DNA of 64,000 nucleotides from Sulfurimonas sp. HSL-3221. GTDB lineage: Bacteria > Campylobacterota > Campylobacteria > Campylobacterales > Sulfurimonadaceae. The notes under the pieces were generated by a model. That model was not told the origin of the DNA. It worked only from the letters and a program-made list of their open reading frames with translations, and made no database searches. The DNA is taken from positions 1,054,001 through 1,118,000 of the forward strand of contig NZ_CP087998.1 of the NCBI RefSeq assembly GCF_021044585.1. The letters run 5' to 3'. Positions 1 through 64,000 of the stretch are shown piece by piece (positions within the stretch are counted from its first letter, which is position 1; each line of letters opens with the position of its first letter). A program made the position numbers and the translations under genes.

Positions 1-233
1 TCCGCCTCATCCTTGGCGACGGCTGTGTAGCCTTTGCGGGTCATACCGGCGGTGATCGCCTCGGCGATGCGGCTCTGTGTGAGGGTCGTCACCCCCTCTT
101 TACGGGGATAGACGACGGCAAAGCGTTCCAGGGGCGTGAAATCGAACTTGGGATCGTAATCGCTTTGAATCTGCAGGCTGGAGCACCCCGAAAGCAGCAA
201 TAGCAGTGCGATAGAGAGTATACGGATGAACAT
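1..233 (-). CDS. DUF4136-like lipoprotein, 3' part cut by the window edge
   Basis: The reverse strand reads an open frame from an ATG at 233 that runs off the left edge, so only the first 77 codons are visible. The N-terminus is a lipoprotein signal peptide with a hydrophobic leucine-rich stretch and a lipobox LLSGC (Cys17). After it comes a segment resembling the start of DUF4136 proteins (SDYDPKFDF, then a FAVVYP strand). A good ribosome-binding site (GAAGGAG) sits a few bases before the start. DUF4136 lipoproteins are envelope proteins of unknown function. The gene diverges from cti, and the two share the intergenic region 234-320. Confidence 0.75.
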   Translation of the reverse strand, partial: MFIRILSIALLLLLSGCSSLQIQSDYDPKFDFTPLERFAVVYPRKEGVTTLTQSRIAEAITAGMTRKGYTAVAKDEA

Positions 234-264
234 GACAGCTCCTTCGAGATCATGGTTGACGTTG

Positions 265-276
265 TATATGCATATA
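265..276. promoter_or_regulatory. 12-bp perfect AT-rich palindrome between divergent genes
   Basis: TATATGCATATA is its own reverse complement and lies in the 87-base gap between the divergent DUF4136 lipoprotein gene and cti. It could be an operator or simply part of an AT-rich promoter; no well-spaced -35/-10 pair is obvious. Confidence 0.3.
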
Positions 277-320
277 TTGTAGCAGGGCTCCGGTAACAGA
301 ATACGGTACACTTACACTCA

Positions 321-2720
321 ATGAAACCGATACTCTACACTTCGATCATCCTGCTGCTCATGGCGCTGGGCGGCTGTGCGCCGAAACCCGTTCCCCCTGT
401 TGCCGTTGCCGTTTCGGAGCGTACCATCGACTATACCAAAGAGGTTCGCCCCATTCTAGACCGCCGCTGCGTGGTCTGCCATTCGTGCTACAACGCCCCC
501 TGCCAGCTGAAACTGAGCGCTTTCGAAGGGCTTGAACGCGGAGCGACGAAGATGGCCGTTTACGACGCCGAAAGGCTCGGCGCCGCCCATCCGACCCGCC
601 TCTTCGTCGATGCGGACACTGCCGATCAGTGGCACGACAGGTACGACTTCTACTCGGTGACGGCCAACACCGCTTCGGGCCGTTTCAATGACTCAACACT
701 GGTCAGCCTGCTCGAGGCCAAGCGGCAACTGCCTCATAGCGCCGGGGAGTACCGGCCGGAATCCGACGAACTCACCTGCCCGCGAGACCACGACGAACTC
801 GAAGAGTACCTGGATGAATACCCGGAGCGCGGGATGCCCTACGGCTTCCCGCCACTGACGAATACAGAGATGACGACGCTGGCCCAGTGGGCGCAGCAGG
901 GGGCCAGGGGGCCGGGCAGCGAGGAGCAGCGGCGGATGAACGCCCCCGCGGAAGCCGACAGGAGTGCGCTGGAAACCTGGGAAGCTTTCTTGAACATGCC
1001 GGATGCCAAACACGCCATGACGGCCCGTTACCTCTATGAACACCTCTACCTGGCCCATATCCGTTTCGCGACCCCGGACGGCGCTTTTTATGAACTGGTG
1101 CGCTCCGAAACGGCTGCGCCGTCTGCGATCAAGATCATCCCTACGATAAGGCCCTACGACGATCCGGGCAAGGACGCGTTTTATTACCGGTTCCGCCGGA
1201 TCACATCGACGCTGGTGCACAAGACGCACATGGTGTTTACGCTCGATGCGGCCCAGCTGGCGCGCGTTGAAAAGGACTTCATCGAGGCCCCCTGGAACGA
1301 GACGCCGCATCTGATGGGGTACGGTGCGAAACAGTCGGCCAACCCCTTCGCGACCTTCGCCCAGATCCCAGCCGCGGCGCGGTACGCCTTTTTGCTTGAC
1401 AACAGCGAATACATCGTCCGCACCTTTATCCGCGGCCCGGTCTGCAAAGGGCAGGTGGCGCTGAACGTGATCAACGATCATTTCTGGGTCATGTTCCTCG
1501 ACCCCAAATATGATTTGAGCCTGCACTACCCGAACCTGCTGCGCTTCAACGAGAAACAGCTCTCCGTGCCGGACGAACAGGGGAGCGATTTCCCGGCTTA
1601 CCACTCCCTCAGCGACAAATATATCGAGCATGCGATCGACTACTATAAAGCCCGGGCGGATTTCTATTCGCTCATCTATACGGAGGGGCTGGGGTATGAC
1701 GCGATCTGGAAGGGAGAAGAGGCCGATGACGCGCCGCTGCTCACGGTCTACCGCCACTTCGACAGCGCCTCGGTCCATAAAGGAGCCCTCGGCGATCTGC
1801 CCAAAACCCTCTGGGTCATCGACTATCCGCTTTTCGAACGCATCTACTACGCCCTGGTCGCGGGATTTGACGTCTTCGGTAATGTCGGGCACCAGACCAA
1901 CGTCCGCCGCTATATGGACCGGCTGCGCGTGGAGGGGGAGAGCAACTACATCGACTTTATGCCTGCGGATGTCCGGAACAAGCTTTTCGACGCGTGGAAC
2001 AAAAATCTCAACCTTCTGGTCGAGAACAAGCTCTTTTACCGTCCGGCGCGCATGCCTACGGCCGTTGCTTTCGAGACAAACGATCCCAAACGCGAATTCG
2101 TCGAGCATATTGTCGATCACGAGCTGCTGGGGGAGACGGACATCTCCTTTGATCCGGTGAACTATTTCCGCGCGGGGGACGCGCATCCGCCGCTCCCCGA
2201 ACACTACCGGACGCGCGGGGATTATATCCAGGCGTTCCGTGCCATTTCGAAACCCGGGACGGCCTTTGTCCGTACGATCGACGGCCAACAGTCGAACCTG
2301 GCGTATGTCCGTGTGCGTATGCCCGAAGGGGAGGAGGATATCCTCTTTTCAGTCGTCGTGAACCGTTGGCATGACAACGTCGCTTTCATGTTCGATGAAA
2401 AGGGCCGTCTCGACCCCTCCAAGGACAGTGCGGATTTCATCTTTGATTTTATCGGCTCCTATCCGAACATGCTGCTCGAGCTGGATGCGGAGGAGGCTCC
2501 GGCCTTTTTCGATATGCTCGCACACTACAAAGATACGCCCGAGTATCGCCGCCGCTTCTTTCATTTCGGCATTACCCGGGACAACCCCCGCTTCTGGGAA
2601 ACGTACGACTGGTTCCAGAAACGCTTCGAAGCGATGCACCCCATTGACGCGGGCTTGTTCGACCTGAACCGCTACTACTACCTTTCGCGCTCCCACGGGA
2701 AAAAAGAGGGGGAAGAGTAA
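321..2720 (+). CDS. cti: Fatty acid cis/trans isomerase (CTI), haem-c lipoprotein
   Basis: The 799-residue protein resembles the CTI family, periplasmic c-type haem enzymes that convert cis- to trans-unsaturated fatty acids in membrane phospholipids under solvent or heat stress (best known in Pseudomonas). It starts with a lipoprotein signal (LMALGGC, Cys19), so it is probably lipid-anchored on the periplasmic side. The single haem-c site is CVVCH at residues 50-54, preceded by a cytochrome-like segment (KEVRPILDRRC). Length is close to that of known CTIs, and the body up to the C-terminus carries no frameshift. No strong Shine-Dalgarno sequence precedes the ATG. The gene stands alone, divergent from a lipoprotein gene. 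Family assignment rests on overall sequence resemblance and the haem site; activity is inferred. Confidence 0.85.
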   Translation: MKPILYTSIILLLMALGGCAPKPVPPVAVAVSERTIDYTKEVRPILDRRCVVCHSCYNAPCQLKLSAFEGLERGATKMAVYDAERLGAAHPTRLFVDADTADQWHDRYDFYSVTANTASGRFNDSTLVSLLEAKRQLPHSAGEYRPESDELTCPRDHDELEEYLDEYPERGMPYGFPPLTNTEMTTLAQWAQQGARGPGSEEQRRMNAPAEADRSALETWEAFLNMPDAKHAMTARYLYEHLYLAHIRFATPDGAFYELVRSETAAPSAIKIIPTIRPYDDPGKDAFYYRFRRITSTLVHKTHMVFTLDAAQLARVEKDFIEAPWNETPHLMGYGAKQSANPFATFAQIPAAARYAFLLDNSEYIVRTFIRGPVCKGQVALNVINDHFWVMFLDPKYDLSLHYPNLLRFNEKQLSVPDEQGSDFPAYHSLSDKYIEHAIDYYKARADFYSLIYTEGLGYDAIWKGEEADDAPLLTVYRHFDSASVHKGALGDLPKTLWVIDYPLFERIYYALVAGFDVFGNVGHQTNVRRYMDRLRVEGESNYIDFMPADVRNKLFDAWNKNLNLLVENKLFYRPARMPTAVAFETNDPKREFVEHIVDHELLGETDISFDPVNYFRAGDAHPPLPEHYRTRGDYIQAFRAISKPGTAFVRTIDGQQSNLAYVRVRMPEGEEDILFSVVVNRWHDNVAFMFDEKGRLDPSKDSADFIFDFIGSYPNMLLELDAEEAPAFFDMLAHYKDTPEYRRRFFHFGITRDNPRFWETYDWFQKRFEAMHPIDAGLFDLNRYYYLSRSHGKKEGEE

Positions 2721-2787
2721 AGGGCGGACGCCGGCGGGCGAAATGTGCTACAATGGTCCCAAGCCACTTGAATAAAAGGAGTCTAGG

Positions 2788-3075
2788 ATGTCAAAATCGA
2801 TGGTTGAGATCAAAACGCTAAAACTGGCGCATACGCAAAACGGCACGATCAGTATCGCGCATATCGAGGAGCCTTACGGCAAACACAGCAGCCCGGTGGT
2901 CAGCATCGCCATCGCATTGGAAGGGGCATCCAGCGACTGGAAGGTCCATCTCCCTTACGAAAACATCGATGAGGTGATCAAGGGACTCCAGGAAGCGAAA
3001 GCGTCCAACGAAGGGATGCCGCATCACGACAAGCATACCGAAGACCTGAATGCCGACACCGGCGGCGGGGCCTAG
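2788..3075 (+). CDS. Small conserved-type hypothetical protein (95 aa)
   Basis: This 95-residue, probably cytosolic protein has no signal peptide or membrane segment. The first 70 residues look like a compact alpha/beta fold (VSIAIALEGASSDWKVHL), and the C-terminal 25 residues are polar and likely disordered (HHDKHTEDLNADTGGGA). A clear ribosome-binding site (AAAGGAG) precedes the ATG, and a TGCTACAAT -10-like box lies about 30 bases upstream. Its TAG stop is interlocked with the TAG stop of the convergent macro-domain gene in one CTAG. I do not recognise a named family and give no function. Confidence 0.6.
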   Translation: MSKSMVEIKTLKLAHTQNGTISIAHIEEPYGKHSSPVVSIAIALEGASSDWKVHLPYENIDEVIKGLQEAKASNEGMPHHDKHTEDLNADTGGGA

Positions 3076-3617
3076 GCCAGCTCCTCCCCGAAGACGCTGC
3101 GCATGAGGGCACCGTCGCCTTCGGAGTGCGCATACAGTAACACCTCACACTCAAAACCGACGCCACTTCTGAAAAAATCACGATAGATCTCCAGCACCTG
3201 CCGCTTGTCCAGCCCGCCGACACCCGTGCCCATCAGCGGCAGCGCCAGGGTGACGTTCTTGCCGTGCAGCGCGGCAAAGGCGGCCAGGGCCGTCTGAATG
3301 TTACGGAGGATGGTCTCGATCTCCCCAAGCCGCGGCAGGGCCTCCGCCGCGCCGGGATTGTAGTCCATTACGGCGGCATGAAGCATGCTGCCGAAACGCG
3401 CGCAGCCGCCGGTGGCGACGACATCCCCTTTCTGCAGCGTTCCCGTTTCCTTCAACGCACGGGTCATGGCGCTCTGCAGGGCCGGGCCGCAGGCACGGGC
3501 AAAGGCGCCCGAGACCCCGGAACCAAGCTGTAAAACGGTATTGGACGGATTGACAATGAAGTCCGATGCCGGTGCGTCCAGGAGGTTCCCTGTTTTGATG
3601 GTTACATGGTAGGCCAT
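3072..3617 (-). CDS. Macro-domain (ADP-ribose-binding) protein
   Basis: The 181-residue protein is a single macro domain. The N-terminal strand VTIKTGNLLDAPASDFIVNP with its Asn, the GSGVSGAFARACG loop, and the late LPLMGTGVGGLDKRQV segment match the ADP-ribose pocket of the family. Such proteins bind or hydrolyse ADP-ribose derivatives such as O-acetyl-ADP-ribose or ADP-ribosylated substrates. I start at the ATG at 3617 rather than the GTG at 3623: no Shine-Dalgarno is present, and an extended -10 (TGCTACAAT) ends just 6 bases before this ATG, which suggests a leaderless transcript. Convergent with the 95-aa gene; not in an operon. Substrate unknown. Confidence 0.85.
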   Translation of the reverse strand: MAYHVTIKTGNLLDAPASDFIVNPSNTVLQLGSGVSGAFARACGPALQSAMTRALKETGTLQKGDVVATGGCARFGSMLHAAVMDYNPGAAEALPRLGEIETILRNIQTALAAFAALHGKNVTLALPLMGTGVGGLDKRQVLEIYRDFFRSGVGFECEVLLYAHSEGDGALMRSVFGEELA

Positions 3618-3623
3618 ACACAC

Positions 3624-3629
3624 ATTGTA
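3624..3629 (-). promoter_or_regulatory. Extended -10 box of the macro-domain gene
   Basis: On the reverse strand the sequence reads TGC-TACAAT, then 6 bases, then the ATG at 3617. The spacing places the expected transcription start at or next to the start codon. Confidence 0.5.
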
Positions 3630-3720
3630 GCATCATCTGCACGGGGGAGGGGAGGGAGCCGATACCGACAGCATCCATGACCAGGCACGGTCCGCCTGCA
3701 GATAAGATCTTTGAGAAAAT

Positions 3721-3769
3721 GTAGTAACTTTAACAAATTACTACAAAACCCTTGACACAAAAGTAGTAA
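3721..3769. repeat. Three GTAGTAA heptamers (inverted pair plus one direct copy) around a promoter
   Basis: GTAGTAA occurs at 3721-3727 and 3763-3769, and its reverse complement TTACTAC at 3738-3744. The first two form an inverted repeat with a 10-base spacer; the third falls inside the -35/-10 spacer of the promoter for the downstream EAL gene. The arrangement looks like an operator array, with repression expected if the third copy is bound. The binding protein is unknown; the integrase-arm-like domain encoded downstream is one candidate. Confidence 0.5.
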
Positions 3770-3781
3770 TTGTGCTAGCAT
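3752..3781 (+). promoter_or_regulatory. Sigma-70-type promoter for the arm-EAL gene
   Basis: A consensus -35 TTGACA at 3752-3757 is followed after 18 bases by TAGCAT at 3776-3781 (4 of 6 matches to the -10 consensus). The leader would be about 75 bases. Confidence 0.55.
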
Positions 3782-3864
3782 GGAAAAATGTGTGAAACCG
3801 TCGTCGCAGTGATGACGGTGCCAAAGAGGCCCATGCGGCCACGGATGACTGGACGGAGGGCGCG

Positions 3865-5430
3865 ATGCCGATTCGGACACTTCAGGACAAACACTACAAA
3901 GGGATCAGCGAACTCTACCGCAAATCCGACGGGAGGGTGACGGGTTACTACGTTACCTACCGCGACGAGGAAGGGAAGCCGGTCAAGCGAAGGGTCACCG
4001 CCGATGACAAGGACGAGGCACTTCGCAAACTGGTCGACATCAAAGATGAAGTTGACCGACTGAAACAGGAGAAGGCGATGAGCGCGCTCCCCCTAACCTC
4101 TGAACACCAGGGAAAGAAGCATGACGCGACGGCGGCACGGGCCGTGGACGTTACGCATGAAGTCCACTCTATGCATGATTGCCAGAAGCGGATCTCCTCG
4201 TATGAGGGCAACGCCGTTGTCATGCTGATCGACATTGTCGCTTTCGACGACATCCGTATCCTCTACGGATACGAGAACGCGGAACGGATGGTGGCGGAGC
4301 TTGAAACGCTGGTGCGCGCGACGCTGGGCCGGTTCGAAGAGGACGCCCACTTCCGTACCCTCGGTGCCGCGCCGTTCGATTTCGACCTCTACCATCTTTA
4401 TGCCGACCGGCTCTGCCTCTTTGTCAAAAACGACTTTTCGCACCGCCTGCTGGATTTCATCGCCGAAAAACTCCACGCCTGTGTGTCGGAATACGCCTTT
4501 CATGTCATACAGGGGAACAGCATCCATATCAATGTCTCAATCGGTGCGAGCAAAGCCGACGGCGCCGTCAGCCTGATGTACGCGGAAAAAGGGCTGCAGG
4601 AGGCGAAGAGGCTGCACAACAGCTACATCTTTTATGATAGCGGCTCCGCCGAGCGCAATACCCATTATTCCAATAAAACCTATGAACTGCTTCAGGAAAA
4701 CATCGAGCACAAAAGGGTGACGCCCTATCTGCAGGGGATCTTCCGCAACGGTGAACTGACGAAACCGGAGAAGTTTGAAAGCCTGATGCGGCTGGTAGAC
4801 CGGCAGGGACGGGTGCTTTCGCCGGCGGCTTTCCTGGAGAAGTCCAAAGAGTACCGCCTCTATACCCAGCTGATGCTGCAGATGATCGACAAGGTGTTCG
4901 ACGTGCTGGCGCACTACGACATCGCGGTGACGCTGAACCTCTCATATGTTGATATCAACAACGTGCTTTTACGGGAGCGTCTGCTGGAAAGGCTGGCGAA
5001 GGAGAAGCGCGGCGGCAGGCTGACGGTTGAAATTCTCGAGAGCGACCAGATTCGCGACCTGGAGATTGTCAACGAGTTCATATTCAGGCTGAAAAAAAGC
5101 GGTGTCTTGATCGCCATCGATGATTTCGGCAGCGGATTTTCGAACTATGACAACCTGCTGAACCTCGAAATCGATTACGTCAAGCTCGACGGATCGCTGA
5201 TCTCGAATATCCATGACCGCAAACATCGCATTATCCTCGGCAACATGGTCAATATCTGCCATGAGCTTGGGATCGAGACCGTGGCGGAGTACATCAGCGA
5301 CAGAGGGGTGCTGCGGATGGCGCAGAGCATCGGTGTCGACTATTTCCAGGGGTACCACCTTCATAAGCCGCAGCAGTGGGATGAGGCGCTGCAGACCTTT
5401 GGTTACAGGGAGGCCGCCTATGCATCATGA
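3865..5430 (+). CDS. Integrase-arm-like N-terminus fused to degenerate GGDEF and EAL domains
   Basis: This 521-residue protein has three parts. Residues about 5-70 (HYKGISELYRKSDG, then YYVTYRDEEGKPVKRRV and a charged helix) resemble the three-strand-plus-helix arm-binding domain found at the N-terminus of tyrosine recombinases; no catalytic recombinase domain follows. Residues about 115-255 are GGDEF-like, but the signature position holds YADRLCLF (179-186), so cyclase activity is not expected. Residues about 285-515 form an EAL domain that keeps the usual metal and substrate residues: E305 (ESL in place of EAL), N358, E389, D419-D420, K440, E475, Q495. It is therefore a plausible c-di-GMP phosphodiesterase or receptor linked to DNA binding. 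The ribosome-binding site GGAGG supports the ATG. The next gene overlaps it by 11 bases. Confidence 0.75.
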   Translation: MPIRTLQDKHYKGISELYRKSDGRVTGYYVTYRDEEGKPVKRRVTADDKDEALRKLVDIKDEVDRLKQEKAMSALPLTSEHQGKKHDATAARAVDVTHEVHSMHDCQKRISSYEGNAVVMLIDIVAFDDIRILYGYENAERMVAELETLVRATLGRFEEDAHFRTLGAAPFDFDLYHLYADRLCLFVKNDFSHRLLDFIAEKLHACVSEYAFHVIQGNSIHINVSIGASKADGAVSLMYAEKGLQEAKRLHNSYIFYDSGSAERNTHYSNKTYELLQENIEHKRVTPYLQGIFRNGELTKPEKFESLMRLVDRQGRVLSPAAFLEKSKEYRLYTQLMLQMIDKVFDVLAHYDIAVTLNLSYVDINNVLLRERLLERLAKEKRGGRLTVEILESDQIRDLEIVNEFIFRLKKSGVLIAIDDFGSGFSNYDNLLNLEIDYVKLDGSLISNIHDRKHRIILGNMVNICHELGIETVAEYISDRGVLRMAQSIGVDYFQGYHLHKPQQWDEALQTFGYREAAYAS

Positions 5431-6097
5431 CGACAAACAGCTGTCGGAAATCACGGACAGGACGATGCGCCGGCTGATGAACGAAGCGATCGTCCTGCCT
5501 TCGAAATACCGGGAAACCTTTATGGAGGAGGAACAAAAGAGCCTGGAAGCGTCCCGTGAAGCGGGAAACGGAGATGCCACGCACCGTGAAATCGATCTTC
5601 TTCGCACGCATCTTTTTTCTGACGATGTCACGCCGGCGAAAAACCGTCTCTGGCTCTACAAACAGAAGCTCAATGCCCGCCAGGGCTTTAACGATGAGGG
5701 CTATCTTGTCAGCCTCCGTATCCAGGATTACACGACGATTGTCGATGAATACGACACTGTCATCGGTAACCGGGTTCTGATGCTCGTCTGCAGCTATGTG
5801 ATCGAATTCCTGAAAATGCAGCGGGTGAATTTTGAAATTGCCCGCTATGCCGAAGGGGATTTTCTGCTGTTTATGCATCACATCGATGAGAGTGAAGTTG
5901 ATGCACTTCTGGTCAATATGCAAAATGGTGCGGCCAACCATACGTTCAAACACCGCAGCAGAATTTTCGGTCTGACTTTTGATGCGGTAGCGATCCGCTA
6001 TCTCGAAAATGAACCGTTTGCTACCGTCATGGAGCAGCTTGAAGAAAAAAGGTTTGAAAAAAAAGTTGAAGAGGGTGGTACCGCTGGCCGGACTTGA
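5420..6097 (+). CDS. Degenerate GGDEF-domain protein, partner of the arm-EAL protein
   Basis: The ATG at 5420 lies inside the end of the upstream gene (11-base overlap) and has its own ribosome-binding site (GGGAGG, 6-base spacing), so the two genes are translationally coupled. The 225-residue product begins with about 85 mostly charged helical residues, followed by a GGDEF-like fold (GYLVSLRIQDYTTIVDEYD). The signature is RYAEGDFLLF instead of RxGGDEF, so it is probably inactive as a cyclase and may bind nucleotide or act as a protein partner. No signal or membrane segment is seen. The last 22 bases run antisense into the 3' end of tRNA-Leu, so the C-terminal residues (GGTAGRT) are dictated by tRNA sequence. 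Confidence 0.7.
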   Translation: MHHDDKQLSEITDRTMRRLMNEAIVLPSKYRETFMEEEQKSLEASREAGNGDATHREIDLLRTHLFSDDVTPAKNRLWLYKQKLNARQGFNDEGYLVSLRIQDYTTIVDEYDTVIGNRVLMLVCSYVIEFLKMQRVNFEIARYAEGDFLLFMHHIDESEVDALLVNMQNGAANHTFKHRSRIFGLTFDAVAIRYLENEPFATVMEQLEEKRFEKKVEEGGTAGRT

Positions 6098-6159
6098 ACC
6101 GGCACGTCCGAAGACAACGGATTTTGAATCCGTCGTGTCTACCATTCCACCACAGCGGC
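6076..6159 (-). tRNA. tRNA-Leu (anticodon CAA), CCA encoded
   Basis: The reverse strand folds as a class II tRNA of 84 bases. The acceptor arm is GCCGCTG paired with CAGCGGT (one G-U), followed by ACCA. The anticodon arm CGGAT/ATCCG encloses the loop TCAAA, giving CAA. The T arm GCCGG/CCGGC encloses TTCAAGT. A short variable arm precedes the T stem. The 3' end overlaps the antisense end of the degenerate GGDEF gene by 22 bases. Confidence 0.93.
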
Positions 6160-6240
6160 TTTCGCAGAGCCGAATTGTAATGAATGCATCCTTAAAATAG
6201 GCCCGCAGCCACCCCAATGGGCGGCCAAAGCACTTTTTGT

Positions 6241-6246
6241 TATAAT
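6241..6246 (+). promoter_or_regulatory. -10 box upstream of ftsK
   Basis: TATAAT preceded by a T-rich stretch (CTTTTTGT), about 32 bases before the ftsK start. No clear -35 is visible. Confidence 0.5.
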
Positions 6247-6278
6247 CCCTAACATTACTTGAAAAATGAGGATCGTAT

Positions 6279-8510
6279 TTGCGGCAGGCACTTTTTATTA
6301 CTGTTTTGGCCATTTTGGTATACGCGGGGATCTCGACGATCATCGCGGATGCGGCAATTATCGGGACGATCGGGGAGATTATCGCCAAGGCGAACCGGGC
6401 GCTGTTCGGCTATGTCTCTTTCGCCTACCTTTTTGTTCTGCTGTACCCGTTGTATACCTACTACAGAAACAGTGAGATCAATGTCGAGCGCACCGAGAAG
6501 ATCCTGGCGGGTATCCTCCTCTTTTTCTCCCTGCTGATCCTGCAGGCGCTGGTGACGGAGGGGGCACTGCGCGGCGCTCTGGGTTCAGGGTTCGTTGATT
6601 TTCTTGAGCCCTATATCGGGGCGTTCGGACTCTGGGTCTTCTGGGTCATGACGGTCACGATAGCCGCCGTGATCCTGGTTGACGCCGAGAAGTTCCCCTC
6701 CATGCCCAAACCGAAACTCCCTTTTTCGTTCAGTAAAGAGGACGAGGAGGACGATGCGGAGCCGTCTCGGGAAACCATCCCGGCTAGAACGCGCGCCGCC
6801 GTGACGGAACGGCCGGGACTCTTTGACGATGACCCCTTCGATGCGCCCGCGTACGAGCGGATGAACATGCCCCTGAAGTCGGACGATTCGGTCATCAGAC
6901 TGGTGCCGAAAGCACAGCAGGCGAGCCCGTTCGAGGATGCGGAAGCAGAGGCGGAGGTGGCGCCGAAAGCGGCGCCTACAGCGAAAGAGGGGACTATTCT
7001 TGCAAAGGCCGAAGGGGTACGCCAGAAAAAAAGCGCGCTGATCGTCGAGGAGCTCGATGAAAACAAGAAGCTGCTCGAGCAGATCGAAAAAGGGAAGTCG
7101 GAGAAGCCCAAGAACTTCAAGCTGCCCTCCCTCGACTTTTTTCAAAAGCCGCCGAAACAGGGCAACAGCATCGACGAGCGCGAGCTCGATGACAAGATCC
7201 GCGATCTGATCGAGAAACTGGCGCAGTTCAAGATCGACGGGGACGTTATCCGCACCTACGCGGGACCGGTCGTCTCGACTTTCGAATTCAAACCGGCCGC
7301 GCACATCAAGGTCTCGAAGATCATGAACCTTCAAGACGACCTTGCGATGGCCCTGCGCGCCGAGACGATCCGTATCCAGGCGCCTATCCCTGGCAAGGAC
7401 GTTGTCGGGATCGAGATCCCGAACCATACCGTCGAGACGATCTACCTGCGCGAGATCTTCGAGAGCAAACTGTTCCAGGAAGCGAAGTCCCCCCTGACAA
7501 TAGCCCTGGGCAAGGACATTGTCGGCAAGCCGTTTATCACGGACCTGAAAAAACTGCCCCACCTCCTCATCGCGGGAACGACGGGTTCGGGCAAATCGGT
7601 GGGGATCAACGCGATGATCCTCAGCCTGCTCTACAAGAACTCCCCCGACCAGTTGCGGCTGCTGATGATCGACCCGAAGATGCTGGAGTTCTCCATCTAT
7701 AACGATATCCCGCACCTGCTCACCCCGGTGATCACGAAGGCCAAACAGGCGATCGCCGCGCTGAACAACATGGTCGGAGAGATGGAGCGCCGCTACCAGC
7801 TCATGAGCGAGTCGCGCACGAAAAACATCGAAAACTATAACGAGAAGATGAAGCGCGAAGGCGGACAGCCCTTCCCCTACATCGTCGTCATCATCGACGA
7901 GCTCGCCGACCTGATGATGACCTCGGGCAAGGATGTGGAGTACTCCATCGCCCGCCTGGCGCAGATGGCGCGGGCGTCGGGGATCCACCTGATCGTCGCG
8001 ACCCAGCGCCCCTCCGTGGACGTTGTCACGGGACTGATCAAGGCGAACCTGCCTTCGCGTATCAGCTACCGCGTCGGCCAGCGTGTCGACAGCAAGATCA
8101 TTCTCGACGCCCAGGGGGCGGAGTCGCTGCTGGGCCGGGGCGATATGCTCTTTACCCCTCCGGGGGCGACGGGACTGATCCGTCTGCATGCGCCGTGGAG
8201 TACCGAGGAGGAGATCGACCATGTCGTCCAGTTCCTCAAATCCCAGCGCGCACCGCAGTACGATGAATCCTTCCTCGCCGAGAGCGGCAGCAGTGGCAGT
8301 ACTGGTGACGAAGGGATGATCGAGGATATGGATGAACTCTACGAGGAGGCGAAAGAGATCGTCCTCGCCGACCGCAAAACCTCCATCAGCTACCTGCAGC
8401 GCAAACTCCAGATCGGCTATAACCGTGCCGCGCGTATCATCGAACAGATGGAACAGCGGGGTCTGCTGTCACCTCCCAACGCAAAAGGAAACCGCGATAT
8501 CATCGGATAA
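6279..8510 (+). CDS. ftsK: DNA translocase FtsK
   Basis: The 743-residue protein is a compact FtsK/SpoIIIE translocase that couples chromosome segregation and dimer resolution to division. The N-terminus has about four membrane helices (up to residue ~135), then a charged linker to ~residue 290, then the motor. Walker A is GTTGSGKS at 433-440, and Walker B is the IVVIIDELADLMM segment. The last ~60 residues are the DNA-orienting winged-helix gamma domain (SYLQRKLQIGYNRAARI). The start is a TTG at 6279 with GAGGA about 6 bases upstream; the nearby ATG at 6266 is out of frame. Its promoter lies between it and the divergent tRNA-Leu. Confidence 0.95.
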   Translation: MRQALFITVLAILVYAGISTIIADAAIIGTIGEIIAKANRALFGYVSFAYLFVLLYPLYTYYRNSEINVERTEKILAGILLFFSLLILQALVTEGALRGALGSGFVDFLEPYIGAFGLWVFWVMTVTIAAVILVDAEKFPSMPKPKLPFSFSKEDEEDDAEPSRETIPARTRAAVTERPGLFDDDPFDAPAYERMNMPLKSDDSVIRLVPKAQQASPFEDAEAEAEVAPKAAPTAKEGTILAKAEGVRQKKSALIVEELDENKKLLEQIEKGKSEKPKNFKLPSLDFFQKPPKQGNSIDERELDDKIRDLIEKLAQFKIDGDVIRTYAGPVVSTFEFKPAAHIKVSKIMNLQDDLAMALRAETIRIQAPIPGKDVVGIEIPNHTVETIYLREIFESKLFQEAKSPLTIALGKDIVGKPFITDLKKLPHLLIAGTTGSGKSVGINAMILSLLYKNSPDQLRLLMIDPKMLEFSIYNDIPHLLTPVITKAKQAIAALNNMVGEMERRYQLMSESRTKNIENYNEKMKREGGQPFPYIVVIIDELADLMMTSGKDVEYSIARLAQMARASGIHLIVATQRPSVDVVTGLIKANLPSRISYRVGQRVDSKIILDAQGAESLLGRGDMLFTPPGATGLIRLHAPWSTEEEIDHVVQFLKSQRAPQYDESFLAESGSSGSTGDEGMIEDMDELYEEAKEIVLADRKTSISYLQRKLQIGYNRAARIIEQMEQRGLLSPPNAKGNRDIIG

Positions 8511-8585
8511 AGTGAGGCTTGACCCTGCTTAGGCCTCAACCATGTTTCAAAACTAAACACATTGGTAACAAAATCTCAAAAATAG

Positions 8586-8600
8586 GTTACATTTTGTAAC
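8586..8600. promoter_or_regulatory. Inverted repeat upstream of the acnB promoter
   Basis: GTTAC-ATTTT-GTAAC is a 5-bp inverted repeat about 30 bases before the acnB -10. A related GGTAACAAAAT block lies just upstream, near 8562-8572. It could be an operator; the evidence is weak. Confidence 0.3.
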
Positions 8601-8630
8601 ACTAGAAACCTTCTTGATTCTTTCCTTCGC

Positions 8631-8636
8631 TATAAT
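8631..8636 (+). promoter_or_regulatory. -10 box of acnB
   Basis: TATAAT in the context TTCGC-TATAAT-CTC, 30 bases before the acnB ATG, with a T-rich stretch upstream. Confidence 0.55.
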
Positions 8637-8666
8637 CTCTCGAAATCTTATTTACAGGATAAAACG

Positions 8667-11219
8667 ATGGCTTTTATGGACGAATATAAAGCGCATGTAG
8701 CAGAGCGTGAAGCTCTGGGCGTACCTCCACTTCCTCTGTCTGCGGCGCAGACCGCTGACCTGATCGAAATGATCAAGGCAGGCGAAGGCGATATGGCCGA
8801 AAATATCGATCTTCTGAAAAACCGTGTTTCTCCGGGCGTTGACGACGCTGCCTATGTCAAAGCGGCATTCCTCAATGATGTTGCACAGGAAAATGTAGCC
8901 GTTGCGGCAATCGCACCGGATGCGGCGGTCGAAATGCTCGGCATGATGCTGGGCGGCTACAACGTCAAGCCGATCATCGATGCCCTCTCATCTTCCAATG
9001 CCGCCGTCGTTGACGCGGCGGTCAAGGCACTGAGCCATACGCTGCTCGTTTATGACGCGTTTAACGATGTCGAAGAACTGCACAAGGCCGGCAATGCCGC
9101 CGCGACGAAGGTGCTTGAGTCTTGGGCGAACGCAGAGTGGTTCACGTCCAAAGCCGATCTGCCTGAAAAAATCACCGTGACTGTCTTCAAGGTCCCGGGT
9201 GAGACCAATACTGACGACCTCTCCCCGGCGTCCGAAGCCTTTACACGTTCCGATATCCCGTTGCACGCAAACTCCATGCTCACGGCAAAGATGGACGACC
9301 CGATGGGTACGATCAAAGCCCTCAAAGAGAAGGGCCACCCGGTTGCCTATGTCGGTGACGTCGTCGGTACGGGCTCTTCCCGTAAATCCGGTATCAACTC
9401 CGTACAGTGGCACATGGGTGAGGATATCCCGGGCGTTCCGAACAAGCGCACCGGCGGTGTCGTTATCGGCGGTATCATCGCACCGATCTTCTTCGCGACG
9501 TCCGAAGACTCAGGCGCGCTCCCGCTCGAGATGGACGTGACACAGATGGAAACCGGCGATGTCGTCGATATCTATCCGTTCGAAGGCAAAGCAGAGAAGA
9601 ACGGCGAAGTGATCGCCACCTTCGGCCTGCGCCCGAACACGATCACGGACGAAGTCCGCGCCGGCGGCCGTATTCCGCTGATCATCGGCCGCGGTCTGAC
9701 GAAGAAAGCGCGCGAGGTCCTCGGTATGGGCGAGATCGATCTCTTCCTGAAGCCGGAGCAGCCGGCCGATACGGGCAAAGGGTACACCCTGGCGCAGAAG
9801 ATGGTCGGTAAAGCGTGCGGCCTCGAGGGCGTCCGCCCTGGCATGTACGTCGAACCGGTCATGACGACTGTCGGCTCCCAGGATACGACGGGACCGATGA
9901 CGCGCGACGAGATCAAAGAGCTCGCGGCGCTGGGCTTCAACGCTGACTTTGTCCTGCAGTCTTTCTGTCACACTGCGGCTTATCCGAAGCCTTCGGACAT
10001 CAAGATGTACCACACGCTTCCGGACTTCATCTCCAACCGTTCCGGTGTCGCGCTGCGCCCGGGCGACGGCGTTATCCACTCCTGGCTGAACCGCATGTGT
10101 CTGCCGGACACGGTCGGTACGGGTGCGGACTCGCACACCCGTTTCCCGATCGGTATCTCTTTCCCTGGCGGTTCGGGTATCGTTGCGTTCGCGGGCGTTA
10201 CCGGCTCCATGCCGCTGACGATGCCGGAATCCGTACTGGTCCGCTTCAAGGGCGAACTGCAGCCGGGCGTTACGCTGCGTGACCTGGTCAACGCGATCCC
10301 GTATGCTGCCATCCAGAGAGGCGAGCTGACCGTCGAGAAAAAAGGGAAGAAGAACATCTTCGCAGGACGTATCCTCGAAATCGAAGGGCTTCCGGATCTC
10401 AAAGTCGAGCAGGCGTTCGAGCTTTCCGATGCTTCTGCAGAGCGTTCTGCGGCGGCCTGTACGGTTCACCTTAACAAAGAGCCGGTCATCGAGTACATCA
10501 AATCCAACATTGTGCTGCTCCAGAGCATGATCGATGCGGGTTACCAGGATGCACGTACCCTGGCGCGCCGCAAAGAGAAGATGGAAGAGTGGCTTAAAAA
10601 TCCGGAACTGATGGAAGCGGACAAAGACGCCGAGTACGCAGCGGTTTACGAGATCGACCTGGGCGAGATCACGGAACCGATCCTTGCGTGTCCGAACGAT
10701 CCGGACGACGTTGCTACCCTTTCCGAGGTGCTGGCTGACGCTAACCGTCCGCACAACATCGACGAGGTCTTCGTCGGTTCGTGTATGACCAACATCGGTC
10801 ACTACCGCGCCCTGGGTGAAGTCCTCAAGGGCGAAGGCCAGGTTCCGGCGCGTCTGTGGGTTGTCCCGCCGACCCGTATGGATGAGCAGCAGCTCCAGGA
10901 AGAGGGCTACTACGCGATGTACGGTGCCGCCGGCGCGCGTACGGAGATCCCGGGCTGTTCCCTCTGTATGGGGAACCAGGCTCGTGTCGCTGACAACGCG
11001 GTCGTCTTCTCGACGTCCACGCGTAACTTCGACAACCGTATGGGTAAAGGTGCGCAGGTCTATCTCGGCTCTGCCGAACTGGCAGCCGTCTGTGCGATGC
11101 TCGGACGCCTCCCGACAAAAGAGGAGTACCTCGAGATCGTACCGAAGAAGATCGCCGGCAAAGAAGCCGACATCTACAAGTACCTCAACTTCAACCTGCT
11201 CGAAGAGTTCGCGCTCTAA
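8667..11219 (+). CDS. acnB: Aconitate hydratase B
   Basis: This 850-residue protein is the AcnB-type [4Fe-4S] aconitase that interconverts citrate and isocitrate, a step of the oxidative or, in many autotrophic Campylobacterota, the reductive TCA cycle. Domain order is that of AcnB: an N-terminal HEAT-like helical region, then the swivel domain ([12 protein letters not shown]), then the catalytic domains. The cluster ligands are C706 (FVGSCMTN) and C764/C767 (PGCSLCMGN). The sequence is full-length with no break. Its own -10 box lies upstream and a strong hairpin terminator directly downstream, so it is transcribed singly. Codon use is noticeably more regular than in the accessory genes nearby, fitting high expression. 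Confidence 0.97.
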
Positions 11220-11225
11220 GCAGGC

Positions 11226-11256
11226 TTCCCCTCTGCGGGGAACCGCTCTTTTTTTT
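11226..11256 (+). terminator. Rho-independent terminator of acnB
   Basis: TTCCCC (11226-11231) pairs with GGGGAA (11237-11242) around a 5-base loop. A tract of T residues follows at 11249-11256. Confidence 0.8.
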
Positions 11257-11360
11257 CTCCGAACTTTCTTTTTTCATCCCTTTACATTACAAGCAGCCGG
11301 GCCGTTGCCGTCTACCGTATCGATGTCGCACGCCGTTTGCGCCGTGCAATCAAAGAGGGG

Positions 11361-12395
11361 TTATTTTTCTTTGGCGGGCCACTGTTCCCAGGGTTCGACG
11401 TCATAGTCCATTTCCAGGATCCAAGGATGGTAAGCCGTCGGATGCTTTGCATGACGTTCGAGCACGCTGGCGTGGACGAGGGGTTTGCCGCGGGTCGCCG
11501 CGTCCCAATGGCGCTGCTCGCGGCGGTAGAGACGGGTCAGCCATGTCCCGCGCGAATCGTGCATCTTCCCCTGGGCATCTTCATGGGGATCGACCGTGTG
11601 TTTCGGATAGATCAGAAGCCCGTGGTTGATCGCCTGCCGGGTGAGCCAGACCAGGGGGATGTCGGAGAGGTCCTGCTCCGCATAACCGCCGCCGACGTCG
11701 GTATGCATCCCGCTGAACCAGACCTGTTTGACGGTCTGCCACTCTTTGACCTGCTTCTCCCACAGCACCGGGTGGAAGGTTTTGCGTTCGTCGTCGATGG
11801 CCAGGGCTTGGTAGGCGTGCGTGATGGTTTCGCTGAGCCTGAAATTGTGGAAACGGTGGCGGAACCCCGGAATGCCGTCGAGCAGGACGCTGAGGCTCTT
11901 GATGGGAAGGCCGAGTGCGGCGACGGTGTCGTAGCAGCCGATAAACTCCACCTTGGTCCACATATTGTGATGGTCTTTCAAAAAGGCGGCGGCTTTCTCC
12001 TTGCGTTTGCCCTCATCCTCGATCATGTAGATATCATAGGCAGTGGCGATCAGTTCGGGACGGGATTTCGGCAGGATGCCGAAGTAGTGCAGGAACCCCG
12101 AGAGGCTGCGCACCGTTGCCGCGCCGCGGCTGAACCCGAACAGGAAGATCTTGTCCCCGGCTTCATAATGCTCAAAGAGAAAACGGTAACACTGCTGAAT
12201 ATTGCGGGAAATGCCGAAACCGCCGACGTTCCCGGTCAGCCGGTGGATGCCCGTGCCAAGCCCCGGATCGTAAAAGGCGATCTGCCGCGGGGTGCGGTCC
12301 TCGATCATGTTGAAGAGTTTATAGATATTGGTGTTGTTGCCTTTGCCGCCCTCCTGGCCGGTCCCGTCGGAGAAGATTACGATATTTTTTGCCAT
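11361..12395 (-). CDS. DUF2235 alpha/beta-hydrolase (Tle1-like phospholipase family)
   Basis: The 344-residue protein belongs to DUF2235, which includes type VI secretion lipase effectors of the Tle1 type. It opens with the characteristic NIVIFSDGTGQE strand, has a lipase nucleophile motif GFSRG with Ser89, and contains the later HTDVGGGYAEQDLSD segment typical of the family. There is no signal peptide. I use the ATG at 12395 (ribosome-binding site AGGGATG), not the TTG at 12425 that would extend into the neighbouring gene. It ends close to the upstream 7TM-DISM gene (1-base gap), so the two may be co-transcribed. No VgrG, Hcp or immunity-like gene adjoins it, so an effector role is unsupported here. 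Confidence 0.85.
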   Translation of the reverse strand: MAKNIVIFSDGTGQEGGKGNNTNIYKLFNMIEDRTPRQIAFYDPGLGTGIHRLTGNVGGFGISRNIQQCYRFLFEHYEAGDKIFLFGFSRGAATVRSLSGFLHYFGILPKSRPELIATAYDIYMIEDEGKRKEKAAAFLKDHHNMWTKVEFIGCYDTVAALGLPIKSLSVLLDGIPGFRHRFHNFRLSETITHAYQALAIDDERKTFHPVLWEKQVKEWQTVKQVWFSGMHTDVGGGYAEQDLSDIPLVWLTRQAINHGLLIYPKHTVDPHEDAQGKMHDSRGTWLTRLYRREQRHWDAATRGKPLVHASVLERHAKHPTAYHPWILEMDYDVEPWEQWPAKEK

Positions 12396-12396
12396 G

Positions 12397-14868
12397 TCAT
12401 CCCTTTTTGATTTGATCCCGCACAAAGTATTTGGCGACCAATGCCCCCGCCGTCATCGGTTTGTCAAAATAGTAGCCCTGGAAAATATCGCATTTCATTC
12501 TCTTGAGCAGCTGTACCTGGCCTTCCTTCTCGACGCCTTCGATCACGACTTTCATCCCCAGCGCATGCCCGAGTTCGGTCATGGTCTTGACGATCACGGC
12601 TGTTTTGGCGTTGAATTCGATTTCGTCGATAAAACTCTTGTCGATTTTAATAGTATCGACCTGGAAGGATTGGAGGTAGGTAAAGGTGGAGTAACCCGTC
12701 CCGAAGTCGTCGATGGCGATCTTGATGCCCGCATCGCATAGCGACTTGATGGTTTCGATGTTATCGGTAGAGCTTTCGACGATGATCCTTTCTGTCAATT
12801 CGAGTTCGAGGAGGTCTGGATTGAGATTGTACTCGGAGAAAAGGTCCAGAAGGTCCCGGATGAAGTAGGTGTCGTTGATATCGACTGCCGTGACGTTGAC
12901 GGCGGCAAAGATGCCGTCCCATCCAATCCGCTGCCACTGTTTGAGCGCCTTGCAGGACTCCTCAAGGACCCAATGCGTGATCCGCAGAATCAGTCCGTTC
13001 TGTTCGGCAATGCCGATGAAGGTATCGGGGGTGAGTATCCCCCGTTTGGGGTGACGCCACCGCAGCAGGACTTCGACGCCGGCGAGACTGTTGTCTGTGG
13101 CACTGATCTTCGGCTGAAACAGCAGGAAAAACTCGTTGTTATCCAGGGCCTCGAAAAGATCGTTGTGGAGCTTCAGACGTTCGATGGCCATGTTGTCCAA
13201 GACGGGGTTGAAGAAATAGAATCGGTTCTTGCCGAGCTCCTTTGCCTTGTGCAGCGCCGTGTCGCTGTTTTTCATCAGGGTGTCGTAGTCATCCCCGTCA
13301 TTGGGATAGAGCGCTATTCCCACGCTGGCCGTAATATGGATGATGTGGTTGTCGAGGTTAAAGGGTTTGCGGATCTGGACAAGAAGCTGGTCGACGATAT
13401 GCGTCAGGCTCTCCGTCGACTGGATCCGTTCGAGGATGATGAGAAACTCGTCCTGCCCCATGCGCAAAATGGTGTCAAAACGCCGGAGATGGGCTTTGAG
13501 ACGGCCACTGAGCTGCATCAGCAGCTGGTCGCCGACCTTGTGCGTCATCGAGTCGTTGATGTTCTTGAAGTCATCGATGTCGATGGAGAGGACGGCAAAG
13601 GGGAGTTTGTCTTTTTTCGCATAGTTTATGGACGATGCGAAAATGCGCTGCAGGGAGTGGCGGTTTCCAATGCCCGTTAGCTGGTCGATGTAGAGCAGCG
13701 ACTGCAGCTGGTCGCCCAGGGCGTAGGAGAGGACGATGATTTTGAGCAGTACCCCGAACTGCTGGGAGTGCAGGATAAACCAGGTCGACGGCAGCAGCCC
13801 GAACTTATGCAGTGCCAGCAGTGTGGAACCGGCGAAAAAGAGACTCCAGGCGCCGAGGTAGAAACGGGCCCGCCTTTTATTATGCTTCTGGATGGCAAAA
13901 CCGGCAGAGAGCAGTATGACGGGCGTAATGGCCGCCAGGAGGGTTGTCAGTTTGACCGTCAGGTAGTAGATGTCGAAAAAACTCATGATCATGGGGACGA
14001 GGTTGATCATGATGATGACGTTCAGGACGGAGTGCAGTTTCGGCGTATAGAGCTCCGTTTCCAAAAAGCGCTGGCCGAAAAGGATGGCCGACAGGATCGT
14101 AAGATTGACAAAGAAGGGAACGCCTTCGTTGTACAGCCAGGGGTGATCGGGGAAAAGCAGCATAGGCGTGAAGCCGTCGAAAGAGAGCTGCATCATCGTA
14201 TAGAAGACGATGAAGCCGACATAATAGAGGTAGATGGCTCTGCGGAAGATCAGGAAAAAAATAAAGTTGTACAGCGACAAAATAATGAGGATGCCGTAAA
14301 AGATGCCGTAAAAGAGGAAACGTCTCTGATCGGCATCCTGCAGGGCGTCCGGGTCGTTAATGGTGATGGGGAGATCGATCGCCGATTGGGAATGGATCTT
14401 CCAGACCAGTGTCGTGGTCTTATCCGGAAGGAGAGTGATCGGGAAACGGAACGTCAGGCTCGACAAGGGGCGTGATGCGAAAGGGCGCTTGTCCCCGCTG
14501 GAAAAATGGGCGATGACTTTTTTGTTTTCGATCACGTAGAGATCGACATAATCGAGCAGAGGGTTTTCGAGGTCGACGATCCATGCATTCTCGGTGTGGG
14601 AAGTGTTCTTCAGTGTCGAACGGAGCCAGATGGTGTCGTCGACATAACCGAAGGGGAGCTGATGCTTATCAACGGTGTTGCATATCGCCGGGCTGCTGCC
14701 CTCCAGGAACATGTCGACGTTCAGCATATTCAGATGGTCCATGCAGAGCAGAACAGAGTCGGAGAGATCATACTGTTTTCCGCTGGAAGTGACATTGATG
14801 ACAGGTTCGGCGGAGAGGGGATTCAAAGTGAGAAAAATCAGAATAAAAATATGAAAAACCGTTTGCAT
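12397..14868 (-). CDS. 7TM-DISM sensor with GGDEF and EAL domains
   Basis: The protein (823 residues from the chosen start) has a signal peptide ending near SAEP, a periplasmic 7TMR-DISM extracellular domain (residues ~25-175), seven membrane helices (~180-390), a GGDEF domain whose signature is GQDEF, and an EAL domain (EVLLR, ELTERI, IAIDDFGTGYS, IEGVE, DIFQGYYF). It is probably an envelope sensor that makes and/or degrades c-di-GMP; the EAL residues look intact, while GQDEF makes cyclase activity uncertain. In-frame ATGs at 14892 and 14886 would put extra residues before the signal peptide, and a TATAAT box overlaps that stretch, ending 6 bases before the ATG at 14868. The transcript may therefore be leaderless. 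Confidence 0.9.
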   Translation of the reverse strand: MQTVFHIFILIFLTLNPLSAEPVINVTSSGKQYDLSDSVLLCMDHLNMLNVDMFLEGSSPAICNTVDKHQLPFGYVDDTIWLRSTLKNTSHTENAWIVDLENPLLDYVDLYVIENKKVIAHFSSGDKRPFASRPLSSLTFRFPITLLPDKTTTLVWKIHSQSAIDLPITINDPDALQDADQRRFLFYGIFYGILIILSLYNFIFFLIFRRAIYLYYVGFIVFYTMMQLSFDGFTPMLLFPDHPWLYNEGVPFFVNLTILSAILFGQRFLETELYTPKLHSVLNVIIMINLVPMIMSFFDIYYLTVKLTTLLAAITPVILLSAGFAIQKHNKRRARFYLGAWSLFFAGSTLLALHKFGLLPSTWFILHSQQFGVLLKIIVLSYALGDQLQSLLYIDQLTGIGNRHSLQRIFASSINYAKKDKLPFAVLSIDIDDFKNINDSMTHKVGDQLLMQLSGRLKAHLRRFDTILRMGQDEFLIILERIQSTESLTHIVDQLLVQIRKPFNLDNHIIHITASVGIALYPNDGDDYDTLMKNSDTALHKAKELGKNRFYFFNPVLDNMAIERLKLHNDLFEALDNNEFFLLFQPKISATDNSLAGVEVLLRWRHPKRGILTPDTFIGIAEQNGLILRITHWVLEESCKALKQWQRIGWDGIFAAVNVTAVDINDTYFIRDLLDLFSEYNLNPDLLELELTERIIVESSTDNIETIKSLCDAGIKIAIDDFGTGYSTFTYLQSFQVDTIKIDKSFIDEIEFNAKTAVIVKTMTELGHALGMKVVIEGVEKEGQVQLLKRMKCDIFQGYYFDKPMTAGALVAKYFVRDQIKKG

Positions 14869-14874
14869 GGGTTC

Positions 14875-14880
14875 ATTATA
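14875..14880 (-). promoter_or_regulatory. -10 box of the 7TM-DISM gene
   Basis: Reverse strand TATAAT followed by GAACCC and the ATG at 14868; no Shine-Dalgarno falls between the expected start of transcription and the ATG. Confidence 0.5.
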
Positions 14881-14973
14881 CTCCATAGGCATCTAATTTG
14901 TATTAATAACGTGATAAACGATTTTGCGCTTGTTAGTTGAACTGGTACAATTAGCTTTTTGAAAAGGATGAAT

Positions 14974-15318
14974 ATGGAACAATTGCCCAAATGCCCCCAG
15001 TGCGGAAGCGAATACACATATGAGGATGGTGAGCTTTACGTCTGTCCGGAGTGCGCCCATGAATGGTCCAAAGATGCCGCGGACGCCGGTGCTGAGGATG
15101 CGTTTGTCGTGCGTGACGCCAACGGGAACATTCTGCAAGACGGCGATACCGTGACGGTCATCAAGGACCTGAAGGTCAAGGGCGCATCGTCCGATATCAA
15201 GGTCGGTACCAAGGTTAAAAATATCAAACTGAACCCTAACAGCGACCACAACATCGACTGTAAGATCCCCGGTGTCGGCGCGATGGGACTCAAGTCCGAA
15301 TTCGTTAAAAAAGTCTGA
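14974..15318 (+). CDS. yjdM: PhnA/YjdM-family zinc-ribbon protein
   Basis: The 114-residue protein matches the PhnA (YjdM) family over its full length. It has an N-terminal zinc ribbon (C7, C10, C24, C27; [13 protein letters not shown] then CPECAHEW) and a C-terminal KOW/SH3-like beta domain ([14 protein letters not shown]). The family is common, often lies outside phosphonate operons, and its molecular role is unclear. I start at the ATG at 14974, which has AAGGA 6 bases upstream; the in-frame TTG at 14959 and ATG at 14968 have no properly spaced site. It is a single gene ending at a hairpin terminator and divergent from the 7TM-DISM gene. Confidence 0.9.
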
Positions 15319-15331
15319 TCCCTCTTCTGAC

Positions 15332-15353
15332 GGTCGGCGGCAGCACGCCGACC
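15332..15353. terminator. Hairpin between the convergent yjdM and transglutaminase-like genes
   Basis: GGTCGGCG (15332-15339) pairs perfectly with CGCCGACC (15346-15353) around a 6-base loop. The T-tract afterwards is weak, so it may act in both directions inefficiently. Confidence 0.55.
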
Positions 15354-15377
15354 GATTGCTACGTTTAATTTCCCCGT

Positions 15378-16214
15378 TTAACGTTCTTCAACCGGACGGA
15401 AACGTGCCGTTCTGATCCATTGGCCACCGGTGTATGCCGTGGTGAGCGGCGATCCGTAGTTGTACCAGATGTACCGGTCGTTGAACATCCCCTTGGGATG
15501 GTAGTTCGGCAGGGCGGACGCCAGGGGGAAACTGCTTTTCACCCGCTTGGCCGTTGCTTCGAGGAGGTAGGTGTTTCCCGCTTCGAACACGACGACCCAG
15601 GCATGCCCCTCGTTTTTATACGTTCCGAAGACGACCCGTGCATCGTAGCCGATTCCCTCCAGCCAGTCGGCGAGCAAGATGGCGTGATCCTCGCAGTCGC
15701 CGCGCCCGCTTAAGTAAGCTTCCTCGGAACTGAGCCAGATCTCGGCATACCCTTTGAACTGCTGTTCGTCACGCACATAGTGCATATGCCTTGATATATG
15801 GTGCATGGCACTCCATTTCGAATCGACGCTGAAGGGGATGAAGTGCTTGAAAAAACCATTGGCATAGTAGGCTTTGAGATCGCGCCCATAGGCGAAATAG
15901 GCGACGGGTTTCTTATTGAGACGCTGGGAACCGGACCCCTGGCCCCGCGATTTGTTGGCGGGCCGGTCCAGCCATGCCGGGATCCTGGCGCTGCGTTTCT
16001 CCGGCACGGAGAGCAGCTGCATCTCACCCGCTCTCGGCCCCGGACGGTGATGGGGAAGGGAAGCGTCGGGCAGCGTGACGCTCTGCGGCGGCGGGAGCGG
16101 CAGGGCGGCTTCGTCGTGCCGCTGTTTGAGCGCCATGATGAAGAAGAGGGGGACGTAGAGCAGGATAAGGACCCGCAGCAGGGTAAAGAAGGTTCGTAGG
16201 AACTTTGCGATCAT
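15378..16214 (-). CDS. Membrane-anchored transglutaminase-like cysteine protein
   Basis: The 278-residue protein has one N-terminal membrane helix (residues ~8-28), a proline-rich linker, and a C-terminal transglutaminase-like (BTLCP-type) fold. The catalytic set is visible: C174 in SGRGDCEDHA, H204 in GHAWVVV, and an acidic residue E219 in LLEAT. Such proteins are usually periplasmic cysteine peptidases, some of which process surface adhesins or their regulators. The ATG overlaps the stop of the upstream DUF350 gene (ATGA), so the pair is an operon. The substrate cannot be read from the sequence. No LapD/LapA-type adhesin gene is adjacent. Confidence 0.8.
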   Translation of the reverse strand: MIAKFLRTFFTLLRVLILLYVPLFFIMALKQRHDEAALPLPPPQSVTLPDASLPHHRPGPRAGEMQLLSVPEKRSARIPAWLDRPANKSRGQGSGSQRLNKKPVAYFAYGRDLKAYYANGFFKHFIPFSVDSKWSAMHHISRHMHYVRDEQQFKGYAEIWLSSEEAYLSGRGDCEDHAILLADWLEGIGYDARVVFGTYKNEGHAWVVVFEAGNTYLLEATAKRVKSSFPLASALPNYHPKGMFNDRYIWYNYGSPLTTAYTGGQWIRTARFRPVEER

Positions 16215-16441
16215 GTCATCGAGGAGGCGACGATGATGGCGATGAAGATGAGGATGGTCGACGCGAAGATCGCGGCGGCGACGTTGCCTTTTTTGATCTC
16301 CTCCTCGAGGGCGATGGATTTCAGCAGTTTGCTGTCAATGTACTTCAGGGCAATGACGGCGATAACGAGCACAGCCACCGTATAGACAAGATTGACGGAA
16401 AGGTTGATGAGAGTGGAGATAAAAAAGTCGCTTTCTGGCAT
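16211..16441 (-). CDS. Small DUF350-type membrane protein
   Basis: The 76-residue protein has two hydrophobic helices (LVYTVAVLVIAVIALKYI and a C-terminal IFASTILIFIAIIVASS) separated by a charged segment with EEEIKKGNVAAAI, the hallmark of DUF350 units. Longer DUF350 proteins carry several repeats; this has one. It is translationally coupled with the downstream transglutaminase-like gene (4-base overlap). DUF350 genes are often found beside transglutaminase-like or ATP-grasp genes, but the function is unknown. No promoter is obvious in the 140 bases upstream. Confidence 0.8.
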   Translation of the reverse strand: MPESDFFISTLINLSVNLVYTVAVLVIAVIALKYIDSKLLKSIALEEEIKKGNVAAAIFASTILIFIAIIVASSMT

Positions 16442-16584
16442 AGACTATTCCTTCGTTGAAGCTGGTGCACGTAGTGTAGCGCACCTTTTCTTTTACGGGC
16501 ACGAAGGGTGTAGAGGGGAACGCTTGCTGGGCAAACGGGCGTCAACGTTCTTGCCACGGATACCTTGGTACCCGCAGCAGTATG

Positions 16585-17238
16585 TTATTGGAACTCTTTG
16601 ATAATGACGCTGTCCGTCGACCAGCAACCCGTATCATATTGAACCCCTGTGGCTCCCCCGGAAGAGGCCCTGGCATACATGCTGACAGTGTGTGATCCGG
16701 CGCTTAGGTTAGTGAAGAACCCTTCCATTGTTACTGCGACCCCGCTCGCACCGATTTCAGCTGACTTGACACTACCTCTGATACGGCTGCTGGTTGTCGC
16801 AGTGTCATCGATCCTCAGTTCGAAAATCACCCCGGTACCTGTCATCGAAGAAGCTGAAAGGCGCCCGCTGAACACGACGTTGAGTACCGTACCGTCCTGG
16901 GCTTTTGTAAACGATCCGATCGTGGCGATTTTCGCATAGGTTGTCGTCACACTGACAGATGCAGGACAGCTGACATTGAGGGTTGTCCATCTGACCAGCC
17001 CCGATTCAGCGATTGCAGTGGCATTGGTCTGTATCGCCGTTGCATTGGCGGTGATGCGCGTGTCGTTGTCGTTGATCTGCGTGGTATGCTCCGTAAAGTT
17101 GTCGTTCACTTCGGAGGCGTAAGCGGTCGTACCGGGGGTGAACGTTGTCATCCCGCTGACCTGCCCGGCGTAAAGACTCCCTGATACCATCAATGCCGAA
17201 ATACCTAGAAGGCGCAATCCAAATTGTCTGATTTTCAT
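16585..17238 (-). CDS. Secreted protein of unknown function with tail-fibre-like repeats
   Basis: The 217-residue protein begins at the ATG at 17238, which has AAAGGA upstream, and carries a signal peptide ending near SLYAG. Next comes TPGTTAYASEVNDNF followed by a short heptad-like region rich in Asn, Thr and Ile (QINDNDTRITANATAIQTNA), resembling trimeric coiled coils in phage tail fibres. The C-terminal ~130 residues look like a beta-sandwich (jelly-roll or C1q-like) with YARASSGGATG near the end. It is probably an exported, possibly trimeric surface protein. It directly follows the 44-residue lipoprotein gene on the same strand, so both may be expressed together. Confidence 0.65.
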   Translation of the reverse strand: MKIRQFGLRLLGISALMVSGSLYAGQVSGMTTFTPGTTAYASEVNDNFTEHTTQINDNDTRITANATAIQTNATAIAESGLVRWTTLNVSCPASVSVTTTYAKIATIGSFTKAQDGTVLNVVFSGRLSASSMTGTGVIFELRIDDTATTSSRIRGSVKSAEIGASGVAVTMEGFFTNLSAGSHTVSMYARASSGGATGVQYDTGCWSTDSVIIKEFQ

Positions 17239-17277
17239 GATGAATCCTTTTGAGTTTGTGTTCTGCCGCAACGGCCG

Positions 17278-17412
17278 TTATCCCCAGTTGTCCTGATCCC
17301 AGGTCATACTGTCCCAGTCACTGGAACCGGACGATGAACCGCCTCCGCCTCCTCCGCATCCGTAAATCGCGATTGCTGTGATCGCGAGGATTGCCAGGAA
17401 CCAACGTTTCAT
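17278..17412 (-). CDS. Tiny lipoprotein (44 aa) with poly-Gly linker and WDxxxWDxxxW tail
   Basis: The start is the ATG at 17412, with AAGGAG 6 bases upstream; the longer frame from 17487 lacks a site. The product has a lipoprotein signal (AIYGC), so the mature form is only about 26 residues: Cys, six Gly, a Ser-rich stretch, then a tail DWDSMTWDQDNWG with spaced Trp and Asp. Because the ribosome-binding site, signal and lipobox are all intact, I treat it as real. It lies 39 bases before the secreted protein gene on the same strand. No known family is recognised; a surface display or anchoring role is possible. Confidence 0.6.
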   Translation of the reverse strand: MKRWFLAILAITAIAIYGCGGGGGGSSSGSSDWDSMTWDQDNWG

Positions 17413-17710
17413 GTCATCTCCTTTTCGCTCGTATCCCCAAATGTTTATGCGTATACGAGAGCAGATATTTACATCATAACTCCACAATACTTAAAAGAAC
17501 AGATTAAATCAAATACATCAAAATAGGTATGAAGGGCATGAAAAGGCGCAGCACGCGTAAAAGGAGTGATTTTTTTCATGACAATTTTGGGTCTTCTCGA
17601 TGCGCTTATTCGTCGCCATCAGCTATAAAATGTGATGTTATTTTGATAATTTGTGGAGAGAATAAGACTCTTTGATTTAGAATGAATGATTGCGATGATG
17701 AAGGGGAAAA
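17413..17710. other. 298-base gap between divergent genes
   Basis: This stretch holds the ribosome-binding site of the small lipoprotein at its left edge and a short AT-rich leader for the transporter at its right. I see no convincing tRNA, small RNA, hairpin or repeat. A short T-run (near 17570) follows a GC-rich patch but does not form a clear terminator. Confidence 0.4.
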
Positions 17711-18658
17711 ATGCAACTGCTGATCGTACTGCTGGGCGCGCTGCTCGGCTTTATCTACGGATTCAACACCGACGGCTTTATCTTCAGCTCGAATATCTGT
17801 CTTTTCGCGGGTCTGACGATGATTATGCCTTCGCTTTTCAAAGTGAAGCTCATGGACGTCAAACTGCTCTGGCATCACCGTCTTGTCGTCATCAAAAGCC
17901 TTTTTCTCAACTTTGTACTGCTGCCGACCTTCGCCGTTATTATCGGCCTGCTGAGCCGCGATTACGGCATCGCCGCCGGGTTATTTCTGCTGTCGGTACT
18001 CAGCGGCGGCGGGATGGTGATGTATTGGATCAAAAAGTCCGGCGGCGATACGTCGCTGGGCTTTCTCATCCTTTTTATCAACCTGCTGCTGATCTCGCTG
18101 TCGTTTTTAATGCTGCACCTCTTCGGCGTCTACACCGAGCGCTATTTCGACACCCTCTACACGGATGACAATAACAACATGGAGAGCTATGCGCGGCTGG
18201 TTATTGAGCTGCTCATTGTCATTCCGTTTATCGCGAGCCGTTTCGTGGTGCTTTTCAAACCGCTGGAGAAGTTCATTGAGACCTACCGCCCCTACATCAG
18301 TAACATCAGCATGTTCATTATCCTCTTCTACCTTTTCGGCCTCCAGAGCACACAGAACCTCGTCGATCTTTACGATTTCGAACCCGAACTGATCGTCATC
18401 GCGCTGGCCGCCGTGCTTGCCTTCTATGTCCTGGACCTAGCGAGTGCCTGGTTCATCTTCAAGATGGACTCTCCCCAGGAGCGCGCCGCTTTCTGGCACA
18501 GCGTAACGCGATATATCACGCTGGCGCTGGTCCTCTCCACCTTCTCCATGAAAGCGTTCGGTGTCTCGATGCTGCTGCCGATCATGATCGCCTATATGAT
18601 CCAGATCCCCTTTGCGATCCTTACCGACCGGAAGCTGGTCGAGAAAGAGAAGGCTTAG
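17711..18658 (+). CDS. Bile acid:sodium symporter-family (SBF/BASS-like) transporter
   Basis: The 315-residue protein has about nine to ten hydrophobic helices and resembles the SBF/BASS superfamily, seen in NICLFAGLTMIMPSLFKVKLMD and the discontinuous-helix region LSVLSGGGMVMYWIKKSGGDTSLG. BASS-like proteins move organic anions, sulfated compounds or arsenite with sodium; the substrate here is unknown. A GGGG-type ribosome-binding site (GAAGGGG) lies upstream. It stands alone and converges with the second DUF2235 gene 7 bases away. Confidence 0.75.
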   Translation: MQLLIVLLGALLGFIYGFNTDGFIFSSNICLFAGLTMIMPSLFKVKLMDVKLLWHHRLVVIKSLFLNFVLLPTFAVIIGLLSRDYGIAAGLFLLSVLSGGGMVMYWIKKSGGDTSLGFLILFINLLLISLSFLMLHLFGVYTERYFDTLYTDDNNNMESYARLVIELLIVIPFIASRFVVLFKPLEKFIETYRPYISNISMFIILFYLFGLQSTQNLVDLYDFEPELIVIALAAVLAFYVLDLASAWFIFKMDSPQERAAFWHSVTRYITLALVLSTFSMKAFGVSMLLPIMIAYMIQIPFAILTDRKLVEKEKA

Positions 18659-18665
18659 TCCGTCG

Positions 18666-19820
18666 CTAACCGGCTTTTTGTGGATCGTTGAAATAGACCC
18701 GGCGTTTGCCGCCGGGGTTTTTGAGGTTCGTGATCCAGTCGCTCGTTGAGAGCGCATATCGGTCGCCGACGGCGGAAAGATGCATATAGCTGATGTCGGG
18801 AGCGGCGGGGGCTTCGAAGCGGCTGTGACCGGCGGCCGTTTCCCCCAGGAGCTCAAGCCCTGCAAGGGCGGGAATTTGTGCTGAAGCTTTCGTATACATC
18901 AGCTGCAGGGAACTGTTGCCGAGGCCATAGGCGACCGGTGCGTGTTCGATGAAACAGGCGTCCAGGGCCCAGTCGGAGAGGGCGGGGAGCCGGGTAAGGG
19001 TGTGGAGCAGTTCGTAGCCTTTCTCTTTCGCCTCCCGCCGCAAGGCATCGATTTGCGCCTCCGCCTGCGCCTTTTTGTGTTTCGGATAGACCCGGTAAAA
19101 CTCCGACCCTTTGAGGAGGAGATCCTGGCGGTCGTCGAGCTCCCCGTACCCGCCGCCGACATCGGCGTGGACTCCCATCAGGGCGATCTCCTCCGTGTTG
19201 GCTTCCGTCGTACCGTCCGCACGTCTCAGTGACTCCAGCGGAAAGTTGTGGCGGTGTTCGTCTTTGGCGGTCAGGTGAACGATCTTTTCAGCCGAATCGT
19301 TCGAGAGGTTCAGGTTAAAACCGATATTGACCTCATTGGCGAGGCCGATCGTCGCCACCGTATCGAAGAGGCCGACAAAACCGATGCGTACGTTTGCGTC
19401 GTGTTTGTAGGCGGCATTGATGCGGTTGACGAAGTCCCGTGCCTCGGCGGAGCCCCGACTGAAGCCGAAGACATCGATGATGACGGTCTCACTGCCGTTT
19501 TGCCGCACCGCCGAACGGACTTTTTTGAGCTTGTGTTTGACAAAGCTTTTGGCATCACCCCCGAAGGCCATATGGAGGGCGTCGTAATAGTCGTTCTTGG
19601 CCTTTTTGCGCTGCCGTATCGCTTCGACGGCCTTGGCTGAGAGGGTTTTCCCCTGTTTGTATTTTCCTGTGCCGACCCCCTGGGAATAGAAGGCAGTGTA
19701 GCCGCTGGCACGGTAGACTTTGTAGAGTTTGGCGACGTTGCTCAGCGATCCGTCACCGATGAGGTCGTCGTTGTAAAGATTGTTGCCCGTGCCGTCAAAA
19801 AATACGCCAAGCCGCAGCAT
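18666..19820 (-). CDS. Second DUF2235 alpha/beta-hydrolase
   Basis: This 384-residue protein is another DUF2235 member, only distantly similar to the one at 11361-12395. It begins with the family strand LRLGVFFDGTGNNLYND, has a nucleophile motif GFSRGSAEA with Ser121, and the HADVGGGYGELDD segment. That architecture is closer to the T6SS-associated Tle-type lipases (FFDGTGNN start) than the first copy. The ribosome-binding site AAGGAG precedes the ATG. No vgrG, PAAR or immunity gene is next to it, so it may be an orphan effector or a housekeeping lipase. No signal peptide. Confidence 0.85.
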   Translation of the reverse strand: MLRLGVFFDGTGNNLYNDDLIGDGSLSNVAKLYKVYRASGYTAFYSQGVGTGKYKQGKTLSAKAVEAIRQRKKAKNDYYDALHMAFGGDAKSFVKHKLKKVRSAVRQNGSETVIIDVFGFSRGSAEARDFVNRINAAYKHDANVRIGFVGLFDTVATIGLANEVNIGFNLNLSNDSAEKIVHLTAKDEHRHNFPLESLRRADGTTEANTEEIALMGVHADVGGGYGELDDRQDLLLKGSEFYRVYPKHKKAQAEAQIDALRREAKEKGYELLHTLTRLPALSDWALDACFIEHAPVAYGLGNSSLQLMYTKASAQIPALAGLELLGETAAGHSRFEAPAAPDISYMHLSAVGDRYALSTSDWITNLKNPGGKRRVYFNDPQKAG

Positions 19821-19892
19821 CGCTTCTCCTTGAAAACCTTTTTATAACACCATAAAATATTTTACATATAAAAGTGCTTCGCCGGAGAGTGG

Positions 19893-19913
19893 CGACGGCA
19901 AAGGCTGCCGTCG
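19893..19913 (-). terminator. Possible weak terminator hairpin downstream of the OYE-family gene
   Basis: CGACGGC and GCCGTCG form a 7-bp stem around a 7-base loop in the 124-base gap between two reverse-strand genes. No clean T-tract follows on the reverse strand, so termination is uncertain. Confidence 0.35.
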
Positions 19914-19944
19914 GAAGGGAAAGAGAGGACGCGCTGCTGCTGCG

Positions 19945-21018
19945 CTATCCGAGTGTCGGGTAATCCAGGTAGCCCTTTTCGTCCTGGGTATAGAAGGTGT
20001 CCGGGTCCGGTTCGTTCAGCGGCGCGTCGGCCTTGAAGCGCTCCGGCAGGTCGGGGTTGGCGATGTAGAGCAGCCCGTAAGCGACGGCGTCGGCGAGGCC
20101 GTCGGCGATGATGGCATTTCCTCTTGCTTTGTCATAGCCGCCGCAGGTGATAAGCACACCTTTGTAGGCATCGCGCAGGGCGGCGAGCTCGACGACGTTC
20201 GCCCCGTGGCGGATATCTCCTTCGAGGGCATCGACAATATGCACGTACGCCAGATGATGTTCGCTCAGACGGTGCAGCACATGGGTGAAAAGCGTTTTGG
20301 GGTCGGAGTCGCTCATGTCGTTGAAAGTCCCGCTGGGAGAGAGCCGTACCCCTGTGCGGTCGGCGCCGATGGCGGCGCTGACGCCTTCAACGATTTCGAG
20401 CAGGAAGCGACTGCGGTTTTCGACGGAACCGCCGTAGGCGTCTTTGCGCCTGTTCGTGCCGTCGCGCAGGAACTGGTCGATGAGATAGCCGTTGGCGCCG
20501 TGGATCTCCACACCGTCAAACCCGGCGGCAACGGCGTTTTTTGCCCCGTCGACATACTGGGCGACGATCTCTGGGATCTCCGCAGTCTCCAGCGGGCGCG
20601 GGGTGACATAGTCCTGCATCCCCTCGAAGGTGAAGGTCTGTCCCGCCGGTTTGACCGCTGAAGGGGCGAGGGGAAGCTCGCCGCCCAGGAAAGAGGGGTG
20701 GGAGATGCGGCCCACGTGCCACAGCTGCAGATAGATCTTCCCGCCCTTATCATGCACGGCCTGCGTCACCTGTTTCCATGACGCCGTCTGTTCGGGCGTA
20801 TAGATGCCCGGCGTCGCGGGGTAGCCCATCCCCATCGGGGAGACCATGGTTGCTTCGCTGATGATGAGGCCGGCGGAGGCCCGCTGGGCATAGTAGTTGG
20901 CCATCATGGCGTTGGCCCGGTGCTCCTCTACGCTCCGGCAGCGGGTCAGCGGTGCCATGACAATGCGATTGTTAAGGGTGATGTTTCCGACGTTCAGCGG
21001 TGAAAAGAGATCCATCAT
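19945..21018 (-). CDS. Old yellow enzyme family alkene reductase (NemA-like)
   Basis: The 357-residue protein is a full-length FMN-dependent old yellow enzyme that reduces activated C=C bonds or nitro compounds with NAD(P)H. It shows the N-terminal LFSPLNVGNITLNNRIVMAP motif, the substrate pair H-x-x-N in GVEIHGANGYLIDQFL, and the DQFLRDGTNRR segment, all typical of the NemA/pentaerythritol tetranitrate reductase group. I start at the first of two tandem ATGs (21018), which has AGGAG 4 bases upstream. It seems to be a single gene. The physiological role is probably detoxification of electrophiles. Confidence 0.93.
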   Translation of the reverse strand: MMDLFSPLNVGNITLNNRIVMAPLTRCRSVEEHRANAMMANYYAQRASAGLIISEATMVSPMGMGYPATPGIYTPEQTASWKQVTQAVHDKGGKIYLQLWHVGRISHPSFLGGELPLAPSAVKPAGQTFTFEGMQDYVTPRPLETAEIPEIVAQYVDGAKNAVAAGFDGVEIHGANGYLIDQFLRDGTNRRKDAYGGSVENRSRFLLEIVEGVSAAIGADRTGVRLSPSGTFNDMSDSDPKTLFTHVLHRLSEHHLAYVHIVDALEGDIRHGANVVELAALRDAYKGVLITCGGYDKARGNAIIADGLADAVAYGLLYIANPDLPERFKADAPLNEPDPDTFYTQDEKGYLDYPTLG

Positions 21019-21136
21019 AGTGCTCCTGTGTGGGTGATGGGCCATTATTTCACGACGGCCGTAACAGCAATCTTAAAATCCGGGGACAGTTCTCGGGTAT
21101 CAGATACGATAATGAGAGGGTGCAGGAGATGCGTGT

Positions 21137-22054
21137 CTAGAGGCGGTGGTGATGATGGATCGCTTTGATGGCTTCGCGCGCGAAATTGAGCGCATTGATG
21201 CTCTGTTTCAGATCGTTGAACGTCCACGAAAAAGGTTGGAAGAAACCGCCGTTGAGCACGGCGATGTAGATGGTGTCCCCGACGAAAGCGATGCGGGGGA
21301 AGACGCGGTACTCTCTGATGAGTTCTTCGAGTTTTTCCATCACCGTATGCGACAGCAGAAAATTAGCTTCGATGGGATCGCTTCCGTGGACGACATACTC
21401 TTTTTCAAAGCCGCTGCTGTCGAGGCGTATTCTTTCAAGCCCCCGGTACATCGCCTTGGGCTGCAGCCCGCTTCCGAGAAAACCGAGGTGCTTCTCTGCG
21501 AGGTCGAAGGAGACGATCGTCGTGCCCTCTACCGGTCGGCGGGCCGCCGTCATGCCGAACAGGCCGCCTAATACCGGCACCTTCTCCCCCGCTTCGTGAT
21601 GTTCGAGCATGACATGAGACATCCGCACCGGGAGACCGTCGTTGTCGTAGGTCAGCAGGTTGTTGGCTTCATAGGTCTTGGCCGGGAAATCATCCGCCAG
21701 TTTCGACGCGAGGATGTCGCGGTAGGCGATGCCCCCGTAGGGGTTGTACTTCAGCGCGGGGTCGATCGCCCGGAGCAGCGGGGCAACGGCGAGACGCTGG
21801 AAGCTCTTGAGCGTCCGCCGTCTTCTACCGGGTTTTCGCCTGGTGGCAAGTATGCTGTATATCAGCGCGAAAAAGAGAAGAACCAGTACGGCGATCTTAG
21901 GCATACCCGCGAGGAGCAGGACCCCTGTCACCGCAAAAAGAGAGGTAAAGAGTACGGCTTTGAGCGTGCCGTTTAGAGGGATGGTCCGTTCAGGGGGAAT
22001 ATGCGGCTGGATCTGTAGTTCGAAGACCTGTTCCAGTTCAGCCAATGTCTTCAA
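21137..22054 (-). CDS. DUF3137 membrane protein
   Basis: The 305-residue protein has two hydrophobic helices near residues 35-75, then a soluble domain with VSFDLAEKHLGFLG-type sequence typical of DUF3137 (function unknown, often in Campylobacterota and Gammaproteobacteria). The long open frame to 22702 is not all coding: it shadows the next gene, and a TATAAT -10 (22105-22100) lies inside it. The first sensible start after that promoter is a TTG at 22054 with GAGGAG 7 bases upstream, so I use that. An ATG at 22162 lies before the promoter and has no ribosome-binding site. Divergent from the 212-residue gene. Confidence 0.7.
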   Translation of the reverse strand: MKTLAELEQVFELQIQPHIPPERTIPLNGTLKAVLFTSLFAVTGVLLLAGMPKIAVLVLLFFALIYSILATRRKPGRRRRTLKSFQRLAVAPLLRAIDPALKYNPYGGIAYRDILASKLADDFPAKTYEANNLLTYDNDGLPVRMSHVMLEHHEAGEKVPVLGGLFGMTAARRPVEGTTIVSFDLAEKHLGFLGSGLQPKAMYRGLERIRLDSSGFEKEYVVHGSDPIEANFLLSHTVMEKLEELIREYRVFPRIAFVGDTIYIAVLNGGFFQPFSWTFNDLKQSINALNFAREAIKAIHHHHRL

Positions 22055-22099
22055 ACCGCCGCTCCTCTGTACCGATCTAAACAAGATCTTTTGTAGGAG

Positions 22100-22105
22100 A
22101 TTATA
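22100..22105 (-). promoter_or_regulatory. -10 box of the DUF3137 gene
   Basis: Reverse-strand TATAAT about 45 bases before the TTG start at 22054, giving a normal short leader with a GAGGAG ribosome-binding site. Confidence 0.45.
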
Positions 22106-22199
22106 TCGAAGGTCCGCCGCACCGCTCTGCGGAACATACTGCTTTGGCGGAATCGCTATCATGACGCCATACGAACGGGCGGTACCGAAGGCGGCGGGG

Positions 22200-22205
22200 T
22201 ATAAT
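22200..22205 (+). promoter_or_regulatory. -10 box of the 212-aa hypothetical gene
   Basis: TATAAT 35 bases before the ATG at 22241; the leader contains the purine-rich site GGAAGGAAAG. Confidence 0.5.
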
Positions 22206-22240
22206 AGAGCAGAACAGCTGCAAGCGGAAGGAAAGAGCCT

Positions 22241-22879
22241 ATGAACCTCGACAAACTCAAAACGGCCGAAGCGGAATTCTTCGCGATGTACCCCGGCGGT
22301 TTCGGGGATGAAGCGCTTCTCCCCGTTGTCAAACGGCATCACAGCGCGGCGATCGGCCGACAGGTCGAAACACTTTTTGCCGAAAACGCCTTCGGGCAGC
22401 CTGACGAAGTGTGCGACAACTTCGCGAAGATCGTCTCCAAATCCTCCATGATCTCCTTTTTCGAGAAACCGCGCGTGCGCGACATGGTCAAACAGATGAG
22501 CCCGGAGCAGAAAGATATGCTCTCCATCGCGCTGTACGAACTGCTGCACGGTAACGAAAAAGAGGGCTTTGAGGGGCTTGTTGAGGTGTTGTCGTATTAC
22601 AAGCTGGCGAAATGGTCTCTGGTCTCCATGCTGCCGTACTATTACAACCGCCGCAAGGCGTTCTTCATCAAGCCGACGACGACCAAGAACATCCTCAAAC
22701 ACTTCGAAATAGGGGAGCTGGTGTACAAACCGCGCCCGGCGTACGCCTTTTATAAAGGCTATTCAAAAGTGCTCAACGAGATGAAAAAGCGGGTGGACCC
22801 TTCACTGGGAAAAGACAATGCAGCGTTTACCGGTTTTTTGATGATGGCGATGGGAACAGAGGAGCGAAGGCGCGGATGA
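22241..22879 (+). CDS. Hypothetical protein (212 aa), mostly helical
   Basis: The ATG at 22241 is preceded by GGAAGGAAAG and a TATAAT promoter. The protein has no signal peptide or membrane helix. It is mostly alpha-helical with patterns such as YYKLAKWSLVSMLPYYYN and many basic residues, consistent with a cytosolic or nucleic-acid-associated protein. The aromatic-rich centre and the motif KPTTTKNILKHF may be useful for searching. I do not recognise a named family. It diverges from the DUF3137 gene and faces the lipoprotein gene at 22931. Confidence 0.7.
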   Translation: MNLDKLKTAEAEFFAMYPGGFGDEALLPVVKRHHSAAIGRQVETLFAENAFGQPDEVCDNFAKIVSKSSMISFFEKPRVRDMVKQMSPEQKDMLSIALYELLHGNEKEGFEGLVEVLSYYKLAKWSLVSMLPYYYNRRKAFFIKPTTTKNILKHFEIGELVYKPRPAYAFYKGYSKVLNEMKKRVDPSLGKDNAAFTGFLMMAMGTEERRRG

Positions 22880-22930
22880 ACGGCTCCGCCCCGGGGGAAA
22901 CATTATGCGACCCCATGATGCCCTCCGGCG

Positions 22931-23473
22931 CTATTGCCCCAGTCCGATCTGCCGCATGAACTCCTGATTGTCCCAAAAGAGGTACTCCTCGTCCATCGTT
23001 CCTTTGTCCGTCCAGTGGCCGAACGTCGACATGGTCAGTTTGAACGATTTTCCGGTCGGTTGAATGAACTTGCCTTCTCCGATGGGCATCGGACGTGTGA
23101 AGGTACCTTGGATGACGCCGATGACGGCCGTCCACTCTCCCTGCGCGACTTTGATCGGGTGGGTTTCGATCCGGGTATCCGGGGCCCACACGAACATACC
23201 TTTCAGGTCTTCAATGTGAATGCCGATCCCTTTCGTCGTCCGTCCGTCGGGCCAGTGGACGACAATGCCCTTCGCATGGCTGCGGGAGAGCTCGTCCCAT
23301 TTCTGGCCGCTGTAGACGTTGAAGTCCAGGTCGTCGAAATTGGCCAGGTTGGCCGCAATGCGCTCCTGGTCTTTTTCGCAGGCGACGCCCGGCTGCACTT
23401 TTGCACAGCCGCCGAGACCGGCAGCGAACGCCGCCAGCACCGATAATGCGCAAATTTTCATGATCGTTTTCAT
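22931..23473 (-). CDS. Lipoprotein with SnoaL-like (ester cyclase-type) domain
   Basis: The 180-residue protein starts at the ATG at 23473 (AAGGA upstream) or the ATG four codons later. It has a lipoprotein signal peptide with lipobox GLGGC. The mature part resembles SnoaL-like NTF2-fold polyketide cyclase proteins (NFDDLDFNVYSGQKWDELSRSH, then VVHWPDGRTTKGI), a common beta-rich small-molecule binding fold with varied roles. It is lipid-anchored, most likely facing the periplasm. It converges with the 212-residue gene. The specific ligand or reaction cannot be inferred. Confidence 0.75.
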   Translation of the reverse strand: MKTIMKICALSVLAAFAAGLGGCAKVQPGVACEKDQERIAANLANFDDLDFNVYSGQKWDELSRSHAKGIVVHWPDGRTTKGIGIHIEDLKGMFVWAPDTRIETHPIKVAQGEWTAVIGVIQGTFTRPMPIGEGKFIQPTGKSFKLTMSTFGHWTDKGTMDEEYLFWDNQEFMRQIGLGQ

Positions 23474-23710
23474 GGGGAATCCTTCCTCCTCCTCTTCTGC
23501 AGTCTGTGCTGCCGATGATCCGTGCCGCGCTCCGAATCCCGGGGGGAGTAACGGGAGCGCGGCACATGCCTGATCCATCCATTATGAGGCATCTGCATTG
23601 AGAAGATAGTGATTGATTTTTCTTATATTTTCTTTTTAAGTGTTCCGCTTGGCAAGGTCACAGCGTTGCAGCGTGCACGCCACTTGCATACGACGCGTAA
23701 AGGAGTTGCC

Positions 23711-24907
23711 GTGATCATTAAAGCCAGCGTTCTCTACGACGGCCGTACGCGCCGGGAAGCATGTTATGTCCATATCGAGGGCACACAGATCAAAGCCGTG
23801 ACGGACAGTGCGGAACGGTACGATTTCGAAGGGATCGTTACTCCCGCCTTTGTCGATCCGCATTCCCATATCGGGATGTTCCGTGAAGGCGAACCCTCTT
23901 CAGAGGCCGAAGGTAACGACATGACCGACCAGATCCAGCCGTTGAACGAGCCCCTGCAGAGCATCTATATGGATGATCCGGCGTTTACCTATGCCATCGA
24001 TTTCGGCGTGCTCTACAGCTGCATCGTCCCCGGCAGCGGCAACGTCATCGGCGGGAAGACGACCGTCATCCGCCATTTTGCGCCGAATGTCGACGGCGCG
24101 CTGGTCAAACACTTGGGATACAAGATGGCGCTGGGCTACAACCCGACATCGACGCGGCAGTGGAAAGGAACACGTCCCAATACGCGTATGGGGGTCAATG
24201 CCCTCCTCGAAGAGCGTTTCGATACATTGCTGGCCCGGGAGAAAAAAGCGCGTACCGCCCGCGATATCGCTCTGCTGGAGCTGGACGAAAGCGCTGAGGG
24301 AGAGCTCCTTGCCCTCAAACGGGAGCAGATCGAGGCGGACTACCATGCCGCTTTCACGGCGACGGAACACGCGCTGCTGGACCTGCTTCAGGGGAACAAA
24401 CTCGTCAAGATCCACGTTCACAAAGAGGACGATGCGCTCTATCTGATCGAGTTGGTCAAAAAGTACGGGCTGCGCGCCAGCGCGGAGCACTGCATGGATA
24501 TTCATCACCGCCATATCTTCGAAGCCCTCGATGCGGCGGGAATCCCCGTCGTCTTTGGACCGTTGGGAAGCGTCGGGTATAAAACCGAGCTCAAACACGC
24601 CTCGTATAAGAACGTCTCCGAGCTGGTCGGGGCAAAGGTGCCGATGGCGGTCATGAGCGATCATCCCGTCATCCATGCACACACCCTGCGCGATGCGTCG
24701 CAATACTTCATGATCGCCGGTCTCGATGCGACGGATGCGATCAATCTTCTTACCCGGGAAAATGCCCGTGCCATTGAAATGGACGCGGAGCTCGGCACCA
24801 TCGAGCCGGGCAAATGGGCCTCGCTGCTGTTATGGGACCGTGAGCCGATGATGCTCGGCGCCATCCCCCGCGTCGTCATCGGCGAAGGGCGTGTCCTGCG
24901 GCAATAG
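23711..24907 (+). CDS. Amidohydrolase-superfamily protein
   Basis: The start is the GTG at 23711, with AAAGGAG 5 bases upstream. The 398-residue product has the amidohydrolase layout: an N-terminal beta subdomain, then the metal-binding HxH (H51, H53 in DPHSHIGMF), further histidines in KIHVHKED and AEHCMDIHHRH, and an Asp in AVMSDHPVI. It resembles the imidazolonepropionase-like/dipeptidase group and probably hydrolyses a cyclic amide or dipeptide bond with one or two bound metal ions. There are no neighbouring pathway genes. A conspicuous insert of charged helices (residues ~165-215) distinguishes it from the minimal fold. Confidence 0.85.
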   Translation: MIIKASVLYDGRTRREACYVHIEGTQIKAVTDSAERYDFEGIVTPAFVDPHSHIGMFREGEPSSEAEGNDMTDQIQPLNEPLQSIYMDDPAFTYAIDFGVLYSCIVPGSGNVIGGKTTVIRHFAPNVDGALVKHLGYKMALGYNPTSTRQWKGTRPNTRMGVNALLEERFDTLLAREKKARTARDIALLELDESAEGELLALKREQIEADYHAAFTATEHALLDLLQGNKLVKIHVHKEDDALYLIELVKKYGLRASAEHCMDIHHRHIFEALDAAGIPVVFGPLGSVGYKTELKHASYKNVSELVGAKVPMAVMSDHPVIHAHTLRDASQYFMIAGLDATDAINLLTRENARAIEMDAELGTIEPGKWASLLLWDREPMMLGAIPRVVIGEGRVLRQ

Positions 24908-25049
24908 GTACTCGGCAAAACCTATCGATGTACCGTTGGCAAAACGCGGATGGATAATGCTCACATAGAGAGGCTTGTGCCAATGTCGGGCGGAAGATTG
25001 GGGGGATCAACACGTTCCCACACGAGGATTCGGGAACGGGTCTGGAGGG

Positions 25050-25460
25050 TTATTCGCAGGGGCCGAGGTATTTGCCCGTCATCGTCGTCGTCATCGTCAT
25101 GGCGCCCATACCCGTATCGGTATGCATGTTCATTTTTCCCTGGAAGCTTTCATCCGTATAGGTGATTGTGCCGTCCCCTTTGGAATGGTTGCATTCGATG
25201 CGCCAGGATACGGTGTTGCCGTCAATCTTCTGTTCCAAGACTTTACAGCCGTCATTGTCGTTTTGCTGTACCGGAACGCGATCTTTCGCGCTCATGCACT
25301 GCTCAAAGGTCGTTGCGGGGATCTGCATCGCCATTCCCTGCATTTCCGTTTGGCTGGTGATGGACCATTTTCCCTCTTTGAAGTCCGGTCCTGCCGGTTC
25401 CGAAGAGCAGGCGCTGAAGAGGAACCCGGAGCAGATTAAAGCGGTAAGTACCGATCGCAT
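25050..25460 (-). CDS. DUF3617-family lipoprotein
   Basis: The ATG at 25460 has AAGGA 5-6 bases upstream; the longer frame to 25622 has no site and is discarded. The 136-residue protein has a lipoprotein signal (FLFSAC) and a mature part matching DUF3617: EGKWSITSQTEM near the start, an EQCM cysteine motif, a central DGCKVLEQ, and repeated Met/Thr-rich strands at the end (GAMTMTTTMTGKYLGPC). It is a predicted periplasmic beta-rich protein of unknown function, stabilised by disulfides. Convergent with the amidohydrolase gene. Confidence 0.85.
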   Translation of the reverse strand: MRSVLTALICSGFLFSACSSEPAGPDFKEGKWSITSQTEMQGMAMQIPATTFEQCMSAKDRVPVQQNDNDGCKVLEQKIDGNTVSWRIECNHSKGDGTITYTDESFQGKMNMHTDTGMGAMTMTTTMTGKYLGPCE

Positions 25461-25645
25461 AAAATATCCTTGTACATTAATTTGAGGGCCATTGTAATAT
25501 ATTATTGTGATATTCGCAAACCAAACGTCATGGGGTGTATCAATGTGTAATGTTGTTAAGGTTGCTTGCGTTAGGGTTATTACATACAGGTAGGTCGGTG
25601 CCGCGTCGCACCCGCCTGTCAACTCACGTCAACAAAAGGATTCCT

Positions 25646-26701
25646 ATGCAAAAAATAAAATGGGCGCTGATAGCCATAATGCTGCTGGCGGTCGCCAATT
25701 CGGCCGGAGCAGCCGGCAACGAGAATGGAGGCCTTTTCCACAAAAAAGTCCAGTTGTACAACGGAAAGCGCAGTGATCCGTACACAGTGTTCTACCCCAT
25801 CGAGATCACCGAACCGGGACGGGTGACGTTTGAGATCAAGGTGACGAACTACACGCATGAACAGGTCGATCAGCAAAAACGGCACTCCCCGTTCCGCTGG
25901 TATTTTGTCGATTCGCGTTTTCTTGACGGCAAACAGCCGATGAAAAAGAGCACGTTCCAGGAGTGGGCGCAAAAAGCGAACAAATACAATCCCGTCGAGT
26001 ACATTGCCGGTGATGAGATCCGTGGCGTCTACAGAAGCCTCAAAAACCTCTCCGACTCCATCTTCGGCAAGAAGAAAAAGAAAAAGCTTCCGGCGTACTA
26101 CCGCCGCGGCAACGCCCATGTTACGCTCGCCGACGGCCGGTCGACGCCGCCGCACTACGATATTGACCAGATGGAGCTGATGGAGACGCAGGGGATGTAC
26201 TTCATTGTCCTGGACAACTACGATACGCAGCTGGCACCGGAGTTCGAGGTGAAGATCTCCTACCCCGGAAAACAGCAGTATGTCGACGAGGCCCTCCGGC
26301 CCAAACCGATGGACCTCGGTATCCTCCAGATGGGGCAGCGCAGGGGAAGCGGGAAACTCTATGTGACGCTTCAGAACTTCGGAGAGGGTGTTATCCCCGA
26401 CGAGGTGTATGCGCGCAAAGGCAAGAGTGCACTGTCGCTGCTGCTGACGGTTGACGGCAGATCGTGGGGCGGTGTGACCCTGGCCGGTCTCGATGAGCGC
26501 AAGCGGCTGGCGCAACCCGGCGGCAAGGTGACCTACACCTTTGAAAACCTTGCTTTGAAAGACGGGATGAAAATCACGGCTGCGCTGAATATGCCGCGTT
26601 TCGAGGATACAAACCGCCGCAATAACCGTATGAATACGACGGTCAGCGTCGAAAAAGAGCTCAAACCGGTGATGCAGCCCCGCCCGATGAAGGCCCAGTA
26701 G
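25646..26701 (+). CDS. Secreted protein of unknown function with CARDB-like C-terminus
   Basis: The ATG at 25646 (AAAAGGA upstream) begins a 351-residue protein with a signal peptide ending near GAAG. The first ~200 residues contain beta strands (PGRVTFEIKVTNYTHEQ) interrupted by a strongly basic loop, FGKKKKKKLP. The last ~120 residues (GKLYVTLQNFGEGVIPDE, then NTTVSVEKEL) resemble a CARDB/immunoglobulin-like fold found in cell-surface proteins. The upstream leader contains an imperfect GC-rich hairpin (about 25586-25622) that could influence expression. No partner genes are evident. An extracytoplasmic structural or binding role is the most one can say. Confidence 0.65.
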   Translation: MQKIKWALIAIMLLAVANSAGAAGNENGGLFHKKVQLYNGKRSDPYTVFYPIEITEPGRVTFEIKVTNYTHEQVDQQKRHSPFRWYFVDSRFLDGKQPMKKSTFQEWAQKANKYNPVEYIAGDEIRGVYRSLKNLSDSIFGKKKKKKLPAYYRRGNAHVTLADGRSTPPHYDIDQMELMETQGMYFIVLDNYDTQLAPEFEVKISYPGKQQYVDEALRPKPMDLGILQMGQRRGSGKLYVTLQNFGEGVIPDEVYARKGKSALSLLLTVDGRSWGGVTLAGLDERKRLAQPGGKVTYTFENLALKDGMKITAALNMPRFEDTNRRNNRMNTTVSVEKELKPVMQPRPMKAQ

Positions 26702-26736
26702 GCAGAGAGAGAAGTGATGTCCCGGACCGGCAGCGC

Positions 26737-27039
26737 TTAAAGCGGCGCGCGGTCTATTCTGCTCAGCACATCGTTGGTCCGGAAGATAACGGAGCGGATG
26801 TGTTGGATACCGAACGAGGTCAGGCGTGCCTCGTGCTTTTCAAGATAGCGGCGTGCGTCCGCTTCATTGTCGAAGAGGTAGATCCCCCCGGCGGTTTTGT
26901 CGGCTTCGGACTCGGTCCAGATCTTCCAGACCAGACCTTTCTCCTGTGCGATGTCTTCCGCGAGGCCGCGCATCGCTTCGCTCATCTCCGCTCCGAACGG
27001 TCCTTCATACGGAAAATCGACTTGAAGCATAAAATTCAT
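26737..27039 (-). CDS. YdhR-family putative mono-oxygenase
   Basis: The 100-residue protein matches the YdhR family of small ferredoxin-like (dimeric alpha+beta barrel) proteins: MLQVDFPYEGPFGAEM, the KIWTESEADKTAGGIYLF strand, and the ending THIRSVIF-like segment. YdhR-type proteins are thought to bind or oxidise aromatic or quinone-like compounds. It is transcribed from a near-consensus promoter (TTGACA-17-TATACT) and diverges from the MarR-type regulator gene, which very likely controls it. The ribosome-binding site AAAGGGAG precedes the ATG. Confidence 0.85.
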   Translation of the reverse strand: MNFMLQVDFPYEGPFGAEMSEAMRGLAEDIAQEKGLVWKIWTESEADKTAGGIYLFDNEADARRYLEKHEARLTSFGIQHIRSVIFRTNDVLSRIDRAPL

Positions 27040-27084
27040 GGTACTCCCTTTTTGATTGTTGAAGCCTGCAGACAGGTTGGCGGA

Positions 27085-27113
27085 AGTATAATCAACCCAT
27101 CAATTTTTGTCAA
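27085..27113 (-). promoter_or_regulatory. Near-consensus promoter of the YdhR gene, within the MarR intergenic region
   Basis: Reverse strand: -35 TTGACA (27113-27108), 17-base spacer, -10 TATACT (27090-27085). A GGTTG...CAACC inverted repeat (about 27075-27097) overlaps the -10 and is a candidate binding site for the divergently encoded MarR regulator. Confidence 0.65.
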
Positions 27114-27124
27114 CTAGGTTTACA

Positions 27125-27565
27125 ATGTCCTTCTGTTTCAGCGCACTTCAATCCAGTACCATCTTCAACCGCATCATTCTCAGGGCCGTTCAGCACGAAG
27201 GTTTTACGGAGCTGACCCCCGCACTGCTCGGCATCTTCGCGCATCTGTCTGAAAGGGACGGGATGAGTGTCAGTGCGCTGGCCGTGGCGCTGGGGAGCAC
27301 GCGCCAGGCGGCGCATAAACATGTCGGGAAACTGGCGTCGTCGGGCTACATCGAACTGCAGACGCGTCCGGACAACCGGAAAGAGAAGGTCGTCATGTTG
27401 ACGCCGCGGGGCGAAGTGCTGGTGAATGTGGCCCTGAAAGTGATCGCCGACACCGAGGCGGAAATGGGCCGCTTCCTGGGGCGGGATGTGTTCGAGCAGT
27501 ACCTGAAGAACCAGGAAGCGCTTTTACATTTTCTGGAGGCGTTGGAGCGGGGGGAAGGGACTTAA
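27125..27565 (+). CDS. MarR-family transcriptional regulator
   Basis: The 146-residue protein has the MarR winged-helix core: LLGIFAHLSERDGMSVSALAVAL, the recognition helix TRQAAHKHVGKLASSGYIE, and a wing around TRPDNRKEKVV, flanked by dimerisation helices. MarR proteins usually repress adjacent genes and release DNA on binding phenolic or oxidative effectors. The ATG at 27125 has a weak upstream AGG; the in-frame TTG at 27107 has no site. It diverges from the YdhR gene with an 85-base shared control region. Confidence 0.87.
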   Translation: MSFCFSALQSSTIFNRIILRAVQHEGFTELTPALLGIFAHLSERDGMSVSALAVALGSTRQAAHKHVGKLASSGYIELQTRPDNRKEKVVMLTPRGEVLVNVALKVIADTEAEMGRFLGRDVFEQYLKNQEALLHFLEALERGEGT

Positions 27566-27598
27566 AGCCCCGGCACCTGAGAAGGGCTTCTGCCGCCT

Positions 27599-29683
27599 TT
27601 AAGGGTTGTTGCGTACGATCGTGCCGTCGGCGCCGACCATGACGATATCGGCACCGTTGACAATCACGTCGTAAAAGGTCTTGTACGCCTCATGATAGGT
27701 CTTCTCCCAGGTGATACCGTCGGCAGAAGTGAGGATCATGCCTGCCTCCCCGACAGCGACGAACTGCGCACCGGTCCAAGCGACGGCGTAGAGGTTGTAG
27801 TAGATATATTGTGATTCCGTCGGATAGCGCAATGTCCAGGTCGTACCGTTGTCGTCCGAGGTGATAACGGTGCTGTCCAGACCGACGGCGACATAGCGGC
27901 CGTTGCCCTTGGTGACGCCGTAAAGGGCTTGAGTACTGTTGCTGTCACGCGATGTCCACGATCCCGTGCTTGCGTCCGGGGATGTGGCGACAGTCCCGCT
28001 GTTGCCGACCGCCAAGAACTGGCTGCCGTCCCAGAAAAGGTCACGGTAAAAGGCATTGTCGGTCAGGACCCAGTCTGGCTCATTGCTGCTGTCGTAACTC
28101 ACGCCGTCCCAGGTCTGGGTGTATGCTCCGACACGCACGAATTGGCTGCCGTCCCAGACGACCGCGTAATGGGTGGTCGTCGCCCCGGACCAGTCATCGG
28201 TCCAGGTGATGAGATCATCCGTATAGAGGCCGTAGGTCTGTCCGACGGCGACGTACTGGGTGCTGTTATAGGCGATAGCATGGGTATAGTATTGGTCATC
28301 GCCGATATACCGGTACTGCAAGCTGTCCGCGCTGTCGCCGACGGCCATGCGTCCCCAGGCGCCGACGGCGATATAGCGGCTGCCGTCGTATGTCACTCCT
28401 CTGAGGTCGGAACTGCTCGCGGTAAGTTGCCAATCAATACCGTCGGCGGAGGTAAGGATCGTTCCCTGCTCGCCGACGGCCGCAAAGCGGGTGCCGGTCC
28501 AGACGATGTCGCGCAGGCTCAGCTGATAATAATAGGGATCGTGGTCCGGGAACCGCCGTGTCCAGGCGGTGCCGTCGGGGGAGGTATAGATCGTGTTGGA
28601 GGAGCCGATCATCACGAAGACGTTCGCCGTACCGTCGCCCCAGACGACCTTCTCCCCGCCGATACTGCTGTTGACCTCGTTCCAGGTGCTACCGTCAGAG
28701 GAGGCGAGGACGGTGCCGTATCCGATGGCGACAAAGGTGGTGCCGTTCCAGGCAATGTCTTCGATCGTATCGCTGACGGCCGGGGTCGTTTCGCTGTTCC
28801 AGTCGAGTGCGTTTGAGGAAGTGAGGATCGTCCCCTGGGCACCGAGAGCGTAGAAGCGGCCGTCGATCCAGGCGGTCCCGGTGAGGTTTTCCGTCGTCGG
28901 TACGGATGTAACGGGCGTCCAGCTCGTCCCGTCGGTCGACGTCGCGATGTAGCCGGCTTCTCCTACGGCGATATAACGTGAGAGAGAGGGGGACCAGGCC
29001 AATGCGTTGACGTTGATCGAACTGTTCATTTCGACATAACCCTGCGACCATGCAACGCCGTCAGTGGAGGTGAAGTACCAGTCGCTGTCGACGGCGAGGA
29101 AGCGGCCGTTGCCGTAGACGACGTCATCGGCACCGTCAAAAGCGAAACCGGACGTCTTGGTCTGTGTCCAGTCGATACCGTCGGAGGACTTGAATATCGA
29201 TGTCGGAGTACCGAAATGTTCTGCAATTGCGACCAGTTCGCTGCCGTTCCAGACGACGTTGGCAAGCTCATCGGAAGTACCCGTTCGCACGGTGACCCAG
29301 GGGGAGGGGGCGGCCGTCTCTGTGGCGGCGCATACCGCTGCGGACTGCGGGGAGATGTTGCCCTCGTCGTCGATGGCCGCGACAGTGAAGCAGTATGACG
29401 TACTCTCAGAGAGTCCTGTCGCCGCATAGGAGGTCGAATAGGCCATGCCGAGGCCTCCTGTCCACTCGATTTTATAGCCGACGATCGTACCGTCATCGGT
29501 AGATGCATTCCAGCTCAGGTCGAGCTGTGACGTCGAGACGACCTGGACACTGAGGCCGGTGGGCGTTGTCGGTATGGTACTGTCGGACGTCGTGTCCGAA
29601 CCGCCTCCACCGCCGCCGCACCCGCTGAAAATGAGAGAGAGGGACAAAAATGCTGCCGAAAGGCCGAAGGTGCTGATATGCAT
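27599..29683 (-). CDS. Large lipoprotein with FN3 domain and beta-propeller-like repeats
   Basis: The 694-residue protein has a lipoprotein signal peptide with lipobox FSGC and a poly-Gly/Ser linker. A fibronectin type III domain (residues ~40-125) is followed by about twelve repeats of ~45 residues with the pattern W-x-G-x-x-(F/Y)-V-A-V-G ... G-T/V-(I/V)-x-T-S-x-D-G-x-x-W, a sialidase/BNR-like propeller signature. It is probably exposed at the cell surface as a binding or structural protein. The repeats are real internal duplications, and the frame is intact. Similar lipoproteins occur singly in many environmental bacteria. Confidence 0.8.
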   Translation of the reverse strand: MHISTFGLSAAFLSLSLIFSGCGGGGGGSDTTSDSTIPTTPTGLSVQVVSTSQLDLSWNASTDDGTIVGYKIEWTGGLGMAYSTSYAATGLSESTSYCFTVAAIDDEGNISPQSAAVCAATETAAPSPWVTVRTGTSDELANVVWNGSELVAIAEHFGTPTSIFKSSDGIDWTQTKTSGFAFDGADDVVYGNGRFLAVDSDWYFTSTDGVAWSQGYVEMNSSINVNALAWSPSLSRYIAVGEAGYIATSTDGTSWTPVTSVPTTENLTGTAWIDGRFYALGAQGTILTSSNALDWNSETTPAVSDTIEDIAWNGTTFVAIGYGTVLASSDGSTWNEVNSSIGGEKVVWGDGTANVFVMIGSSNTIYTSPDGTAWTRRFPDHDPYYYQLSLRDIVWTGTRFAAVGEQGTILTSADGIDWQLTASSSDLRGVTYDGSRYIAVGAWGRMAVGDSADSLQYRYIGDDQYYTHAIAYNSTQYVAVGQTYGLYTDDLITWTDDWSGATTTHYAVVWDGSQFVRVGAYTQTWDGVSYDSSNEPDWVLTDNAFYRDLFWDGSQFLAVGNSGTVATSPDASTGSWTSRDSNSTQALYGVTKGNGRYVAVGLDSTVITSDDNGTTWTLRYPTESQYIYYNLYAVAWTGAQFVAVGEAGMILTSADGITWEKTYHEAYKTFYDVIVNGADIVMVGADGTIVRNNP

Positions 29684-29953
29684 TCTGATAAGACTCCTTT
29701 AGCAACAAACCGTAAAACACCCGTTCTGAGAGAGATGAGGGACATATTTCCCGAAGGTGTTGGGTGTTAGTAGAATTGTGTGATGTCGGTTGCTGTTATT
29801 ATGTGTATTTCTTTGAGAATGTTATCAGCTCTAACGTGAAATCTTCTTGAGAGCGCAGTTGCTTTGCGGAACCAGCCGATCAAACTTGTTTTTCTCCTTA
29901 ATCAATCTTTTACATTGGTATCAATAAGATAGTAAATACGAGGAGAAGAAGCC

Positions 29954-30301
29954 ATGAAAAAAAAGCATTTGGAAACGTTTGAAACAACGCTGCTGGCGAT
30001 GAAATCGGAGCTGGAATCGAGCATCGCGCGTCTTCTCATGGAGAATGACGCCGTGACGACGACGGACGACGGTGTCGATATGCAGGACGAAGTTTCGCTG
30101 GAAAACGAGAGCCGGAACGAAACGGCGCTGATCCAACAGCAGCGGCATGAGCTCGATGAGGTCAATCACGCCCTGTCAAAGATCAAAAACGGAACCTACG
30201 GCGTCTGCGAGGCGAGCGGCGACAAGATCCCCCTTGAGAGGCTGCAGGCGGTCCCGCATGCCCGATACTGCATCGAGGAGCAGCGCGAAGCGGAACTGTA
30301 G
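29954..30301 (+). CDS. DksA/TraR-type regulator with reduced zinc finger (YteA-like)
   Basis: The 115-residue protein has the coiled coil and C-terminal globular region of DksA/TraR proteins, and ends in a zinc-finger-like unit. Only two of the four usual cysteines remain: C85 (CEAS, S88 in place of Cys) and C106 (CIEE, E109 in place of Cys), while GDKIPLERLQAVPHARYC is otherwise conserved. This resembles the YteA-type group. It may bind RNA polymerase secondary channel or a regulator without zinc. The ribosome-binding site GGAG lies 8 bases upstream of the ATG. Upstream is a 270-base gap with no evident gene. Confidence 0.8.
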   Translation: MKKKHLETFETTLLAMKSELESSIARLLMENDAVTTTDDGVDMQDEVSLENESRNETALIQQQRHELDEVNHALSKIKNGTYGVCEASGDKIPLERLQAVPHARYCIEEQREAEL

Positions 30302-30310
30302 CGCTGGGCT

Positions 30311-31123
30311 TCACGCCGACTGTGTCGAATTTTTTTGCTGATGAGAGAAGATCTTGTATGCCGAGAGCATCAGGACCACCGCCAGCAGGAGGACCAGCAT
30401 GTCCCCGGGAACAACCCCGAGCAGAGCCGAACCGGCGGCGGCGCCGGCAATGGACCCGACGGCCAGGGCGATGAAGAGCCGCCGCTCTTCGCGCAAGACG
30501 ATAAAGGCCTGGCTCTGGCTGTACCGTGCAAAACCGACGATCATCGTCGGCAGGCTGATCGCGAGTGAGAGGCTGCCGGCCAGTTTGATGTCGACGCCGT
30601 AAAGCAGGACGATCACGGGGATGAGCAGCTCGCCTCCCGCCACACCGAGCATCGATGCGACGACACCGATGCCGAATCCTGCCGCTACGCCCGCAATCAT
30701 CTGTGCCAGCGGGGCATCAAAAAGCGCCCCGTTCTCTCCCTGGAGGAACCAGTGCTCTCCTATCAGGACGGTAGCGAGAAATAGCAGGAGTGCGAGCACG
30801 ATGCGGTCGAGCGTGCGCTCGCTGATCCTCATCGCAATGCCGGCAGCGATCCAGGCGCCCGCCAGGGAGCCTGCGAGAAGGTTGAGCATGATGCTTTTGT
30901 ACTCCCACAGCTGATCAAAAGGGATTTCAGAAGCGCGGAAGAGCAGTGCGAAAAAGACGACGATGAGCGATGTCGCCTTGTTAAGGATAACGGCCTTGAG
31001 CGTGTCGAGCCGGAACAGCCCCTTGAGTACAGGCAGCCGGAATTCCGCGCCGCCCAGCCCGATCAGCCCCGCCAGTGTCGCGACAGCGCCCCCGGCGGCG
31101 AATCCCTGGAGGAGACGTTTCAT
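30311..31123 (-). CDS. TauE/SafE-family (DUF81) membrane transporter
   Basis: The 270-residue protein has eight or so hydrophobic helices and two DUF81/TauE repeat motifs: AGLIGLGGAEFRLPVL near the N-terminus and SMLGVAGGELLIPVIVLLYG in the middle. These proteins export sulfite, sulfoacetate or related organosulfonates, though the substrate here is not indicated. It converges with the YteA-like gene. A basic N-terminal MKR precedes the first helix. No neighbouring sulfur genes are found within the window. Confidence 0.85.
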   Translation of the reverse strand: MKRLLQGFAAGGAVATLAGLIGLGGAEFRLPVLKGLFRLDTLKAVILNKATSLIVVFFALLFRASEIPFDQLWEYKSIMLNLLAGSLAGAWIAAGIAMRISERTLDRIVLALLLFLATVLIGEHWFLQGENGALFDAPLAQMIAGVAAGFGIGVVASMLGVAGGELLIPVIVLLYGVDIKLAGSLSLAISLPTMIVGFARYSQSQAFIVLREERRLFIALAVGSIAGAAAGSALLGVVPGDMLVLLLAVVLMLSAYKIFSHQQKNSTQSA

Positions 31124-31288
31124 ACTGCGCTACATCTTTCGTACGGTTGGATTGACATCAATGCCCTTGGTATATTTGCAGGTATTGTAGCAGACGCTTA
31201 TCAAAATACCCATTGAATTGCACCTATTTAAACGCAAAAGATTTAATTGTCTGTGAAAAACTTGATGCCGCCATACGGGAGGAGGCTT

Positions 31289-31714
31289 TTATTCCAGCAG
31301 TCCCCACGCGATCGCCTGCTCCCGGTTTTCAAAAACCGCCATGGCCGTGCGCATGCGTCTGAAACCGAGCTTTTCGTAAAACGCCTCCTTCCCCGGATTG
31401 GCGTAGAGAATGATCTTTTTATGTCCGCGGGCGCGTTCGACGAGCGCGGAGACAATGCCTTTGCCAAGCCCCTGGCCCTGGTAGGCCGGCAGCACGGCGA
31501 CATCGCAGATATAGGCGCAGTCAACGCCGTCGGCAAGTGCCCGTCCCGAGGCGACCAGAGTAGCTCCGTCGAAGACGAAACAGACGAACATGCTGTTGCT
31601 GAAGACCGTCCGAAGCGCCTCCGGGGGCTTGTCTCCCAGCGGGGCAACCCTGTAGAGATCGGAAAGCTGCTCCCAGTCAATGCCGTCGCAGGTATCGTGC
31701 CATGCAAGCTGCAT
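31289..31714 (-). CDS. GNAT-family N-acetyltransferase
   Basis: The ATG at 31714 has AGGAG 5 bases upstream; the longer frame is a shadow. The 141-residue protein carries the GNAT core with the pyrophosphate-binding loop in DVAVLPAYQGQGLGKGIVSAL and later the motif YEKLGFRRM. It transfers an acetyl group from acetyl-CoA to an unknown amine. It is the last gene of a three-gene cluster with the YdcZ transporter and nitroreductase (gaps 3 and 8 bases), an arrangement that suggests detoxification or antibiotic-type modification. Confidence 0.85.
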   Translation of the reverse strand: MQLAWHDTCDGIDWEQLSDLYRVAPLGDKPPEALRTVFSNSMFVCFVFDGATLVASGRALADGVDCAYICDVAVLPAYQGQGLGKGIVSALVERARGHKKIILYANPGKEAFYEKLGFRRMRTAMAVFENREQAIAWGLLE

Positions 31715-31722
31715 AGTGTCTC

Positions 31723-32346
31723 CTAGTCCACAAAGGTGACGACGTCGTCGAATGCGCGGCGATGGCGATGCTCGGGACGGGAGGTGCCGTACCCCATCGG
31801 GAGCACCATCGAGACGCCAAAGGTCGCTGTATCGACCCGCAGCAGGGACATCACCGCTTCCGCGTCGAAGCCTCCGAGGGGACAGGAGTCGATGCCCAGC
31901 GCCGCCGCGGCGTTCATCAGGTTCATCGCCGCGAGATAGCACTGTTTGTCAGCATAATCGCCGAGCTGCCCGGGGCTCAGTGCGTCGGTATAGCCCGCAT
32001 AAAAACCCTTGAGGACGTTTTCATAGAGGTCGTCCCCGTCGCGGCGCAGCAGGGGTTCGACATAACCGTCCTCGATGCGGAGCGTTTTTCTGGCGAGAAT
32101 GACGATCACCGCCGAGGCCGTCCCCACCTGTTCCTGGCCGTAACAGCAGCTCTGAAGCTGCCGTTTCAGCGGGTCAGAGGTGACGACCAGGAACTGCCAC
32201 GGTTCGATGCCGAAGGAGGAGGGGCTGAGACGCCCGGCCTCGAGAATGTAGTCCAGCTCATCAGCGGCGATCGTTTTATGCTCGCGAAACTGTCGGGCGG
32301 CATGCCGGAATTGCAGAATGTCCAGGTAGTGTGCTTTTATATGCAT
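31723..32346 (-). CDS. Nitroreductase-family NAD(P)H-dependent oxidoreductase
   Basis: The 207-residue protein is an FMN nitroreductase: the N-terminal RHAARQFREHKTI basic FMN-binding motif, SPSSFGIEPWQFLVV, and the GIDSCPLGGFDAEAV segment near the C-terminus fit the NfnB/NfsB-like family. It reduces nitroaromatics, quinones or flavins. It is the second gene of the YdcZ-nitroreductase-GNAT cluster. The codon context and spacing indicate co-transcription. Confidence 0.9.
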   Translation of the reverse strand: MHIKAHYLDILQFRHAARQFREHKTIAADELDYILEAGRLSPSSFGIEPWQFLVVTSDPLKRQLQSCCYGQEQVGTASAVIVILARKTLRIEDGYVEPLLRRDGDDLYENVLKGFYAGYTDALSPGQLGDYADKQCYLAAMNLMNAAAALGIDSCPLGGFDAEAVMSLLRVDTATFGVSMVLPMGYGTSRPEHRHRRAFDDVVTFVD

Positions 32347-32349
32347 AGA

Positions 32350-32802
32350 TTATCCTTCATAGGTGATGAGTGCGACGCCGGAGAGCATGATCGCGAGTCC
32401 GGCGAGCTTTTTGTACGTAATGGCCTCCATGGGCAGACCGAACCAGCCGAACGCGCCGGCGATCATGACGAAAACCATCTGGCCGCTCAAGCCGAAGGTG
32501 AACATCTTTGAGATGCCGATCTTCGGAATAATGTAGTAATACAGGGCGATGCCGATAACGCTGAAAAATCCCCCGGCAACCCAGAGGTAAAGGGGCACGC
32601 TGCCGCCTCCTTTCGGAAGCGACAGTTGCGCCGGATTGCCCATGAGGTAGAGCAGCGCAAAGAGCGTGCTGACCGTGTAGGCAATCAGCGTTGCGAGAAA
32701 CGGGTTTTTCAGCATGACGCCCAGCTGCGCATTGAAACCGCCTTGCACCGCCAGGGCAATCCCGGCTGCGAATGCAGTGAGGTAGAGTGTCATCGCATAC
32801 AT
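32350..32802 (-). CDS. YdcZ-family (DUF606) DMT-type small transporter
   Basis: The 150-residue protein has five hydrophobic helices and matches DUF606/YdcZ (for example AGIALAVQGGFNAQLG near the N-terminus and the GLSGQMVFVMIAGAFGWFG helix). The family resembles small drug/metabolite transporters. It is the first gene of a cluster with nitroreductase and GNAT genes. An ATG three codons later is an alternative start; neither has a strong ribosome-binding site. The substrate is unknown. Confidence 0.85.
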   Translation of the reverse strand: MYAMTLYLTAFAAGIALAVQGGFNAQLGVMLKNPFLATLIAYTVSTLFALLYLMGNPAQLSLPKGGGSVPLYLWVAGGFFSVIGIALYYYIIPKIGISKMFTFGLSGQMVFVMIAGAFGWFGLPMEAITYKKLAGLAIMLSGVALITYEG

Positions 32803-32964
32803 CGGCGTACCGCGTCATGCGTGCGCGTCCATCTGCTGTGTACCGCGTTCATGATTTTCCTTCAGCGTTATTCTATGGAAACATGTTCCATATGCGGCAA
32901 TGATAATAAAAAGCCCCCCTATGTGTCATTTACATATGTTGATGTGCCGTCGATTAAGAAGCGT

Positions 32965-33555
32965 TTATTTGAGGTTTTTGCGTATGCGGCTCAGCTGGGT
33001 CGGCGTGATGCCGAGGTGCGCGGCGATATGGTGCTGGCTGACACGCTTTTCGATCCCGGGGTGCTTTTTGAGAAAGGCGAGATACCGTGAGCGCGCATCT
33101 TCGAGCACAAGGGCGATCTCGACGCGCTCTTTCTCGATGACCCACTTCTGTTCAAGGTAGGCGATGTAGAACGCTTTGACGTCGTCATACTTGTCGATGA
33201 GGCGGCGGTAGTCTCGGTAGGCGATCTCGATGACGGAGGTCTCCTCCAACGCCTCGATACAGAACTCCGAAGGGGAGCCGAGCAGCATGGAGGCCTTTGA
33301 ACCGGCAAAATCATGTTCCAAAAAGAGGTTTTTGTTGTACATATGTCCCTCTTCGTCCAGAAAATAGGTGCGCAGGAGCCCTTTGCAGATAAAGTAGAGT
33401 CTCGTCGCCGTATCGCCGAAACGCAGCAGGGTTTCTCCTTTTTGATAGGTCTGGAAGGTGATGTGCGTCTCGAACGCTTCCCATGAACGTTCGGAAATGG
33501 GAGCGTAGGCGTCCATGACGTGTTTTAAAGAGGCGAGGCATTCGTTGTCGATCAT
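32965..33555 (-). CDS. Crp/Fnr-family transcriptional regulator
   Basis: The 196-residue protein, starting at the ATG at 33555 (AGAGAAG upstream), has a cyclic-nucleotide-binding-type beta-barrel (YQKGETLLRFGDTATRLYFICKGLLRTYFLDEEG) and a C-terminal helix-turn-helix (VSQHHIAAHLGITPTQLSRIRKNL). It lacks the cysteine cluster of Fnr, so it probably senses another signal, perhaps a nucleotide or redox state. It lies downstream of the CDGSH gene on the same strand with an 81-base gap that can hold its own promoter. Confidence 0.88.
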   Translation of the reverse strand: MIDNECLASLKHVMDAYAPISERSWEAFETHITFQTYQKGETLLRFGDTATRLYFICKGLLRTYFLDEEGHMYNKNLFLEHDFAGSKASMLLGSPSEFCIEALEETSVIEIAYRDYRRLIDKYDDVKAFYIAYLEQKWVIEKERVEIALVLEDARSRYLAFLKKHPGIEKRVSQHHIAAHLGITPTQLSRIRKNLK

Positions 33556-33636
33556 TTTCTTCTCTTGTGAAAAGCTGCAGCGCTGTTTTGATGTGTTTGA
33601 CTGATCATTCGGCGTCATTCCAATCGGCAAAGGAAG

Positions 33637-34332
33637 TTATTTGTCTTCGGTCGCCTTGAAATGCGTCAGCAGGTGCCTGGCATCGCAGAAAGGCTTGTTG
33701 TGTGATGCCCCGCAGCGGCAAAGCGTGACGCGGTTCCTGATCTCATAAGGGGTGCCGTCCGCCGAGATGACGGGGATGCCGCCGCGAACCCAAATGGGGC
33801 CGCTGCAGTGCTTTTGCGGGTCCTCGATAAGCACGATGGAGTGTTCAAACTTTGGTTCGATCGCCTCCCCGGTCTTTTTGTCCCAGGCCACGAGCCGTCC
33901 GGCCGGGCAGTCCCACACCTCCTGGAGGAGCACCGGGCGGATTTCAGGATCGTCCGAAAGTTTTACCATGTTCCATACCCCGCCGTGCGGGTCGCAGAAG
34001 CGGGCGAGGGCACAGTAGCATTTGGCATCGGTCAGGTAGATGTCGGGGCCGTCGTAGGTCTTTGAAAGTTCCACGATGGGGAGACGTTCAGCCGTTTCGG
34101 TGCCGTCAAAACCGCACTTCGCGTGACTGCCGTCGCAGAACGGGTGCTTTTTGGACTGCCCGCAGCGGCAGAGGCTGTAAACGGCCTGGAGCGGATACTG
34201 CTTTCCCTCGATCCACTTGACCGCTTCGCCCTCATCGTTGACGCCAATGGTCTGTACGGAGAGGGGAATACTGCCCCTGACGATGAGGGGGCCGTTTTTG
34301 ACGATGGTAATGCTTTGTGCTGTTTCAGTCAT
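33637..34332 (-). CDS. Multi-cluster iron-sulfur protein: CDGSH / 4Fe-4S mono-cluster / CDGSH
   Basis: The 231-residue protein carries three metal-binding regions. The first CDGSH motif has C55, C57, C66, H70 (CRCGQSKKHPFCDGSH). The second has C205, C207, C216, H220 (CRCGASHNKPFCDARH). Between them is a divergent 4Fe-4S mono-cluster-type segment with CYC (105, 107), C113, and C142. This tandem design is found in prokaryotic mitoNEET-like proteins. It probably handles electrons or Fe-S clusters in the cytosol, maybe for stress response. The ribosome-binding site GAAGG precedes the ATG. Confidence 0.88.
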   Translation of the reverse strand: MTETAQSITIVKNGPLIVRGSIPLSVQTIGVNDEGEAVKWIEGKQYPLQAVYSLCRCGQSKKHPFCDGSHAKCGFDGTETAERLPIVELSKTYDGPDIYLTDAKCYCALARFCDPHGGVWNMVKLSDDPEIRPVLLQEVWDCPAGRLVAWDKKTGEAIEPKFEHSIVLIEDPQKHCSGPIWVRGGIPVISADGTPYEIRNRVTLCRCGASHNKPFCDARHLLTHFKATEDK

Positions 34333-34467
34333 AGTGTGCCTTCTTTGGCTACTTTAGCATATTTTAGAACGTCACGGTACATATCGTGCAGAATCTAACA
34401 GCCGATTTCTCTGATGGCGATAAGGTTTCATTATAAAATTATGGGACCGATGTCGAATGCTCTATGA

Positions 34468-34473
34468 TACAAT
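34468..34473 (+). promoter_or_regulatory. -10 box of the DUF5671 operon
   Basis: TACAAT in the context TATGATACAATCG, 39 bases before the ATG at 34513; AAGGAG ribosome-binding site follows. Confidence 0.45.
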
Positions 34474-34512
34474 CGTACTGCATAGATTCTTGTTATCAAG
34501 GAGAACAACGAC

Positions 34513-35163
34513 ATGGCGGCTGTCTCTGAAGAACTGTCGAATTTTATCCGGGAGGCTCTGCAGCAGGGTCTCGGGCGCCCGGAGATCGAAAAGGTCCTGC
34601 TCGAAGCCGGATGGATGAAAGAGGAGGTCGCGCACGGACTCGGGAAATACGCCGACGTCGATTTTCCGATCCCGGTGCCGAAACCAAAACCCTATCTCTC
34701 GGCGATGGAAGCTTTCCTCTACCTGCTGCTCTTTGCCGCACTCTATATGAGCGCATACAACCTGGGAAGCCTGCTCTTCAATATCATTGCCCTGTTGCTT
34801 CCCGATCCGGCACTGACAGACAGGGGGGATATGGAGGCATGGATAGAACGCGGCATCCGCTGGGACATCTCCATGCTGCTCATCGCCTTTCCGCTCTATC
34901 TCTATATGAGCTACCTGATCAGCCGATCCTACCGGCGGGATCCTCTCGGACGGGCGTCAAAGATACGCAAGTGGCTGACCTACGTGACGCTGTTCATCGT
35001 TTCCGGGTTTATCGTCGGCGACCTGGCCGTTTTGATCTTCAACCTTCTGGGCGGGGAAATGACGCTGCGTTTCTTCCTGAAATTCCTGGTCGTCGGCATT
35101 ATCGCCGGGACGATCTTCGGCTACTACCTGTGGGACCTCCGTAAAGAGGAGAAAGAGCAATGA
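34513..35163 (+). CDS. DUF5671-like membrane protein
   Basis: The 216-residue protein starts with a short helical domain (residues 1-45, LSNFIREALQQGLGRPEIEKVLLEAGW) that looks like a UBA-like or small helical module, followed by four membrane helices. The second half (RKWLTYVTLFIVSGFIVGDLAVLIFNLLGG) matches DUF5671. The function is unknown. It overlaps the next gene by 4 bases (ATGA), and both probably form one operon from the promoter near 34470. Confidence 0.75.
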   Translation: MAAVSEELSNFIREALQQGLGRPEIEKVLLEAGWMKEEVAHGLGKYADVDFPIPVPKPKPYLSAMEAFLYLLLFAALYMSAYNLGSLLFNIIALLLPDPALTDRGDMEAWIERGIRWDISMLLIAFPLYLYMSYLISRSYRRDPLGRASKIRKWLTYVTLFIVSGFIVGDLAVLIFNLLGGEMTLRFFLKFLVVGIIAGTIFGYYLWDLRKEEKEQ

Positions 35164-35591
35164 GACGCGGCGAAGCGGCGGGGAGGCTCATCTTACTCCT
35201 CGCGGTGACCGCCGTTATCGCCGCCATCGTCGGAGGGATGATGCTGATCGATTCCCCCGCCAAAGAGCGGGCGAAGAAGCTCGATAAAAGGCGTGTCTCT
35301 GATCTGGCGGAGATCGCCCTGACGATCGACCGCTACTGGGAGCGCTACCACAAACTTCCGGCCGACATGAATACCCTGCAAGAAGGGGTCGTGAGCGAGA
35401 TAGAGATCGCCGACCCTAAGACATTGAAGAGCTATGGTTATCACATCACCGCTTCGTCCGCCTATGAACTGTGCGCCGAATTCGATACAAAACAGAGCAA
35501 AGAGAGCTGGATGTATCGGGCAGGAAGAGAGCGTGACTGGTCCCACAATGCGGGGGAGTACTGTTTCAGACTGACACCCTATGAAAAGTAG
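35160..35591 (+). CDS. Single-helix membrane protein, partner of DUF5671 gene
   Basis: The 143-residue protein has one N-terminal membrane helix (LILLLAVTAVIAAIVGGMML) and a periplasmic domain with a long helix (RRVSDLAEIALTIDRYWERY) then a compact segment (SYGYHITASSAYELCAEFDT). This looks like the lollipop shape of type II secretion pseudopilins, but the prepilin-peptidase signature is absent. It is translationally coupled to the DUF5671 gene. Its two cysteines could form a disulfide. No named family is recognised. Confidence 0.7.
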   Translation: MRRGEAAGRLILLLAVTAVIAAIVGGMMLIDSPAKERAKKLDKRRVSDLAEIALTIDRYWERYHKLPADMNTLQEGVVSEIEIADPKTLKSYGYHITASSAYELCAEFDTKQSKESWMYRAGRERDWSHNAGEYCFRLTPYEK

Positions 35592-35791
35592 GAAGATGAA
35601 TGCGTGAAGCGGCTTCAGGAGCGGCCGTTTGGATCTTTCGGATGCTTTCGAGTGTGCTGGGATGTCTGCGTTACAAAGCAAAAATGCATCTAAGGGGTTA
35701 GTGCTACAGTGCGTGAATCATGTGGTGGCGAAGCTTCGGGGGGATCGGGTCTCCAATGTAAGACGAGTCAATTGTACTAACGGCAGGCGCG

Positions 35792-36022
35792 TCAGCTCTC
35801 CTCTTCTCCAACTTCTTCGGACTGTGTTGTCACCATTGCTCTCGTATGATCCCCGTAGACCGGTTTTTCGTTGCGGAGCAGATCGGTGACAATGGCGAAA
35901 CTTTCTGCGTTGACAGCGTCTGTACGTTTGCGTTCTCCATCAAAATAGGTGAACCAAAAATATCCCGTGTTGGTACTTGAGTCCCACCAAGCCTGGTACT
36001 TGTTGATCAGTTTGATTGCCAT
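35792..36022 (-). CDS. Small conserved-type hypothetical protein (76 aa)
   Basis: The ATG at 36022 has AAGGAGAG upstream. The 76-residue protein begins MAIKLINKYQAWWDSSTN, and includes a Tyr/Phe-rich strand segment (TGYFWFTYFDGERKRTD) and an acidic C-terminus. It may be a small beta-fold protein. The longer reading frame upstream runs into AT-rich DNA and is not coding. No family or partner is apparent. It sits beside the AT-rich island. Confidence 0.6.
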   Translation of the reverse strand: MAIKLINKYQAWWDSSTNTGYFWFTYFDGERKRTDAVNAESFAIVTDLLRNEKPVYGDHTRAMVTTQSEEVGEEES

Positions 36023-36080
36023 TTCTCTCTCCTTGCTACCGACTGTTCGTATCGCGATATCCGATGCCCCAAAACTTCCA

Positions 36081-36264
36081 TGACCATTATATCTTTGAAA
36101 ACAAATATATAAAAACAGTAAAAAGTATTTTATTGAATATATATGTTGGCGTAGTATCGTGTCTGGAGCAAGAAATATGTATGGCAAGTCAAAAGAGTAT
36201 AAATTACTATTTAATAATAAAAAATATATAATCGTAAATATTAGTAAAAATTGGAGGGTATAGA
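36081..36264. other. AT-rich intergenic island (about 77% A+T by count over 36081-36240)
   Basis: Counting bases from 36081 to 36240 gives 123 A/T of 160, far above the neighbouring genes. It separates the 76-residue gene from the lipoprotein gene at 36265. It contains no clear promoter pair or repeat. It may mark imported DNA or a site bound by nucleoid proteins. Confidence 0.6.
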
Positions 36265-36948
36265 ATGACGATCAGGCAGGTAATTGGGGCTTTGTTGCTC
36301 GCTTTGGCTTTCAGCGGGTGTACGGCTGTTCAAAATCATGAAGTTGCAAAATTGGAAACGTTCTCCGATGTGTCACACTATGAGCATAAGCCTTCGGCTT
36401 ATATCAATATTCATGGTTTCCATGGAGATCCGGAGAGCGGAAGTGCATCCGAAATAACCCAGGCAACAGATGAATTAAAGCCTGTCGTACAAAGAATCAT
36501 CGATGAGTCAAAGCTCTTTAGTTCCTATACCTTTGATGCATCTAAACAACAAGACGTTGACTATACGATTACGCTTAATCTCTACAATCATGGCAATGAA
36601 ATGTTGGCGATGTTGTCCGGTTTCATCACGGGGTTCAGCTTCTTTATTATTCCCGGAGGCGGTACAGATAACTATACGCTGCAGCTCAAAGCTGTTGCGA
36701 CTGCCGATAACACTGAAACGACGGTACAGAACAGAGACTCCGTCACGACATGGGTCGGAATATGGTTTATTCCGATGATGGGCAATGGCATCCGTGAGGC
36801 GACAGATGAAACCTTGGAAAATCAGCTCCGGGATGCTTTGCAGAAGCTTTTCGAAAGCGGCGCATTGGAATATTCGCAGCTGGAAGGCTTTTCGCAGCCA
36901 TCCCTTGATCAGGGGATTGTGGAAAGTAATACGTATTTAGGAGGATGA
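36265..36948 (+). CDS. Lipoprotein of unknown function (227 aa)
   Basis: The ATG at 36265 follows GGAGG with 7-base spacing. The protein has a lipoprotein signal peptide (LAFSGC) and a mature part with a beta strand/helix pattern (HKPSAYINIHGFHGD, then VDYTITLNLYNHG) and one hydrophobic, glycine-rich segment (MLSGFITGFSFFIIPGGG) that could be a membrane or hairpin element. Base composition is richer in A/T than the neighbours. No recognised family. Its function is unknown. Confidence 0.65.
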   Translation: MTIRQVIGALLLALAFSGCTAVQNHEVAKLETFSDVSHYEHKPSAYINIHGFHGDPESGSASEITQATDELKPVVQRIIDESKLFSSYTFDASKQQDVDYTITLNLYNHGNEMLAMLSGFITGFSFFIIPGGGTDNYTLQLKAVATADNTETTVQNRDSVTTWVGIWFIPMMGNGIREATDETLENQLRDALQKLFESGALEYSQLEGFSQPSLDQGIVESNTYLGG

Positions 36949-36958
36949 GCGGCGCGCT

Positions 36959-38857
36959 TTACAGCGCCTTGCTCATAATGCGGTTCATCCGCGCGATGAA
37001 ACCGGCAGTGTCGTCGAGTTCGGCACCCTCGAAGAGCTTCGCCTGATCGAGCAGGACGAAGGCGGCGTCGTTGACGAGATTGACGTCTGACGTGCCGTTG
37101 AGTTTTTCGAGCAGCTCGTGTTTCGGGTTGATCTGGAGGATCGGCTTGATCTCCGGGATCTCCATGCCCATGCCGCCGCCGAACTGTTTCATCATCTGTG
37201 TCATCTGGTAGTTCGGGTCCTCTTTGTCGATCTTGAGGCAGACCGGTGAGTCGGTGAGCTCCGTGGTGACTTCGACCTTCGAGACCTTGTCACCAAGAGC
37301 CTCGCTCATGGCATTGACGAGGCTTTCAAAGGCTTTTGCGGTCTCTTCGTCCGCTTTTTTCTCCTCTTCGCTCTCCTCGAACTGGGCATCGGAAACGTTG
37401 ACGAACTTGTACTCTTTGTACTCCGTGACCATCGGGAAGACGATGGTGTCGATCTCGTCGTTGAGGATGAGAACGTCGATCCCTTTTGCCTTGAAGCGCT
37501 CGAGCTGCGGTGAATTCTTGAGCATCTGGAGGCTCATTTTGCCGCTGATGTAGTAGATCTCCTTTTTCGTCTCGTCGACCTTGGTCACGAAGGATTCGAT
37601 ATCCGTCTGCTCGTCGCTGTTGAGGGTGTTGAACTTCAGCAGTTCCAGGATCTTCTCGCGGTTGCCGAAGTCGCTGTAAAGCCCCTCTTTGATGACGTTG
37701 CCGAATTCATTGTAGAAGGCGTCGAACTTCTCGGCATCTTTCTTCTTGAGCTTGGCAAGCTCGCTGAGCACCTTCTTGACCGAGGCGTTCTGGATCTTGT
37801 TCATGACCGGGTTGGACTGCAGGATCTCGCGGCTGACGTTGAGCGGGAGGTCCTTAGAGTCGATGACACCGCGCAGGAAGCGCAGGTAGGTCGGCATCAG
37901 CTCTTTGTCGTCGTCGGTGATAAAGACGCGGTTGATGTAGAGCTTCACACCCGGCTGGTAGTCGACGCGGTAGAGGTCCATCGGCGCCTTGGACGGGATG
38001 TAGAAGAGGGTCGTGTACTCGATCGCACCTTCGGCTTTGTGGTGCAGCCAGGTGATCGGTTCGCCCGAGTCGTGTGACAGGGAGCTGTAAAACTCTTTGT
38101 ACTCGTCGTCGCTGATGTCGGATTTGGAGAGCGTCCAGAGCGCTGAGGCCTTGTTGATCTGCTCGTTCTTGATCTCCGTGCTGGACGGTTTCGTTTCGTT
38201 GCCTTCGTCGTCACGCTCGGCCGGGATGAAATTTTCCTTGTCCATGAAGATCGGGAAAGGGATGTGGTTGGAGTACTTCTTGATGATGTTCTCGATACGG
38301 TAGGTCTCGAGAAACTCCTCGTCCTCGTCCTTGAGGAAGAGGGTGATGCTGGTACCGTTACCCTCTTTTTCCGTCGGTTCGATATCGAACTCGCCGTCGC
38401 CGGCAGAGATCCATTTGTACGCCTGCTCCTCGCCCGCTTTCTTAGTTACCACCTCGATCTTGTCGGCGACCATGAAGGCCGCGTAGAAGCCGACACCGAA
38501 CTGGCCGATAAGCTGGCTGTCTTTTTTCGCGTCGCCGGAGAGGTTCTCCAGGAAGGCTTTGGTGCCAGATTTGGCGATGGTACCGAGGTGGGCGACGAGG
38601 TCCTCGTCGTTCATCCCGATTCCGGTGTCGTTGACGGTCAGGGTCTTGGCCTCTTTATCAATCGCGATATCGACACGCGGCGTGAAGGCGATCCCTTTAT
38701 AGGCATCGTCGGTCAGGTGCAGCATGTTGAGCTTGTCGAGGGCGTCGGAGGCGTTGGAGACGAGCTCGCGCAGAAAAATCTCTTTGTTGGAATAGAGCGA
38801 GTGGATCATCAGCTGAAGCAGCTGGTTGATTTCGGTCTGGAACTGATGTTTTGCCAT
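36959..38857 (-). CDS. htpG: Molecular chaperone HtpG (Hsp90)
   Basis: The 632-residue protein is the bacterial Hsp90, an ATP-dependent chaperone acting in the cytosol. It shows the GHKL ATPase motifs: EIFLRELVSNASDALDKL, the nucleotide-lid DTGIGM, and IGQFGVGFYAAFMVAD, then the middle domain and C-terminal dimerisation region. Size is the usual ~630. The promoter (TTGCGA-18-TAAAAT, 38927 to 38898 on the reverse strand) and a GAGGAG ribosome-binding site lie upstream, as does a CIRCE-like-spaced inverted repeat. Confidence 0.98.
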   Translation of the reverse strand: MAKHQFQTEINQLLQLMIHSLYSNKEIFLRELVSNASDALDKLNMLHLTDDAYKGIAFTPRVDIAIDKEAKTLTVNDTGIGMNDEDLVAHLGTIAKSGTKAFLENLSGDAKKDSQLIGQFGVGFYAAFMVADKIEVVTKKAGEEQAYKWISAGDGEFDIEPTEKEGNGTSITLFLKDEDEEFLETYRIENIIKKYSNHIPFPIFMDKENFIPAERDDEGNETKPSSTEIKNEQINKASALWTLSKSDISDDEYKEFYSSLSHDSGEPITWLHHKAEGAIEYTTLFYIPSKAPMDLYRVDYQPGVKLYINRVFITDDDKELMPTYLRFLRGVIDSKDLPLNVSREILQSNPVMNKIQNASVKKVLSELAKLKKKDAEKFDAFYNEFGNVIKEGLYSDFGNREKILELLKFNTLNSDEQTDIESFVTKVDETKKEIYYISGKMSLQMLKNSPQLERFKAKGIDVLILNDEIDTIVFPMVTEYKEYKFVNVSDAQFEESEEEKKADEETAKAFESLVNAMSEALGDKVSKVEVTTELTDSPVCLKIDKEDPNYQMTQMMKQFGGGMGMEIPEIKPILQINPKHELLEKLNGTSDVNLVNDAAFVLLDQAKLFEGAELDDTAGFIARMNRIMSKAL

Positions 38858-38897
38858 TGTAAAAACTCCTCAATAGTTTGTCGAATTTTCAGATGTG

Positions 38898-38927
38898 ATT
38901 TTAGCGAAAAAAGATTAATGGTCGCAA
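38898..38927 (-). promoter_or_regulatory. htpG promoter
   Basis: Reverse strand: -35 TTGCGA (38927-38922), 18-base spacer with a T-run, -10 TAAAAT (38903-38898), about 40 bases before the ATG. Confidence 0.5.
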
Positions 38928-38939
38928 GTTATATCAATA

Positions 38940-38964
38940 TAGTTTAGTGCTTATGGCTAAACTA
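38940..38964. promoter_or_regulatory. 8-bp inverted repeat with 9-base spacer upstream of htpG
   Basis: TAGTTTAG at 38940-38947 and CTAAACTA at 38957-38964 are perfect inverse copies separated by 9 bases. The spacing equals that of CIRCE, but the arm sequence is different. The centre lies ~60 bases upstream of the predicted htpG transcription start. It may be a heat-shock or other operator, or an AT-rich terminator of the truA operon. Confidence 0.45.
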
Positions 38965-39010
38965 ATGACGCGCTTGCCATGGTTCAATCATTAGACGAAA
39001 AGTAGGAGCG

Positions 39011-39736
39011 TCAGTAGGTAATCTTTGAAAGGTAGAGCCCGGCGGCGGGGGCCAGGTCGGTGCTGTGGCGCGTTTTGACGTCGATCTGCTCCTGCAGTTG
39101 TGCGAGGCTCATTTCGCCGCTGTTGACCTTCAGGACGGCGTCGGCCATCATCCGGATCTGCGAGCGGAGGTAGCCGTTGGCCTCGAAGTAGAGGATGGTG
39201 TAGCCCCTGCGGCGGTAGGCGAAGGCTTTGTAGACGGTACGGACATAGTGTTTCACGTCGGAACCGGTCTTTTTGAAATATTCGAAGTCGTGCTCGCCCT
39301 CGAAAAGGCGCATGGCGCTATTGATCCGTTCCAGCTCCAGGGGCGGAGTGAAGGTGACGAGTTCCGCTTCAAAGGGGTTGGAAGGAAGGTCGCTCATGAT
39401 GTAGCGGTAGACGCGGCGGCGCGCGCTGAAACGGGCATGGAAGTCGTCTGTGGCCCTTTCCAGGCGGCGGATGCCGATGGAGGCAGGGAGTTGATGGGCG
39501 AGGGCGCGGCGGAGTTTGGCGAGGTCGCTCCAGTGCGGCGGCAGGTCAATGTGCACGACCTGACGGAAGGCGTGGACGCCGGCGTCGGTGCGGCCCGAAG
39601 CGATCGGTTTGGCAGAGATGCCGAGGCGCGTGAGCGCCTGGTGCAGGACACCCATAACGGTGTTGCCCGTCTCCGTCTGGCTTTGGGAGCCGGAGAAGCG
39701 GCTGCCGTTATAGCTGAGGGTCAGTTTGATGCGCAT
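39011..39736 (-). CDS. truA: tRNA pseudouridine(38-40) synthase TruA
   Basis: The 241-residue protein is TruA, which converts uridines 38-40 of tRNA to pseudouridine. The catalytic Asp51 is in SGRTDAGVHAF, and the conserved HARFSARRRVYRY and SQIRMMADAVL motifs follow. It is the last gene of the long reverse-strand cluster, 3 bases after the LptF/G permease gene. This arrangement of truA next to a permease gene is common in Campylobacterota. Confidence 0.96.
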   Translation of the reverse strand: MRIKLTLSYNGSRFSGSQSQTETGNTVMGVLHQALTRLGISAKPIASGRTDAGVHAFRQVVHIDLPPHWSDLAKLRRALAHQLPASIGIRRLERATDDFHARFSARRRVYRYIMSDLPSNPFEAELVTFTPPLELERINSAMRLFEGEHDFEYFKKTGSDVKHYVRTVYKAFAYRRRGYTILYFEANGYLRSQIRMMADAVLKVNSGEMSLAQLQEQIDVKTRHSTDLAPAAGLYLSKITY

Positions 39737-39739
39737 GGT

Positions 39740-40759
39740 TTAAAAGCGTGCCCGGATGCGTCTGCGGTAGATGATGTAGGTGACAAAGAGCCAGCTGAAA
39801 AAGACGGCCGGGATCGTGTAAAAGCCCAACGCTTTTTGCAGGCCCGTCGTTCCGGAGTAGTAAAAGAGCATGGAGGCGAAGAGCCAGAGGTAGACGAACC
39901 CTTTTTGGTGCCGTACGTGGGCGATCCCGATGGAGAGGGCCGCGAAGAGGCCCGCAACGGGGAAGAGGGAGAGCAGGATGTCGGTGATGAACATCCGGAT
40001 CTTGTTCTTGCGCCGTTCGGGGTCGAGCCAGAAGTCGATGGGACTGTTATAGGGGCGCAGCTCCGTCTGCATGACGTTGTTGATCATCATCGCCTCGAAC
40101 TGCATCTGGGTCAGCTTTTCGTCGGTATAGCTGTAGCCCTGGCCGTTGGTCAGCTTCAGGCGGAGAACGCCTTTGTTGTTGAGAACCTCGGCTTTCTCCG
40201 CCTGGATAAGGATCTCCTCTTTCTCCTCTTTGTGGAAGAGAACGACGTCGCCGTAGCTGCGGTCTTTGTGGGCCTTGCCGATGTAGAGCAGCCAGTCGCC
40301 GAAATTGTGCCCGAACTCGGATGCCTGGAGGTTGAAGTTCGCTTCGCTCTGCTTGTAGCGGACGAAGTTGGTCGAGAGGACCGTCGTATGGGGGAAGAGG
40401 ACGAAAAAATCGAAGATCAGCAGCAGGCTCAGCAGCGCTGCCGGCTTCATGAGCGTGTAGAGAATGAAGGTTGGTTTAATCCCCAGGGCGAAGACGACGA
40501 CCATCTCATTGTCGGTCGAAAGGCGGAAAAGCGAGAGGGCCGCAGCGACAAAAAAGGTAATGGGGAGGGTGTAAAAGAGGATTTCGGGGAGGATGAAAAG
40601 GTAGAGTTTGAACATCTCCCAGAGGTTGAGCTGGATGACCGCCGTATAGCTGGCGAGCTTGATCAGGAAAATCACCGACGCGATGGAGAAGAGCGGCAGG
40701 AAGATCGAGAAAAAGAGCAGGCCGAAGGTGCTCAGGATGTAGCGGCGCAGTTTATGCAT
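39740..40759 (-). CDS. LptF/LptG-family permease
   Basis: The 339-residue protein has three N-terminal membrane helices, a beta-jelly-roll periplasmic domain (residues ~130-240, with GYSYTDEKLTQMQFEAM), and three C-terminal helices, matching YjgP/YjgQ permeases of the lipopolysaccharide transport system (LptBFG). The one in this position could be LptF or LptG; it is not possible to tell. Its start overlaps the prepilin peptidase stop by 8 bases. Confidence 0.9.
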   Translation of the reverse strand: MHKLRRYILSTFGLLFFSIFLPLFSIASVIFLIKLASYTAVIQLNLWEMFKLYLFILPEILFYTLPITFFVAAALSLFRLSTDNEMVVVFALGIKPTFILYTLMKPAALLSLLLIFDFFVLFPHTTVLSTNFVRYKQSEANFNLQASEFGHNFGDWLLYIGKAHKDRSYGDVVLFHKEEKEEILIQAEKAEVLNNKGVLRLKLTNGQGYSYTDEKLTQMQFEAMMINNVMQTELRPYNSPIDFWLDPERRKNKIRMFITDILLSLFPVAGLFAALSIGIAHVRHQKGFVYLWLFASMLFYYSGTTGLQKALGFYTIPAVFFSWLFVTYIIYRRRIRARF

Positions 40760-41588
40760 AGAAGGCTTCCATCCAGCGCGCGATCGGTGTATCGAAAATG
40801 TAGACGATCCAGGTCGCCATCGCCAGGAACGGGATGAACGGCAGCTGCTTGCTCGCGTCGGTCTCGTTGCGCGTCAGCAGCATCGCGGGCAGGGCGAGCA
40901 GGGCGGAGAGAAAGACGGCCGCTAGGCCGAGCTGCACTCCCAGCAGCGCCCCCATCGTCGCACCGATCATGATGTCGCCTTCGCCCATCGCCTCGACAAC
41001 GGCCGGTATGGTGTTGTAGTTCCGGACCCAGGATGCCTGTTTGAGATTGGGGCTCATACGCTTGATCTTGACAAAGAGGTAGTAGGAGACGTAAAAGCGC
41101 AGCAGGGCGAATCCTCCGGCGAAAATGAGGGCGTTTTTCAGATTCTCCGCCAGCATCTGCGGCGACCAGACGCTCACGACGGCGAGGGTCAGGGCCAGCA
41201 GGTTCAGGCTGTCGGGGACCATCTTGTAGTAAAAGTCGATGACCAGCAGGGCCAGCAGGGTCAGAAAGACCCCTGTGATCCCGATCATGGCCGCGGAGAG
41301 GCCGAGCTTGAGGTAAAGCGCGGTGGCGATGGCGGCGCTGAGCAGCTCGATCAGCGGGTACTGGGCGCTGATGGGAACCCCGCAGAAGGCGCAGCGGCCG
41401 CGCAGCATGAGCCAGGAGAGGACGGGAACGTTATGCCACGGCTTCAGGTTGGTCCCGCAGTGCGGGCAGTGCGACGCGGGAAAAACGATGCTCTCGCCTC
41501 GGGGGATGCGGTAGATGACAACGTTGAGAAAGGAGCCGAAAAGTGCTCCGAACAGGGCAACGAGTGCGAGGGTGGTCCAGAACATCAT
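40752..41588 (-). CDS. pilD: Prepilin peptidase (A24 family)
   Basis: The 278-residue protein is a membrane-embedded aspartyl peptidase and methylase for type IV pilins or pseudopilins. The N-terminal zinc-binding cysteine pairs C41/C44 and C66/C69 are intact, as are the catalytic aspartates, D118 in LLVIDFYYKMVPDSLNL and the Asp of MGEGDIMIGATMGA. Eight or so membrane helices are seen. It overlaps uppS by 4 bases and lptF/G by 8 bases, an operon signature. No pilin genes are in this window. Confidence 0.95.
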   Translation of the reverse strand: MMFWTTLALVALFGALFGSFLNVVIYRIPRGESIVFPASHCPHCGTNLKPWHNVPVLSWLMLRGRCAFCGVPISAQYPLIELLSAAIATALYLKLGLSAAMIGITGVFLTLLALLVIDFYYKMVPDSLNLLALTLAVVSVWSPQMLAENLKNALIFAGGFALLRFYVSYYLFVKIKRMSPNLKQASWVRNYNTIPAVVEAMGEGDIMIGATMGALLGVQLGLAAVFLSALLALPAMLLTRNETDASKQLPFIPFLAMATWIVYIFDTPIARWMEAFYA

Positions 41589-42262
41589 AATCCTCCGAAA
41601 CGGCGCTCGACCGATTTGTACTGGTCGATAATGCTTTGCAGCTCAACGGGCGTGAAATCGGGCCAGAGCGTGCGGGTAAAAAAGAGCTCCGCATAGGCCG
41701 CCTGCCACAGCAGAAAGTTGGAGAGGCGGTGGTCGCCCCCGGTGCGGATAAGCAGGTCCACGGGTTCGGGGGCGTCAAGCGCGCCGTTGAGCGTCTCTTC
41801 GGTGACGTCGACCCCATCGTTTTGAAGCGCTTTAACACTCCTGACGATCTCGTCTTTCGCGCCGTAATTGAGAGCCATAAACTGTGTCAGTCCCGTGCAG
41901 TGTGCCGTTTCCGTTTCCGTCGTATGGATCTGTGCCTGCAGGGAGGCTGAAAACCCCGAAAGATCGCCGATCGCCTTGAAACGCACATCGTGTTCAAGGT
42001 AGACAGGCAACTCTTTTTTCAGGTACCGGGAGAGCAGCTTCATCAGGAAGCTCACTTCGGCTTTGGGCCGTTTCCAGTTTTCGGTGCTGAAGGCGTAGAG
42101 CGTCAGGAACTCGATCTCGTTGTGGTGGGCGGCGAAGGTGATGATGTCCCGGATGGTTTCAACGCCGCGTTCATGCCCTCTGATGCGGGCCAGCTTCTGC
42201 TGTTGCGCCCAGCGGCCGTTGCCGTCCATGATGATCGCGACGTGGCGGGGCAGATTGCTCAT
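41585..42262 (-). CDS. uppS: Isoprenyl transferase / undecaprenyl diphosphate synthase
   Basis: The 225-residue protein catalyses cis-prenyl chain elongation to undecaprenyl diphosphate, the lipid carrier for peptidoglycan and O-antigen. The pyrophosphate-binding Asp13 in VAIIMDGNGRWA, the RGHERGVETIRDI, and the IRTGGDHRLSNFLLWQ motifs are all present. It overlaps coaBC by 4 bases upstream and pilD by 4 bases downstream. The PAP2 phosphatases of this window could recycle its product. Confidence 0.97.
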   Translation of the reverse strand: MSNLPRHVAIIMDGNGRWAQQQKLARIRGHERGVETIRDIITFAAHHNEIEFLTLYAFSTENWKRPKAEVSFLMKLLSRYLKKELPVYLEHDVRFKAIGDLSGFSASLQAQIHTTETETAHCTGLTQFMALNYGAKDEIVRSVKALQNDGVDVTEETLNGALDAPEPVDLLIRTGGDHRLSNFLLWQAAYAELFFTRTLWPDFTPVELQSIIDQYKSVERRFGGL

Positions 42263-43527
42263 AACGCTTCCGCCTCGTCAAGCACGCTCAGGGAGAGGGC
42301 GAGTTTGCCGCTGCGCGGCAGCACTGTCTCGCCTTTGTTGCTGATAAAGGTGATGGCGTTGTCGTCGCTGCCGAACCCCTGGGAAGTCGAGAGGACGTTG
42401 AGGCAGACGGCGTCGACGTTCTTGGATGTCAGCGCCTTTTTGGCGTTCTCAAGCGCGCTGCTTTCATCGAATTCCGCTTTGAAAGCGACGCTCTTGATCC
42501 CCTCTTTGTCGACGCTGCCGATCAGGTCGCGGTTTTGGACGAGTTCGGGGGACCAGGCCGCGCCGAGGGCCTCTTTTTTCAGTTTTCCCTGCTGGGGGTG
42601 GGCCGGGACATAATCGCTGACGGCGGCAGCCATGAAAAGATAGGGGGTTTTCTGGATCAGGTGAATCGGTTCGTCGGTAATAAGCGAGGGCTTGCTCATC
42701 ATCCCCTTTTTGGCGACGCGGATGGAGTCGGTGAGGTACTCGGCCATCTCTTCGCTCCCTTCGACGTCGAGGGTGTGCATCCCCTCGGGCAGCCCGTCGT
42801 CGAAACGGGTCGCGATCAGGTTGACGTCCGCACCGCGCAGGTAGAGCGCCGTGGCCAGCGCGGAGGCCATCTTTCCGCTGGAGAAGTTGGAGAGGTAGCG
42901 GACGTCATCGAGGCGTTCAACGGTCCCGCCGCCAGTGACGATGACGCGGCGGTTGGTCCAGAAATCGTTGCGCAGCAGCAGTCGCGTGCTCTGCCAGAAA
43001 AGCTCCAGCGGTTCGGCCATGGCCCCGTCGCCGGTCGTCTGGCAGGCAAGCTCCTTGGTCTGGGTTTTGACGATCTCGTAATTGGCGACGCCGAGCATCT
43101 TCAGGTTGGCCTGGGTGATGGGGTGCTTGATCATGTTGGTGTTGGCCGAAGGGGCCAGCAGTTTGACGCCCGGGAAGGCCAGGGCGCACTGCAGCAGGAG
43201 GTTGTCCGCGATGGCGTTGGCGAGCTTCGCGATCGTGTTGGCGCTGGCGGGGGCGATGACCATCAGGTCCGCATCCTCGGCGCTCTGGATATGGTTGTGG
43301 CGGCTGGCCCACGATTCATTGGCGCTGTGCAGCACTTCGTTGCGGCTGAGGGTCTCGAAGCTGAGCGGCGCCACGAACCGTTTCGCGGCATCGGTCATGA
43401 CGACTTTGACCTCCGCGCCGGCTTTGACGTAGAGGCGCACGAGTTCCAGCGCTTTGTAGGCGGCGATGGAGCCGCTGACGCCGAGAAGGATCCGTTTGCC
43501 GGCGAGGAGGTCGGAGGGGATGATCAT
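42259..43527 (-). CDS. coaBC: Bifunctional phosphopantothenoylcysteine decarboxylase/synthase CoaBC
   Basis: The 422-residue protein makes 4'-phosphopantetheine in coenzyme A biosynthesis. The N-terminal flavoprotein decarboxylase (GVSGSIAAYKALEL, PASANTIAKLANAIADN) is followed by the CTP-dependent synthase (GGGTVERLDDVRYLSNFSSG, ending with the NNI/VISNKGE segment). I start at the ATG at 43527 because the longer frame to 43671 shadows glmU. Its start overlaps glmU's stop (ATGA). Confidence 0.96.
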   Translation of the reverse strand: MIIPSDLLAGKRILLGVSGSIAAYKALELVRLYVKAGAEVKVVMTDAAKRFVAPLSFETLSRNEVLHSANESWASRHNHIQSAEDADLMVIAPASANTIAKLANAIADNLLLQCALAFPGVKLLAPSANTNMIKHPITQANLKMLGVANYEIVKTQTKELACQTTGDGAMAEPLELFWQSTRLLLRNDFWTNRRVIVTGGGTVERLDDVRYLSNFSSGKMASALATALYLRGADVNLIATRFDDGLPEGMHTLDVEGSEEMAEYLTDSIRVAKKGMMSKPSLITDEPIHLIQKTPYLFMAAAVSDYVPAHPQQGKLKKEALGAAWSPELVQNRDLIGSVDKEGIKSVAFKAEFDESSALENAKKALTSKNVDAVCLNVLSTSQGFGSDDNAITFISNKGETVLPRSGKLALSLSVLDEAEAL

Positions 43528-44834
43528 GATTCTGCCTTGCCGAAGAACTTGTGGTAGAAGTTTTTGACGATCTTCATCGGGGTGCGGCTGACGACAAGGA
43601 CGCCCGAGTCGATCTTCGTCCCCGTGACCGTCGTGCCCGCGGCGATCATGACGTCGTCTTCGATCTCGCACGGTGCCACGATCTGCGTGTCGGAACCGAC
43701 GAAGACGTTCTTGCCTATTTTCGTCTTGTACTTCGACTTGCCGTCGTAGTTGCAGGTGATGGTGCCCGCGCCAATATTGGTGCCTTCGTCTATTTCCGCG
43801 TCGCCGAGGTAGCTCAGATGCCCCGCCTTGACGCCGCGAAGGGTCGCCTTTTTCGTTTCGACGAAGTTGCCGATATGCGTGCCGTATAGAGCGCTGCCGG
43901 GCCGAAGGTGGGCCATCGGCCCGCAGTCGGAATCGACCATGACCGAATCCTCGACGACGGAGTGTGCCTTGATATGGGAGTTCTCAATGCTGCTCGTTCC
44001 CGTGATACGGACGCCGTTCTCAACGACGCACTCCCCTTTGAAAACGACGCTCTCTTCGATGTAGATCGTGTCGGCGAGTTGCATCGTGACCCCGGCTTTC
44101 ATCCATGCGGTCTTGATGCGGCGCTGCATGATGACGTCGGCGGCTTCGAGGTCGGCCCTGGAGTTGACCCCTTTGAAGTGTCCCTCGTCGATCAGCAGCG
44201 GCAGGACCCTGCGGTGTTCGTCCCGGGCCATCTCGATGATATCGGTGAGGTAGTACTCCTCCTGGGCGTTATGGTTGTTCAGGCGGGGGAGGCACTCGGC
44301 CAGAACGTCGCGCTTGAAGCAGTAGACCCCGGCATTGACGTGGCTGATAGTGAGCTCTTCGGGCGTGGCGTCCTTCTCCTCGACGATCCGTTCGACCCCG
44401 GCGTCGGAGAGGACGACGCGGCCGTAACCGCTGGGGTCTTCCAGGTCGAAAATGGACATGATGATATCGGCATCGGCTTCAAGAAAGCCCTTCAGCGCCT
44501 CGGCCGTGACGAGGGGCATGTCGCCGTTGAGTACGAGCACCTTCTCGTTTTTCGGTTTGATCCCCATCAGGGCCCCGCCGGTACCGGGGAACTGTTCGAT
44601 ATCCTGGATGGCGAAGGTGATCTCGTCGAACAGCCCGCCGATGGTCTCGATGACCTCCTCTTTCTGGTGGGCGATGACGATGGTGACGTCATCACTGATC
44701 GCCTTGGCGGCTTTGATGCTGTGGTAGAGCATCGGGCGGCCGCTGACAGGGTGCAGAACTTTCGCGGTCTGTGACTTCATCCGGCTCCCTTTGCCGGCGG
44801 CGAGAATGATAACGGAAAGAGGGTGTGTGCGCAT
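43524..44834 (-). CDS. glmU: Bifunctional UDP-N-acetylglucosamine pyrophosphorylase / glucosamine-1-phosphate acetyltransferase
   Basis: The 436-residue protein makes UDP-GlcNAc for peptidoglycan and lipid A. The N-terminal nucleotidyltransferase (VIILAAGKGSRM, GRPMLYH) and C-terminal left-handed beta-helix (repeats around VVEDSVMVDSDCGPMAHLRPG, and NVFVGSDTQIVAP) are both present. Length is typical. It follows a PAP2 gene by 14 bases on the same strand and overlaps coaBC, so envelope and cofactor genes appear co-expressed. Confidence 0.97.
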   Translation of the reverse strand: MRTHPLSVIILAAGKGSRMKSQTAKVLHPVSGRPMLYHSIKAAKAISDDVTIVIAHQKEEVIETIGGLFDEITFAIQDIEQFPGTGGALMGIKPKNEKVLVLNGDMPLVTAEALKGFLEADADIIMSIFDLEDPSGYGRVVLSDAGVERIVEEKDATPEELTISHVNAGVYCFKRDVLAECLPRLNNHNAQEEYYLTDIIEMARDEHRRVLPLLIDEGHFKGVNSRADLEAADVIMQRRIKTAWMKAGVTMQLADTIYIEESVVFKGECVVENGVRITGTSSIENSHIKAHSVVEDSVMVDSDCGPMAHLRPGSALYGTHIGNFVETKKATLRGVKAGHLSYLGDAEIDEGTNIGAGTITCNYDGKSKYKTKIGKNVFVGSDTQIVAPCEIEDDVMIAAGTTVTGTKIDSGVLVVSRTPMKIVKNFYHKFFGKAES

Positions 44835-44848
44835 GAAAAATAACCTGA

Positions 44849-45466
44849 TCAGTTTCGTTTGAATGTAATTTTATCGAAATTATAGAGCAGCAGGGTGCTA
44901 ATCGTTCCGAGCATCGCCCCGGCGACGACGTCACTGGGGTAGTGGAAGAGGACACCGATGCGGGAAAGCCCTACCATCAGGGCCCCGACAAAGAAGGCCG
45001 GGGCGAAACGCGGGACGATCAGCGCCAGGGCCGTCGCGACGGCAAAGGCCGTTGTCGTATGCCCGGAGGGGAAGCCGTGCAGTCCGTAGGCGTTGGGGGC
45101 GGCAAACCATTCGAATCCGTAGCGGTTTTCGTCATAGAGCATCCAGGGGCGCGCCTTGCCAAACAGCAGCTTCAGGGGGATAACGGCCAGGCCGCTGGCG
45201 GCGACGGCGGCGAAAAAGAAGCGCACCCGGTCCGCCCAGTAGCGGTTACCGGCCCTGTAGCGCAGGTAGAACCAGAGCAGCAGGGCGCCGACGAGCCACC
45301 AGGTGATGACGCCGAGTTCGCTGAGCGCGGCGCAGAACGGTTTGAGCCAGGTGTCACGACGCTCGTAGGCCCACTGCGAGGCCGCGATGTCAAGCGGACC
45401 GTAAAAGAGGATGATCAGGGCGGTCCCGACACCAAAAAGGACGTAGATGAGCGTTTTGGGGTTCAT
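44849..45466 (-). CDS. PAP2-family membrane phosphatase
   Basis: The 205-residue protein has six or so membrane helices and the three PAP2 motifs: KLLFGKARP (C1), PSGHTTT (C2), and SRIGVLFHYPSDV (C3). It removes phosphate from a lipid-linked substrate, which could be undecaprenyl diphosphate, phosphatidylglycerophosphate or lipid A. It overlaps the GT39 gene by 4 bases and precedes glmU by 14 bases. It is a different subgroup from the tandem pair at 50.6-52 kb. Confidence 0.92.
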   Translation of the reverse strand: MNPKTLIYVLFGVGTALIILFYGPLDIAASQWAYERRDTWLKPFCAALSELGVITWWLVGALLLWFYLRYRAGNRYWADRVRFFFAAVAASGLAVIPLKLLFGKARPWMLYDENRYGFEWFAAPNAYGLHGFPSGHTTTAFAVATALALIVPRFAPAFFVGALMVGLSRIGVLFHYPSDVVAGAMLGTISTLLLYNFDKITFKRN

Positions 45467-46902
45467 TGGGTTCCTTTGAAATTACGGCACCAGGTGAGGG
45501 TGACGGTGTTGACCTTGCGGCCGTTCAGATCAAGATTGAAGGTCTCCGCCTGCTCGGTGGATGCGCACTGCATGGCGGGGGTGATCCCTTTTTTGAAATC
45601 ATGGGTCGTGATAAAGAGCAGATCTTTGCCCTCGGGCGCATTGGGCTGCCAGAGGTCAAACTGGTCGTAGCGGTTGTCGACGAGGTAGGTGTCGATGCCG
45701 TAGGGACGGCCGTAGTAAAGCGCGCGCGATGCAAGCGACCAGTTGGTGACGGCCGCCGCCTGGCGTGCGGGGTCCGTGATCTGCCCGGCAGCATGGCGCA
45801 TAATAGTGTCCCATCCGTAAAGATCGCGGTGCAGGGACTTGTAGTCGGGCAGGGGGATGAAGGGCGAACGCAGCTCGGCGTAGAGTACGAGCACGAGGAG
45901 GCCGGAGAGTGCGACGGCACCTTTTGCATAGCGCCGCCACCCTACGTTCTGCTGCAGCAGCATGACGGTTCCGATGGGGACAAAGAGCATGTAAAAAAGC
46001 GCCGTCCAGTGGGGAAGTGCGCGGGCGAAAAAGCTGTTGTAGGTAAAAAAAGCCATCACGGTGAGGCCGACGATGCCCGAGAGGAAAAGTGGCGCGTTCT
46101 GGGGCGTCTTCAAGGCGCGGTAGAGGCCATAGAACGCTAGCGGGAAGAGTAACGGGCTGTAGGCGCCGAACTGCGCACCCAGCGATTGGGCAAAGGCGGT
46201 GAAACTGATCCCGCCCGAACCGGCGACGTGCGCGCTTTGGTAAGCGAAACTGATCCAGCCGTTTTGCATATTCCATAGCAGCACCGGGCTGACGACTGCC
46301 GCGGCGATCAGCACCGCTGCGAGGAACTTCGGCGTCAGGAAAAGGTCCCAGCGGCGGCGGACGGCAAGATAGAGGATCAGCGCGGGGGCGAATAGGACGG
46401 CCGTGTATTTCGATAGCCCGGCAAGCCCCAGCAGCACCCCCAGCAGAAGCCAGTCACCCGTGCGGTTCTCCGTTTCGATCCGCATGACGGTGGCCATGAT
46501 GGGGATCAGGAACAAAAAGAGCAGGGTGTCGGGCATCAGCATCATGAAAAGCGCATTGAAAAGGAACGATGCGTTGAGGGCCGCGGCTCCCCAGAGTGCG
46601 AGGCGCTCCGAGGCGAAGATGCGCAGGAGCCAGAAATAGACGAGCGCCGTCGCGGCGGCGCCGATCAGGACCGCCGGTACTCTTGCGACGAATTCGTTGA
46701 CGCCCATCAGCGCGGTAAAGAGCCACTCCGTCCACCCCACCAGCGGCGGATGGTCAAAATAGCTCAGGGCCGGGTAGAGGCCGTAGAGGACGTAGTGCGC
46801 CTCGTCGACGCCGAGGCCGAAACGGCCGATCACGGCCAGGCGCAGGAGGGTGAGGAGGGCAATGAGAGCCCAGAGGGGCTTATGCGCGCTGAAAAGATGC
46901 AC
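45463..46902 (-). CDS. GT39 (ArnT-like) membrane glycosyltransferase
   Basis: The 479-residue protein has about twelve membrane helices and the family's first periplasmic loop with Asp-Glu (GLGVDEAHYVLYG) and the DHPPLVGW motif. It resembles ArnT/PMT-like enzymes that transfer a sugar from an undecaprenyl-phosphate donor, for example onto lipid A. The exact acceptor is unknown. It is 14 bases from the GT9 gene and overlaps the PAP2 gene by 4 bases. Confidence 0.88.
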   Translation of the reverse strand: MHLFSAHKPLWALIALLTLLRLAVIGRFGLGVDEAHYVLYGLYPALSYFDHPPLVGWTEWLFTALMGVNEFVARVPAVLIGAAATALVYFWLLRIFASERLALWGAAALNASFLFNALFMMLMPDTLLFLFLIPIMATVMRIETENRTGDWLLLGVLLGLAGLSKYTAVLFAPALILYLAVRRRWDLFLTPKFLAAVLIAAAVVSPVLLWNMQNGWISFAYQSAHVAGSGGISFTAFAQSLGAQFGAYSPLLFPLAFYGLYRALKTPQNAPLFLSGIVGLTVMAFFTYNSFFARALPHWTALFYMLFVPIGTVMLLQQNVGWRRYAKGAVALSGLLVLVLYAELRSPFIPLPDYKSLHRDLYGWDTIMRHAAGQITDPARQAAAVTNWSLASRALYYGRPYGIDTYLVDNRYDQFDLWQPNAPEGKDLLFITTHDFKKGITPAMQCASTEQAETFNLDLNGRKVNTVTLTWCRNFKGTQ

Positions 46903-46916
46903 CAGGACCGTCCGGA

Positions 46917-48137
46917 TCAGGCGAGGGCGTCCAGTTTCGGCTTGAGCGTCTCAAAGACCCATTCGGGGGTGATCACTTTGATGCACTGGTTATCCGTACA
47001 GGGGGTCTTGCGGTGGTTGGCGGCGCTAACGCAGGGGCTGCAGGCCATGCCGGCAAAAATCGGGGTCGTCGGTCCGAGGGAGCCGTAGAGCGCCGGGGTC
47101 TCCGGGCCGAAGATGACGAAGGTGTGCATGTCGGTAATGGAGGCGAAGTGGGCCGGGCCGGAATCGTTGGTCAGCATAAAGGCGCAGACGCTGTAGAGGT
47201 GCGGCAGCTGCAGGAACTTGACGCCGCCGGCGAAATTGATACAGCGCGTATCATTGACGCAATCCGCGAGGGCCTGCGCACCGTCATGTTCGGAAGGGGC
47301 GCCGGTCAGCAGGACGATCGCCTTGTCGTTGTAGGCGAGGACCTTCTTGATGACCTCGCAGTAGTTTTCCCGGTCCCAGCGGCGCTGCGGCAGCAGGTCG
47401 GAGGCGTTGGAGTTGACGAGAATGACGGGATTCAGGTCCGGGTCGAAACCGGTATAGTTTTCGGCGATGATCTCCAGAACTTCGCGCTTCTGCGTCTCCG
47501 TTACCTCCGTTTTCGTGATGGCGATCTCGCTGTCGTCGATGATACGCTTGGTGAAGGGGAGTTGCTGTTCGCTGCTCATGAGCGCGTCGACGAGGGCGAC
47601 GAAGTTCTTGGCGATGTGCTGGTGCGGGTTGTAGGCGACCTTGTGGGTCAGGAAATCGCCGCGGTAAAGCCCCTCGTTGTGGAAGCTGTGGAAGCCGACA
47701 CGGTTCGTCGCCCCGGAAAAACCGGTCATCAGTGCGGTAAAGCGGGAGAAGAGTTCGAGGTCGATCACGGAGTCAATCTGCTTCTCGCGGCACCATTTGA
47801 AGAAGCGGAGCGTCGAGAGCGCCAGCGGGACCATGCCGCCTTCGTCGATGGTGAAGATGTTCTCCTCTTTGACGGTGTTCAGCAGCTGCAGGGAGACCTT
47901 GTTCTTGCTGAAGATGACGAAGTAGAGTTCGCCGTCGATCTGCGAGCGGAGTTTGCGCATCGCCGGGTCGACGAGGATGGCGCTGCCCATCTCCGAGAGT
48001 TCTACGAGCAGGACGTTCCGGGGTTTCTGGTAGGGGGTGGAGCGAAACAGGCCCGCCGTTTTCGTCAGCAATGTCCCCAGAAAGGTGAGAGGGATGCCCG
48101 CATAGCGGTCGATGGCACGCATCGTATCGACATTCAT
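46917..48137 (-). CDS. Glycosyltransferase family 9 (heptosyltransferase-like)
   Basis: The 406-residue protein has the GT9 GT-B fold: N-terminal VLLVELSEMGSAILVDPAMRKL, a central KTRIIDDSEIA linker, and the C-terminal donor site with LTNDSGPAHFAS. GT9 enzymes are mainly LOS core heptosyltransferases. An unusual feature is a cysteine cluster near the C-terminus (ACSPCVSAANHRKTPC). The start is the ATG at 48137, overlapping the flippase-like stop by 4 bases; the longer frame to 48632 is a shadow. Confidence 0.87.
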   Translation of the reverse strand: MNVDTMRAIDRYAGIPLTFLGTLLTKTAGLFRSTPYQKPRNVLLVELSEMGSAILVDPAMRKLRSQIDGELYFVIFSKNKVSLQLLNTVKEENIFTIDEGGMVPLALSTLRFFKWCREKQIDSVIDLELFSRFTALMTGFSGATNRVGFHSFHNEGLYRGDFLTHKVAYNPHQHIAKNFVALVDALMSSEQQLPFTKRIIDDSEIAITKTEVTETQKREVLEIIAENYTGFDPDLNPVILVNSNASDLLPQRRWDRENYCEVIKKVLAYNDKAIVLLTGAPSEHDGAQALADCVNDTRCINFAGGVKFLQLPHLYSVCAFMLTNDSGPAHFASITDMHTFVIFGPETPALYGSLGPTTPIFAGMACSPCVSAANHRKTPCTDNQCIKVITPEWVFETLKPKLDALA

Positions 48138-49066
48138 GCATTTTCCTTTAGTGAAGTGGTGTGTTTGGCACGGTTCCAGAACCACGCCCCCGGCAGGGCC
48201 GTGAGAATGAGCAGGATACCGTAGAGGATGGAGATGGCGAGGATCTTCGCCTTTGCGAGCCCTACGAGCATCAATATCCCGACCATGGCGCCTTCGCGGA
48301 CCCCCCAGCCGGCCAGGGAGATCGGCACGATGGTAAGGAGGAAGACCGGCGGCACGGCGACGAGGAAGATCCCGAGGCCCGTCCAGACGTCGACGCTGAG
48401 GGCCAGGAAATAGATCGCGATAACCGTAAAGAGGTGGACGACGACCGAGATACCGATGTGTCTGATCAGCAGCATCCTGGAGTGGTAGAGCCGTGCCATC
48501 CGCAGGCCCAGCCGGTGGAAGAGGTCGAGCCCCTTGAGGTTCGCGAGAAAGGTGAACTTGTCGAGGTTGAGCATCAAAACGAAGCCCGCAATCCCGCCGA
48601 GGGTGATCAGGTTGATCAGGTTGAAGAGCCACTGCGGGAAAGTACCGTAAAAGAGCAGGTTGGAGACGAGGTTCAGCACGAGCAGCCCGACGAGCCCGAC
48701 GACCCGGTCGACGAAGATGCCGTAGAAGGCGTCCTTTTTCTCATACCCCTTCTGGACGAGGTCGATCATCCGGGTCGCGTCGCCGCCGATGCTGCCGGGC
48801 AGCACCTGGTTGAAGAAGGTCCCTTTGAAGTAGCTCTGTACATAAAAAGAGACCCTTTCTTTGAAGCCGAGCTCTTTCATGATGAGCCGCCAGCGGTAGG
48901 CGGCGAGGAAGGTGCTCGCCATTTGGGCGGCAAAGGCGATCAGAATGTAGCCGCCGTGGGACTTGGCGAGGATCGCGATGAGCTGACCGACGTCGATGAA
49001 GGTGAGCAGAAAGTAGAAAATGGCGACGGTAACGACGAACTTTATGGCGGTTTTGAGGTGTTCCAT
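48134..49066 (-). CDS. Lysylphosphatidylglycerol synthase/flippase-like membrane protein (UPF0104)
   Basis: The 310-residue protein has about eight membrane helices and matches the MprF-like TM family (LAAYRWRLIMKELG, and the QVLPGSIGGDATRMIDL motif). Such proteins flip lipids or build lipid-linked sugars. I start at the ATG at 49066, with AAGGA 6 bases upstream; an ATG two codons earlier also exists. It lies in the glycosylation cluster between GT39 and GT9 genes, consistent with lipid-linked glycan export. Confidence 0.87.
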   Translation of the reverse strand: MEHLKTAIKFVVTVAIFYFLLTFIDVGQLIAILAKSHGGYILIAFAAQMASTFLAAYRWRLIMKELGFKERVSFYVQSYFKGTFFNQVLPGSIGGDATRMIDLVQKGYEKKDAFYGIFVDRVVGLVGLLVLNLVSNLLFYGTFPQWLFNLINLITLGGIAGFVLMLNLDKFTFLANLKGLDLFHRLGLRMARLYHSRMLLIRHIGISVVVHLFTVIAIYFLALSVDVWTGLGIFLVAVPPVFLLTIVPISLAGWGVREGAMVGILMLVGLAKAKILAISILYGILLILTALPGAWFWNRAKHTTSLKENA

Positions 49067-49120
49067 CGACATCCTTTTCAAAAGTGCGCTAATTTTAGCC
49101 AAAGAAGCGTAAAGGCCCGT

Positions 49121-50500
49121 TTAGCGGCTGCCCGAAACCCGGTAGAGGTAGTAGGTCTTGGTGCGCTTTAGGCCCCGCTGGACAGTGAGGGTATCGAGCA
49201 GCGCGACGTTCTCAAAGCGTTCCGCGAGGACCGCCGTTTTGTCCTCTGGGGCGAGATAGAGCCCTTCGCGGTAGGGGGCGCCGTCGTCCCACATGTCGTA
49301 TTGGCTGTAGCGTGTCGGCGTCGGGATACGCACGGGGGCATGGTCGGGAGTGTAGTAGCTGACCAGGGCCGCGAGGGCCAGGTGGTTGGCGTAGAGGGCA
49401 TCGTCCGCTTGGCGGTGGCGTTCGAGCATGGCGACGGCCTCTTGATTGCCGTACATCCTGTCCTGCACGACCGGCAGCCAGAAGAGCAGCCCCGCGCGGG
49501 CAACGAGGCTGAGGGTGAGGGCGACGGCGAGGCCGGCATAGAAGGTGCGCTTCATATGACGCACCGAGAGGATGTAGGCGGTCAGCACCGTCGCGCTGAT
49601 ATAGGCGGGGGCGGTGTAGTTCAGCTCGATATGCGTGTGCAGCGACTTATAGAGGAAAAAGAGCAGCGGGGTCACGGTCATCAGGGCGAAAAAGAAGAGC
49701 ACGTCGTTTTTGGCGAAGAGCTTCTCCCGGCCCAGGAAGTAAAAGAGCACGCCGGCAAAGACCGGGGTGAACACGGCGAACTGCGACCCGATCAGCTCCA
49801 TCGCCCAGTTCCACATAATACGCTTTTTCTCGCCGCCGTGGTGGAGCTGGAAGAGGAAGCTGATCCAGTCATGGGCGTAGTTCCACCAGAGCATCGGCGC
49901 GACAACGAGGAGAGCGATGCCGACGGCCATCCAGGTCCGCCATGCGACAAAGAGATCCCGGCGGCGCAGCAGCATGAAGAGCAGCAGGCCCATCAGGTAG
50001 AGAACGGAGGTGTATTTGCTCAGCATCATCGCCCCGATGTAGAGTCCCGTCAACACAAAGTCAGATGTTCGCCCCCGGGTAATGATTCGGTAGGTCGACC
50101 AGAGCGCCAGGGACCAGAAGAGGATCAGCGGCGAATCGGTCGTCATGATCGTATAGCCCGCATGCACAAGGACGACGGAGGTGAAGATGAGGACTCCCCA
50201 GAGTCCGGTCCTTGCATCGCGTAGCTCCTCGAGCAGCCGGAAGATGACCCACCCGGCGACGCTCATCGCCAGGACGTTGCCCAGCCGTACGCCCCATTCG
50301 GCTTCGCTGATAAGATCGGTGAGGGCGATGAGGAAGGCGATCATCGGGGGGTGGTCGTAGTAGCCTGCCTGCAGGTGGTGACTCCAGAGCCAGTAGTAGG
50401 CCTCGTCGCCGTGCAGCGGCACAAAGGCGTTGTAAACGGTGGCAAAAAGGCCCGAGAGAAGCAGGATGAGCAGGGCGGCTTGGCGATAGGTTCGGATCAT
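49121..50500 (-). CDS. GT39 (ArnT-like) membrane glycosyltransferase, first gene of the long reverse cluster
   Basis: The 459-residue protein resembles the GT39 gene at 45463 (HGDEAYYWLWSHHLQAG, DHPPMIAFLIAL). I start at the ATG at 50500, since the upstream ATG at 50521 overlaps a TATAAT -10 box. It shares a short divergent control region with a PAP2 gene. No Shine-Dalgarno precedes this ATG. It is probably the first gene of an eleven-gene transcription unit reaching truA. Confidence 0.87.
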   Translation of the reverse strand: MIRTYRQAALLILLLSGLFATVYNAFVPLHGDEAYYWLWSHHLQAGYYDHPPMIAFLIALTDLISEAEWGVRLGNVLAMSVAGWVIFRLLEELRDARTGLWGVLIFTSVVLVHAGYTIMTTDSPLILFWSLALWSTYRIITRGRTSDFVLTGLYIGAMMLSKYTSVLYLMGLLLFMLLRRRDLFVAWRTWMAVGIALLVVAPMLWWNYAHDWISFLFQLHHGGEKKRIMWNWAMELIGSQFAVFTPVFAGVLFYFLGREKLFAKNDVLFFFALMTVTPLLFFLYKSLHTHIELNYTAPAYISATVLTAYILSVRHMKRTFYAGLAVALTLSLVARAGLLFWLPVVQDRMYGNQEAVAMLERHRQADDALYANHLALAALVSYYTPDHAPVRIPTPTRYSQYDMWDDGAPYREGLYLAPEDKTAVLAERFENVALLDTLTVQRGLKRTKTYYLYRVSGSR

Positions 50501-50519
50501 GGGCGACTTTTTGGGTGCC

Positions 50520-50525
50520 ATTATA
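50520..50525 (-). promoter_or_regulatory. -10 box of the long envelope cluster
   Basis: Reverse strand TATAAT, about 20 bases before the ATG at 50500. The leader would be about 13 bases and has no Shine-Dalgarno. Confidence 0.45.
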
Positions 50526-50545
50526 CTCTATGGGGGTGAAACGGC

Positions 50546-50551
50546 TATAAT
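50546..50551 (+). promoter_or_regulatory. -10 box of the first tandem PAP2 gene
   Basis: TATAAT followed by 7 bases and the ATG at 50559; lies 20 bases from the divergent -10 box. Confidence 0.5.
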
Positions 50552-50558
50552 GCGCAGT

Positions 50559-51239
50559 ATGAATAAGAAGATACTCTGCATTCCGGCGGCCGCGTGGGGA
50601 GCGATGGCCGTCACCGCACTGCTGCTTTACCTTTTCCCGCAGATCGACATTGCCGTCAGCAGCCTGTTCTATACCCCCGGAGAGGGGTTCGCGCAGGGGG
50701 GCACCCTCTGGGAACGCTTCGTCTACCAGTCCGTGGGGGTGGTCCTCGCGATGGTCTATGTCGCGGCACTGCTGCTGTGGCTCTATAACCGCATCAGCGG
50801 GCGGGTGCTGCTGGCTTTGAGCGGAAAGAAGCTTCTTTATATTCTGCTGGTAGCGGCATTGGGAAGCGGTATCTTCGTCAATCTGGTGCTCAAGCAGAAC
50901 TGGGGGCGTCCCCGCCCGGATCAGACGAGCCTTTTCGGCAGCGACCGCCATTTTACGCCCGCTTTCGTCATGAGCGACCAGCGGGGCAAATCCTTCAGCA
51001 GCGGCCACACCTCCGGGGCATTTGCCCTGCTGGCACTGATCTTCCTGGCGCGGCGGCACCGCAAAACGGTCGCGCTCGCGGTCATCGCCTACGGGTCTCT
51101 CGTTTCCCTGGCGCGCATCGCGGCGGGCGGCCACTTTTTCAGCGACGTTCTCGTTTCGATTATGATCATGTATATCGTCTCAGGGGTGCTCTACGCGCGC
51201 TTCTTCGGTTGCAACACCCTCTCCGGCGGACGGGAATAG
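50559..51239 (+). CDS. PAP2-family phosphatase, tandem copy A (lipid A phosphatase-like)
   Basis: The 226-residue protein has an N-terminal hydrophobic helix, then the three PAP2 motifs: KQNWGRPRP (C1), SSGHTSG (C2), and ARIAAGGHFFSDV (C3). It resembles the LpxE/LpxF/PgpB-type group, which removes phosphate from lipid A, undecaprenyl diphosphate or phosphatidylglycerophosphate. It is a close paralogue of the next gene, sharing the LFPQID and GSGIFVN/GSGLIVN segments. The start is the ATG at 50559; the -10 is only 7 bases upstream and no Shine-Dalgarno is present, so it may be leaderless. Confidence 0.88.
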   Translation: MNKKILCIPAAAWGAMAVTALLLYLFPQIDIAVSSLFYTPGEGFAQGGTLWERFVYQSVGVVLAMVYVAALLLWLYNRISGRVLLALSGKKLLYILLVAALGSGIFVNLVLKQNWGRPRPDQTSLFGSDRHFTPAFVMSDQRGKSFSSGHTSGAFALLALIFLARRHRKTVALAVIAYGSLVSLARIAAGGHFFSDVLVSIMIMYIVSGVLYARFFGCNTLSGGRE

Positions 51240-51309
51240 GGCTTTTTCGGCGGCCTGCTGAGCACACTTCGGTTGCAGCCGGGTAACAGGCGAAGTTCCC
51301 TTCCGCCGA

Positions 51310-51315
51310 TATAAT
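51310..51315 (+). promoter_or_regulatory. -10 box of the second tandem PAP2 gene
   Basis: TATAAT followed by GCGGCC and the ATG at 51322, a 6-base spacing with no ribosome-binding site. Confidence 0.5.
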
Positions 51316-51321
51316 GCGGCC

Positions 51322-51990
51322 ATGATCAAAGTGCTCGCAACTATCCCTCTGTGGGAATGGGTGGCCATGGCCGTCCTCTCTTTGCTTTTTTTTCTTTTCC
51401 CTCAGATCGATCTCGCGGTCGCAGCGCTCTTTTATGCAGGGCCCGACGGCTTTCCCGCCGCGAAAACCCTCGCCGAACAGGTTATCTACTACTCCGTGCC
51501 TTACGGCCTGATGGCGCTCTACATCGGTGCCGTGCTTCTCTGGCTCTTCAATACCGCATTTGGGCGCAGCGTCTGGCGTTTCACAGGCCGGAAACTGCTC
51601 TATGTGCTGCTGGTGCTCGGCATCGGCTCCGGACTCATCGTCAACGCCCTTTTCAAGGAACACTGGGGACGGGCCCGCCCGGCGGAAACAATGGAGTTCG
51701 GGGGCAAGAAAGAGTTTTCTCCCGCCTTTGTTCCCGTTGCCGGACAGGTGGGCAACTCCTTTAGCTGCGGGCACGCGTCGGGGGCTTTCGCCCTGCTGGC
51801 CTTCGCAAAACTCTCCCGGCGCCGACGGCTCTGGAACACTATTGTCCTCGGCTACGGTCTCATCGTCGGTATGGCCCGCATGGCGGCGGGCGGCCACTTC
51901 CTCAGCGACGTGGCGGTCTCGTTTTTCATTATGTACACGGTGACGGAGTTGCTCTACGCCGTGCTGTTTCCCCCGAAGGAGTCCCCATGA
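51322..51990 (+). CDS. PAP2-family phosphatase, tandem copy B (lipid A phosphatase-like)
   Basis: The 222-residue protein is a paralogue of copy A, with motifs KEHWGRARP, SCGHASG (Cys in place of Ser), and ARMAAGGHFLSDV. The similar N-terminus (FLFPQIDLAVAALFYAGPDGF) and size indicate duplication followed by divergence. It overlaps the downstream CX5R phosphatase by 4 bases. Substrate specificity cannot be read from the sequence; lipid A 1- or 4'-phosphate is a reasonable inference given the LOS genes nearby. Confidence 0.88.
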   Translation: MIKVLATIPLWEWVAMAVLSLLFFLFPQIDLAVAALFYAGPDGFPAAKTLAEQVIYYSVPYGLMALYIGAVLLWLFNTAFGRSVWRFTGRKLLYVLLVLGIGSGLIVNALFKEHWGRARPAETMEFGGKKEFSPAFVPVAGQVGNSFSCGHASGAFALLAFAKLSRRRRLWNTIVLGYGLIVGMARMAAGGHFLSDVAVSFFIMYTVTELLYAVLFPPKESP

Positions 51991-52616
51991 AACGCCCGAT
52001 ACTCTCTCTGTTTGTTCTATTCGTTGCCGCCGCCGGCGGGCTGTATACCTGGTACGTCTACGGGCACTACCGTTTTGAGACGATCGACCCGGAGCGCGTC
52101 TACAAATCGGCGCTGATTGCCCCCGATCGGCTGGAGGATTTTCTGATCCCGCACCATATCAAAACCGTCGTCGACCTGCTCGATCCGGGCATACAGGATG
52201 CCCTCAACCCTGCGCAGCAGAAGGAGATCGATGCAGAAGCCGCGGCGATCGCGCGGATCAACGAGACCTACGGTACGCAGATCCGCCATGTCAACATCCC
52301 CTCCCGGCAGGTGCCGACAAAGGAGACGCTGACGCAGTTCTTCAAGGTGCTCGACGACAACGCCTCCTACCCGGTACTGATCCACTGCTACCACGGCATG
52401 GGACGGGCGGTGATCTACAGCGCGCTCTACCGGATAGAGTACCTGAAGTGGCAGAATGAAAAGGCCCGGGAGTGGACGCGTCCGCTGCCGATTATGGTAG
52501 AATCCCGTCTTTATCACAGCAGTTTTGCCCGGGGACACTCCAAAGGGGATTTCCTGATCCATTATATGCCCAGACGCAAGGGGGAGGCAAGCACGCTGCA
52601 TCACTTGGAGGGGTAG
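51987..52616 (+). CDS. Membrane-anchored CX5R (dual-specificity-type) phosphatase
   Basis: The 209-residue protein has one N-terminal membrane helix (LSLFVLFVAAAGGLYTWYVY) and a periplasmic or cytosolic protein-tyrosine-phosphatase-like domain. The catalytic loop is C134-YHGMG-R140 (CX5R). The ERVYKSALIAPDRLEDFL start resembles DSP/PTP-like lipid phosphatases. It is translationally coupled to copy B of the tandem PAP2 genes, so it probably dephosphorylates a related lipid or protein. The true substrate is unknown. Confidence 0.82.
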   Translation: MKRPILSLFVLFVAAAGGLYTWYVYGHYRFETIDPERVYKSALIAPDRLEDFLIPHHIKTVVDLLDPGIQDALNPAQQKEIDAEAAAIARINETYGTQIRHVNIPSRQVPTKETLTQFFKVLDDNASYPVLIHCYHGMGRAVIYSALYRIEYLKWQNEKAREWTRPLPIMVESRLYHSSFARGHSKGDFLIHYMPRRKGEASTLHHLEG

Positions 52617-52618
52617 GC

Positions 52619-53734
52619 ATGGAGTGTAGGCATTTCGGCCGTTGCGGCAGCTGCCGCTGGTATGAAGAGGGTTACGAAGGGCAGTTGACCAAGAAAGCGG
52701 AAGAGATCAAAGCCATGTTCGCGCCGCTGTATTCGGGGGCGTTCGATATTGCACGCTCTGCTGCGGAGGGGTACCGTGCCCGTGCCGAGTTCAAGGTGTG
52801 GCACGTCGGTGATACCATGCACTTTGCCATGAACTCCATCGACCGCGACGGCGTCGTGCTTCTTGAAGAGTGCCCGATGGTCACCACACCTATCCAGGCC
52901 CTGATGTGGCCGCTGCTCGATGCGCTCAACGCCGTGCCGGAAATGGGGCGTAAACTCTTCGGGATGGATTTCCTGGCCGGCCGCGACGGGGACATTGCCG
53001 TTTCCATGCTCTATCACCGTAAACTCGACGATACGTGGAAGGCGCAGGCGGCGGAGATGGCCGCGCGGTTCGGCATCAGCATCATCGGGCGCAGCCGGAA
53101 GCAGAAAGAGGTGATCGGATGCGACCATGTCATCGAATCCGTCGACGTCGCTGAAAGGACCTACCGTTTCAAGCAGATCGAGAACAGCTTTACCCAGCCC
53201 AACCCCGGGGTCAATGCCCAGATGATAGGATGGGCCCTGAAGCAGTTCGAGGGGCTTGGCGGCGACCTGCTGGAACTCTACTGCGGGGCGGGGAACTTCA
53301 CGATCCCGTTTGCGTCGCGCTTTGACCGCGTCCTGGCGACGGAGATCTCCAAGTCCTCCATCCACGCGGCGAAAACGAACATGGAACTCAATGACGTGCA
53401 TAACATCGATTTTGTCCGCATGAGCGCCGAGGAGTTCGTCCAGGCCCTCGATGGGGTGCGCGAATTCAACCGGATGAAGGGAATAGACCTGCCGAGCTAC
53501 CGTCTCGATACGATCTTCGTCGACCCGCCGCGCGCAGGGATGGACGAGGCCTCCTGCGATTTCGCCGCCCGGCATGAGCATATCCTCTATATCTCCTGCA
53601 ACCCCGAGACACTCAAGCGCGACCTGGAGTACCTGACGCGGACGCACAGTATCGAAGCGATGGCGATGTTCGACCAGTTCCCCTATACGCACCATATGGA
53701 AATGGGCGTCAGGTTGAAAAAAGCGGCGCAATAG
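52619..53734 (+). CDS. trmA: tRNA (uracil-54-C5)-methyltransferase TrmA
   Basis: The 371-residue protein makes ribothymidine at position 54 of tRNA. It starts at the ATG at 52619 with GGAGG upstream; the earlier frame to 52472 is a shadow. The N-terminal C3, C9 and C12 could bind a cluster, as in related RlmD-type enzymes. The SAM site (LLELYCGAGNFTIPFAS), the DPPRAGMDEASC motif, and the catalytic ISCNPETLKRDL follow. It is 2 bases downstream of the CX5R phosphatase gene, but the function is unrelated. Confidence 0.95.
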   Translation: MECRHFGRCGSCRWYEEGYEGQLTKKAEEIKAMFAPLYSGAFDIARSAAEGYRARAEFKVWHVGDTMHFAMNSIDRDGVVLLEECPMVTTPIQALMWPLLDALNAVPEMGRKLFGMDFLAGRDGDIAVSMLYHRKLDDTWKAQAAEMAARFGISIIGRSRKQKEVIGCDHVIESVDVAERTYRFKQIENSFTQPNPGVNAQMIGWALKQFEGLGGDLLELYCGAGNFTIPFASRFDRVLATEISKSSIHAAKTNMELNDVHNIDFVRMSAEEFVQALDGVREFNRMKGIDLPSYRLDTIFVDPPRAGMDEASCDFAARHEHILYISCNPETLKRDLEYLTRTHSIEAMAMFDQFPYTHHMEMGVRLKKAAQ

Positions 53735-53763
53735 AGGAGAAGGTAAAACACCTTCCGGATAAA

Positions 53764-53782
53764 CCATACTATTTTGGTATGG
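53764..53782. promoter_or_regulatory. Inverted repeat CCATAC-N7-GTATGG upstream of the DUF4395-Rrf2 operon
   Basis: CCATAC at 53764-53769 and GTATGG at 53777-53782 form a perfect 6-bp inverted repeat with a 7-base spacer, ending 4 bases before the -35 box. It is a candidate operator for the Rrf2-type regulator encoded by the operon. Confidence 0.5.
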
Positions 53783-53786
53783 ATAC

Positions 53787-53816
53787 TTGACAATGCCGTG
53801 CCGCCGGGAGTAAACT
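53787..53816 (+). promoter_or_regulatory. Promoter of the DUF4395-Rrf2 operon
   Basis: -35 TTGACA (53787-53792), 18-base spacer, -10 TAAACT (53811-53816); the leader to the ATG at 53865 is about 42 bases. Confidence 0.55.
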
Positions 53817-53864
53817 GTGATACTTTTATGATGGAGCCGAAAAGGCCCCGACAAAGGTTATGCT

Positions 53865-54302
53865 ATGGCACAGGCTTGTCCCATTAACTTCACAGCGGCT
53901 GACAATACGGTCAGCCGGATCCTCTCGCTTTTGACGACGGGGATCGTTGCACTCTTTTTTCTGACGGGGGCGGTGCCGCTGCTCTTCGCCCTCGGCGCGG
54001 ACCTGTTGGTGCGCCTCCATGGCAACAAGCAGTTCAGTCCGCTCTATCAGAGCGCTGCGGTTCTCAAGCGGTTGATGCGCCTGCCGGACCAGAAGGTCGA
54101 CGGCGCGGCCAAGAGCGTGGCCGGCCATTTCGGGCTGCTGTTTATCCTGCTGCTGATCGTCGCCGCGTCCCTTGGCCTGCAGCCGATGCTGGTGGCGGTC
54201 GCCTCCATCTACGTCCTCTGCCTGTTGATGGACGTCCTGTTCAATTTCTGCGTCGGCTGCAAAGTCTATTACCTCTATCGTCTGATCGGCGGGGCGGCGT
54301 AA
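53865..54302 (+). CDS. DUF4395 membrane protein
   Basis: The 145-residue protein has four membrane helices and matches DUF4395: an N-terminal CPINFTAADNTVSRI, and the conserved C-terminal NFCVGCKVYYLYRL. The two N/C-terminal cysteine sites suggest redox or thiol chemistry near the membrane; DUF4395 proteins are often beside sulfur or thioredoxin genes. Its stop overlaps the Rrf2 start (TAATG), so the two are coupled. An Rrf2-type site precedes the operon. Confidence 0.85.
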   Translation: MAQACPINFTAADNTVSRILSLLTTGIVALFFLTGAVPLLFALGADLLVRLHGNKQFSPLYQSAAVLKRLMRLPDQKVDGAAKSVAGHFGLLFILLLIVAASLGLQPMLVAVASIYVLCLLMDVLFNFCVGCKVYYLYRLIGGAA

Positions 54303-54706
54303 TGGCGGGGATCTCGTCAAAAGGGGTCTACGCCCTTGCCGCGATGCACGTGCTCTCCCATGCGCCACAGCAGCGTCCGATGCAGATACGCGAGATCGCG
54401 GCGATGACATCGATCTCCCATGGCTACCTCGAGCAGATCCTCTCCGGGTTGCGGCGCGCCGGTCTCGTGACGAGCATCCGCGGCGCGGCCGGGGGGTACC
54501 AGCTTGCACGGCGGGCGGCGGAGATCACGGTGCTGGAGATCCTGGAGGCCCTTGAAGGCCCCCTGTGCCAGACGGAGGGGAATGTCGGTTCAAGCGTCAT
54601 CCTCGAGGCATTCTGGGGGAGCATGAATGAAAAAATACGGGCGATGTTCGACATGAAACTCTCCGATATTGATCAGCTCTACCAACCCTACCACTATGCC
54701 ATTTGA
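54302..54706 (+). CDS. Rrf2-family transcriptional regulator
   Basis: The 134-residue protein has the Rrf2 winged-helix motif: SKGVYALAAMHVLSHA, RPMQIREIAAMTSISHGYLEQILSGLRRAGLVTSIRGAAGGYQL. It has one cysteine (LCQTEGN) but not the triad of IscR or NsrR, so cluster binding is doubtful. It probably autoregulates the DUF4395-Rrf2 operon via the upstream inverted repeat. Its ATG overlaps the DUF4395 stop. Confidence 0.88.
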   Translation: MAGISSKGVYALAAMHVLSHAPQQRPMQIREIAAMTSISHGYLEQILSGLRRAGLVTSIRGAAGGYQLARRAAEITVLEILEALEGPLCQTEGNVGSSVILEAFWGSMNEKIRAMFDMKLSDIDQLYQPYHYAI

Positions 54707-54825
54707 TCACAACAACTGCGCTAACACCCATTAATGTTTTCCGTTTAAGCAGAGGTCGACCCTGTTTATATTATGATAGTCTCATTGATTATTAACCGCG
54801 CCTGTGTGGCCATCAAGGATGACCG

Positions 54826-55500
54826 ATGCCGTACCTCTTCATCATAGTGACCCTTCTGGTTGTAATCGTCCTGGCTGTCGTGGTTTCGGTCGTTGTGACG
54901 CGCCTGCGCAACCGCCACCATTTGGAGAACATGCGCGAAGCGGTCGAGCAGTCCAAATACGCTGAAAAAAAGCCGTTGTCCAAACCCAAGGTAATGAAGG
55001 GTGCACAGCCGAATGTCGGCATCAAAGTGCTGCAAAGGGACGAAATCGTCGCAACCCCCGAAGCGGGCACACCTTCCGGTGCCGAAACGGCGGCAGGGGA
55101 GCGCGGGGAGTTGCAGCCGCCCGTGGAAGTCCCTTCCAAGGCGGCCGAACCCCCTTTTGTTCCCCGTCCCTATCCGCCCTTTAACAATGCCCGCGCCGTC
55201 GAGGAGTTCGGGCTTTCGCAGGAGGAGGCCAACAGCTTCATCGGCGAACTGGTCACTCAGATCGAATCGGAACTTCCGGCGCTAGAGGCCGCTGTTGCCG
55301 CGCTGGATATGGTCCAGGTCGAAGAGGCGATCCACAAGCTCAAAGGCTCGACGTCAAATCTCGGGGAAGGGGGGATGACCGACCTGCTGTCCGATTTTAA
55401 CGACTACGTCAAAAAGGGGAGCGACCGCGATATCCTCGATGAGTACGTGGCAAACCTTCACTATTATCTTGCCGAACTCAAGAAGGTCGTCCCCTCTTAA
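54826..55500 (+). CDS. Membrane-anchored HPt (histidine phosphotransfer) protein
   Basis: The 224-residue protein starts with one membrane helix (residues 4-26, IIVTLLVVIVLAVVVSVVV), a basic stretch, a proline/glutamate-rich linker, and a C-terminal HPt four-helix bundle. The phospho-accepting residue is H170 in EEAIHKLKGSTSNLG. There is no kinase or receiver gene nearby. Membrane-anchored, lone HPt proteins are unusual; it likely relays phosphate from a distant sensor. It converges with recO, overlapping by 4 bases. Confidence 0.83.
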   Translation: MPYLFIIVTLLVVIVLAVVVSVVVTRLRNRHHLENMREAVEQSKYAEKKPLSKPKVMKGAQPNVGIKVLQRDEIVATPEAGTPSGAETAAGERGELQPPVEVPSKAAEPPFVPRPYPPFNNARAVEEFGLSQEEANSFIGELVTQIESELPALEAAVAALDMVQVEEAIHKLKGSTSNLGEGGMTDLLSDFNDYVKKGSDRDILDEYVANLHYYLAELKKVVPS

Positions 55501-56117
55501 AACCCTTCCAAGAGCGTCGCCCAGAGGATGTCGATCTCCTCGTCGCTCAGGAAGAGGGCGCTCTGGTGTTTGAGCAGTTCGTCCGCGGCGTGTTTATTGA
55601 CCGGGGTACGGTGCGCGCAATCGGTATGGGCGTACTGGAAAGCACGGATCATGCAGACGGAGGCTTCGTCGATCGGGTTTTCGCAGAAAAAACAGTGCGT
55701 TCGGTCCGGGCTGCGCCCCTCATAGTGCAGCAGGCGGGCATAGGCCTCGACGGCGACGCGCTTGGGGTTCTGCGTGCCCCAGCGCTCCGCGGCGTCTTTG
55801 AGCAGGCTGAAATAGAAGCCCCCGGTCTCTTCGGATTCGCGCAGGTGGGGGTAGAAAAGCGAGACGAACGTGTGCCACAACCGTGTCCGCGCCGGATCGA
55901 GCAGCCAGGGGAAACCGAGATGCACGACGTCGTAGAGCCGTCCGATCGAGGATTTGAGGGAGTGCTCGATTTCGAAATCGATCATATGCCCTAGGTTGAT
56001 CGTCCCGTGGCGCGCCCCGTAGAAACGGTAAAGGGTCTCTAAGCGTTCCTGTGTCAAAATGGCTAAAATAAGATCTTCGTCTTTGACCCGTTGAAGTCGA
56101 ATGATGAACCCTTGCAC
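55497..56117 (-). CDS. recO: Recombination protein RecO
   Basis: The 206-residue protein matches the shorter RecO found in Campylobacterota: an N-terminal OB-fold (MQGFIIRLQRVKDEDLILAILT), then a helical region and a C-terminal cysteine zinc-finger pair (HCFFCENPIDEAS, CAHRT). It mediates RecA loading in recombinational repair. It is a single gene with an upstream ATG and no strong ribosome-binding site, divergent from gltB. Confidence 0.85.
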   Translation of the reverse strand: MQGFIIRLQRVKDEDLILAILTQERLETLYRFYGARHGTINLGHMIDFEIEHSLKSSIGRLYDVVHLGFPWLLDPARTRLWHTFVSLFYPHLRESEETGGFYFSLLKDAAERWGTQNPKRVAVEAYARLLHYEGRSPDRTHCFFCENPIDEASVCMIRAFQYAHTDCAHRTPVNKHAADELLKHQSALFLSDEEIDILWATLLEGF

Positions 56118-56199
56118 TCTGCGTTTCTTCCTGTATCATTTATCATCACTAGTGTATAAAAAATCGGCTTTCAAAATAAAGTTTTAAAGCGTTTTGTAG

Positions 56200-56205
56200 T
56201 ACAAT
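56200..56205 (+). promoter_or_regulatory. -10 box of gltB
   Basis: TACAAT in GTAGTACAATATT, about 70 bases before the start. Downstream lies an imperfect inverted repeat (GCACTTTTC ... GGAAATGTGC, roughly 56217-56245), a candidate operator. The evidence is weak. Confidence 0.4.
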
Positions 56206-56273
56206 ATTAGCAATCGGCACTTTTCTAAATACGGGAAATGTGCTTAATATATGCTTAAATAAAGGTGAACCGA

Positions 56274-60713
<4,440 letters not shown>

Positions 60714-60715
60714 GA

Positions 60716-62098
60716 ATGAGAGAATTTTTAACGATTGGACGTATCGATCCCGCGAAACGCCTGGTGGTCGACCGTGTCAAAGACTTTAAAGAGATCTACG
60801 AAGTATTCAACAAGAACGAGGCGGGGGCGCAGAGCGACCGTTGTGTCCAGTGCGGGGACCCCTACTGTCTGAACAAGTGTCCGCTGCACAACTACATCCC
60901 GCAGTGGCTCAAGGCCGTCGCCGAAAACGACCTGGAGTTCGCCTTCAAGCTCTCCAACGAGCCGTCGCCTTTCCCGGAGGTCATGGGGCGGGTCTGCCCG
61001 CAGGACCGTCTGTGCGAAGGGGACTGTACCCTCAATGACGGCCACGGCGCCATCACGATCGGTGCGGTCGAGGCGTTCATCAACGAGGAGGGCTTCAAAG
61101 CGGGCCTGAAACCGGAGTTCCCGGGGATCACGACGGACAAGAAGGTCGCGATTATCGGTTCCGGCCCGGCGGGCCTCTCTGCCGCCACCTACCTGCTGCG
61201 TTCGGGGATCGCCGTCACGATGTACGAGCGTGCCGACCGCGCCGGTGGACTGATGACCTACGGCATCCCGAACTTCAAGCTCGACAAAAAGATCGTCGAC
61301 CGCCGCGTCAAACTGCTCGAAGAGGCGGGGATGGAACTGGTCCTGGAGTGCGAAGTCGGCAAAGACATCACCTTCGAGGAGATCGTCAACGGCCACGACG
61401 CCATCTTTATCGGGATCGGTGCAACGAAGGGCAAGACGGCCCGCATCACCGGTGAAAAGGCGCCGAACGTCTACATGGCGATGGAGTACCTCACCGCAAT
61501 TCAGAAAAAGAATTTCAAACGCGCCTACGACAAGAAGTTTGAGTTCAAAGACCTCGACGTCGTTGTCATCGGGGGCGGGGATACGGCGATGGACTGTGTC
61601 CGTACCGCCAAACGCGAAGGGGCGCGCAGCGTCAAGTGTCTCTACCGCCGTGACGCCTACAATATGCCGGGCAGCCAGAAAGAGTACAAAAACGCGATGG
61701 AAGAGGGCGTGGATTTCCAGTTCCAGGCCTCGCCGAAGCAGATCCTCCTCGATGAAAACGGCCGCGCCGTCGGCGTCGAGATGGTCAAAACCGTCCTGGG
61801 TGCCAAAGACGAGAGCGGACGCCAGCGGATGGAAGAGGTCAAAGGGAGCGACTTTACGGTCAACGCCGACGTGGTCATCCTCGCCCTCGGTTTCGATCCT
61901 TCCGTCCCCTCCTTCCTGGCGGAGAACGGCATCGAGACAAACGCCTGGGGCGGGATCGTCATCGACGACAACCACCAGACCTCCACGTCGGGCATCTATG
62001 CCGGCGGTGACTGCTACCGGGGCGCGGACCTTGTTGTCAACGCCGTCTACGACGGCCGCGAAGCGGCGCGCTCCATCGTCAGAAGCCTGCTGAAATAA
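60716..62098 (+). CDS. gltD: Glutamate synthase small subunit
   Basis: The 460-residue protein is GltD, which passes electrons from NAD(P)H to GltB. The N-terminal cysteine clusters CVQCGDPYCLNKCPLHN and CPQDRLCEGDCTL bind 4Fe-4S centres. The FAD site is VAIIGSGPAGLSAATYLL, and the NAD(P)H site is VVVIGGGDTAMDCVRTA. The last segment carries GGDCYRGADLVVNA. Its length is typical. It is cotranscribed with gltB. Confidence 0.97.
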   Translation: MREFLTIGRIDPAKRLVVDRVKDFKEIYEVFNKNEAGAQSDRCVQCGDPYCLNKCPLHNYIPQWLKAVAENDLEFAFKLSNEPSPFPEVMGRVCPQDRLCEGDCTLNDGHGAITIGAVEAFINEEGFKAGLKPEFPGITTDKKVAIIGSGPAGLSAATYLLRSGIAVTMYERADRAGGLMTYGIPNFKLDKKIVDRRVKLLEEAGMELVLECEVGKDITFEEIVNGHDAIFIGIGATKGKTARITGEKAPNVYMAMEYLTAIQKKNFKRAYDKKFEFKDLDVVVIGGGDTAMDCVRTAKREGARSVKCLYRRDAYNMPGSQKEYKNAMEEGVDFQFQASPKQILLDENGRAVGVEMVKTVLGAKDESGRQRMEEVKGSDFTVNADVVILALGFDPSVPSFLAENGIETNAWGGIVIDDNHQTSTSGIYAGGDCYRGADLVVNAVYDGREAARSIVRSLLK

Positions 62099-62099
62099 T

Positions 62100-62150
62100 G
62101 GCGCTTTTCAGCGCCGTTTCTCTACCGCTTCCCCTGAGCATTTAGGGGAA
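62100..62150 (+). terminator. Two hairpins after gltD
   Basis: GGCGCT/AGCGCC (62100-62115) has a 4-base loop and is followed by GTTTCTCT. TTCCCCT/AGGGGAA (62129-62150) has an 8-base loop without a T-run. Together they probably reduce read-through into accD. Confidence 0.55.
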
Positions 62151-62219
62151 GTCTGGGCACTTTTTCGCTACAATTCCCCCAATCAATCAAAACTATTTCC
62201 GAACCCCGAAGGATACGTG

Positions 62220-63083
62220 ATGAACCTTTTCAACCTTTTCGGCGGCACGTCCCGACAGCAGCCTACCAAGAGCGAGGCACCGGCACACTGGGTCAAATGC
62301 CCCTCATGCAACTCCCTGATGTACTACAAAGAGGTTGAAAACCAGAACTACGTCTGTCCCAAATGCGGTCACCATATGCGTATCAACGTCGACAAGCGCA
62401 TCGAACTGCTTTCGGACGAGGGGAGCTTTGTCGAGTTCGACGCGAACCTTGCGCCGGTCGACCCGCTGAAGTTCGTGGACAAGAAAAGCTACGTCAAACG
62501 CCTTGAAGAGGGGGAAAAGAAGACGGGACGCCGCTCCTCCGTTGTCAGCGGCGAATGTACGATGAACGGCGTGAACGTGCAGCTCTGTGTCTTCGACTTC
62601 GCCTTTATGGGGGGATCGCTGGGCTCCGTCGAAGGGGAGAAGATCACCCGTGCCATCCACCGCGCCATCGAGAAAAAGCAGGGTGTCGTCATCATCAGCG
62701 CCTCGGGCGGGGCGCGGATGCAGGAGAGTACCTACTCCTTGATGCAGATGAGCAAGACCTCCGCCGCTCTGGCACGCCTGGGCGAACACAAACTCCCCTT
62801 CATCTCTGTTCTGACCGACCCGACGATGGGCGGGGTCAGCGCCTCGTTCGCGACCCTCGGCGACATCATCATCGCCGAGCCGGGATCGCTCATCGGTTTC
62901 GCCGGCCAGCGCGTTATCAAGCAGACGATCGGTTCGGACCTCCCCGAGGGGTTCCAGCGCTCGGAGTTCCTGCTGGAGCACGGCTCCATCGATATGGTCG
63001 TCAACCGTAACGAGCTCAAAGAGACTATCGCGGACCTGATCCGCATGATGCTGCCTGCTTCGGCCGACCATGACGCGCAGTGA
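62220..63083 (+). CDS. accD: Acetyl-CoA carboxylase carboxyltransferase subunit beta
   Basis: The 287-residue protein is AccD, which with AccA forms malonyl-CoA from carboxybiotin and acetyl-CoA for fatty acid synthesis. The N-terminal zinc finger (VKCPSCNSLMYYK, YVCPKCGHHMRI) and the crotonase-like catalytic region (SASGGARMQE, GFAGQRVIKQTI) are present. I use the ATG at 62220 with AAGGA 7 bases upstream; a GTG one codon earlier is possible. It overlaps thiE by 14 bases. Confidence 0.97.
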   Translation: MNLFNLFGGTSRQQPTKSEAPAHWVKCPSCNSLMYYKEVENQNYVCPKCGHHMRINVDKRIELLSDEGSFVEFDANLAPVDPLKFVDKKSYVKRLEEGEKKTGRRSSVVSGECTMNGVNVQLCVFDFAFMGGSLGSVEGEKITRAIHRAIEKKQGVVIISASGGARMQESTYSLMQMSKTSAALARLGEHKLPFISVLTDPTMGGVSASFATLGDIIIAEPGSLIGFAGQRVIKQTIGSDLPEGFQRSEFLLEHGSIDMVVNRNELKETIADLIRMMLPASADHDAQ

Positions 63084-63693
63084 AATAGACGCCTTCTTCA
63101 CCTCCCTCCCGTCCAACGCCCTCTACGCCCTCTGCGACCAGGCGTTGCTCGATTCCCATGCCCTTGACCTGGAACCCTATGTCGAAGCCTGCCGCCAGCT
63201 GGACGTCTCGCTGATCCAGTACCGGAACAAAGCTGCGGAGACCGACGTCGTCAAAGCCGCGCTGGAGCGCCTTCGGGGGCTGTGGGACGGGATGCTGATC
63301 ATCAACGACCGCTGGCAGCTCCATGCACTGTGCGACGGCGTGCATGTGGGCCAGGATGATCTGCTTGGAATCGGTGCAGATGCCGCCGCAGCGGTGCAAT
63401 CTCTGCGCCGGGAAGTGGGCAGCAACTGCGTCATCGGCCTCTCCACCCATAATGCCACGGAGATCGCGACGGCCAACACGCTCGGGATCGATTACATCGG
63501 GCTGGGAGCCTTCCGGGCGACGGGAACCAAAACGGATGCGGCGGTCCTGGGCGAAGACCTGGATACCCTGGCGTCTGCCTCCGTCCACCCGGTCGCGGCT
63601 ATCGGCGGGGTCGGCTTTGAGGACCGCTTTGCCCATGCGCGGATGCGGGTGATGGGCAGTGCGATCATTGCGGAGGCGCAGCGATGGAAGTGA
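63070..63693 (+). CDS. thiE: Thiamine phosphate synthase
   Basis: The 207-residue protein is a ThiE-type TIM barrel that joins the thiazole and pyrimidine halves of thiamine. Recognisable segments are VSLIQYRNK (pyrophosphate-side), [35 protein letters not shown], and the C-terminal [10 protein letters not shown]. The sequence is a bit divergent from canonical ThiE in the N-terminal 45 residues. It overlaps accD and rlmH, indicating a three-gene operon. Confidence 0.9.
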
Positions 63694-64000
63694 CCCTCTA
63701 TTCCATCGCCAAAAAAGAGCGGTCCATCTACGATCCGTTATACAAAGAACTTATAAAAATGAGTTCGCGCTTCGCCAAGGTCAATGACGTCGAAATTTTC
63801 GGCAAAAACGTCACCAAAGCACACACAATAGGCGAAGAGGCCGCAAAACAGGCCTATACGGAGAGTCTTGAGCCCTATTTAAACCGTGGATATTCGATTG
63901 CGTTGCATCCTGATGGAAAATTAATCGACAGTTTCGAATTCAGTAAGCTCCTTAGTGATAAAATGTCGGTGCAATTTTATATCGGAGGGGCGTTCGGATT
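63684..64000 (+). CDS. rlmH: 23S rRNA (pseudouridine-1915-N3)-methyltransferase RlmH, cut by the window edge
   Basis: The visible 105 residues start [20 protein letters not shown] and contain the SPOUT-fold elements [25 protein letters not shown] and the start of the SAM-binding FYIGGAFGF. RlmH methylates pseudouridine 1915 in 23S rRNA. The start overlaps thiE by 10 bases. The last ~45 residues are outside the window. Confidence 0.94.

Follow-up and report, generated by a model that had tools for sequence, protein, structure and literature searches.

The stretch of DNA under study (herein the window; G000:C1:1054001-1118000, 64 kb of a 2.52-Mb genome held in a single contig) encodes a protein of 521 residues (3865 through 5430, + strand), for which the ORF listing, Pfam, and a comparison of orthologs give a putative N-terminal arm-binding domain, a variable linker, a degenerate GGDEF domain, and an EAL domain, in that order. 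The EAL domain covers residues ∼276 through 503 (4690 through 5373, +; Pfam match to residues 276 through 502, E = 4.5e-50). All eight of its catalytic positions are filled (E305, N358, E389, D419, D420, K440, E475, and Q495), the roles of which we take to be established for the family, and the DDFGSG loop is retained. The GGDEF domain (residues ∼113 through 262; 4201 through 4650, +) is matched below threshold (residues 114 through 164; 15.9 bits vs. a cutoff of 23.8), and the GG(D/E)EF signature of active diguanylate cyclases is absent, the position reading YADRL (4399 through 4413). The initial annotation had described this ORF with the same coordinates and domain order, with a signature-less GGDEF domain and an EAL domain carrying all its ligands, and the present analysis agrees with that description. 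Pfam finds neither a Phage_integrase nor an HTH domain in the 521 residues; the GGDEF/EAL module stands in place of a recombinase core, and from its sequence the protein is predicted to be a c-di-GMP phosphodiesterase of the EAL class.

GGAGGG is a plausible ribosome-binding site for this ORF, and a divergent gene for a Macro-domain protein lies upstream. Downstream, a second ORF (225 residues; 5420 through 6097, +) encodes another degenerate GGDEF domain (AEGDF); the two ORFs overlap by ATGA, and the second is probably on the same transcript as the first. The end of the second ORF (6076 through 6097) falls within the 3′ end of a tRNA-Leu gene on the opposite strand. The 3′ ends of tRNA genes are the usual integration sites of mobile elements, and the EAL/GGDEF gene pair may have arrived as mobile-element cargo. 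In the congeneric genome G005, a 5-kb island (L132:5697-10728) lies between the degenerate GGDEF gene and tRNA-Leu; it encodes a GmrSD_N protein, a RiboL-PSP-HEPN protein, and an unknown protein of 638 residues, ∼30 bp of the tRNA 3′ end is duplicated, and there is no integrase inside it.

Syntenic, full-length orthologs are present in three further genomes of the same genus (G004, 96%; G005 and G007, 88%), and the gene is known from these four species, G000 included. It is missing at this locus in G006, where a cytochrome gene adjoins tRNA-Leu, and beside ftsK in G002; the draft genome G003 has just the 3′ end of the downstream GGDEF gene left, with a deletion of ∼2.1 kb relative to G007. Among the four orthologs, dN/dS is 0.00 through 0.13 for residues 1 through 70 and 0.03 through 0.08 for the EAL domain; the N-terminal domain is therefore kept as carefully as the enzyme, and the long, variable linker (residues 71 through 112) has diverged. 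These values rule out a decaying gene and confirm that the ORF is a real gene under purifying selection.

The initial annotation had derived the N terminus from the arm-binding domain of an integrase. In a single-sequence search of 100 relatives, residues 1 through 79 alone gave four non-orthologous matches with E < 1e-4 (7.6e-8, 8.7e-8, 3.5e-6, and 6.5e-5), all of them tyrosine integrases, two truncated. A profile built from eight sequences of the domain has matches in 70 of the 397 genomes of the phylum, and of the non-orthologous matches ∼35 were translated and proved to be integrases (truncated in some cases) or pieces too small for a call; where no locus had been fetched, a match was assessed from the length of its open frame alone, which is mostly that of an integrase. 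None of the ∼35 carries an EAL domain, so the fusion is seen in the four orthologs only, and further fusions of the domain within the phylum were rejected. In a phylogenetic tree the domain falls within a clade of integrases that includes L094, L096, L077, and L035 (support 0.999), with L096 as its nearest neighbor (support 0.887). The arm-domain models of Pfam, including the PF13356 model to which the initial annotation had pointed, do not match residues 1 through 87 at cutoff. PF13356 is below cutoff in the corresponding region of two integrase relatives and most other integrase homologs are unmatched, so this subfamily lies outside the reach of these models. A search of PDB sequences with a profile of the domain found no relative, nor did scans of viral contigs with the domain alone, with sub-alignments, or with one integrase; scanned with an integrase profile, the viral contigs yielded distant integrases. 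Taken at the level of sequence, the homology of residues 1 through 70 (3865 through 4074, +) to the N-terminal domain of Campylobacterota tyrosine integrases holds up well.

Modeled by AlphaFold without an alignment, the N-terminal domain has a β-β-β-α order of elements (pLDDT 69.5), and the same order is obtained with seven distant arm-type rows (pLDDT 67.8). For the single-sequence model, Foldseek returned weak, unrelated matches, and the second-look list from VIA-align holds no arm domain. For the aligned model, Foldseek returned no significant match either, and we take both Foldseek results and the VIA-align list for the single-sequence model as uninformative; with the aligned model, the second-look aligner placed three Toxoplasma mitoribosome chains at ranks 1 through 3, the AP2 domain of SIP2 (6sy0) at rank 4, and the arm-type domains of the HAI7 and HPI integrases (3ju0 and 3jtz) at ranks 5 and 6 (Z = 5.2 and 5.1; ranks 4 through 6 span 5.1 through 5.6). 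As these Z values are modest and the rows of the alignment behind the matching model were chosen as arm-type, the structural match is support, not proof, that residues 1 through 70 share the arm/AP2 fold. The integrase-arm origin thus stands on sequence and profile searches, the nesting in the tree, and the AP2 and arm structures among the top rows. Neither of the two outcomes that the initial annotation had named as contrary to its reading, a predicted fold unrelated to arm domains and a lack of detectable similarity to integrase N termini, was obtained.

The gene is preceded by a sigma70-type promoter, as read from the sequence (3752 through 3781, +), with TTGACA at 3752 through 3757, an 18-bp spacer, and an extended −10 element, TGCTAGCAT, in which TAGCAT (3776 through 3781) is preceded by a TG extension; the hexamers are conserved in the four species. 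The GTAGTAA repeats that the initial annotation had noted upstream are real, three in number, and lie within 49 bp. Two form an inverted pair (site 1, 3721 through 3727, +; site 2, 3738 through 3744, −) inside a 27-bp block, TGTAGTAACTTTAACAAATTACTACAA (3720 through 3746), and the third (3763 through 3769, +) sits in the promoter spacer between −35 and −10, with sites 1 and 3 being 42 bp, or four helical turns, apart. By chance ∼1.7 copies of the word are expected in the whole window; the Poisson probability of three sites in 60 bp is near 7e-10, an uncorrected value for a region that had been named beforehand. The 27-bp block is identical in G000, G004, G005, and G007, in which the intergenic DNA just upstream is largely diverged, and site 3 and the spacing of the sites are invariant in the same species. 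The exact inverted pair occurs a single time in the genome, and a direct GTAGTAA pair occurs once per genome in each of the four, at this promoter; exact paired sites are thus confined to this promoter, as expected for autoregulation. Allowing up to three mismatches, the inverted operator is found at one further place common to all four genomes (TGTAGTATAAGTTGTTTACTACTTCA, three mismatches; G000:C1:404843-404868, conserved also in G004, G005, and G007).

The leader contains a 9-bp hairpin (ACCGTCGTC/GATGACGGT; 3797 through 3819) that is conserved, with a G-U pair replaced by G-C in G005 and G007. The 5′ leader as a whole has no unusual folding stability, and an Rfam match in the 5′ region was rejected as a chance match.

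Integrases with the homologous domain carry tandem repeats upstream of int, mostly with a period of 11 through 13 bp. The repeated word is GTAGTAA upstream of L078, L081, L083, L087, and L090 (L081 being from G005, of the same genus as the window) and differs in others (for example, GTATTAA in L092). The integrases nearest to the window domain among those sampled, L094, L096, L077, and L035, have the related words GTATAAA, ATGGTAA, GTGGAAA, and GTTGTAA, respectively; in the tree, the exact word belongs to a sister group and not to the nearest sampled clade. The best upstream repeat exceeds dinucleotide shuffles (P < 0.05) in 16 of 24 regions, and several of the remaining eight lie behind another gene. 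Across the loci inspected (those named above together with L097, L102, L103, and L105), two to three tandem copies of a 7- to 8-bp word lie just upstream of int, and the word varies by subfamily, GGTTGCCA and GGGTAGCA being further examples.

The tandem TGTAGTAA is present in 22 of the 397 genomes: 12 are among the 16 genomes that have a strong arm-domain integrase, and 10 are among the 381 others (Fisher P = 4e-14). Seven genomes with two tandems were compared, and six have tRNA-like direct repeats of 29 through 87 bp within a few hundred base pairs of both; among these six, two have their ends on different contigs, and the repeats of G421 include a tRNA array, which makes them weaker cases. 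Judged by its sequence, this arrangement of tandem and tRNA-derived repeat matches attL and attR with their adjoining P and P′ arms. In viral contigs, the strict tandem pattern is found in one phage (two contigs), directly at the integrase gene. The phage L135, which is unrelated to the Tn916-family element and has an arm-type integrase, has GTAGTAA at the 3′ end of int. The Tn916-family element itself carries the word (L167:76-93 and 17215-17245): two copies of GTAGTAA lie 11 bp from each other at one end, and the end with the integrase has AAGTGGTAAAT and AAGTAGTAAAT repeats. Structures of the Tn916 N-domain are available (1B69, 1TN9, 1BB8, and 2BB8), and the DNA in 1B69 presumably contains GTAGTAA. 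A sequence comparison of this N-domain with the window domain is not significant, which leaves fold class and the common site word as the basis for linking it to Tn916 Int.

Bringing these lines together, we propose, with a probability of roughly 0.65, that the gene encodes an autoregulatory DNA-binding c-di-GMP phosphodiesterase (a “trigger phosphodiesterase”) that acquired its DNA-binding domain from a tyrosine integrase. The protein very likely binds the upstream GTAGTAA repeats: residues 1 through 70 would recognize the word that is the arm-type site of integrases with the same domain. EAL domains dimerize and bind c-di-GMP. The window protein would form a dimer, which the inverted pair suits, or a higher oligomer, probably joined via its EAL and degenerate GGDEF parts, and this oligomer would occupy the inverted pair (3721 through 3744) together with the third site at 3763. 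Since site 3 lies under RNA polymerase, protein bound there should be repressive; for the upstream pair, loading of the protein, looping to site 3, and activation are all conceivable roles. The interpretation given in the initial annotation is supported in part: its first two elements, integrase origin and DNA binding, hold up well, and the third, control by c-di-GMP, is plausible in view of the intact EAL site. Binding and hydrolysis of c-di-GMP in the EAL domain would alter the oligomer and hence its occupancy of DNA, by which the gene would be controlled by the level of c-di-GMP that its product lowers. Against the proposal weigh the modest confidence of the structure models, of which the one that matched arm domains was built with arm-type rows; the words of the nearest sampled integrases, which resemble GTAGTAA but are not identical to it; and the layout of the sites, which departs from that of integrase arms. 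We also favor, slightly less firmly, the proposal that arm-binding domain and arm-type site were co-opted together from recombination into a c-di-GMP-gated autoregulator of AP2-like rather than HTH type.

Binding might instead be independent of c-di-GMP, the arm domain holding the protein on its operator as a plain autorepressor or as a phosphodiesterase parked on DNA. The operator evidence is silent on the ligand and the stretch that joins the domain to GGDEF/EAL is long and variable, both compatible with this alternative, but the strong selection on the EAL catalytic residues and DDFGSG loop speaks against it, as does PdeL, an example of ligand gating in such a fusion (PMC5052742); we consider it unlikely. 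We regard as improbable that a GGDEF-EAL gene captured the promoter and 5′ end of an integrase gene and that the sites are relics, either idle or serving an integrase in trans. Integrases of this class do carry sites just 5′ of the start codon, which would make it easy for site and domain to be acquired at once, and the promoter is AT-rich (31% GC vs. 57% for the window). Yet the 27-bp block and site 3 have stayed invariant in four species beside diverged intergenic DNA, and their layout differs from that of integrase arms, an inverted pair with a distant direct copy vs. 11- to 13-bp tandems. Moreover, no arm-domain integrase is detectable in G000, G004, or G007 by sequence and profile searches, and use of the promoter sites by a resident integrase of this class was therefore rejected for these genomes.

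That the operator belongs to another regulator, with residues 1 through 70 being a β3-α domain that does not bind DNA and serves, for example, protein contacts, would accord with the commonness of β3-α domains, the weakness of the fold matches, and the fact that a footprint does not by itself identify the protein behind it. We judge it very improbable against the identity of the word with the arm-type word of integrases that have the homologous domain, and against the restriction of exact paired sites to this promoter, which fits autoregulation.

On that reading, the locus would be a concrete case of a DNA-recognition module of mobile elements, domain and site together, being reused for signaling. 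Comparative data predict the operator word, which makes the circuit of site, domain, and ligand testable in its entirety. The integrase loci suggest a simple rule for Campylobacterota, namely that the tandem repeat just upstream of int often gives the arm-type word. Genome sequences could accordingly reveal the specificity of the domain, and these upstream tandems offer material ready for such decoding. The initial annotation had not recognized the design among described regulator classes. No report of a fusion between an integrase arm domain and EAL was found in the literature searched, largely that accessible without subscription; the statement calls for qualification, since a DNA-binding EAL autoregulator as such is already known in PdeL.

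E. coli PdeL (YahA) is a trigger phosphodiesterase, a DNA-binding and autoregulating EAL protein with a LuxR-type HTH, and high c-di-GMP counteracts its DNA-bound activation of its own gene (PMC5052742). A like mechanism would turn the window gene into a c-di-GMP-sensitive switch. Like PdeL, the window protein combines an N-terminal domain, here predicted to bind DNA, with an EAL domain of the active type; the imperfect palindrome in the promoter of pdeL compares with the inverted pair described here, and autoregulation, reported for PdeL, is what we infer for the window protein. The two differ in their DNA-binding domain, a LuxR-type HTH in PdeL and an integrase arm-type domain here, and in the GGDEF part, which PdeL lacks; the operator described here consists of arm-type sites, the third of which falls within the promoter spacer. 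MrpR of prophage SPβ is likewise a tyrosine-recombinase part reused as a DNA-binding regulator, but it retains the core-binding fold and a catalytic fold that is inactive, and it lacks a second-messenger domain (PMC10516654); the window protein keeps the arm domain alone, fused to degenerate GGDEF and EAL domains. With Campylobacterota tyrosine integrases such as L081, L094, and L096, the protein shares a homologous N-terminal domain and, at its promoter, the GTAGTAA word of their arm repeats, and with Tn916-family Int it shares that word as an arm-type repeat. These integrases possess a core-binding and a catalytic domain, and their sites stand in tandem at the element ends; the window protein, unlike them, combines the arm-type domain and its word with a predicted c-di-GMP phosphodiesterase in place of this recombination apparatus.
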